Part shown: positions 1 through 34,463 of the stretch, piece after piece | Layout: each line of letters starts with the position of its first letter | How positions within the stretch are numbered: position 1 is the stretch's first letter | From: Bacteroidia bacterium | GTDB lineage: Bacteria; Bacteroidota; Bacteroidia; JAIBAJ01 | Direction of reading: 5' to 3' | Assembly (NCBI GenBank): GCA_019695265.1 | Contig: JAIBAJ010000025.1 | Coordinates: 1 to 34,463, forward strand | DNA: 34,463 bases | Position numbers and translations under genes: made by a program | Notes under the pieces: model-generated | Databases searched by the model: none | Told to the model about the DNA's origin: nothing | What the model saw: the letters and a program-made list of their open reading frames with translations, nothing else

Positions 1-119
1 CATTTTTCTTAAGGATTGAGCTGGAACAATGAAGGCACTTTTTTTATTCATAACCTTTCAAATTCGTCAAAGCTATACACAGCAACAGATACAGCAATTT
101 ACAGCCTGAAATTTGTCTA

Positions 120-290
120 TTAACCCGTTTTTTCTATTTCCCGATAGGGTACCAAAGTTCCGGAAACATTAAGAGCTGGTTTAAATACCAAACTGGAAGA
201 ATAACGCATTACGGTATCCAGGTCGAATTGACCTACACTTGCCAATGGCAAAAGCAGGAATACCAATAATCCGGATATCCTATACCTCAT
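120..290 (-). CDS. small exported protein of unknown function
   Basis: A 56-codon frame opens with ATG at 290 and ends with TAA at 120. The first 21 residues look like a signal peptide: MRYR, then a hydrophobic stretch (ISGLLVFLLLPLA) and a cleavage-like SVGQ. The mature part would be only about 35 residues, ending VPYREIEKTG. It lies 84 nt downstream of the response regulator on the same strand, beyond a strong terminator, so it is probably transcribed separately or only by readthrough. I recognise no family. The signal peptide argues for a real start, but the short mature part could equally be the truncated front end of a larger exported protein. A further ATG frame opens at 51 and runs off the left edge; it is too short to assess. 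Confidence 0.4.
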   Translation of the reverse strand: MRYRISGLLVFLLLPLASVGQFDLDTVMRYSSSLVFKPALNVSGTLVPYREIEKTG

Positions 291-317
291 TATGTGTAAA
301 AGTAAAGTTTAGAGCAC

Positions 318-353
318 AAAAAAGGGAAATGGTTTAAACTAAAACCATTTCCC
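318..353 (-). terminator. intrinsic terminator after the response regulator gene
   Basis: A perfect 12 bp stem (GGGAAATGGTTT at 324-335, AAACCATTTCCC at 342-353) with a 6 nt loop is followed on the minus strand by a run of six T (318-323). It begins 21 nt past the response regulator stop. The plus-strand side is also T-rich (361-366), so it could work in both directions. Confidence 0.85.
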
Positions 354-374
354 ATATTATTTTTTTAATTAGTC

Positions 375-1076
375 TTAACTTTCAATCAATTTAAAACCTT
401 TCCCATGCACATTCACAATTTCAACTTTCTTATCTTTGGAAAGGTATTTTCTAAGTTTAGCGATATAAACATCCATGCTACGGGCGTTGAAATAATTATC
501 ACTTCCCCAAATTTTGTTCAGTGCATAATTGCGATCCATTACATCATTTTTATTGATGCAAAGCAAGTTTAACAATTCTGACTCCTTCGTAGTTAGTCTT
601 TGCTTTTCTCCTTTATATTCCAAGGTTTGGTGATGATGATCGAAAGCATAATCCCCCACTTTCATCGGCTGATGAACCACCAGGGTTGGGGTTTCAGGAT
701 TCGTTCTTCTTAGAATTGCTTTCACCCTCAACAAAAGCTCCTCCATTGAAAAAGGCTTTGAAATATAGTCATCCGCTCCTTTATTAAAACCATTCAGGCG
801 GTCTTCTTTCATGGATTTGGCAGTAACAAAAACAATAGGGACTGTTTTATCCGTTGCTCTAATTTCTTCTGCCAGGGTAAAGCCATCTTTCAAAGGCATC
901 ATCACATCCAAAATGCAGATATCAAAATTACCTTGAATAAATTTCTCATAACCTTGTTTACCGTTGGTTGCTAAGGTGGCTTGAAAACCTTTTGCTTCTA
1001 AATATTCTCTTAAAAGATTACCTAGGTTGTGATCATCTTCAACCAGTAAGATGTTTTTACTATCAGATTTGCTCAT
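375..1076 (-). CDS. OmpR/PhoB-family response regulator (RprY-like)
   Basis: A 233-residue cytoplasmic DNA-binding response regulator. The receiver domain spans about residues 7-122, with acidic residues E13, D14 and D15, phospho-acceptor D57 in ILDVMMP, T85 and K107 (SKPFS). A winged-helix OmpR-type effector domain occupies about 140-230, with the usual RLTTKESELLNLL and RSMDVYIAKLRKYL segments. The histidine kinase gene lies immediately upstream on the same strand with a 35 nt gap, so the two form a kinase-then-regulator operon. Length and order match the RprXY-type pairs common in Bacteroidota. The regulated genes cannot be read from the sequence. A strong hairpin terminator follows the gene. 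Confidence 0.95.
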   Translation of the reverse strand: MSKSDSKNILLVEDDHNLGNLLREYLEAKGFQATLATNGKQGYEKFIQGNFDICILDVMMPLKDGFTLAEEIRATDKTVPIVFVTAKSMKEDRLNGFNKGADDYISKPFSMEELLLRVKAILRRTNPETPTLVVHQPMKVGDYAFDHHHQTLEYKGEKQRLTTKESELLNLLCINKNDVMDRNYALNKIWGSDNYFNARSMDVYIAKLRKYLSKDKKVEIVNVHGKGFKLIES

Positions 1077-1111
1077 TTGGAGTTAGGATTTGCGATTATT
1101 TGGGTAAATTA

Positions 1112-2617
1112 TTAGGATTCAATAGGTGTAAAACTGGTGTCTTGAGGCAAGAAAATTTCAAAGGTACTTCCTTTTCCTACTTCACTTTCAATATGAATTT
1201 CACCATGATGCATATCGGTAATGGCTTTTACATAACTTAAACCAAGGCCAAAACCTTTAACATCATGAACATTTCCGGTTGGAACACGGTAAAATTTTTC
1301 AAAAATCCTTTCCCTGTTCTCTTTTGAAATTCCCATACCATTATCCGAAATCGAAATAACCAACCCGTTATTTTGATTACGGGTTGAAATTACAATTAAA
1401 GGACTCTCAATGGTATATTTCAAGGCATTGTCAATAAGATTAAAAATAACATTGGTGAGGTGAACTCTGTCCGCAAGCAATTCTTCTTGTTCAGCTTTCA
1501 GATCAACCAATAATTCTCCCCCTTTTTTCTCCACCATTAATCCGACATTGGTTACTACCTTATTAATCAATTGGTTAATATTTACTTGTTCCAGCTTGAG
1601 TTTCAATCCATCCTTTTCAATCAAAGCCGTTTGAAGCACATTTTCAACCAGCAAACTCAAGCGTTTATTCTCATCGTGAATAATTCCAATGTAGTTAAAC
1701 ACCTTTTCTTCCGTTTTCTCCACTTCCGGATCATTCAATGCCTCACAAGCCAAGGAAATAGTTGAAATTGGAGTCTTAAACTCATGGGTCATATTGCTAA
1801 TGAAATCACTTCGAATATCAGCCAGTTTCTTTTGTTTTACAATGGAAGATAGGGTGTAATAAAATATCCATAGCATCACCAAAGTAAAAAGTGCTGATGC
1901 GATAAGCATCACCCAAATGTTTTGAAGCTCGTAGGCTGAAAGGTTTTTAAATACTACGGAAAGTACTTCCTTAGGGGCTGTTTTATTTAACCCTGCAATT
2001 TCTTTTTTAAAACGACTGGTTTGCAAACATTTTATTTCTGCGGAGGTATCGGAACGTAGGATAATATTTTGGTAATCATCAAAAATGGCAAAATAGAAGG
2101 GGGCCTCAATCCCTCGTATGGCTAAGTCCGATTTCAAAATGGAATCAATGAGCGCTGAATCCAACTTTAAATCTAACTCCTTTTGCTTCACCATTAAATC
2201 AGAATATTCTGCCAAGCTACCTGGAGACATCTCTCCCACCATTCTGGGCATATTGGTTCCATATTTCCTTTCACGAGTATGTCGTACTATCCTACCTGCC
2301 GAATCCTTGGTTGATTCTTCTATAATCTTTACATTCCAAGTTTCACCATTGTTGATAGCTGCCTTGTTTAAGGAATCCAATCCACTAAATAATTCTTCTT
2401 CTCGTTGCGATAAAATATTCTTGATATCAAAAGCCCTTTCTCTTCGAACCAGCTCAATTTTCTTGGACACTTGTGCCAAAACATCGTTCACATCTCTGGT
2501 CAATTGCCCATTTCTTAATTCTATGGCATTCTTAATCCAATAAATTTCAATGAAAATCAGTCCCAACATGGAAACTCCCATGGAAACTGCAATTCGAATT
2601 AAGTTTTTACTATTCAA
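1112..2617 (-). CDS. membrane sensor histidine kinase
   Basis: The sensor partner of the downstream response regulator. It has an N-terminal membrane helix (about residues 8-27), a periplasmic sensor region of about 200 residues with no family I can name, a second helix (about 233-256), a HisKA domain with the phospho-accepting histidine in THEFKTP (about H278), and a HATPase domain with an N box (NLIDNALKY, about 390), a G1 box (DNGMGI) and a G2 box (GFGLGLSYV, about 459). No HAMP domain is evident. The start is uncertain because there is no early ATG. I chose TTG at 2617, which gives MNSKNLIRIAV and lies 6 nt after a TAATTTTG promoter-like box. TTG at 2626 falls inside that box, and ATG at 2581 would begin just before the first helix. 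Confidence 0.9.
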   Translation of the reverse strand: MNSKNLIRIAVSMGVSMLGLIFIEIYWIKNAIELRNGQLTRDVNDVLAQVSKKIELVRRERAFDIKNILSQREEELFSGLDSLNKAAINNGETWNVKIIEESTKDSAGRIVRHTRERKYGTNMPRMVGEMSPGSLAEYSDLMVKQKELDLKLDSALIDSILKSDLAIRGIEAPFYFAIFDDYQNIILRSDTSAEIKCLQTSRFKKEIAGLNKTAPKEVLSVVFKNLSAYELQNIWVMLIASALFTLVMLWIFYYTLSSIVKQKKLADIRSDFISNMTHEFKTPISTISLACEALNDPEVEKTEEKVFNYIGIIHDENKRLSLLVENVLQTALIEKDGLKLKLEQVNINQLINKVVTNVGLMVEKKGGELLVDLKAEQEELLADRVHLTNVIFNLIDNALKYTIESPLIVISTRNQNNGLVISISDNGMGISKENRERIFEKFYRVPTGNVHDVKGFGLGLSYVKAITDMHHGEIHIESEVGKGSTFEIFLPQDTSFTPIES

Positions 2618-2699
2618 GGCTCGCAAAATTATATCGAGCCAGGTTTATTAAAATGAGATTAACTTATTTTAATCATTATCCCATTGAAAGGGTTTCAAA

Positions 2700-3665
2700 T
2701 TAATGCTTTAACGGACGCTTTTTGACCATCCCACCTTTGGTATCCTTAATAGTATTCATGACAACAAATGCATTGGGATCAATTCGCTCAATTTCAGCGT
2801 TTAGTCTACTAATTTCCAATCGGGTAATTACGGTATAAACGATATCAATATTATCGCGATGTCCATGACTCCCAAAGCCCCTTTCACCTTTGTAAACGGT
2901 AACTCCACGGCCAAGATCACTGATAATCATTTTACGTATTTCATCGCTATGAGCCGAAATGATGGTAACCCCGGTATATTCTTCAATTCCTTCAATGATA
3001 AAATCGACTGTTTTACTGGCAGCCAAATAGGTAACCATAGAGTATAAAGCAGCTTCAACTGATAACAAATAGGCTGCAATCGAAAAAATAAGAATATTAA
3101 AAAAGATAATTACATCTCCTATGGTGGTGCTAAGCTTCCTACTAATAAAAATGGCTAATACTTCTGTTCCATCAATAACAGCACCACCTCTCACCGATAA
3201 ACCAATTCCTGCACCCAGAAAAAAACCACCAAATACAGAGACCAACAATTTATCATGCGTAACCACTTGAAAAGGCACCAATGCTGTTACCAAGGCTAAA
3301 CCGGTAATAGAAGTGGCTGTTTTAATGGCAAATTGCCTGTTTACAACCTTGGTACCCAGTAAAACAAAAGGAATATTTAGCACAACCAATAAAATTGGAA
3401 GAGGAATTCCTTGCACTTCGTTAATGAGTAGAGCAATTCCAGTGGCACCGCCATCTATGAAACTGCTGGGAAGCAAAAAACTTTCCAATCCAAATGCAGC
3501 TGAAAAAATCCCTAAGGCCATCAATACACCATCTTTCGCTAACCGAAACATGGATTTTCGAATTTGACGATACGACTTGGCTCTTTCAAACCGTGAAATA
3601 CTTCCTTGTTTTAAAGGTTCTCCTTCAAATATCCACCAAAGTATTTTGAGAAATAATTCCTTCAT
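2700..3665 (-). CDS. YitT family membrane protein (DUF161/DUF2179)
   Basis: A 321-residue integral membrane protein. After a basic N-terminal tail of about 45 residues come five or six hydrophobic segments containing the family signature around SSFIDGGATGIALLI and GGAVIDGTEVLAI. The soluble C-terminal DUF2179 domain (about 225-290) includes YTGVTIISAHSDEIRKMI and GRGVTVYKGERGFG. The family is widespread in bacteria and has no settled substrate, so transport is only an inference. The gene starts 6 nt after the stop of the alpha/beta hydrolase gene and ends 82 nt before the histidine kinase start, which suggests cotranscription with the hydrolase and perhaps with the kinase. Confidence 0.9.
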   Translation of the reverse strand: MKELFLKILWWIFEGEPLKQGSISRFERAKSYRQIRKSMFRLAKDGVLMALGIFSAAFGLESFLLPSSFIDGGATGIALLINEVQGIPLPILLVVLNIPFVLLGTKVVNRQFAIKTATSITGLALVTALVPFQVVTHDKLLVSVFGGFFLGAGIGLSVRGGAVIDGTEVLAIFISRKLSTTIGDVIIFFNILIFSIAAYLLSVEAALYSMVTYLAASKTVDFIIEGIEEYTGVTIISAHSDEIRKMIISDLGRGVTVYKGERGFGSHGHRDNIDIVYTVITRLEISRLNAEIERIDPNAFVVMNTIKDTKGGMVKKRPLKH

Positions 3666-3671
3666 GCTGTT

Positions 3672-4811
3672 TTACTCTACCAACCATTTAGCCGGCATAG
3701 CCATAGTATCAACATACACCAGGTATAATCCGGATGACAAATTCAAATCAAGAACTAACTTATTCTTTCCTTCTGCAGAAATTTGAACAAGCTGCTTGCC
3801 ATACATATCCACAATACGAACTAATTTGCTTCCTGAAATCGGTTCAATAATTAATTGAGATTTTCCGGGATTTGGATAAATTCGTACCTGATTGGCCCGA
3901 GTTTCATCCATGGATTGCTCACATGAAGTTAAGGAAGTAAAACCTTGTTGAGACGCTACAATGGAGGAAAATTGGTTCCAGGCCTGACTATTATTTTGTA
4001 ACCAATAATCTAACCAAGGCCTCAAAATGGTTCTGGTCAGTTGCAACTGTTGATCACGTGATAACCCTCCGGATGGAGGATTCAAAACCGTTTCTCCAAA
4101 CTCACAAGTGATACTGGTACCGGCAAAACGACAATGGTATGCTCCGGTTAAATTGACAAAAAACTTACACCCACTTATTGCCGCTTGATACATTGGTTCT
4201 TGATTGGTGGCAGTTGGAGTAACCAAATCATAGGTTCCGGCCAACATTAAAAGCGGTTGGTCAACTGATAAACTACATTGAGCAATTGCTGAAGGGTTGG
4301 TTTCAGCCGCTGCAAAATTAAAAATACAGGTTTCATTTGTTGTAAATTGAGAAGCCAACAAAGAGGCTCCTCCACCCATGCTATGACCTCCAATGGCTGA
4401 TTTTCCATTTAATTTCCCAAATAAAAAGGATGAACTTTGGGTATTTTGTTCCAGGAAATAATCAACAACAAATGCCAAATCTTTGCCAAAATCAGTATGA
4501 CTTGGAGAAAAACTTCCTTCGGTTTTTAAATTTGCCACCACATAACCCCAACTGGCTAAACTGTCATAAATAGGCGAATAGGCATCATAAGTCATTTGGA
4601 ATCCATGCCCAAAACTGACCAAAGGGAAACTACCGTCGGCTATAGCGGTTTGTGTTCCGGAAGTTACAGCCGGGTAAACCAATTCCAAATCAATGGAACG
4701 ATTAGAGCGGTTTGGGTCAATAATGGTTAAAGATTGCCTTCCAATAGGATAGGTAGCTGCTATGGAAATACTTGAATAGCAGAATAATAGCAATGTAAAA
4801 ATTTGTTTCAT
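3672..4811 (-). CDS. exported alpha/beta hydrolase with T9SS type A sorting domain
   Basis: A 379-residue secreted serine hydrolase of the chlorophyllase/acetylhydrolase-like group. The signal peptide covers about residues 1-19. The nucleophile elbow is GGHSMGGG (S144), with a likely acid at D195 (AGTYDLVTP) and histidine at H226 (GAYHC). An oxyanion-type SFGHG segment sits near residue 67. The last 70 residues form a typical type IX secretion sorting domain: VRIYPNPGKSQLII, a VRIVDMYGKQL segment, then LSSGLYLVYV. The protein should therefore cross the outer membrane through T9SS and be attached or released at the cell surface. The ATG at 4811 starts the signal peptide cleanly; an in-frame TTG lies 12 nt upstream. 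The substrate is unknown; a lipid or polyester ester bond is plausible. Confidence 0.9.
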   Translation of the reverse strand: MKQIFTLLLFCYSSISIAATYPIGRQSLTIIDPNRSNRSIDLELVYPAVTSGTQTAIADGSFPLVSFGHGFQMTYDAYSPIYDSLASWGYVVANLKTEGSFSPSHTDFGKDLAFVVDYFLEQNTQSSSFLFGKLNGKSAIGGHSMGGGASLLASQFTTNETCIFNFAAAETNPSAIAQCSLSVDQPLLMLAGTYDLVTPTATNQEPMYQAAISGCKFFVNLTGAYHCRFAGTSITCEFGETVLNPPSGGLSRDQQLQLTRTILRPWLDYWLQNNSQAWNQFSSIVASQQGFTSLTSCEQSMDETRANQVRIYPNPGKSQLIIEPISGSKLVRIVDMYGKQLVQISAEGKNKLVLDLNLSSGLYLVYVDTMAMPAKWLVE

Positions 4812-4857
4812 GGTAAAGGCCAAAATAAGGAAAATCCAACTAGGACAAAAAGAAAAT

Positions 4858-6759
4858 CTATTTCTCTGAAATATTTTCAGGATTCACTTGTTCTTTCAGG
4901 CGTTTCAATTCACTTTCATACAGATTTTCAGAAATATCGGCATCATTTAGAAAGTAAAAAACAGCGCCATATGAATAATTTACCTTTTTCAATCGAAAGG
5001 TTCCTCCATCTACCTTGAACACTTGTAATTGGGTTGTTTTATTCCCCTCTTTGGAAGTAGAAATTTCCAAGGTATTGGCTTTTCGTTTCTCTCTTAACAA
5101 CTCCAATTCTTCTTGTTTTTTCTTATCAGCTTCTATTTGTTTTGCCTTTTCAAGAGCCATTTTTGCTTCCTCTTCCAATCTTTCCCTTTCGGCTTTCTCT
5201 TGCCTTGCCTTCTCTTCGGCTGCCTTAATTTCTGCTAATCGGGCTTCTTCTGCTAAACGTTCAGCATCTTTTTGGGCCTTATAAGTTGAATCTGCCACAA
5301 ATTGGGCCCTTTCTTTTGCTTTTTTCACTGCGTCTGCGGCAATTCTTTCTTCTTCCAATCGTTTTTGGCGTTCGGCCTCTGCTGCTGCTTTTGCCTCTAA
5401 TTTTGCTTTTTCTTCGGCTGCCTTTTGGTTGGCAATTTCAGTTTCTCGTTCTTGTTTTGCCTTTAATTCTGCTTCTCGTTTTGCTCTTTCTAATTCCTGC
5501 TTTTTCTTAATTTCTGCTTCCCGAACTGCCGCTGCTTCTTGCCTTGCCTTCTCTATCTCTGCTTTTTTGGCCAATTCAGCTTCCAATTCTTTTTTCTTTT
5601 CAGCATCTTTTTGTGCTGCAATTTCTGCCTTTATCCTCAATTGTTCGGCCTCTGCTGCATTTCGTTCAGCCTGTTCAACTGCTTTTCGATCAGCCTCCGC
5701 CTTTTGCTCAGCAGCTTTTTTAGCCAACTCTTCTTCCAAACGTTTCTTCTTTTCTGCATCCTTCAACTGTTGGGAAGCCAATAAATCCGCCTCTCGTTTA
5801 GCTTTGGCTGTGCTGTCGGCAACAATTTTAGCCCTTGCAGCATTCTGTTTAATTTGCTCTCTATCAGCAGCAAGTTTAGCAGCGGCTTCTTCCTTCTGTT
5901 TTAATTCCTCTTCCTTTTTCTTTCTGGCTGCTTCCTTTAAGTCTGCCAACTCTTTGCTTTTTTGAATCTCAGCTAATTTTGCTAAGGAATCTTTCGCCAT
6001 TTTATCTTTCAAAGCAGATTCCCTCATGGCTTGCTTTTGGGCTTCCGCTTCCTTTCTAACCAATTCTGCCTCTTCCAGCTTCTTTTTCTCGGCCTCAGTT
6101 CGAGCAGCTAATTGAGAATTTGCCGCTAATGCAGCAATAGAATCTGCCGCCTTCTTTTCCTTTAAGATTGCTAAATATTTTTGTCTCTCTGCCTCTTCTT
6201 TGGCTAAGCGAAGTTGCTCTTCTCTGAATTTAGCTGCCCTGGCGGCGGCTTCTCTAGCAGCTTCTTCTTTTTCTAGTTCAGCTCTCGATTTTTTTGGTGG
6301 ATTTGCAGTTACAACAAAACCATTGGAAGATGGATTGAATTTTAATAAACCAATGCTTTCTTCAAACACCTTCTTGCCTTTTGTATCGGCCTTGGGTGGA
6401 GTTAAGTCAATTTCAACACGAAAAGTATATTTGCCATTCTTGGAACTTGCAGGTACTGTTGTATTGATATTGATTTGCTTGGCCAAAGTTCCCGGTATTT
6501 GAGCCGAAATAATGAATTCCTGATCCAATGGTAATTTGGCCTTAAATATTCCGGTGGCATCAGTTGATCTCAGTTTAAGGTCTCCGGAAGCCGAAAAAAT
6601 TTTGATTTCAGCACTCGGAACCGCTTGTCCATTTTTCTTCACAAACCCAATTAATTCAAGCTGTCCCTGTGGCTTGGCTTCTTGAATAAAACCCAAGAAA
6701 ACAAGCAACAGGAAACTTACTTGAAGGAAAACCGATTTATGATTAAAAGACTTTTGCAC
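4858..6759 (-). CDS. exported Ala/Lys/Glu-rich coiled-coil protein
   Basis: About 633 residues. After a hydrophobic signal segment (about 10-26) comes a beta-rich domain (about 33-125) resembling a carboxypeptidase-regulatory or Ig-like fold (GFVKKNGQAVPSAEIKIF, then TDATGIFKAKLPL). Residues about 155-565 are an almost uninterrupted charged helix of alternating KK/EE/AA blocks (for example ELAKKAEIEKARQEA), surely a long coiled coil and superficially like TolA. A compact C-terminal region of about 60 residues (GGTFRLKKVNYSYGAVFYFL) closes the protein. No sorting domain or OmpA motif is seen. There is no early ATG: I chose GTG at 6759, directly before the signal peptide, over TTG at 6810, which would add 17 residues. 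A periplasm-spanning structural role is inference. It may be cotranscribed with the lipoprotein gene upstream. Confidence 0.8.
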   Translation of the reverse strand: MQKSFNHKSVFLQVSFLLLVFLGFIQEAKPQGQLELIGFVKKNGQAVPSAEIKIFSASGDLKLRSTDATGIFKAKLPLDQEFIISAQIPGTLAKQININTTVPASSKNGKYTFRVEIDLTPPKADTKGKKVFEESIGLLKFNPSSNGFVVTANPPKKSRAELEKEEAAREAAARAAKFREEQLRLAKEEAERQKYLAILKEKKAADSIAALAANSQLAARTEAEKKKLEEAELVRKEAEAQKQAMRESALKDKMAKDSLAKLAEIQKSKELADLKEAARKKKEEELKQKEEAAAKLAADREQIKQNAARAKIVADSTAKAKREADLLASQQLKDAEKKKRLEEELAKKAAEQKAEADRKAVEQAERNAAEAEQLRIKAEIAAQKDAEKKKELEAELAKKAEIEKARQEAAAVREAEIKKKQELERAKREAELKAKQERETEIANQKAAEEKAKLEAKAAAEAERQKRLEEERIAADAVKKAKERAQFVADSTYKAQKDAERLAEEARLAEIKAAEEKARQEKAERERLEEEAKMALEKAKQIEADKKKQEELELLREKRKANTLEISTSKEGNKTTQLQVFKVDGGTFRLKKVNYSYGAVFYFLNDADISENLYESELKRLKEQVNPENISEK

Positions 6760-6850
6760 TAGAAAATTGAGCCTGCGAAAATAAGAGAATTCACAAGCCC
6801 AAAAACTCAAAAGTTGTTATTGAATTGCAGTTCAGTCAATATTTTCGCTT

Positions 6851-7399
6851 CTAATCGGTAATTTCGGTAGGAAAATTAACCTCAACATCGGTTTCTCCGG
6901 TTGATTGGGAGCCATTCTTTTCCCCGGGTTGATGCTTTAGTACAACCATTACTGATCCAATTCCTGCAACACCCGTTTTCCATTTCGACTCCAATCCAAT
7001 CGGTGCTCCATTTGCATCCTGATCTTCATAGCTGGTTTGAACAGAAACATTCGTTACATTGTAAAAAAACTGATGATCCACTCCTTCTTCTTCTACTTCG
7101 TTGGAAATGGTATCAACCGGACTTTTACTTTCGTCAAGTAAAAGGATGGATACATAGTAAGTAGAGTTAGATTTCAATTGTAGACTATCAAATACAATCG
7201 GGCTATTGCCTCCGGCTCCATCCGGATCGCGAAATTGAAAAGTATTTACTTGTTGGGTCGCAGAGTCCGTGAAGTTCATGACCAAGGAGGTAATCAATTC
7301 TTCTTCGTTGGTAGGTGCCGGATCGTCCGGTTTGCATGAATTAAACATCCACAAAGCAGAAAAGCTTAAGGTGAGCAATAGTTGAGATTTTGTTTTCAT
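6851..7399 (-). CDS. putative lipoprotein encoded after a TonB-dependent receptor
   Basis: A 182-residue protein with a lipoprotein signal peptide; the lipobox is MFNSC with cysteine near residue 22, followed by a short acidic linker (KPDDPAPTNEEE). The mature part is a beta-rich domain of about 150 residues (ITSLVMNFTDSATQQV, STYYVSILLLDESKSP, VMVVLKHQPGEKNG). I cannot assign a named family, though similar lipoproteins often accompany TonB receptors in Bacteroidota. The gene starts 26 nt after the receptor stop on the same strand, so it is very likely cotranscribed and may help surface capture or assembly of the receptor system. If the receptor is zinc-regulated, this protein would be too. 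Confidence 0.75.
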   Translation of the reverse strand: MKTKSQLLLTLSFSALWMFNSCKPDDPAPTNEEELITSLVMNFTDSATQQVNTFQFRDPDGAGGNSPIVFDSLQLKSNSTYYVSILLLDESKSPVDTISNEVEEEGVDHQFFYNVTNVSVQTSYEDQDANGAPIGLESKWKTGVAGIGSVMVVLKHQPGEKNGSQSTGETDVEVNFPTEITD

Positions 7400-7402
7400 T
7401 TG

Positions 7403-7430
7403 AATTATGTATTATGAATTATGAGTTACG
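7403..7430. repeat. heptanucleotide tandem repeat at the receptor stop codon
   Basis: Four head-to-tail 7-mers fill the gap between the receptor and lipoprotein genes: AATTATG, TATTATG, AATTATG, AGTTACG. On the minus strand the last unit supplies the receptor stop codon, and the repeat drift adds the residues NSNS after the barrel's final aromatic residue. Confidence 0.7.
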
Positions 7431-9762
7431 AATTGGAATTAAAAAAATATTGAATTTTAAAAATGGAATTAATCCCCGGGGCATTTGAAAAGTACCTGAA
7501 ACGATCCATATAATCACGATAAGATGTATTCAATATATTTGTTAAGGAAATACCAATAACCAGTTCATTTTCACGAAGTTTTATCTTACCTCCCATATTG
7601 GCATTGAATAAAAAATATCCAGCAGGAACTTGCATATAATCAACTACATCCTTGGCCATTCTTTGTTGATCAACCCATTGACCACTTAACTGTATATAGT
7701 TTTGTACCAATTTCCCCCAATTACCCAATTTAAACTCCAATCCCAACTCGTATTTATTGGGCGGTATCATGGGAAAATGACTGCCATTTTGTGGGTTCTC
7801 CACCCTCAACAAGGAAACCTTGGCTTGAATGGCTAAATACCTAAGCGGAGAATAGTCTATATCTAAATCTGATCCCAAAAACAAAGCATTGGCCTGCTTG
7901 TATTGAAAAGTAGGAAAAGCACCAGAAATAGTTAATGTTGCCGGCAAAATCGGTTGCAGGTAAATGTAGTTTGAAATATAATTTAAATATCCACTTAGCT
8001 GAATGCGGATGGTATTTTCAACTGCCCCAATGATTTCCAAATTAGTATTAAATGATTTTTCGGTTTTCAACCCGGAATCTCCCAATTCAACAGCGGCTGC
8101 TCCATGATGAAGCCCCTTGGCATAAAGTTCATTAATGGCCGGAGCCCGCCATGCTTTGCCAAAATTCAATTTTATATTCCAAGGTTTTGTAAACTTATAT
8201 TGGAACCCCAAGTCATAACTTACATTGTTCCAGGTTAATGAAATGGGAACAATAACTTTTGAAACTAAAGTATTGGCAGTTTGAAACTTGGTATCAAACC
8301 GAAATCCTGCTTCAATTTCCCATTTATCTTTTTTAAACCTTTCTACCAAAAATACACCGATCGTATTGGAAATGAAATTGGGAATAAAATACCTTCCGGT
8401 GGTTTTGTTGTTTTGAAACATCCAATTTACCCCTGCAGTCGTTTCGAATCCTTTCCAACTCGAACCTTCCCATATTAAGTCGTTCGTATAAGTTTGGATT
8501 GCAAAATCAAATTCAGGATGATCCAATGCCGCCAGACTATCATTTAAAGGTGGATGTTTGTCCCATTCTCTTCGATGGTTGTTTTGAAAGGCAAATTGAT
8601 AAAGCAGTTTGCCTTTGGTTCCTACTAGCACAAAAGCCGATAACTTGGCTGTTTGGTGATTAATTCGTTGGTATGGACGAGCAATAATATATGAAAATCC
8701 GGAGCTATCTGCAGGGGTTTTATTGTTCATTGCATTTTGCAAATCGCTCAGGTTGTTGATATGTGACCCGGAAAAAATTCCAATTTTGGAATTAAAGGAT
8801 GAACCATAAATATCTACCCCCCAAGTAGTTTGGGTATAGGAAAGGGTTCCCGAGAAATTCTCTTCTTTCATACCGGTATTCTTTAACCAATAACCGGGTG
8901 TTCGAACATTCCCAACTTCCTTGGCTGTGGCTTGTACCCTCCAACTAAAATGTTCCCAACGCTTGGGATTACCTTGTAAATGAAGCGAACCTACCCCACC
9001 CCACCCGTTGGATATTCCGGCTAGTGTTAAATCTCCACTCAGCTTTTGATTCTTGGGCATAGGTGCCGGATTAACTAAAATAACTCCGGCAAGTGCATCA
9101 CTACCATACCTCACACTGGCTGCTCCTTTTATTAAACTTAGTTCATTCCCCCAAAATGGATCAATCTCGGGGCCATGCTCACTTCCCCATTGTTGACCTT
9201 CCAACCTAACCCCATTGTTTAATATCAATAAACGGTTGCTATGCATTCCATGAACCACCGGTTTCGAAATGGAGGCCCCGGTTTGAAGTGCCGTAACTCC
9301 GGGCAACTTTTTTAAACTTTCTCCTAAATTTAACCCCCTGGTTTCAAATAAAGCCCTGGCCTGAATAACAGCCATGACCTTGGTTTGATCTTGCTCCTCC
9401 TTTTTTTCGCATACGATTAAATGCTCCAAACTATGCGCATTGTGAGGCATGTGTACTAAAATCTGCATCGACTCCTGCAACCATATGGTATCCTGAAATG
9501 GATGACATCCAATATGGCTACACTCTAAAATATACATGCCTTCACATAAATTCTTGAACTGGAAATTTCCTAACGAGTCTGCAACCTGCTGGTAATGCGT
9601 ACCCTTTAAAGCAATGGATGCATAAGCCAAACTCTCCTTTGTATCTCTGTCGGTTATGGAACCACTCAGACTCAAATGACAATTGCTTTGCTGGGAAATA
9701 GCCTTTAATCCCAACAATACAAAAAGCAAAATCCAACTACATAGTTTCCCTAATTGCAACAT
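7426..9762 (-). CDS. TonB-dependent outer-membrane receptor, probably for a metal
   Basis: A 778-residue outer-membrane receptor. It has a signal peptide (about 1-24), a carboxypeptidase-regulatory-like domain (about 30-110; SLSGSITDRDTKESLAYASI), a plug domain (about 125-235, with SLKKLPGVTALQTGASISKP and IKGAASVRYGSDALAGVILV) and a C-terminal beta-barrel ending FKIQYFF followed by NSNS. The plug segment LEGQQWGSEHGPEIDP resembles ZnuD-like receptors of Bacteroidota. Two TGCAACA-type palindromes at the promoter and start codon support Zur/Fur-type regulation, so zinc or a zinc complex is the favoured substrate; this is inference. I chose ATG at 9762, directly before the signal peptide. GTG at 9789 would add nine residues and lies inside a palindrome. 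A lipoprotein gene follows after 26 nt. Confidence 0.92.
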   Translation of the reverse strand: MLQLGKLCSWILLFVLLGLKAISQQSNCHLSLSGSITDRDTKESLAYASIALKGTHYQQVADSLGNFQFKNLCEGMYILECSHIGCHPFQDTIWLQESMQILVHMPHNAHSLEHLIVCEKKEEQDQTKVMAVIQARALFETRGLNLGESLKKLPGVTALQTGASISKPVVHGMHSNRLLILNNGVRLEGQQWGSEHGPEIDPFWGNELSLIKGAASVRYGSDALAGVILVNPAPMPKNQKLSGDLTLAGISNGWGGVGSLHLQGNPKRWEHFSWRVQATAKEVGNVRTPGYWLKNTGMKEENFSGTLSYTQTTWGVDIYGSSFNSKIGIFSGSHINNLSDLQNAMNNKTPADSSGFSYIIARPYQRINHQTAKLSAFVLVGTKGKLLYQFAFQNNHRREWDKHPPLNDSLAALDHPEFDFAIQTYTNDLIWEGSSWKGFETTAGVNWMFQNNKTTGRYFIPNFISNTIGVFLVERFKKDKWEIEAGFRFDTKFQTANTLVSKVIVPISLTWNNVSYDLGFQYKFTKPWNIKLNFGKAWRAPAINELYAKGLHHGAAAVELGDSGLKTEKSFNTNLEIIGAVENTIRIQLSGYLNYISNYIYLQPILPATLTISGAFPTFQYKQANALFLGSDLDIDYSPLRYLAIQAKVSLLRVENPQNGSHFPMIPPNKYELGLEFKLGNWGKLVQNYIQLSGQWVDQQRMAKDVVDYMQVPAGYFLFNANMGGKIKLRENELVIGISLTNILNTSYRDYMDRFRYFSNAPGINSIFKIQYFFNSNS

Positions 9763-9770
9763 TGATGCAA
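9754..9770 (-). promoter_or_regulatory. Zur/Fur-like operator overlapping the receptor start codon
   Basis: The 17-mer TTGCAACATTGATGCAA is a near-perfect palindrome: seven of eight arm positions pair around the centre at 9762, which is the A of the start ATG. It shares TGCAACA and TGCA with the second site 38 bp away (centre to centre), as expected for a tandem operator. A repressor here could block initiation. Confidence 0.55.
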
Positions 9771-9786
9771 AAGTAATCAAAATTTT

Positions 9787-9813
9787 CACAAATGCAACAG
9801 TATTGCATTTGTG
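9787..9813 (-). promoter_or_regulatory. Zur/Fur-like palindromic operator upstream of the receptor
   Basis: A perfect 11 bp inverted repeat (CACAAATGCAA and TTGCATTTGTG) surrounds the 5 nt spacer CAGTA. The core TGCAACAGTATTGCA has the form expected of a Fur-superfamily site, most likely Zur given the receptor type. A minus-strand TACTTTTG (9768-9775), a candidate -7 box, lies between this site and the one at the start codon, with a TTG 19 nt upstream of it inside this palindrome. Bound repressor would cover the promoter. The regulator gene is not in the window. Confidence 0.65.
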
Positions 9814-9835
9814 GAAATTCCATAAAAAAAGGAGA

Positions 9836-10462
9836 TTATAACTCCCCTCTTTCTATTTTTTGGACAATTTCTTCAATTTGCCTGTCGCTTCCTCCCGGAT
9901 CATATTCCGTTTTTAAATTTATGTCAAAAATTCTGGCCAGGGATTGCCAAAAAAAGGCCGATAAACTTCCCCTTAATTCTTTAACAATCTCATAACTACT
10001 ATGTGTGGTTTCTCGATCAATCAATTTCAGAAGAATAATTCCTTGGGTCCAGGTCATATTTCGAACATCTCCTTCAAACTCGGCTTTAATTTCCTTTTCT
10101 GCCTTTTTCATTAACTCCTTCTTTCTTCCTTGGTTTTCAGGTAAGGCAAGTTGAGCCTCACATTGTCTCAATTTACTGCCTGCTATTTTAGCATACGGAT
10201 ACACCTTCTTTACATCCCTGACCAATTTTCTCCATTTACGCTCATCCTTCGCACTTTTAAAAACCATTTTATCTCGACAAAAAACCGGTGCAAGGTAAAA
10301 GGCCGGCAAGGTATCACCATCATGAATGGCAACAGCTGCAAAATAAACCTTTTTGGAATGAGTACGATTATACTCGGCAGTATCAGTTATGGTGGTTTGT
10401 CCTTTTGAAATCCAAGGAAGAAAAATCAAAAGAACCAAAATCTTTCGGATATTATTTTTCAT
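9836..10462 (-). CDS. DUF4294 family exported protein
   Basis: A 208-residue protein with a signal peptide (MKNNIRKILVLLIFLPWIS, cleavage near KGQ) and a full-length DUF4294 region: HDGDTLPAFYLAPV, then RKLVRDVKKVYPYAKIAGSK, MTWTQGIILLKLIDRET, and LRGSLSAFFWQSLARIF close to the C-terminus. The family is found in Bacteroidota and has no known function; the conserved basic and aromatic core suggests a periplasmic role. I chose ATG at 10462 because it starts the signal peptide. The upstream ATG at 10537 would prefix 25 residues without export character. The gene reads toward the TonB receptor but is separated from it by that gene's own operator region. Confidence 0.85.
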   Translation of the reverse strand: MKNNIRKILVLLIFLPWISKGQTTITDTAEYNRTHSKKVYFAAVAIHDGDTLPAFYLAPVFCRDKMVFKSAKDERKWRKLVRDVKKVYPYAKIAGSKLRQCEAQLALPENQGRKKELMKKAEKEIKAEFEGDVRNMTWTQGIILLKLIDRETTHSSYEIVKELRGSLSAFFWQSLARIFDINLKTEYDPGGSDRQIEEIVQKIERGEL

Positions 10463-10801
10463 ACAAAGAGGTTTTCCAAATACCATACCAAATTCAAAAG
10501 TAATACCTTTTTGGGGTTTTTCCAAAACAAAATCCATTTTAATTCAATCGAAAACACCGTGTAACCCGGGCAAAAAGACAATGGATTTTGCAAAATTCAG
10601 CAATTATAAACACCTGCTTGTCCTTGCAGTAACAATGAAAATCTCTAGGAAAATCCTTGAAAAAAAACGGATTGACCAAACCAAGCCAATTCTCTTAATT
10701 AAGCACCTCTTCTCGGAAATTATTCATTGGAATGGTATTGGACTTATTTAGACGAAGTTATTCCAATCGGTGTTTGGTTAATTTTGCACCCGTTTACTGT
10801 A
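10463..10801. other. divergent intergenic region
   Basis: Spacer between the divergently transcribed DUF4294 and saccharopine dehydrogenase-like genes. A plus-strand TAATTTTG (10779-10786) is a candidate -7 box 15 nt before the ATG at 10802, but no good -33 TTTG is seen at the right spacing. A 57-codon ATG frame (10581-10751) has no signal peptide or recognisable family and is not called. Confidence 0.4.
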
Positions 10802-12004
10802 ATGAAAATAGGTATTATTAAAGAAGGAAAAATCCCTGCTGATAAGCGGGTGCCATTAACTCCGTTGCAATGTTCTCAATTGATGAAGGAATATCCGGAG
10901 GTGGAGGTGTTTGTCCAAAAAAGTCTAATTCGAAGCTACGATGATGAAGAATTTGAAAACTTTGGCTTGCCCTTAGTGGACGACATCAGCCATTGCGATC
11001 TTATAATGGGTATCAAAGAAATTCCTATTCCCAATTTGGTCCCCGGCAAAAAGCATATGTTTTTTTCTCATACCATAAAAAAGCAACCTCATAATCAGAA
11101 ATTAATGAAGAGTTTGTTGGAAAAAAACATTGAAATGATCGATTATGAATGTTTAACCGATATAAAACACAATAGAATCATCGGTTTTGGACGTTTTGCC
11201 GGTATTGTTGGTGCCTATAACGGTCTGCTTGGTTATGGAAGGAAATACGATTTATTCGACCTACAACCAGCCTGGAAATGCCGCGATTTGGAAGAACTGG
11301 AAGAGGAATTGGAAAGGGTTAAACTTCCCAATATTAAAATTCTTGTTACCGGAGGTGGACGTGTTGCCAATGGTGCTATTGAGATTTTGGGTGCATTAAA
11401 AATCCGAAAAGTAACTGCCTACGAATTTTTAAATTGCCATTACCGCGAACCGGTTTATTGTCAAATCCATTCCAAAGATTACAACGAGAGCAATTCGGGC
11501 GATAACTGGAACGATAAGGAATTTTATGAATATCCGGAAAGGTATCATTCTTGCTTTTTACCTTTTACCTCTGCTTGCGACTTGCTAATTACCTGCCATT
11601 ATTGGAATCCGAAAGCCCCGGTGCTGTTTACGAAGGAAGACATGAAAGCAGATAACTTTCGAATTTCAGTTATTGCCGATGTAACTTGCGACATTAACGG
11701 TTCGGTTCCGAGTACCTCCCGTGCAAGTACCATTGAACATCCGTTTTATGGCTATAACCCCCAAACTGAAAAGGAAGATGTAGCTTTTAGTAAAAATACC
11801 ATAACCGTAATGGCGGTGGATAATTTGCCGTGCGAATTGCCCAGAGATGCTTCGGAAGACTTCGGAAAAGCCTTACTGGATCGAGTTTTCCCTTACTTGC
11901 TTGGTCCTGATAAAGATAAAACCATTGAGCGGGCCACCATTTGTAAAAACGGGCAATTAACCCAACATTTTTCTTACTTGAAAGAATATGCCGAATTGAA
12001 TTGA
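10802..12004 (+). CDS. saccharopine dehydrogenase (L-lysine-forming type) homologue
   Basis: A 400-residue cytoplasmic NAD-dependent oxidoreductase of the AlaDH/LYS1 superfamily. The family interconverts saccharopine with lysine and 2-oxoglutarate. The N-terminal half has GIIKEGKIPADKRVPLTP, then K72 in GIKEIP and H90 in FFSHTIKK, which match the catalytic lysine and histidine of yeast-type enzymes. The nucleotide-binding motif is VTGGGRVANGA (about 182-192). The C-terminal part has ISVIADVTCDINGSVPST and DNLPCELPRDAS, the latter typical of the group. I chose ATG at 10802 because it opens the conserved domain directly; an earlier in-frame ATG at 10727 adds a non-conserved leader. It stands alone on the plus strand, so whether it acts in lysine breakdown or synthesis is open. 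Confidence 0.88.
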   Translation: MKIGIIKEGKIPADKRVPLTPLQCSQLMKEYPEVEVFVQKSLIRSYDDEEFENFGLPLVDDISHCDLIMGIKEIPIPNLVPGKKHMFFSHTIKKQPHNQKLMKSLLEKNIEMIDYECLTDIKHNRIIGFGRFAGIVGAYNGLLGYGRKYDLFDLQPAWKCRDLEELEEELERVKLPNIKILVTGGGRVANGAIEILGALKIRKVTAYEFLNCHYREPVYCQIHSKDYNESNSGDNWNDKEFYEYPERYHSCFLPFTSACDLLITCHYWNPKAPVLFTKEDMKADNFRISVIADVTCDINGSVPSTSRASTIEHPFYGYNPQTEKEDVAFSKNTITVMAVDNLPCELPRDASEDFGKALLDRVFPYLLGPDKDKTIERATICKNGQLTQHFSYLKEYAELN

Positions 12005-12058
12005 GTCAGAACTTCCTAATCAGATGGGAAGATTTGAAGATTTTTTTATGTTTTATTA

Positions 12059-12202
12059 GGCGGGTCCCTTCGCATAGGCTTTGACACATCGACCAGTTTT
12101 TTGCGGGCTCAGGGCCGGGCTATTCACTACAAGTCCTCGCCCCGAAAGGGTTCGGGGCTGTGGGCTTTCCGTTACTATCCCTACCCGGAAGGTCCGTGCA
12201 AG
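12059..12202 (+). repeat. GC-rich structured repeat, subfamily F2, copy 1
   Basis: Begins GGCGGGTCCC 54 nt after the saccharopine dehydrogenase stop and reads in that gene's sense. Pairings seen: CCGGG 12115-12119 with CCCGG 12184-12188; AAGTCC 12131-12136 with GGGCTT 12162-12167; and a perfect 8 bp hairpin GCCCCGAA/TTCGGGGC with loop AGGG (12139-12158). It aligns with the minus-strand copy at 32731-32882 over both ends and the CTGTGGGCTTTCC block. The right boundary is approximate. Confidence 0.8.
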
Positions 12203-12292
12203 CCCGAGTGTACAGAGCTATGACCAATCCATTTCCATTTTTATACGGATAATAAAGCTGCAAAAGAATTCAATTCCGGTTTATCCCAATTT

Positions 12293-12518
12293 ATACCAAT
12301 TTTAATTTATAAATAGTCCGAAGGCTTTTATAAATTTAGATTGGTAAGTACCGAGGATACAAAATGTTAGTCCGATTTTTTCAAGAAAATTTAAATATAA
12401 AATTGGACTATACATTTTGTCCATTCGGTATAAATGCCGAGTATACAGAATGTTAGGCCAATTTTCTCAATAAAAATTAATGCCTAAAATTGGACTAAAT
12501 ATAATGTACATTCGGTAT
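12293..12518. repeat. AT-rich palindromic modules (three in tandem)
   Basis: Three imperfect hairpins follow one another: about 12293-12346 (ATACCAAT to ATTGGTA), 12347-12431 and 12434-12518. Their arms are copies of a 27 bp motif, ATACCRA-N13-ATAGTCC or close to it: 12293-12319 on plus, 12405-12431 and 12492-12518 on minus. The inner arms add complementary ATTTT and AAAAT around AT-rich loops. Confidence 0.7.
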
Positions 12519-12600
12519 TAATCAATAGGAAGATTTCAAATCCGAACTACTTGATTTAGTTGGGTTTACCCCTCCTGAAGTATTTCGGGAAGAAGTTGTT

Positions 12601-12729
12601 ATACCAATGTTATTTGAAAAATAGTCCAAAAACTAGTTTGAAAATTACAGTGGTAAATGCCGATGCAAAAGGTGTTTAGGCAAATTAATGCGAAGCATAA
12701 TTGGACTATTACAGATTTGCTATCGGTAT
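12601..12729. repeat. AT-rich palindromic modules (second pair)
   Basis: A second module pair: a left hairpin from 12601 (ATACCAAT to GTGGTA) and a right hairpin ending at 12729. The 27 bp motif occurs at 12601-12627 on plus and 12703-12729 on minus, each ending ATAGTCC. It is more diverged than the first set and is separated from it by about 80 bp of unremarkable sequence. Confidence 0.6.
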
Positions 12730-12824
12730 TATCAATTTGGACAAACAAATCGATTTACAAATTCTTAACTCGTTTTGGCATTTCTAATGCGTAATCAGGG
12801 TTAATGCAAGGTCGAAGGATGGAC

Positions 12825-12986
12825 ATTGGGGGTTGCACCCTCGGGCAACGATAGAGCCAAGTAGCCCACAGGACCACTACGGCTTTAGCCTAGGGGGACG
12901 AGGACTACAGGCGAAAGCGTGACCCGAACGCCAATTTTTTTTCCTTTGGAATTGCAGGATTTTGGTTGGCGGAGGGGGCCCGCATA
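12825..12986 (-). repeat. GC-rich structured repeat, subfamily F1, copy 1
   Basis: On the minus strand it begins TATGCGGGCCCCCTCCGC, 45 nt past the POT transporter stop and in that gene's sense. It contains TCGGG (minus complement of 12923-12927) pairing with CCCGA (12841-12845), GTAGTCC pairing with GGGCTAC, and the hairpin CCTAGGC-TAAA-GCC. The core closely matches the copies at 27318 and 32415, while the roughly 45 nt after the first hairpin is variable. Confidence 0.85.
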
Positions 12987-13031
12987 ACTAAAACTTATCT
13001 AATAGACCAACAGGCCCAAAAGTTTGATCAT

Positions 13032-14537
13032 TTACCGAACCTCACCCATTAATTTTCGAACCAGGGGAGAAATTGCGATTAAAACTACACCGCAAATTAA
13101 TCCATAAATGGCCAATTGTTTATAACCTGCTGCATATACCATCAACTTGCCCAAATTGGTTGAATTGGCGGATGCTTCTGCAATGTTTGCACCTAAAATT
13201 CCGGCCAAATATTGTCCGTAAGCACTTGCTAGAAACCACATTCCCATCATAACACCTTGCAATTTTTTGGGCGATAATTGAGTCATAATCGACATTCCGA
13301 TTGGAGATAATGAAAGTTCACCAAAAGTTATTACGAACCAGGCAAAGGTGAAAATACCCAAGGATGTTTTACCATCCGGAGTTGCAAAAGTGGAGGAAAA
13401 ATTAAATATGAAAAAACCGGCAGCGAGGAAAAGGAAACCTAATCCAAACTTGATTAAGGTATTGGGTTCTAGCTTAAAATTGGATAAGAAAACCCAAAAC
13501 ATACCCAACAAGGGAGCGAAAATGATAACAAACAAGGAGTTGGCCGAATTGTTTACGCCGTTAGGGTCGAAAGAAATTCCCAATATGGTATTGTGAAGAT
13601 TATTGGCGGCAAACAAACTTAAGCTTCCACCACTTTGTTCGTAAAAAGCCCAAAAGAAAATAGAGAATAGAATAAAAACCATAGCGGCTACCAGCTTTTT
13701 ATTTTCCGCCGCAGAAAAGTTTCGCATCTCATAAATAAGATAAACAATCGATAATGGTCCGATGATATACATGAATAAATCGGTGTATTTGGTTTCAGAA
13801 ACCATTAACATAACAATTGGGATAAACAAAACGCTTCCAATGTAGGTTAGCCATTCCAGCATTTTCCTTTTTTTAGGATCTTCATTTTCAAGCGGAGACA
13901 AACCTATTTCACCTAGATTTTTCTGGGTTTGAGTAAAGGTGATAATGCTAACAAACATGACGATGGAAGCCAAGCCAAAAGCCACATTCCAGCGCAATGC
14001 TTCAGGAATATAGGATTCGAGGAAATTTCCATTGGCAATGGCGATGCAAAAGTATCCGCCCAGGAAGGCACCTAAATTAACACCTGCATAAAACAAAGAG
14101 AATCCTGAAACCCTTCTGGTATCATCGGGATGATACAATTCTCCAACAATGGAAGAAATATTGGGCTTAAAAAACCCTGTTCCTATAATATTAAACCCGA
14201 TTCCTAAGAAAAAGAATTTTTGGGGATCAATGGCTAAAACCACACTTCCGATAATCATTAGAATTCCGCCCCAAAAAAGCGATTTTCTAAATCCAAAAAT
14301 TTTGTCGGCAAAAATGCCACCCACAAAAGTGAAGGCATAAACAAAAGCCTGAATTGCTCCATACTGTAGGTTGGCAACCTTGTCCTCCATTTTTAACTGA
14401 CCAACCATAAATACCATCAGCATTCCCCTCATTCCATAAAATGAAAACCTTTCCCACATTTCGGAGAAAAACAAATACCACAGTTGTTTCGGATAAGGCC
14501 CTTTAAAATTTCTAATCTCTTCTTTAGTTAATGACAT
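13032..14537 (-). CDS. POT/PTR family proton-coupled peptide transporter
   Basis: A 501-residue inner-membrane MFS transporter of the proton-dependent oligopeptide family, importing di- and tripeptides. The first helix carries the family signature EMWERFSFYGMRGML (ExxERFxYYG-type), and a second signature, FYAGVNLGAFLGGYF, follows near residue 160. About 12-14 hydrophobic helices run to the C-terminus. The region GELSLSPIGMSIMTQLSP matches the conserved second half of the family. I chose ATG at 14537 (MSLTKEEIRNFKGPYP); an upstream TTG at 14561 would overlap the preceding gene. It starts 10 nt after the stop of the 1478-residue exported protein, so the two are likely cotranscribed. The peptide-import role is well established for the family. 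Confidence 0.93.
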   Translation of the reverse strand: MSLTKEEIRNFKGPYPKQLWYLFFSEMWERFSFYGMRGMLMVFMVGQLKMEDKVANLQYGAIQAFVYAFTFVGGIFADKIFGFRKSLFWGGILMIIGSVVLAIDPQKFFFLGIGFNIIGTGFFKPNISSIVGELYHPDDTRRVSGFSLFYAGVNLGAFLGGYFCIAIANGNFLESYIPEALRWNVAFGLASIVMFVSIITFTQTQKNLGEIGLSPLENEDPKKRKMLEWLTYIGSVLFIPIVMLMVSETKYTDLFMYIIGPLSIVYLIYEMRNFSAAENKKLVAAMVFILFSIFFWAFYEQSGGSLSLFAANNLHNTILGISFDPNGVNNSANSLFVIIFAPLLGMFWVFLSNFKLEPNTLIKFGLGFLFLAAGFFIFNFSSTFATPDGKTSLGIFTFAWFVITFGELSLSPIGMSIMTQLSPKKLQGVMMGMWFLASAYGQYLAGILGANIAEASANSTNLGKLMVYAAGYKQLAIYGLICGVVLIAISPLVRKLMGEVR

Positions 14538-14547
14538 AGGTTCGCTA

Positions 14548-17500
14548 TTATTTGGTTTCAAAACTTCTCAGGAAGTCACGTTTTTTTAATTCGGTAGACA
14601 AGTTGTATTGGTAATGAACTTTGCCGGCATGATCTCTTTTTTCAAGTTTTGTTTCGCGAATGGCGGAATTAAATTCCTGATTACTACTAATTGCGCTCAT
14701 TAAACCGTTGCGATAGGTAAAGAAATACCATTGACCTTCGCTAGGCTCTAAATATAAAGACCAGCTATCGCCACCTCGTTTTTTCACATATTCAATGGCA
14801 CCGTAGCATTGTTTATTTACCTGGAAACCGATTACGGAACTTACCCCAATAAATCCTTTGTAGCGATAGGAACTATTTTTGGTGCTCCATGCCAATTTCA
14901 AATCGCTAAGGAATAAAGTTTGGTTGAGTTCTTCAGGAGTTTTTTTGTATGTACCATAAAGGTTCAGCTCTTGCATATATTTAGTAGCCTTTTCCTTTCC
15001 GGCCAACTCCATTAAGGCTTTTTCATATTCATTGCCATAGGTAACAGCTTCGAGCGGAGGAAAGTGGTTATAAAGCTTCTCAGCCATGATACGCATTGCT
15101 TCTTCGTTAAAGAAAAAGTTCATACCGACAAATCCATTGAACACGGTTGTATCGGCTTCCATAATGTGATTAATAACACCCACCGGTTGAATCTCTACCT
15201 GCCCTAAATCAACTCCAAAATTCATTTTACCTTGTCCATTCACTACGCATTTATCGTTTAAACTAATAAAGTTACCAGGTACCACAGCTCCTTTCAATTT
15301 TTCTTTGTTGGATATTCTAAACTCCTTGCTGGTGTTGTCATAATACAAATATCCATCCGCAGCAATTACATCGATATCGGAATAGGAAACCTTTTTAGAA
15401 AGGAAAGTTGGATACACATGGGTACTATCTTTGGTTAACACAATACCGGTTGAGATTTTATTTCCATTGGCATCTTTGGGTTCTTTTTCGATTGGGATAA
15501 GGATTTCTTTTGGATTAATTTCCGATTCAAACCTCAACCAACTGCTACCAATACCTTCGCAATTTTGAATAATTTTAGTGCTACCATTAAAGGTTAAGAA
15601 CTCCTTACTGGCATACAATTGCGCTTTACCTTTATAAGCAAAATAAGGACTAAGGGTGAATCCTGTTTCTTCCAGAACGCTGCCTTCGCCATAGGTTTGG
15701 AAGGCCGAATCAACCGATATTTTATCCAAAGCAATGGATTTCTTTTGACCTGCCACATCTACATAGTCATATTTTCCGCTACCGCTATACCGTTTACGTC
15801 CGGTAATTTTCAGATTACATTCATACAACTTATGAAATTTAGTAGTTCTATTAGCGATGATTTTGGCATTATTAAGCTCTTGCATATCTGCATTTTCTTT
15901 AACCACAACCTTACCGCTATCCGGGAAAATTTGGGCATCGGCACTTTCGATATATTTAACATCAAAGGCTGTGATGGTGAAGGCCTTTTGATCAAAGGTT
16001 GCTTTGGGTGAAACAAAATACAAGGAATCTTGACCGTGGGCAATAGAAACGAATTTAGAACCAACCAGATCACCATCCCCGCCGCTAACCTTGTTTTTAG
16101 AAATGAAGTCAATGGTTCCTTTGTCCATAAACCATTTAAACTCATCAATCATACAAATGTATTTATTAACCGGGAATTGAACCGAGGTAGCGCCTGCATT
16201 GGATTTAAACTCCCCAACCCTTTTATTAAAATCGATGTTCGATTTCAGGTTGGTGGTAGTGAAGGAAGGAGCTTTGGTATTTGGATCGGTAAGCCGGAAG
16301 TTACTGGTATCGGCCGAAAACGAATTTTGTTTGTATTTAAAATTTTTGGAATCCATTTCTGCCAAATCAAAATCCATAAGTCCATTTCCGGATAAACCTT
16401 TAGGAGAAAGGCTAACTTTACCTTTCATGGTGCTAATTCCGTTAAATAAGGAAATAGGCTTTTCTCTGGAAGAAACTTCCATTACATCCTTTTTTGGCAA
16501 CCAATGAACGAAAGCACCTTCTGCATTTCCTTGCGGATATTCCGGAGGACCGGCCGATTGGGTCATGGTATAAGTTTCAGCCGTAGTATTGGTACTATCC
16601 GGATAAAACAATATTTCCTTCGAAGTTGTCACCGAATTAAGGTATTTAATTTCACCACTACCTTTTAATCCTTCATTACTCATTTGGATTTCATTGGTAA
16701 ACTTTCCTTTTCCACCATACAAATCCATTCCACCGGGTGGTGTTTTCTTTTTGAAACCTAAGGAATAATCGTCTTGTAAGGTTAATGTCTCATCAAAGTC
16801 ATTAAAAATACCGGCAGAACTAAATTCTCCTTTAAAGGCCAAACCTTCTGCGGTAAAGTTGTCAAGGGAATCAATTTCAAAAGGTTTATTTCGGAAATAG
16901 AAATTTTCCTTTTTATAAGCTCCCTTTTGAATATTCTTATTATCGTAATAGACATAGGAATCCTTCAAACTTTTAAAAATTGGATACTGAGGAAAGTTTT
17001 TCAATCCGGATTTATTGGCAGGCTGATCGATGAACAATTCCCCTCTGATATCTTGTATCAGGGATTTTACTGCAATTAATTTCAAAGGACGACCAAACTC
17101 ATCTTTTTCTTTGGATGGCACTTTAATTCGAAGGCTATCCACAGCATTCAGATTAATTTTAAAAAAATTGTAGTTGAAGTCATATTCTTTACCGAAAAAT
17201 GTAAAACGTCCGGCTTGAACCTTTCCATCGAATGTAAAGTTTCTATCCTTCTTAATTACAATTTCCTGGTTTTTGGGCGCTATGTAAACATTCTGTGAAT
17301 CGGAGAGGAAAATCTCGGCAACTCCCCGTGTTTGTAAATCAAAATTCAACAGGCTTAAGGTAGCATTTCCGCCTTTTTCAATCTGAGAAATAAACTGAAT
17401 TACGTCGTAATCCTTTGTTCCAACTCTGTTTTGAAGATAATCGGTAGCCTTATCTTTAACGGTTACCTCATCTTTATCCAAATCATAGGCGCAAAAACCT

Positions 17501-18984
17501 AAAACTGTCAGTTTAAGCAAGAATGATTTGGCTGCACTTTCGCTGATTTTCAAACAAGAGGCTGCTTGAGCTAAAGGAATTTTTTTACTACCATAACTTT
17601 CTGCACATTTTTTTAATTTAGAAAAAGGATGAACATCATCCATACCTTGAATTTTAGTGTATCTAACCTCGTCATAGTAGTTTTGAGATTCAAAAATTGC
17701 TCTGGCTTGGTCTCCACCGCTCAGCATTTTAAAATCCATTCTGGGGTCATCAATTTTCCAATAAATGGCATCAATATACAAGTCACAATGATGCCAAGAA
17801 TCTAAAAATGGGGCCTTGCTCATACCTTCCTCACCCCGTAGTAATGCAGCCTCTCTATCTGTATTGATAAACTTAAATTCCAGTCCGGGATGAAAAATAC
17901 TATCTTTTTTCCAATAAACGGAAATAGCCGCTTTTTGGGAAGTAATTCTATCTTTTTTCAGCAAGAATGCCTTGCTTCGTGCTACCAAAAATGGTTCAAT
18001 TTTTTTAGTACTATCATTTAAACGTTTGATGGTTACGGTGGCATCCACCAGTTTATTTCCATATCCAAGAAACCTTGCTCCATGTTGGGCAAAACCTCCA
18101 CGGTAATCGATATTTTTAAAAAAATCTTTAATTTCCAGGTCTCTTAAGTAACTTTCAAAACGAGGATAAGTTGCGCTAGCACTGTCTACATTGGCTAATA
18201 ATTTATCTTCATATCGTCCGATAAGAGGTTTAGAAAAAGCTTCATAATTGGTAAAAATTACGGAATCGGCTACAAACTTAGAACCACCAATATCTACGGA
18301 ATATCTTTTTAAATCGGCAAAACATTGGCTTTCGGGCAATCCTGCTCGTTTCCAATTCACCCTTCCTCCATTCCCCCGGAATGTTTCTTCTGTAGGATAA
18401 TAATCTCCGGAAGTGTTATACACCACAGATGAATCGGATTTTGCTCTGCAAACCAAGGTAAGTTTTGGGAAACGAATATAGGGTACACTATCAAATCCGA
18501 AAGAATAATTGCTGTTATCGGATGCCCATTCGGTTGAAACAGACTTATAAAGAATATTTTTTGAAAAGAGGTAGTTACAAACTTCCAGATATGCAACAAA
18601 CTTTTTGGTACTGCTTCTTCCGAGTAATTTATCCAAACTGCTTTGCCAAGCCGCAAAACTGGTTTCGTTCTGTTTTGATTCAACGAAACTCATTAAGGTA
18701 AACAAATAATTTTGAAAATGAGGATAAGCCTTAAGTCGTTTCTTAAGCATTAAATCACTTGTATTGTAGATTGCTTCTCTTTGAGTGGCAGAAAAACTGC
18801 TTCCATTCCAAATAGGAGCAAATTTTTCCATAAACTCCTCTGTTTTCTTCTTATCTGTTTGCACCATGAAATCATTCATCTCCTTAAGAAAAGCTGCCTG
18901 ATCATGCTGGAATGATTTCAAAGTTTGTCCTAAGGCACCATAACAATTAATAAGTGCCAATCCTATCATTAGTAGTTTCTTCAT
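14548..18984 (-). CDS. very large exported protein of unknown function
   Basis: 1478 residues with a signal peptide (MKKLLMIGLALINCYGALGQ). I recognise no named family over the full length. The first 450 residues are mixed alpha/beta. Residues about 470-525 resemble a small helix-turn-helix-like fold (IPLAQAASCLKISESAAKSF, then LTVLGFCAYDLDKDEVTVKD). After that, long beta-rich stretches repeat a pattern of short strands and GxG turns (GKGKFTNEIQMSNEGLKGSGE, SPKGLSGNGLMDFDLAEM), suggesting a beta-solenoid or LptA/OstA-like architecture. The C-terminal 200 residues include GFIGVSSVIGFQVNKQCYGAI. No T9SS domain or barrel end is evident. The ATG at 18984 opens the signal peptide; the frame is also open upstream to 19083. 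The peptide transporter gene follows after 10 nt. An envelope assembly role is speculation. Confidence 0.8.
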   Translation of the reverse strand: MKKLLMIGLALINCYGALGQTLKSFQHDQAAFLKEMNDFMVQTDKKKTEEFMEKFAPIWNGSSFSATQREAIYNTSDLMLKKRLKAYPHFQNYLFTLMSFVESKQNETSFAAWQSSLDKLLGRSSTKKFVAYLEVCNYLFSKNILYKSVSTEWASDNSNYSFGFDSVPYIRFPKLTLVCRAKSDSSVVYNTSGDYYPTEETFRGNGGRVNWKRAGLPESQCFADLKRYSVDIGGSKFVADSVIFTNYEAFSKPLIGRYEDKLLANVDSASATYPRFESYLRDLEIKDFFKNIDYRGGFAQHGARFLGYGNKLVDATVTIKRLNDSTKKIEPFLVARSKAFLLKKDRITSQKAAISVYWKKDSIFHPGLEFKFINTDREAALLRGEEGMSKAPFLDSWHHCDLYIDAIYWKIDDPRMDFKMLSGGDQARAIFESQNYYDEVRYTKIQGMDDVHPFSKLKKCAESYGSKKIPLAQAASCLKISESAAKSFLLKLTVLGFCAYDLDKDEVTVKDKATDYLQNRVGTKDYDVIQFISQIEKGGNATLSLLNFDLQTRGVAEIFLSDSQNVYIAPKNQEIVIKKDRNFTFDGKVQAGRFTFFGKEYDFNYNFFKINLNAVDSLRIKVPSKEKDEFGRPLKLIAVKSLIQDIRGELFIDQPANKSGLKNFPQYPIFKSLKDSYVYYDNKNIQKGAYKKENFYFRNKPFEIDSLDNFTAEGLAFKGEFSSAGIFNDFDETLTLQDDYSLGFKKKTPPGGMDLYGGKGKFTNEIQMSNEGLKGSGEIKYLNSVTTSKEILFYPDSTNTTAETYTMTQSAGPPEYPQGNAEGAFVHWLPKKDVMEVSSREKPISLFNGISTMKGKVSLSPKGLSGNGLMDFDLAEMDSKNFKYKQNSFSADTSNFRLTDPNTKAPSFTTTNLKSNIDFNKRVGEFKSNAGATSVQFPVNKYICMIDEFKWFMDKGTIDFISKNKVSGGDGDLVGSKFVSIAHGQDSLYFVSPKATFDQKAFTITAFDVKYIESADAQIFPDSGKVVVKENADMQELNNAKIIANRTTKFHKLYECNLKITGRKRYSGSGKYDYVDVAGQKKSIALDKISVDSAFQTYGEGSVLEETGFTLSPYFAYKGKAQLYASKEFLTFNGSTKIIQNCEGIGSSWLRFESEINPKEILIPIEKEPKDANGNKISTGIVLTKDSTHVYPTFLSKKVSYSDIDVIAADGYLYYDNTSKEFRISNKEKLKGAVVPGNFISLNDKCVVNGQGKMNFGVDLGQVEIQPVGVINHIMEADTTVFNGFVGMNFFFNEEAMRIMAEKLYNHFPPLEAVTYGNEYEKALMELAGKEKATKYMQELNLYGTYKKTPEELNQTLFLSDLKLAWSTKNSSYRYKGFIGVSSVIGFQVNKQCYGAIEYVKKRGGDSWSLYLEPSEGQWYFFTYRNGLMSAISSNQEFNSAIRETKLEKRDHAGKVHYQYNLSTELKKRDFLRSFETK

Positions 18985-19106
18985 TTGGATAATCTCCTTC
19001 AAACGCAAAGAAAAGATAAGACAGGAATTATTCAAATCGAAGTTTTGAACAAAAAGCCTGTCAACCCGATTTGTTAAAACCAATTATCGTGCCTGTATGA
19101 CAAAGA

Positions 19107-19141
19107 AAATGCCTGAACTTCTTGGAGAAATTCAGGCATTT
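19107..19141 (-). terminator. intrinsic terminator after the DUF1571-LysM gene
   Basis: On the minus strand, ATGCCTGAATTTCT pairs with AGAAGTTCAGGCAT around a 3 nt loop, giving a 14 bp stem with one G-T pair, followed by TTTTCTTTG. It begins 20 nt past the stop of the upstream gene and separates it from the 1478-residue gene. Confidence 0.85.
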
Positions 19142-19161
19142 GAAGTGGGAGTTGCTTGATT

Positions 19162-20010
19162 CTAAAAGTGGTAACCTTTGTAATCTTCTGTAAATTCTTC
19201 CTCTGCTAATTTTGGATTGATAACCAAATTGGAATATTTATACTCTGCAAACAATCCTTTTTCGTCAAAAAGTTGTTGGTAAATAGGCAGATGATTTATT
19301 TTGTCGATGTATAAAACAACCCGTTTAGCATAACTATTAGGAACTTTTATTTTCTGACCCGGCTTAACCCCATCGTAATCTCTCAGGTTATTTATTTCCA
19401 GAAGTGCGTATTCGCTTACCCAAAGTTTCTTTGCAATTTTGATTAAATCTTCACCAGGCAAAACAGTGTAATCAACAAGTTTATATTCTTTATTTTCCAA
19501 AACAACCTTCCAACAGTCACGATTTGCAAATTTTATACTACCTTCAATTGTGCAGTATTCGTTGAGTTTCGGACCAAATTTTTTATAAACATCAGCAAGG
19601 AGTCCACCGGTATATTCAAAACCCAATTCAAACAAGGTGTGGTGTTGACCTTTTCTAAGGATATCGCCATATGGATCCAAGTTTAGATTAGCCCATGGAA
19701 AACTATTCGGATTAACCAAGGCCTTATTATTGTTTTTACCTTCAATAAATAGTACTTCTGCTCCAACATTTGGTAAATAATTATACAAATACACCTTAAA
19801 CGGCTTTACAAACATTTTCACTTCTTGTTCTCCTATTTCCATTTTTCCTTTCAACCGTTCTTGTTTCCATAAATGGAATTTCAAGGTTTTCAAGGTTTTA
19901 ATAGATGCCAGCATTTTTTCCGTTAGCTCCTTTTTATCAGGGATTTGTTGAGCGTGAAGGGTGAAATTTGCCAGAGAAAACAATGCGATGAAAACAAGTG
20001 CTTTTTTCAT
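19162..20010 (-). CDS. exported LolA-like DUF1571 protein with internal LysM domain
   Basis: A 282-residue periplasmic protein. The signal peptide covers residues 1-20. The body resembles DUF1571 of the LolA/outer-membrane lipoprotein-sorting fold: TLKTLKFHLWKQERLKG, MFVKPFKVYLYNY, VLFIEGKNNNKALVNP, and near the end VVLYIDKINHLPIYQQLFDE with EYKYSNLVIN. Between the strand CWKVVLENKEYK and that last block sits a LysM domain (residues 179-224: VDYTVLPGEDLIKIAKKLWV to VKPGQKIKVP), so a peptidoglycan-binding module is inserted inside the fold rather than added at an end. A role linking lipid or lipoprotein handling to the cell wall is inference. I chose ATG at 20010 for the signal peptide; TATTTTTG (minus, 20029-20036) is a candidate -7 box. 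It is divergent from yqgE. Confidence 0.85.
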   Translation of the reverse strand: MKKALVFIALFSLANFTLHAQQIPDKKELTEKMLASIKTLKTLKFHLWKQERLKGKMEIGEQEVKMFVKPFKVYLYNYLPNVGAEVLFIEGKNNNKALVNPNSFPWANLNLDPYGDILRKGQHHTLFELGFEYTGGLLADVYKKFGPKLNEYCTIEGSIKFANRDCWKVVLENKEYKLVDYTVLPGEDLIKIAKKLWVSEYALLEINNLRDYDGVKPGQKIKVPNSYAKRVVLYIDKINHLPIYQQLFDEKGLFAEYKYSNLVINPKLAEEEFTEDYKGYHF

Positions 20011-20151
20011 AAATAAATATCGATTGGCCAAAAATATCAAAAATGATTGCATCGCCCGCATTTTTAAGGATTTTATGATTTTTTGTTTAAAAACCATGCC
20101 ATTTCAATTTCATCGTTTAAAAATTTCCTATTGTTGCAGCAGAATTAATCT

Positions 20152-20739
20152 ATGGAATTAGGAAACTTCGGAGGTTATCCCACTCAACAAATTTTACCTG
20201 AAACCGGAAGGATTTTGGTGGCAGAGCCTTTCCTTTCCGATAATTACTTTAAAAGGTCGGTTGTTTTACTGACTGAATTTACCCCGGAAGGAAGCATTGG
20301 TTTCATTCTTAATAAGCCTTTGGATATTTCTATCCAGGATGTAATGGCTGATACTCCCGACTTTGATGCATTGGTTCTTATGGGCGGACCGGTAGGTAGA
20401 GACACCCTTCACTTTCTGCATACCTTAGGAGATACTATTCAGGGAAGCAGAAAAATTATGGAAGGCATTTACTGGGGAGGCGATTTCGAAAAAATAAAAG
20501 AACTCATCCAATCCGGTCGAATCTATCCGGATGAAATTAAATTTTTTATTGGTTATAGCGGATGGAGTCCCGGACAATTGGAACAAGAAATCCAACAAAA
20601 ATCATGGTTTGTACTTCCGGGGCAAACTGAATACATTATGAACCACGATACAAGTCATTTGTGGAACAAAATATTAAAAGACCAGGGAGAAGAATATGCA
20701 GGATTTGCCAATTATCCTGTTGATCCAATGTTGAATTAA
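20152..20739 (+). CDS. yqgE: YqgE/AlgH family protein
   Basis: 195 residues, the usual length of the family. Conserved blocks: GRILVAEPFLSDNYFKRSVV (the N-terminal family signature), GSIGFILNKPL, LMGGPVGRDTLHFLHT, GIYWGGDFEKIKELI, and FFIGYSGWSPGQLEQEI. The protein is cytoplasmic and its biochemical role is not settled; it was linked to alginate regulation in pseudomonads and is widely conserved elsewhere. ATG at 20152 is the first start and gives the usual short N-terminal extension. The gene is divergent from the DUF1571-LysM gene and is followed by scoB, which has its own promoter, so it is probably monocistronic. Confidence 0.95.
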   Translation: MELGNFGGYPTQQILPETGRILVAEPFLSDNYFKRSVVLLTEFTPEGSIGFILNKPLDISIQDVMADTPDFDALVLMGGPVGRDTLHFLHTLGDTIQGSRKIMEGIYWGGDFEKIKELIQSGRIYPDEIKFFIGYSGWSPGQLEQEIQQKSWFVLPGQTEYIMNHDTSHLWNKILKDQGEEYAGFANYPVDPMLN

Positions 20740-20744
20740 TTCAC

Positions 20745-20774
20745 TTTGTGATTTCCACTCTCCCATTACCTTTG
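20745..20774 (+). promoter_or_regulatory. Bacteroidota-type promoter of scoB
   Basis: TTTG at 20745-20748 and TACCTTTG at 20767-20774 are separated by 18 nt, matching the -33 TTTG and -7 TAnnTTTG elements of the Bacteroidota housekeeping sigma factor. Transcription would start near 20780, about 14 nt before the scoB ATG. Confidence 0.7.
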
Positions 20775-20793
20775 CCTCACAAAACCTGTAAAG

Positions 20794-21450
20794 ATGTTAG
20801 ATAAAAACGGAATTGCTAAAAGAATTGCCAGAGAATTGAAAGATGGATATTATGTGAATCTTGGAATTGGCATACCAACCCTGGTTGCCAACTACATTCC
20901 GGAAGGTATCAATGTTGTTTTACAATCTGAAAACGGCTTATTAGGGATGGGTCCATTTCCCTTTGAAGATGAGGTGGATCCGGATTTAATTAATGCAGGA
21001 AAACAAACCGTAACAACAGTACCCGGTTCATCCTTTTTTGATTCAGCAACCAGTTTTGCCATGATCAGAGGAGAACATGTTCAATTAACTGTTCTTGGGG
21101 CAATGGAAGTTTCTGAAAACGGAGATATTGCCAACTGGAAAATTCCGGGAAAAATGGTAAAAGGAATGGGAGGTGCTATGGATTTGGTGGCATCGGCCAA
21201 GAATATCATAGTTGCTATGCAACATGTCAATAAAGCAGGTGAATCAAAATTACTTCCTGCTTGCACTTTACCCTTAACCGGTGTAGGTTGCGTAAAAAAG
21301 ATCGTTACCGAATTAGGCGTGTTTGATATTTTACCTGAAGGTGGATTTAAGCTTTTGGAACGAGCACCGGGAGTTAGTGTAGAACAAATCAAAGTCTCAA
21401 CTGCCGGAAAATTAGTAGTGGAAGGAGAAATTCCAGAAATGGTTCTATAA
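20794..21450 (+). CDS. scoB: 3-oxoacid CoA-transferase subunit B
   Basis: 218 residues, typical length of the B subunit that transfers CoA from succinyl-CoA to acetoacetate. The active-site glutamate lies in [12 protein letters not shown] (E46); the family block [13 protein letters not shown] is near the N-terminus, with [13 protein letters not shown] and [17 protein letters not shown] further along. The A subunit, normally adjacent, is not found on either side, so it must be encoded elsewhere for a working enzyme. Its stop codon abuts the ATG of the aldehyde dehydrogenase with no gap, implying an operon and coupled translation. A clear promoter precedes it. A link to the thiolase at 31186 in acetoacetate or amino-acid catabolism is plausible. 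Confidence 0.93.
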
Positions 21451-22899
21451 ATGATTGTATTAAAGAATTACCTGAATGGCGAATTGGTAGCTCCAATCAA
21501 TGGAAATTACCTGCCTCTGATTGAACCTGCAAAAGGTTTAGCTTTCGGAAAAGTACCTAATTCCGACTACATGGATGTGGAAATGGCTGTAAAATCAGCT
21601 AAAAATGCATTATCGGATTGGAAAAATCTACATTCAGAAGAACGTTTTATAATTCTAAATAAAATAGCTGAACTTATTGATCTAAACAATGAACGTTTAG
21701 CTCAGGCAGAAAGTCAGGATCAAGGAAAAAACATTAAGACAGCCCGGGCTGAAATTAAAAGAGCTGCACAAAATTTTAGGTTCTTTGCAACTGCTTGCCT
21801 TCATTTTGCAAGCGAAAGCCATTCTAACGAAAATGATAGCATCAATTATACCTTGCGTCAACCAATTGGTATTGTTGGATGTATTTCGCCATGGAATTTA
21901 CCCTTATACTTATTTAGCTGGAAAATTGCCCCGGCTTTAGCCGCCGGAAATTGTGTAATTGCCAAACCAAGTGAGGTAACTCCTTATACCGCGTACTTAT
22001 TAGGGGAACTATGTATGGAAGCCGGATTGCCGTCCGGGGTATTATCCATCTTGCATGGAGACGGACCTTCAGTTGGCAAAGCAATTGTAGAACATCCACA
22101 AATTAAAGCCATTTCATTTACAGGAAGCACCCGGGCCGGGAAAGAAATTGCCGCTATAGCAAGTCCGGCTTTCAAAAAAATATCCTTGGAGTTAGGAGGT
22201 AAAAACCCGAACGTAATATTTGCGGATTGTGATTTTGACCTGGCAGTAAAAACAAGTGTACAGGCAGCCTTCCAAAACCAAGGTGAAATATGCTTATGTG
22301 GCTCCAGGGTTTACATCCAAAGAGCCATATTTGACCAATTCAAATCCGCGTTTATTGAAAGAGCATCTAAATTGAAAGTTGGGATACCTGCGGACGAATC
22401 CTGTCAGTTGGGAGCTATAGTTTCCGAGCTTCATTTTAATAAAATTCTTGCTTGTATTGAAACTGCCAAACAAGAGGGAGGCAACATTTTATTAGGAGGT
22501 ACTCCATTGAAAATGGATGGAGCTTATGCTCAAGGATGGTACATTCCTCCAACCATTCTGGATGGTTTAAACAATTCCTGCAAAACCAATCAAGAGGAAA
22601 TTTTTGGTCCTGTGGTAACCTTGCAGCCTTTTGATACCGAAGAGGAGGCCTTGGCCTTAGCCAATGATTGCGGATATGGATTAGCTTCTACTGTATTTAC
22701 ATCCGATTTATCCAAAGCCCATCGATTTGCAGCAGGAATTCAAGCAGGAATTGTATGGGTAAATTGTTGGTTGCATCGCGATTTAAGAACTCCTTTTGGT
22801 GGAGTTAAAAACTCAGGCATTGGAAGAGAAGGCGGATGGGATGCTATGCGCTTTTTCACCGAACCCAAAAATGTTTGCATTAAATACCATGGAAGTTGA
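21451..22899 (+). CDS. aldehyde dehydrogenase, muconic-semialdehyde type
   Basis: A 482-residue NAD(P)-dependent aldehyde dehydrogenase. Catalytic residues: N149 (SPWNLPLY), E247 (LELGGKNPN) and nucleophile C281 (QGEICLCGSR). The cofactor-binding block ISFTGSTRAGKEIA is near residue 222. The C-terminal signature WVNCWLHRDLRTPFGGVKNS is characteristic of 2-aminomuconate/2-hydroxymuconate semialdehyde dehydrogenases (the ALDH8A1-like group), enzymes of kynurenine or aromatic ring breakdown. The match points to that subgroup but does not prove the substrate. Its ATG immediately follows the scoB stop codon, so the two genes are cotranscribed, which fits degradation of an amino acid or aromatic compound toward acyl-CoA. 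No other kynurenine-pathway gene is in the window. Confidence 0.9.
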   Translation: MIVLKNYLNGELVAPINGNYLPLIEPAKGLAFGKVPNSDYMDVEMAVKSAKNALSDWKNLHSEERFIILNKIAELIDLNNERLAQAESQDQGKNIKTARAEIKRAAQNFRFFATACLHFASESHSNENDSINYTLRQPIGIVGCISPWNLPLYLFSWKIAPALAAGNCVIAKPSEVTPYTAYLLGELCMEAGLPSGVLSILHGDGPSVGKAIVEHPQIKAISFTGSTRAGKEIAAIASPAFKKISLELGGKNPNVIFADCDFDLAVKTSVQAAFQNQGEICLCGSRVYIQRAIFDQFKSAFIERASKLKVGIPADESCQLGAIVSELHFNKILACIETAKQEGGNILLGGTPLKMDGAYAQGWYIPPTILDGLNNSCKTNQEEIFGPVVTLQPFDTEEEALALANDCGYGLASTVFTSDLSKAHRFAAGIQAGIVWVNCWLHRDLRTPFGGVKNSGIGREGGWDAMRFFTEPKNVCIKYHGS

Positions 22900-22959
22900 T
22901 ATGACAAAAGACATGTTTTTTTGAATTAAAAAAACTAAATTTGTCAATCAATATAGTTT

Positions 22960-25900
22960 GTGCAATTTCCAAAATCCAACCCAGCAGAGTTTAACAACCT
23001 GGTTGAATCCATTGATTCTGAAGCCCTTTTAAAGGCTGCGGCCAGTTCAAACTCCCTCATATTTCAAATTTATAATCCCAGTGGCATTTTGGTGCTTTCC
23101 AATGCCACCTATGAACATTTGCATTCGAAGCTTTTCGAAACTAAATTTTCGGTTGGGCAACATTTTTCCGAATTTTTTCCTGAACCATTTTTAAGTAGCT
23201 TCGGTAGCCTTTGGACGGAAAGCATGGAATCCGGTTTTGCAGCCAAGGAGTCTGTTCACCGACTACTATCTAATGATGAAGAGTTCTTTCTAGCCATTCG
23301 AGTTCTTTATTTTAATAACAAGGCAAATCTCCAGTACTTCTTAGTTATTTTCAATGACATAACTACCTATGCCAAAATAAAGAACAATTTATCTATTACC
23401 TCTGCCAACCTAAAAGCTCTACTTTCAAGTAATACTTACCAATATATATTAGTTGACAAAAATTATAAGGTAATCCTAGCCAACGATTTAGCCCAGTCTA
23501 CTGTTAGAAAAATTCATCATAAAGAATTACTACCGGGTTCTTACCTTTTGGATTTTGTTTTTGAATCAGATAAAACGGCATTAATTCGCCATATTGGTAA
23601 TGGCTTTCTAGGAAAGGAAGCTTCAGCAGAACGAAAAATAACCAGCCAAAGTGGAAAGGAATTATGGATTGAAATTTCAACCAAGCCAATATGGACTCAA
23701 GAAGGTAAAATAGAAAATGTTTTAATATCCTATTTTAATATTACCGAACGAAAGAAGTTCGAATTAGCCTTAAGAGAATCTGAAGCCAACCTACACATAG
23801 TTTTTAATAGTGGTTTGCATGGCTTTGTTTTGGTTGAAAGTGATGGCTGTTGCCTAATTTATAATTCTCAGGCAGAACAGTTCTTTCGAAAATATGCCAA
23901 ATTGCAAATCCAGCGAGAAAAGAAGATAGAAAATCTTAGCAACCATGAATTTGAGAATCGACTGACCAGAAGTATTCGAATGGCCCAAAATGGTGGACGA
24001 ATATATTCGGAAGAAGAATTTCATGAAAATGGAGTAAGAAAGTTCTTTAGTATTCAATTTGACCCTGTTTCTAAAGATAAGGATAAAAAAGTTACAATTT
24101 GGATTAGTGACATCACACAGAGAAAACAAGCCGAACAATCCCTTCAAAAATCTGAAAGTAACCTTAAAGCAATTTTCAACAATACCACTTCGAGCTTTTT
24201 CCTAATTGGCTCAAATAATAAAATTGAGGCGTTTAATAAAGCCGCTCAGGAAGAAATCCTTTCTCAATTCTCCGTTCAAATTAAGGAAGGTGACGATATC
24301 GTCAATTTCCTTAATCCTGAAAATAGGGTAGATTGTCAGAATAGCCTTTCATTGGCCTTTTGCGGTAGAAAAGTTACAAGCGAAAATCCCATCACAACCG
24401 ATCAAAAAACAAAATGGTTCGAACGTCATTTTAATCCCATTTTTGACGAAAACGGTAAGGTTGAAAAGATTACAATATGGTCAATAGATATCTCGGAAAG
24501 GAAGAAATTTGAAAATGCCTTACTCGCCAATGAAAAAAAATTCAGAAAGTTAACCTCGCTTTCTCCTGTTGGAATTTATCAAACAGATGAAAACCTTCAA
24601 ATTGTTTATTTGAACGATAGTATGCATAAAACCCTTGGAATTTCTCAAACAGAAATTTATACAAGAAAATGGAAGCATACCATACACCCGGAAGATTTGT
24701 CAAGATTTGAAGCGTTTACCCAAAGTGCTTTGGAAAATCACCAAGAATATAGTATTGAGTATAGAATTGAAAATCCAACCGAATTCAGTTCCCAATATAT
24801 TTCCGAACAAGCTATTCCACTTTTTAATGATAACCAGGAATTCATCGGCTATCTAGGAACATTAGTAGATATTACCGAACATATCTCTGCTCAAAGACTT
24901 CGCAGCGAGCGAGACTTGGCCAAACTTTCTTTAAAATTTAAATCCGATTTTTTGGCAGGAATGAGTCATGAGATTCGAACTCCTTTAAATTCCATCATTA
25001 GCTATTCTGAACTATTAATGGAATCTAGTTTGGAAAATACCCAAAAAGAACAACTTCAAACCGTATTTAATGCTGCTATTCATCTTCGAAGTATAGTGAA
25101 CGATATTCTGGATTTATCAAAACTGGAAGCCGGAAAGGAAGAACTACGATTAATCACTTTCCCTTTGAAATCCTTACTGGAAGAATGTTATAAAACCTTC
25201 AAACTTATGGCCCTTGAAAAAGGATTAACATTTACGTATGTTCCATCTCCCGACTTAGTGGTCAAAAGCGATAAAAGACGGTTAATTCAAATCATTTCTA
25301 ACCTGGTTAAAAATGGTATAAAATTTACGGATTCCGGAAAGGTTGAAATGAAATTAATGGTTCTGGAAAACAGGCTTTCCAAAATCAAAATTCGCTTTGA
25401 AGTAATGGATACCGGAAAAGGCATAAAAGAAGAAGATCTGTCTCAATTGTTTTCTGATTATACCCAACTACAAACCAGTCTTTCTAACCAAATGGAAGGA
25501 ACCGGATTAGGATTGGCCATCTCTAAAAAACTAGTAGAATTGCTTGGTGGTGAAATTGGGGTTGAATCTAGCTATGGCTCAGGAAGTACCTTTTGGTTTG
25601 AATGTTGGATAGAAAAATCAATGAACCCTTCTCAAGATAATTTAATCAAAAATACTATCCAATTCCATGGCAAAATATTACTGGCCGAAGACAATGCTAT
25701 TAACAGAATGGCCTTTCAATCCATTCTTCGAAAACTTGGATTAGAGGTGGTTACAGCTTCCAACGGACTGGAAGTGTTGGATCTTATTAAAATCCATTCG
25801 TTTGATTTAATTTTTATGGACATTCAAATGCCTGAATTGGATGGTTTCTCTACGATTATACAGTTAGAAGAAAGAATGGGAAAAATCCCCCCAATCATTG

Positions 25901-26037
25901 GACTAAGCGGCAATATTTCCCAGGCTAACAGTCAAAATTACCTTCGAAAAGGAATGGCGGATTTCTTACCCAAACCAGCAACTTCTAATGACTTTATTTC
26001 TATGCTAGTGAAATGGAAAATTCCTAGTCTTCCATAA
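22960..26037 (+). CDS. hybrid sensor histidine kinase with five PAS domains
   Basis: 1025 residues, no membrane segments, so probably cytoplasmic. Five PAS-like units fill about residues 20-650; four end in linker motifs such as NITERKKFE, DITQRKQAE, DISERKKFE and DITEHISAQ. A HisKA domain follows with H670 in MSHEIRTPLN, then a HATPase with DTGKGI and GTGLGLAISKKL. A C-terminal receiver domain (about 905-1020) has acidic LLAEDNAINR and phospho-acceptor D954 in FMDIQMPELDG. No output domain, Hpt domain or partner regulator is next to it, so the phosphorelay target is elsewhere. The start is GTG at 22960: no ATG precedes the first PAS domain, and TAAATTTG (22936-22943) is a suitable -7 box 16 nt upstream. 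The signal is unknown. Confidence 0.93.
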   Translation: MQFPKSNPAEFNNLVESIDSEALLKAAASSNSLIFQIYNPSGILVLSNATYEHLHSKLFETKFSVGQHFSEFFPEPFLSSFGSLWTESMESGFAAKESVHRLLSNDEEFFLAIRVLYFNNKANLQYFLVIFNDITTYAKIKNNLSITSANLKALLSSNTYQYILVDKNYKVILANDLAQSTVRKIHHKELLPGSYLLDFVFESDKTALIRHIGNGFLGKEASAERKITSQSGKELWIEISTKPIWTQEGKIENVLISYFNITERKKFELALRESEANLHIVFNSGLHGFVLVESDGCCLIYNSQAEQFFRKYAKLQIQREKKIENLSNHEFENRLTRSIRMAQNGGRIYSEEEFHENGVRKFFSIQFDPVSKDKDKKVTIWISDITQRKQAEQSLQKSESNLKAIFNNTTSSFFLIGSNNKIEAFNKAAQEEILSQFSVQIKEGDDIVNFLNPENRVDCQNSLSLAFCGRKVTSENPITTDQKTKWFERHFNPIFDENGKVEKITIWSIDISERKKFENALLANEKKFRKLTSLSPVGIYQTDENLQIVYLNDSMHKTLGISQTEIYTRKWKHTIHPEDLSRFEAFTQSALENHQEYSIEYRIENPTEFSSQYISEQAIPLFNDNQEFIGYLGTLVDITEHISAQRLRSERDLAKLSLKFKSDFLAGMSHEIRTPLNSIISYSELLMESSLENTQKEQLQTVFNAAIHLRSIVNDILDLSKLEAGKEELRLITFPLKSLLEECYKTFKLMALEKGLTFTYVPSPDLVVKSDKRRLIQIISNLVKNGIKFTDSGKVEMKLMVLENRLSKIKIRFEVMDTGKGIKEEDLSQLFSDYTQLQTSLSNQMEGTGLGLAISKKLVELLGGEIGVESSYGSGSTFWFECWIEKSMNPSQDNLIKNTIQFHGKILLAEDNAINRMAFQSILRKLGLEVVTASNGLEVLDLIKIHSFDLIFMDIQMPELDGFSTIIQLEERMGKIPPIIGLSGNISQANSQNYLRKGMADFLPKPATSNDFISMLVKWKIPSLP

Positions 26038-26068
26038 CCACTCTTTTGGAATTTGCTTATTTTGCATC

Positions 26069-26545
26069 ATGCGTATCTTAATGGTTTGTTTAGGAAACAT
26101 TTGCCGATCTCCTCTGGCTGAAGGAATTTTAAAAGCCAAAGCTATTAAATTAGGCCTACCTATAGAGGTTGATTCTGCAGGTACTGGTGGTTGGCATGCA
26201 GGTGAATTACCCGATCATCGTTCAAGAAAAATTGCCGAAAAACATGGTATTGATATTACTTATCAAAGAGCAAGAAAATTCCAACTATCTGATTTCCAAA
26301 AATTTGAATTCATACTTGCCATGGATAACTCCAATCTGGAAGATTTACTTGCCTTAACCCAAAATGAAAACGAAAGAATAAAAGTTAAACTTCTATTGGA
26401 CTATCTGTTTCCCGGAAAACAAAAAAATGTTCCAGACCCTTATTACGGGGATATTCATGCATTCGAAGAGGTGTATCAACTTTTAGACCAAGCTTTGGAT
26501 TCCTTTCTCAGCAAAGAATTTCCATCTATTTCACTTACTAATTAG
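26069..26545 (+). CDS. low-molecular-weight protein-tyrosine phosphatase
   Basis: 158 residues, full length for the family. The P-loop is VCLGNICRSP, with nucleophile C7 and R13, right at the N-terminus. The general acid is D123 in VPDPYYGD. DSAGTGGWHAGELPD is the usual second conserved block. The enzyme dephosphorylates phosphotyrosine or related phosphoesters in the cytoplasm; in bacteria it often regulates capsule kinases, but none is nearby. It begins 31 nt after the hybrid kinase gene and is followed 8 nt later by the RsmI-like methylase gene, a pairing that suggests one transcript. TATTTTG just before the ATG resembles a -7 box, so it may also have its own promoter. Confidence 0.95.
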   Translation: MRILMVCLGNICRSPLAEGILKAKAIKLGLPIEVDSAGTGGWHAGELPDHRSRKIAEKHGIDITYQRARKFQLSDFQKFEFILAMDNSNLEDLLALTQNENERIKVKLLLDYLFPGKQKNVPDPYYGDIHAFEEVYQLLDQALDSFLSKEFPSISLTN

Positions 26546-26553
26546 TACGCTCA

Positions 26554-27261
26554 ATGCCCGGTAAATTATTCCTAATTCCCGTTTTTCTCGAAGAAACTGC
26601 TTCTTCTGAGCAAGTTTTCCCTGCAATCAACCTGGATATTCTAAATCACCTTTCCCATTTCATTGCCGAAAATGACAAATTAGCCAGAAGGTTTCTAAAA
26701 AGGGTCAACTATCAATTACCCTTGTCTGATGCTCAAATTGAACTATTAAATGAACATACCAAAACCGAAGAAGTTTTTCAATTGCTTCAACCTGCGCTTC
26801 AAGGAATCAATATGGGATTATTGTCTGATGCAGGATGCCCGGGTGTAGCCGACCCGGGTGCCTTGGTTGTTCAGTTAGCACATGATTTAGGTATTACGGT
26901 AGAACCATTGATTGGACCTTCTTCCATTCTATTATCACTTATGGCTAGCGGAATGAATGGTCAACAATTTACCTTCCACGGTTACCTTCCTATTGACAAA
27001 ATTCAGAGAGCAAGAACTTTAAAAGACCTATCCAATCATAGTATTCGTACCGGTCATACTCAACTATTTATTGAAACTCCGTATCGAAACCAGGCGATTT
27101 TCGAAGATATCCTAAAAAATTGTTCAACCGATTTGCGTTTGTGCATTGCTTGTAACCTTACTGCATCAACAGGTTGGACAAAAAGTATGTCTATTCAGTC
27201 ATGGAAAAATAAAAAACCGGATATTCATAAAAAACCTTGTATTTTCCTGATTGGTCGTTAA
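26554..27261 (+). CDS. short RsmI-like SAM-dependent methylase (tetrapyrrole methylase fold)
   Basis: 235 residues, shorter than canonical RsmI (about 280), which 2'-O-methylates a 16S rRNA cytidine. The glycine-rich SAM-binding block is present (LLSDAGCPGVADPGA, residues 90-103), followed by EPLIGPSSILLSLMASGM and FHGYLPIDK, all typical of the COG0313 fold. The N-terminal motif differs: canonical PTPIGNL is replaced by IPVFLEETAS, and the AEDTR segment by AENDKLARRFLKR. There is no RsmI C-terminal domain. This is probably the diverged Bacteroidota paralogue rather than RsmI itself, and the methylated target is unknown. ATG at 26554 begins the fold directly. It is the last gene of the phosphatase transcript and is followed by an F1 repeat 56 nt downstream. 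Confidence 0.88.
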   Translation: MPGKLFLIPVFLEETASSEQVFPAINLDILNHLSHFIAENDKLARRFLKRVNYQLPLSDAQIELLNEHTKTEEVFQLLQPALQGINMGLLSDAGCPGVADPGALVVQLAHDLGITVEPLIGPSSILLSLMASGMNGQQFTFHGYLPIDKIQRARTLKDLSNHSIRTGHTQLFIETPYRNQAIFEDILKNCSTDLRLCIACNLTASTGWTKSMSIQSWKNKKPDIHKKPCIFLIGR

Positions 27262-27317
27262 TTAGGGTAAGCCGACAAGTCATTCCCAACGAATAGAATC
27301 TATTTTATTATATCAAG

Positions 27318-27480
27318 TATGCGGGCCCCCTCCGCCCCTACCAGCTTTTGCAAAATCGAATAAATCTTGCACGGGCGTTCGGGTCACGCTATCGGCTGTA
27401 GTCCTCGTCCACCTAGGCTAAAGCCGTAGGTGTCCTGTGGGCTACCTGCCTCTATCGTTGCCCGAGGGTGCAAACCCCAA
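27318..27480 (+). repeat. GC-rich structured repeat, subfamily F1, copy 2
   Basis: The clearest copy. Begins TATGCGGGCCCCCTCCGC 56 nt after the RsmI-like stop, sense to that gene. Pairings: TCGGG 27379-27383 with CCCGA 27461-27465; GTAGTCC 27398-27404 with GGGCTAC 27439-27445; ACCTAGGC 27411-27418 with GCCGTAGGT 27423-27431 (loop TAAA, one bulged G); and a terminal hairpin GGGT-GCAA-ACCC at 27466-27477 whose loop is of GNRA type. Confidence 0.85.
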
Positions 27481-27494
27481 ATGTATCAGCTATT

Positions 27495-27633
27495 TTACCA
27501 ATTTTAATTGATAAATAGTCCGAAGGCTATTCATAAAACAAAACACTTAAATACCTATTAAACAATATGTTAGGTCAATCTATCGAGAAAATTTAAACAT
27601 AAAATTGGATTATAGATATTGTCCAGTCCTTAT
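27495..27633. repeat. AT-rich palindromic module pair
   Basis: A left module from TTACCAATTTTAATTG (27495; motif copy 27495-27521 ending ATAGTCC) and a right module ending at 27633 with a degraded minus-strand motif copy (27607-27633). The TAGTCCGAAGGCT stretch is identical to that at 12314-12326. It lies directly after the F1 repeat, the same neighbourhood as at 12.3-12.7 kb. Confidence 0.65.
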
Positions 27634-27760
27634 CACAATATCAATCAGGCTTCTGCAAGAAATTCATGGCATTTTAGAAGAATCATTGCAACCTCAAAGG
27701 GTAAATAAGTGAATAATTAATTGATAAAAATAGCTTGAGTATTTTTCAGTCCCCCCCTAA

Positions 27761-28654
27761 TTAAAAGTAACCTTGAACCTTTCTATCTTCCATACCGGTC
27801 TCCGAAATATGATCATCCAATCGGGTTTGTCCACGCTCACTTAATTCTGTTTGATACAACTCATTTAATACCTCCTGAACAGTACTTGCTTCTGATTCTA
27901 TTGCCGCTGTGCAAGTCATGTCTCCTACTGTTCTGAATCTGACCTTCCTGGTTTCCAGTTGGTCGTTTGAATCTAATTTCACAAATGGGGAATTAGCCAC
28001 CCAGCGGCCATTCAATTTAAAAACCTCCCTTTCATGGGCAAAATACAAGGAAGGCAGTTCAATAGTATGTCTTTGAATATATTCCCAAACATCTCTCTCT
28101 GTCCAATTACTTAAAGGAAATGCCCTTACATTTTCGCCCTCATGAATACGTCCGTTTAAGATATCCCATACTTCAGGCCTTTGCAATTGAGGCTTCCACA
28201 TATTGTCTTTGCCCCGAAAAGAAAAGATTCGTTCTTTAGCCCTGGCTTTCTCTTCATCCCTTCTGGCTCCACCTATACAACAATCAAAACCAAACTCCGA
28301 AATAGTCTCTAATAAAGTATAGGTTTGATGGGTGTTACGACTGGGCAATTTCCCAGTAGCATCCGGAATATTTTTCCTTTTAATGGTATCTTCAACCTGC
28401 CTTACCACTAAGCGCAATCCATGCTTTTTCACCAAATAATCTCTAAATTCCAAAGCCTCCTTAAAATTATGACCGGTATCAATATGTACCAAAGTAAATG
28501 GCACTTGCAAAGGAAAAAATGCTTTAATACTTAGATGGACCAAGGTAATACTATCCTTCCCTCCTGAAAAAAGCAAGGCCGGATTCGAAAATTGCCCTGC
28601 AACCTCTCGTAAAATAAAAATAGACTCCGATTCCAATTGATCCAAATAATCCAT
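27761..28654 (-). CDS. cysD: sulfate adenylyltransferase subunit 2
   Basis: A 297-residue ATP-PPi-loop enzyme that makes adenosine 5'-phosphosulfate from ATP and sulfate, normally with the GTPase subunit CysN. The PP-loop SGGKDS is at residues 30-35; further blocks are FTLVHIDTGHNFKEALEFRD, CCIGGARRDEEKARAKERIF, NGRIHEGENVRAFPLSNWTE, and FRTVGDMTCTAAIES near the C-terminus, which ends KVQGYF as usual. Length is normal and no key residue is missing. CysN, usually directly downstream, is absent: after the stop there are only repeats and then a convergent gene. The upstream neighbour murB is divergent. A TACCTTTG box (minus, 28659-28666) sits only 4 nt before the ATG, suggesting a very short or absent leader. 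Confidence 0.95.
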   Translation of the reverse strand: MDYLDQLESESIFILREVAGQFSNPALLFSGGKDSITLVHLSIKAFFPLQVPFTLVHIDTGHNFKEALEFRDYLVKKHGLRLVVRQVEDTIKRKNIPDATGKLPSRNTHQTYTLLETISEFGFDCCIGGARRDEEKARAKERIFSFRGKDNMWKPQLQRPEVWDILNGRIHEGENVRAFPLSNWTERDVWEYIQRHTIELPSLYFAHEREVFKLNGRWVANSPFVKLDSNDQLETRKVRFRTVGDMTCTAAIESEASTVQEVLNELYQTELSERGQTRLDDHISETGMEDRKVQGYF

Positions 28655-28759
28655 ATCACAAAGGTAAGGTTTTCAATATTTTCATGTTGAAACATTGAAT
28701 TACTTGTCAACTATTTAGGTTATATGTCCAAATACTTTAGCTAATTGAAATCCAAATCT

Positions 28760-29776
28760 ATGCTTTTGCAAAACCAGATAGATCTTAAATCCTTTAATTC
28801 ATTTGGAATAGCTTGCCAGGCTAAACTATTCTCTTCCTTTAAAAGTTTGGAAGAATTAAAAGAAATTCTAAATCTGGATCAAATAAAAGGTGAAAAATTG
28901 CTGATATTGGGTGGAGGAAGTAATGTATTGTTTACCAAGGATTTTAATGGAATTGTTTTAATTAACAATATAAAAGGAATTACACTGATTTCTGAAACAG
29001 AAGAAGATGTTATTCTTGAAGCAGGTGCAGGTGAGAACTGGCACGATTTCGTGTCCTATGGAGTTGAAAGAAATTGGGGAGGATTAGAAAATTTATCCTT
29101 AATCCCGGGGAAAGTTGGTGCAGCACCCATGCAAAACATTGGAGCTTACGGAGTTGAACAAAAAAATTGTTTTGTTCAACTAACTGCTTTGGAAATTAAA
29201 ACAGGACAATTAATTAATTTTTCCCTGGAAGATTGTGCATTTGGATACAGGGAGAGTTTTTTCAAACAAGAAGGTAAAAACCGCTTTGTAATTTTAAAAG
29301 TGCAATACCGATTGAAAAAGAAACCTTCAATTCAAACTTCCTATGGTGCCATCACCCAGGAACTAGAAAAAATGGGAATAGTTCATCCAACAGTTCAGGA
29401 TGTTGCAAAAGCCGTGATTCATATTCGTGAATCCAAATTACCTAACCCTAAAGTTATTGGCAATGCCGGAAGCTTCTTTAAAAACCCGGTAGTTCCAAAT
29501 TCAGTTTTTCTGAATCTCAGCAAAAAATACCCCGATTTGGTTTCTTACCCTGCTGAGAATGGAAATACAAAACTTGCAGCAGGATGGTTAATTGAAAAGG
29601 CCGGATGGAAAGGTTATCGAAAAGAAAATTATGGTGTTCACCAAAATCAGGCATTGGTGCTTGTCAATTATGGTGGCGCCAATGGAAGTGAAATTTGGGA
29701 ACTTTCCCATGAAATCCTCAAAGATATCAAAAACAAATTTGGCGTTGAATTAGAACGTGAAGTAAACATTTTTTAA
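28760..29776 (+). CDS. murB: UDP-N-acetylenolpyruvoylglucosamine reductase
   Basis: A 338-residue cytoplasmic flavoenzyme that reduces UDP-GlcNAc-enolpyruvate to UDP-MurNAc in peptidoglycan synthesis. FAD-binding blocks LILGGGSNVLF (about 48-58) and LIPGKVGAAPMQNIGAYGVE (about 114-133) are present. Catalytic residues are R164 (GYRESFFK), S238 (GNAGSFFKNP) and E334 near the C-terminus (EREVNIF). The YRESFFK region and total length identify the E. coli-like type I enzyme. I chose ATG at 28760, as the TTG at 28745 adds only five residues. It begins a plus-strand run that continues with a small exported protein and an SDR gene. Confidence 0.95.
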   Translation: MLLQNQIDLKSFNSFGIACQAKLFSSFKSLEELKEILNLDQIKGEKLLILGGGSNVLFTKDFNGIVLINNIKGITLISETEEDVILEAGAGENWHDFVSYGVERNWGGLENLSLIPGKVGAAPMQNIGAYGVEQKNCFVQLTALEIKTGQLINFSLEDCAFGYRESFFKQEGKNRFVILKVQYRLKKKPSIQTSYGAITQELEKMGIVHPTVQDVAKAVIHIRESKLPNPKVIGNAGSFFKNPVVPNSVFLNLSKKYPDLVSYPAENGNTKLAAGWLIEKAGWKGYRKENYGVHQNQALVLVNYGGANGSEIWELSHEILKDIKNKFGVELEREVNIF

Positions 29777-29805
29777 CCCGGGCAAACCCATTTAAATATC
29801 TATCT

Positions 29806-30375
29806 ATGAAAAACACAACCTTAGTCCTTTTTGGTTTCCTAAGTTTATTGCTTCAAACAACCCAGGCTCAAAAGGTTAACCGCAAACAAAATATGGCAAG
29901 TCCACAAATCGGAATTTTTTCCAATTGCCATTTGGAAACTCTTTTCCTTAAAACCCTTTGCTCGGATATTGAAAATAATAAACCACAACTCATTCGAAAC
30001 CAATTGCAATTAAAAAGCGGGCAAAATGCCATGCCAAAGGTTATGAAATGGACCAAGGAAAACTACTATTGTATTCGATGCAGACCTGAACCGGGGTTTG
30101 GTGGTGGACAGCTTCTTCGTAAATGTGTAGTTGAAAATGCCAGAGAAGTTGCGGCTTTTCTAATTCAGGAGGCCAGTGTAGATATGAACTTTATTGAACA
30201 AGATGGGTTAACCTTGCTGGATTGGCTTCAGGAAGAAACCGAAAGAACTTTTGATGAAGCCTTCGAAACTGAAAATTCTGCCGATAAAAAATGGTTAATG
30301 CTTGGAATCCAAAATAACCTACAGTTTTATAATACCTTTAAAAACGCCGGAGCAAAGTTTAGTTCCGAACTTTAA
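29806..30375 (+). CDS. small exported protein with ankyrin-like repeat
   Basis: A 189-residue protein with a signal peptide (MKNTTLVLFGFLSLLLQTTQ, cleavage near AQ). Residues about 102-141 resemble a single ankyrin unit: LLRKCVVENAREVAAFLIQE followed by ASVDMNFIEQDGLTLLDWL. Upstream, ETLFLKTLCSDIENNKPQLI could be a degenerate first unit. Four cysteines in the first half (NCHLE, TLCSD, YYCIRC) might form disulfides in the periplasm. I cannot name a family. It lies 29 nt after murB and ends 2 nt before the SDR gene, so it is in one transcript with both. Ankyrin units usually bind other proteins, so a periplasmic partner or immunity-like role is possible but unsupported. Confidence 0.75.
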   Translation: MKNTTLVLFGFLSLLLQTTQAQKVNRKQNMASPQIGIFSNCHLETLFLKTLCSDIENNKPQLIRNQLQLKSGQNAMPKVMKWTKENYYCIRCRPEPGFGGGQLLRKCVVENAREVAAFLIQEASVDMNFIEQDGLTLLDWLQEETERTFDEAFETENSADKKWLMLGIQNNLQFYNTFKNAGAKFSSEL

Positions 30376-30377
30376 CC

Positions 30378-31124
30378 ATGTCTAAAATTTGTCTCATAAC
30401 CGGCGCATCTTCAGGAATCGGACAAGCTTGTGCCCGAGTGTTTTCACAAAATGGTTACCACCTAATTTTACTGGCACGTCGGAAAGATAGATTATTAGAC
30501 CTTCAAAAGGAACTTCCCAATCCTACCTTAATTCTTCAGGCTGATGTTAGAGATTTAAATCAGGTAGGCTTGGCCATTGATTCCTTACCCGATTCATGGA
30601 AAAATATCGAAGTCCTAATAAACAACGCAGGATTGGCTGCCGGTTTAAGCCCTATTGACCAAGGAAGTTTAGACGATTGGGAACAAATGATAGACACCAA
30701 TGTAAAAGGTCTCTTATATGTTTCCCGCAAGGTTATACCGCTAATGAAAAACCAAGGCAAGGGTCACATTTTTAATATCTCTTCTACTGCCGGCAAGGAA
30801 GTTTATGCCCAAGGAAATGTTTATTGTGCTACCAAACATGCCGTTGAAGCACTAAGTAAATCCATGCGTATCGATTTGTTAGACCACCATATTAAAGTAA
30901 CCAACATCGCACCGGGAATGGTAGAAACGGAATTTAGCTTGGTTCGATTTAAAGGTGATTCCCAGAGGGCAGCTCAAGTTTATACAGGCCTAAAACCCCT
31001 GCAAGGATCCGATGTAGCCCAAGTTATCTTCTTCGCTACTACCCTACCCGATCACGTCAATATCAACGACTTAACTCTAACAGCAACCGCACAGGCCAAT
31101 TCTTTTTATTCGGTTCGTAAATAG
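30378..31124 (+). CDS. SDR-family NAD(P)-dependent oxidoreductase (YdfG-like)
   Basis: A 248-residue classical short-chain dehydrogenase. Cofactor motif TGASSGIG (residues 8-15), the ARRKDRL segment that favours NADP, NNAG (82-85), and the catalytic set N108, S136, Y149 and K153 (VYCATK) are all present. The block IAPGMVETEFSLVRFKGDSQ is typical of the YdfG/3-hydroxy-acid and serine dehydrogenase subgroup. The substrate cannot be fixed from sequence; beta-hydroxy acids are the best guess. It starts 2 nt after the upstream stop codon, so translation is probably coupled. A separate promoter for the thiolase follows it. Confidence 0.93.
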   Translation: MSKICLITGASSGIGQACARVFSQNGYHLILLARRKDRLLDLQKELPNPTLILQADVRDLNQVGLAIDSLPDSWKNIEVLINNAGLAAGLSPIDQGSLDDWEQMIDTNVKGLLYVSRKVIPLMKNQGKGHIFNISSTAGKEVYAQGNVYCATKHAVEALSKSMRIDLLDHHIKVTNIAPGMVETEFSLVRFKGDSQRAAQVYTGLKPLQGSDVAQVIFFATTLPDHVNINDLTLTATAQANSFYSVRK

Positions 31125-31137
31125 ATTACTAATTCCT

Positions 31138-31167
31138 TTTGTAAAGTTGGTTTGCTTTCTAACTTCG
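31138..31167 (+). promoter_or_regulatory. Bacteroidota-type promoter of the thiolase gene
   Basis: TTTG at 31138-31141 and TAACTTCG at 31160-31167 (one mismatch to TAnnTTTG) are 18 nt apart, the same spacing as in the scoB promoter. Transcription would start near 31174, about 12 nt before the ATG at 31186. Confidence 0.55.
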
Positions 31168-31185
31168 TGACCAAATTTTTTACAA

Positions 31186-32364
31186 ATGAAAACCGTTTAT
31201 ATTGTTTCTGCCGCTCGCACCCCAATTGGTAGTTTTGGCGGAACCCTTGCCTCCTTTTCTGCCACTAAACTTGGTGCAATCGCAATCAAAGGTGCACTCG
31301 AAAAAGCAGGAATTTCTCCAGATCAAGTGAATGAGGTGTATATGGGCAATGTGCTTTCTGCAAATGTTGGACAAGCACCGGCAACCCAAGCAGCACGTTT
31401 TGCAGGTATTCCCGATCAGGTGCCAAGTACCACCATTAACAAAGTATGCGCTTCCGGAATGAAAGCCATTATGCTTGGAGCTCAAAGTATTGCCCTCGGT
31501 GAAAACGATGTGGTTGTTGCCGGCGGAATGGAAAGCATGAGCAATGTTCCTTATTACCTCGATAAAGCTAGAAATGGATATAGACTTGGCCATGGACAAA
31601 TTACCGATGGCCTGGTTAAAGATGGATTGTGGGATGTGTACAAAGATTATCACATGGGCTCTGCCGCCGAACTTTGTGCCTCCGAATGCAAAATTTCCAG
31701 GGAAGATCAAGATAACTTTGCCATTGAAAGCTATAAAAAAGCTGCTGCTGCAACCGAAGCAGGAAAATTTAAAAACGAAATTGTTCCTGTCGAAATCCCA
31801 CAAAAAGGTGGTACCAGCCTAAGTTTTGATTTGGATGAAGAATACAAAGCAGTAAAATTTGATAAAATTCCGGGACTAAAACCTGTATTTCAAAAAGATG
31901 GAACAGTTACGGCTGCCAATGCTTCAACCCTCAATGATGGTGCGGCTGCGGTGGTTTTAATGAGTAAAGAAAAAGCTGATGAATTAGGTATTAAACCTTT
32001 AGCTATTGTTCGTTCTTTTGCCGATGCGCAACAAGCTCCCGAATGGTTTACTACTGCTCCTTCCAAAGCCTTGCCAAAAGCTGTTGCTAAAGCCGGTTTA
32101 CAATTAAGTGATGTGGATTTTTTCGAAATAAACGAAGCTTTTTCCGTTGTTTCTTTGGCCAATAACCAACTTATGAACTTAAATCCTGATAAAGTAAATG
32201 TAAATGGTGGTGCGGTGAGTATTGGCCATCCATTGGGTTGCAGTGGTGCTCGTATCGTAGTAACCTTGGTGAATGTACTACATCAAAACAACGGTAAAAT
32301 TGGTGCCGCAGGTATTTGCAATGGTGGTGGTGGTGCCAGCGCAATAGTTATTGAAAGAGTCTAA
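31186..32364 (+). CDS. acetyl-CoA C-acetyltransferase (thiolase)
   Basis: A 392-residue type II thiolase that condenses two acetyl-CoA to acetoacetyl-CoA or cleaves it, and may act on longer 3-ketoacyl-CoA. The acylated cysteine is C88 in NKVCASGMKA, the base H348 is in SIGHPLGCSGAR, and the second cysteine C378 is in GICNGGGGA. The N-terminal block SAARTPIGSFGGTLA and the NEAF motif (EINEAFSV) are also conserved. Length is full. It has its own promoter and a strong terminator, so it is probably a single-gene transcript. Together with scoB it could supply a ketone-body or amino-acid degradation route. AtoB/ThlA-like is the best match by eye; FadA-type is less likely. Confidence 0.95.
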   Translation: MKTVYIVSAARTPIGSFGGTLASFSATKLGAIAIKGALEKAGISPDQVNEVYMGNVLSANVGQAPATQAARFAGIPDQVPSTTINKVCASGMKAIMLGAQSIALGENDVVVAGGMESMSNVPYYLDKARNGYRLGHGQITDGLVKDGLWDVYKDYHMGSAAELCASECKISREDQDNFAIESYKKAAAATEAGKFKNEIVPVEIPQKGGTSLSFDLDEEYKAVKFDKIPGLKPVFQKDGTVTAANASTLNDGAAAVVLMSKEKADELGIKPLAIVRSFADAQQAPEWFTTAPSKALPKAVAKAGLQLSDVDFFEINEAFSVVSLANNQLMNLNPDKVNVNGGAVSIGHPLGCSGARIVVTLVNVLHQNNGKIGAAGICNGGGGASAIVIERV

Positions 32365-32383
32365 TATACAACCATATATAAGC

Positions 32384-32415
32384 AAAAGGTCTTCCATAGT
32401 GAAGGCCTTTTTTTT
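32384..32415 (+). terminator. intrinsic terminator of the thiolase gene
   Basis: AAGGTCTTC (32386-32394) pairs with GAAGGCCTT (32401-32409) around a 6 nt loop, with one G-T pair, and runs into eight T (32408-32415). The F1 repeat begins at the end of this T tract. Confidence 0.9.
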
Positions 32416-32579
32416 ATGCGGGCCCCCTTCAGCCCATCTTAATCTATTCCAATTTTTAAACTACTTCACTTGGGCTTTCGGGTCACGCTATCGCCTGTAG
32501 TCCTCGTCCCCCTAGGCTAACGCCGTCGGGCTCCTGTGGGCTACTTGGCTCTATCGTTGCCCGAGGTGCAAACCCCCAA
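32415..32579 (+). repeat. GC-rich structured repeat, subfamily F1, copy 3
   Basis: Begins TATGCGGGCCCCCTTC directly at the T tract of the thiolase terminator, sense to that gene. It keeps TCGGG/CCCGA, GTAGTCC/GGGCTAC, the hairpin around CCTAGGC-TAAC-GCC (with TCGGG in place of TAGGG on the 3' arm), and a shortened terminal GGT-GCAA-ACC hairpin. The 45 nt after the first GC block is unrelated to the other copies. Confidence 0.85.
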
Positions 32580-32730
32580 CAAATATACCACTTCCAAAAT
32601 TTCCAGACAAACAAGATTTAAGTATCAAGGGTTCCAGCTTTCTGTTTACAATAATTCAAGTCTGGAATTGAAAACCAAAAAAAATAGTCCTGGAAATTTA
32701 TCTTCAGAAACACTTTCTTTCTTAACCAAG

Positions 32731-32882
32731 CAACTGCCCCGGGTAGGGATAGTAGTGGAAAGCCCACAGACGACCGCAGCGCTAGCTAAGGGCGGCGAGG
32801 ACTTGGAACGGATAGCCCGACCATGAGCCATTCAATACAAATGGGAACTATGCAACCTTGGTGGAGGCGAATGGGACCCGCC
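32731..32882 (-). repeat. GC-rich structured repeat, subfamily F2, copy 2
   Basis: On the minus strand it begins GGCGGGTCCCATTCGCC immediately after the T tract of the pruA terminator, in pruA sense. TCGGG (complement of 32816-32820) pairs with CCCGG (32739-32743) through one G-T pair; AAGTCC (32799-32804) pairs with GGGCTT (32760-32765); the central hairpin is CCGC...GCGG with a different sequence from the other F2 copy. Confidence 0.8.
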
Positions 32883-32929
32883 AAATAAAAATCCCTCCAC
32901 TGTAACAAACTATTGCACAATGAAGGGAT
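32883..32929 (-). terminator. intrinsic terminator of pruA
   Basis: On the minus strand, ATCCCTTCATTGT pairs with ACAGTGGAGGGAT over 13 bp (two G-T pairs, 13 nt loop), followed by TTTTTATTT. It begins 21 nt after the pruA stop and is directly followed by the F2 repeat. Confidence 0.88.
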
Positions 32930-32950
32930 AACACCTTGAATTCAAATAAT

Positions 32951-34463
32951 TTATCCTAAAAAAGGGTAACGATAATCCGTTGGAGGAACAAAGGTTTCTT
33001 TAATAGTGCGAGGAGAAACCCAACGCAAAAGATTGATCATGGAACCGGCTTTATCATTGGTACCTGACCCTCGGCTACCTCCAAAAGGCTGTTGTCCAAC
33101 AACTGCACCGGTACATTTATCGTTGATATAGAAATTCCCTGCCGAATGACGTAATGCCTTAGTTGCCAAATCAATAGCATATCTATCTTGAGCAAAAATT
33201 GAACCGGTTAATGCATAAATAGAGGTAGAATCAACCGTTTTCAGAATACCATCAAAATCCTCTGCATCATAAACAAATACAGTCAAAACAGGACCAAACA
33301 ACTCCTCGCACATCGTTACATAATCGGCCTTTTTAGCTAAAATAACGGTGGGCTCAATAAAATAACCTTTACTCTTATCAAAACTTCCACCTGCAATGAT
33401 TTCAGCATCGGGATCTTGCTTTGCATTTTCAATATAGGAGGCTAGTTTGTCAAATGATTTTTCGTCAATAACTGCGTTAATAAAATTGGAAAAATCTTCT
33501 GTACCACCCATTTTAAAAGTCGAAATATCATTCAATAACCCCTCTTTAAACTCAGCCCAAAGGTTCGAAGGCACGTAAACACGAGAGGCGGCTGAACATT
33601 TTTGACCTTGGTATTCGAAAGCACCTCTGGAAACCGCAGTAATTAATGCTTTAACATCGGCACTTTTATGGGCTAAAATAAAATCCTTTCCGCCAGTTTC
33701 GCCTACGATACGAGGATAGGTTTTGTATTTATGGATGGAGTTTCCAATGTTTTTCCAAATACCTTGAAACACACCTGTTGAACCGGTAAAATGAATTCCT
33801 GCAAAATCAGGATGGTTAAAAATAACCTCCCCTGCCTCAGGACCAGAGACATAAACCAAATTAATTACACCATCCGGTAACCCTGCTTCTTTCAAAATCT
33901 TCATGATTAAGGAAGCTGCATAAATTTGAGTATCGGCAGGTTTCCAAACAACAGTATTTCCCATTAAAGCTGCTGAGCTTGGTAAGTTTCCGGCGATGGC
34001 AGTAAAATTAAATGGAGTTAAAGCAAATACAAATCCTTCAAGCGGACGCTGTTCGGTTCTGTTCCAGATTCCCGGGCTACTAATTGGTTGCTGGCTATAA
34101 ATTTCAGTGGCAAATTGAACGTTAAAACGAAGGAAATCTATAAGTTCACAAGCAGAATCAATTTCTGCCTGATACACATTTTTACTTTGTCCAAGCATGG
34201 TAGCTGCATTAAGCTGATACCGATAAGGTCCGGCAATCAAATCAGCAGCTTTTAGAAAAATAGAGGCACGTTGTTCCCAAGATAAATTCTCCCAATTCGG
34301 TTTTGCTTTTAAAGCTTCCTTAATGGCCAATTGAATTTCATCTTTACCTCCACGGTGGAAGTAACCCAAGGTATGTTGGTGGTCATGTGGAGGAGCTAAG
34401 CGCTTTTTGTTTCCGGTCCTAATTTCCTTACCACCAATATACATTGGTATATCAGCTTCTTCT
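32951..34463 (-). CDS. pruA: L-glutamate gamma-semialdehyde (P5C) dehydrogenase, 5'-truncated by the window
   Basis: The NAD-dependent enzyme that oxidises glutamate semialdehyde/P5C to glutamate in proline breakdown. Visible blocks: FALTPFNFTAIAGNLPSSAA, the cofactor segment HFTGSTGVFQGIWKNIG, glutamate in IVGETGGKDF, catalytic cysteine in YQGQKCSAASRVYV, and GQQPFGGSRGSGTNDKAG near the C-terminus. An ATG lies at 34444, but the frame stays open to the edge and reads EEADIP before MYIGGKEIRTG, as in the family, whose members usually carry about 45 more residues before this point. The true start is therefore beyond the right edge. A strong terminator follows the stop, and then an F2 repeat. 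Confidence 0.95.
   Translation of the reverse strand, partial: EEADIPMYIGGKEIRTGNKKRLAPPHDHQHTLGYFHRGGKDEIQLAIKEALKAKPNWENLSWEQRASIFLKAADLIAGPYRYQLNAATMLGQSKNVYQAEIDSACELIDFLRFNVQFATEIYSQQPISSPGIWNRTEQRPLEGFVFALTPFNFTAIAGNLPSSAALMGNTVVWKPADTQIYAASLIMKILKEAGLPDGVINLVYVSGPEAGEVIFNHPDFAGIHFTGSTGVFQGIWKNIGNSIHKYKTYPRIVGETGGKDFILAHKSADVKALITAVSRGAFEYQGQKCSAASRVYVPSNLWAEFKEGLLNDISTFKMGGTEDFSNFINAVIDEKSFDKLASYIENAKQDPDAEIIAGGSFDKSKGYFIEPTVILAKKADYVTMCEELFGPVLTVFVYDAEDFDGILKTVDSTSIYALTGSIFAQDRYAIDLATKALRHSAGNFYINDKCTGAVVGQQPFGGSRGSGTNDKAGSMINLLRWVSPRTIKETFVPPTDYRYPFLG

Follow-up and report, generated by a model that had tools for sequence, protein, structure and literature searches.

Flavo-1 (RF01705) is a widely annotated "RNA" family that is kept as an orphan in Rfam. 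It was graded a probable RNA in the main text of Weinberg et al. 2010 (PMC2864571), and in a 2022 review (PMC9029176) it is listed with the small-RNA families of highest abundance. That main text, Additional files aside, mentions no dispersal in ~500 copies, no convergent pairing and no T-runs 5' of the element. In a survey of HuH enzymes (PMC6006769), subclass 1.2 was reported as generally devoid of IS200-type terminal structures, and Y1 subclass 2.6 of Bacteroidetes was flanked by atypical structures that are also found elsewhere in the genome.

We investigated a window of 34,463 nt, the entire contig C25 of a 3.83 Mb draft genome whose nearest comparison genomes belong to other families within the same class. 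A preliminary description had reported five GC-rich repeat copies in this window, split into the groups F1 and F2, and all five were confirmed at their coordinates. F1 comprises the copies at 12825..12986 (minus strand), 27318..27480 (plus strand, the reference copy) and 32415..32579 (plus strand); F2 comprises those at 12059..12202 (plus strand) and 32731..32882 (minus strand). Four of these copies form two convergent F1-F2 pairs, 12825 with 12059 and 32415 with 32731. The 5' ends of the first two F1 copies lie 46 nt downstream of the stop of the minus-strand ORF 13032-14561 and 57 nt downstream of the stop of ORF 26554-27261. The third starts 51 nt downstream of the stop of ORF 31186-32364 and immediately behind an intrinsic terminator's T-run (about 32398-32417).

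Rfam gave no match anywhere in the window at the gathering cut-off. Using a permissive threshold, we observed that both F2 copies match the full RF01705 model (1-76) on the opposite strand, with 33.7 bits each (E 4.7e-5 and 3.6e-5), below the gathering score of 42. The matches cover 12109-12189 on the minus strand and C25:32738-32826 on the plus strand. The repeat had initially not been recognized as a described element, which is wrong for F2, since it belongs to this known Rfam family, a result that the preliminary description had itself counted as a refutation; F1 and the three-way junction described below are absent from the Rfam model, and F1 gave no Flavo-1 match even at E<=10. The whole genome contains ten matches to RF01705 above gathering and ~55 more at E<3e-3. 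The ten (L183-L192) mostly follow the P1-P2-P3 plan of the window copies, with a 5' GGGTT-type P1, a CCCCT(AA)CGGG-type P2 and the same P3; L183 is truncated where its contig stops, and L190 and L192 differ in P2 or along the whole element. F1 is homologous to F2 and Flavo-1 through a common AGTCCTCG/CTGTGGGCT core and P1. Moreover, F2 copies are also picked up by the F1 profile, with nhmmer scores that change gradually from one group to the other, and mixed copies are present; F1 and F2 are thus subfamilies of one element and not two separate families. F1 is the stem-extended and more abundant subfamily, which Rfam does not detect. We firmly conclude that all five are members of a single repeat superfamily that spans the phylum and of which Flavo-1 is the part described earlier; compared with the orphan "Flavo-1 RNA", the form in this genome is larger and more diverse. 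A literature search with sequence strings of the element returned nothing relevant.

Each copy measures 90-165 nt and is organized as a three-way junction, with a closing stem P1, a side hairpin P2 whose loop holds 3 to about 45 variable nt, and a long stem P3 whose pairing is interrupted at conserved symmetric mismatches and whose tip carries an exchangeable hairpin, P4. The phylum-wide consensus reads TTTGGGCGTNA, P2 hairpin, TCGGGCTWTCCRYTNCAAGTCCTCG, P4 hairpin, CTGTGGGCTTTCCRCTNCNATCCCTNACGC. P1 occurs as GCGTTA/TAACGC, GCGTGA/TCACGC, GCGCAA/TTGCGC, GCGCCA/TGGCGC or GCGGGY/RCCCG. P3 runs in the order GGG/CCC, C.T mismatch, TA/TA, 3x3 loop, GC/GC, 3x3 loop and AAGTCC/GGGCTT, the last with a fixed T.G pair. 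This pair was present in 52/52 elements across the phylum, where the search pattern itself fixed these letters, and again in 33/33 and 61/61 elements from the profile searches of this genome, where the letters were not preset. F1 differs from F2 by an inserted TCACG-type segment and by an ACG/CGT base that replaces GGG/CCC. In the F2 copy at 12059..12202, P1 is formed by 12060-12065/12183-12187, the P2 arms by about 12066-12073/12106-12114, P3 by 12117-12136/12162-12181 and the P4 hairpin by 12140-12157; the P4 hairpin of the copy at 32731..32882 is of the CGCCCTTAGCTAGCG type. Two helices had to be reassigned. The outer stem had been drawn as TCGGG/CCCGA, but GCGGGC at the 5' terminus co-occurs with GCCCGA at the 3' end, and GCGGGT with ACCCGA, whereas TCGGG varies independently (TCAGG in 9 copies); the stem is thus P1. 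Likewise, the former 5' hairpin consists of P1 plus the left arm of P2, and the right arm of P2 lies beyond the roughly 40-nt variable loop.

We then considered whether this structure is maintained. The F1 motif folded better than its dinucleotide shuffles (z -3.1 on the plus and -3.65 on the minus strand), and F2 alone folded no better than shuffles by minimum free energy (z -0.8). In a sequence-only alignment of 33 F2 copies, 89.8% of the cells pair and 15/32 pairs show two-sided changes. The covariation score of 0.204 far exceeded chance, compared to 0.080+-0.008 for shuffles and at most 0.061 when the partners were slid, so that the covariation reported at the outset holds. An alignment-free assay pointed in the same direction: swapping arms between F2 elements of this genome weakened the pairing of P1, P2, P3 and P4 (z -6.4, -7.8, -7.1 and -9.5). 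The corresponding values for the phylum set were z -11.5, -11.7, -2.4 and -11.3, where P1 starts were chosen for complementarity and the P2 value is partly inflated because arm windows of short hairpins share bases. Relatedness of the copies inflates all arm and covariation tests, and their weight lies in the number of different helices and genera, not in the z values. The structure of the repeat is under selection, and the covariation supports the original suggestion that selection acts on a folded RNA or single-stranded DNA.

As an alternative, the repeat could be largely neutral and MITE-like, its arms staying complementary through template switching within a strand (quasi-palindrome correction) and not through selection. 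Such a process would fit the two-sided changes with almost no one-sided intermediates, the frequent A-T/T-A and G-C/C-G flips and the exchange of whole palindromes in the P2 and P4 tips. However, template switching would also erase internal mismatches, and the C.T, T.C/C.T and T.G positions of P3 are kept across the phylum; we consider this explanation improbable.

The hairpin tips themselves are exchangeable. The palindrome TCCCGATAGCTATCGGGA stands alone (L101:121, L288:1908, L298:1568 and L381:7670) and is also found inside elements of different genera, where it forms the tip of P2 or P4 (L071:6002, L132:4279, L139:5759, L306:763 and L318:601). At one orthologous intergenic region of Flavobacterium, P2 and P4 are entirely different between L315 and L316. 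In one F2 element of this genome, a copy of an AT-rich palindromic repeat takes the place of the P3/P4 tip. Some further observations concern these tips and their surroundings. L288 and L298, compared with L253, resemble filled and empty sites of the TCCCGATAGCTATCGGGA palindrome. The AT-rich family, TATACCAATTTTAATTTATAAATAGTCCGAAGGCT...GTCCATTCGGTAT, often lies just 3' of the GC-rich elements, with copies at 12286-12330, 12363-12520, 12595-12735 and 27490-27635 of the window and at about 65.9-66.1 kb of contig C1 (L196). Upstream of a Y1_Tnp gene, a Flavo-1-like copy (L412:3017-3181, minus strand) has its P4 replaced by a complete terminator-like hairpin, TCCCCAAACGAGC...GTTTGGGGATTTGTTTTT.

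Profile searches with F1 and F2 detected 101 elements in 735 kb (75 best as F1 and 26 as F2). Scaled to the 3.83 Mb genome, this amounts to about 526 copies, or 2.0% of the DNA. Their mean GC content was 0.58, compared to 0.39 for the genome, and all 101 copies examined were intergenic. Neighbors less than 1 kb apart were convergent in 18/18 pairs, and 7 of these pairs lie in tandem-gene regions, so that gene layout cannot account for those. Convergent gene regions held 46/93 classified copies (vs 24% of the intergenic length), and the 5' end was the nearer end in 36 of these 46. Overall, the 5' end lay a median of 54 nt downstream of a same-strand stop in this genome. Long gene-poor stretches between convergent copies on contigs C22, C3 and C1 were considered as autonomous elements and dismissed, as they resemble coding sequence of the host.

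Six or more consecutive T's were observed within 25 nt 5' of the element in 46/94 copies (49%), ten-fold over the background of 4.7% in random intergenic 25-mers; among 25-mers that follow element-free stops, the share was 9.3%. On the 3' side such a run was found in only 4/101 copies, and this position of the T-run argues against the element being an intrinsic terminator. The copy at 32415 and several others hinted at a general insertion behind intrinsic terminators. This was not borne out, since a hairpin precedes 9/49 of the T-runs, compared to 45/107 control runs. Most of the 5' T-runs are thus not terminators, and they belong to the element or to its target.

Placement was different in other Bacteroidota, where copies in tandem-gene regions are mostly antisense (22 vs 8, with crude gene calls); placement at sense 3' ends holds in this genome and is not a universal rule. 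At the orthologous Flavobacterium region, several species carry the element, L276, L277, L282, L296 and L317 lack it, and in L306 and L307 it has decayed. The flanks of this site are too diverged to define a target duplication, and no pairs of empty and filled sites were found within this genome. Rough skew maps of six genomes gave no clear signal of a replication-strand bias (60/150 copies on the leading strand).

Whether the selected fold is RNA or DNA was approached through the types of pairs. G.U is normally tolerated in RNA helices. In P1 and P3 of F2, 560 cells comprised 551 Watson-Crick pairs, 0 G.T, 0 A.C and 9 others, the fixed T.G pair excepted; the two-sided changes of these stems thus came without the G.U intermediates often seen in RNA. 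Subfamily bursts could be an alternative way to hide such intermediates. In F1, A.C (22) outnumbered G.T (6) on the strand on which the repeat was reported, the reverse of what is expected for an RNA made from that strand, whereas the fixed T.G pair, which would be an ordinary G.U in RNA, argues the opposite way. The evidence on the strand is therefore conflicting. Both orientations to genes occur, with sense-biased 3' ends here and an antisense bias in other Bacteroidota, and gene orientation points to no single transcribed strand. The transcriptome paper on F. psychrophilum (PMC9723704) reports Flavo-1 matches in either orientation relative to transcripts, and many that no transcript covers. 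These data on Flavo-1 transcription are negative or ambiguous and reveal no transcription logic.

The repeat may be a structured RNA, as Rfam assumes, which would be transcribed as a 3'-UTR, by readthrough or as a small RNA, fold, and bind a protein that stabilizes or regulates transcripts. The covariation at the level of structure, the 5' ends shortly past same-strand stops in this genome, the fixed U.G pair and the grading by Weinberg et al. all fit an RNA; the scarcity of G.U, the lineage-dependent gene orientation, the picture in F. psychrophilum and the ~500 copies per genome, which are unusual for an sRNA, do not. We regard an RNA as possible, though doubtful. Given the near-absence of G.U, the two gene orientations and the F. 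psychrophilum data, the balance of evidence leans toward a dispersed folded-DNA element over an sRNA or regulatory RNA, and we infer that a role at the DNA level is favored.

The superfamily extends beyond this genome. A pattern scan of named genomes yielded at least 120 stretches; among the matches listed, most were from Bacteroidota (Flavobacterium, Algibacter, Hyunsoonleella, Pedobacter, Mucilaginibacter, Chitinophagaceae and others), a Spirochaetales MAG had many copies, and a minority were chance matches in other phyla. In 6/8 scanned loci (L096, L106, L118, L139, L068 and L152), Flavo-1 matches below gathering lay over or beside the patterned element, and L072 had one match above gathering elsewhere in the locus. 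The matches in copies from other genera had the same relative strand as in F2. With strict filters, Flavo-1 was present in 43/296 sampled genomes of the phylum. In the Spirochaetales MAG (JAISAF01), copies of one uniform subfamily, whose P2 stems are long and T-rich, are densely packed (L072, L074, L076, L086, L093, L100, L106, L124, L145, L151 and L161), which suggests that the element was transferred to or recently amplified in a genome outside Bacteroidota, or that contigs were misbinned. Near-identical elements occur on plasmids of Bacteroides ovatus and Phocaeicola massiliensis (L259:4000-4076 and L260:3001-3075), and a Flavo-1-like element with P1 and P3 is intergenic in a record of the ssDNA Microviridae that is marked UNVERIFIED (L258:5604-5666, MG945641.1). 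A mainly phage-borne element was rejected, since the phage carriage observed amounted to this one Microviridae record and 14 viral contigs.

The reading that we consider most likely, with about an even chance of being correct, is that the repeat functions and disperses as folded DNA, much as REP/BIME elements do, via a trans-acting protein. Besides the pair types, the two gene orientations and the F. psychrophilum data, we count in its favor the covariation, the ~526 copies with all of those examined intergenic, the convergent neighbors, the 5' T-runs, the gain-or-loss pattern at the Flavobacterium site and the exchanged tips. Against it stand the missing mobilizer, the failure to obtain a clean empty and filled pair with a target duplication, the unclear replication-strand bias, the universal T.G pair and the conflicting strand evidence. 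A strand that becomes single during replication, in a transcription bubble or in a cruciform would fold, and a protein supplied in trans would recognize the folded form through the fixed mismatches of P3. The same protein might copy or move the folded element into T-rich intergenic DNA, where it would persist as a near-neutral DNA structure, often in convergent pairs.

Copy number, palindromic form, inverted pairing and intergenic placement, together with the precedent of subclass 2.6, would also suit classical REP/REPIN elements mobilized by a resident TnpA-REP (RAYT) transposase. However, the GT[AG]G foot is missing, the ends of the element being a T-run plus GCGGG/GGGCG. Furthermore, the two Y1_Tnp genes of this genome both lie among other repeats, namely GATATGTGACCCCgatGGGGTC arrays and TTATGACGGTTTAAACCGTCATAA. 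One of them (L031:1120-2340) has a YIENQKEHH motif, like HuH subclass 1.2, and is flanked by arrays of the REP-like palindrome GATATGTGACCCCGATGGGGTC; the other (L032:1260-1450) follows TTATGACGGTTTAAACCGTCATAA-type palindromes, and its catalytic Tyr motif appears altered (LFADQD). Among the 296 genomes surveyed, Y1_Tnp (E<=1e-6) was absent from the Flavo-1-saturated genomes G261, G315, G379 and G395, and many Y1-positive genomes had no Flavo-1. In Flavo-1-rich genomes, core-like sequence lay within 2.5 kb of 1/20 Y1 genes, with no enrichment, and all eleven Y1 genes with a script-readable motif had a Y---Q--H(H) signature, as in subclass 1.2. Mobilization by resident Y1/RAYT transposases was rejected because they show no association with the elements, here or across genomes, and a classical REP/RAYT system thus appears very unlikely. 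No mobilizer was identified among the Y1 transposases of this genome or of Flavo-1-rich genomes.

For the folded-DNA reading, a bolder version can be formulated, in which Flavo-1 would be no RNA gene and would instead form the core, so far the only part seen, of a class of mobile folded-strand DNA that extends across the phylum, with three-way junctions, exchangeable tips, machinery other than Y1 (HUH), and insertion beside T-runs, often in convergent pairs. We consider this version rather unlikely. If the full form is a three-way-junction DNA repeat with hundreds of copies per genome, many sRNA annotations in Bacteroidota would be misfiled, and the phylum would hold a large unexplored class of dispersed element. 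The corrected architecture and the F1 subfamily provide a better search model and allow a direct experimental test.

Compared to known systems, the repeat is closest to Flavo-1. It shares with RF01705 the P3/P4 match of the F2 copies and the canonical matches in this genome, the broken stem with symmetric internal loops, and the distribution in Bacteroidota (plus the copies in the Spirochaetales MAG). In contrast, the Rfam model covers 76 nt on the opposite strand, is restricted to P3/P4, with P1, P2 and the variable loop missing; F2 scores under gathering and F1 is undetected. Like IS200/IS605 ends and attC sites, which are folded single-strand recombination substrates, the repeat forms imperfect hairpins with conserved mismatches; it differs from them in having no transposase association that we could find and no clear replication-strand bias, and the inverted RYYYAAC/GTTRRRY core boxes of attC were not seen by eye. 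Compared to REP, BIME and REPIN elements, the Flavo-1 repeat is longer (90-165 nt), forms a three-way junction, and has neither a GTAG foot nor an associated Y1 transposase; it resembles them in its high copy number, its intergenic position, its folded form and its inverted neighbors.
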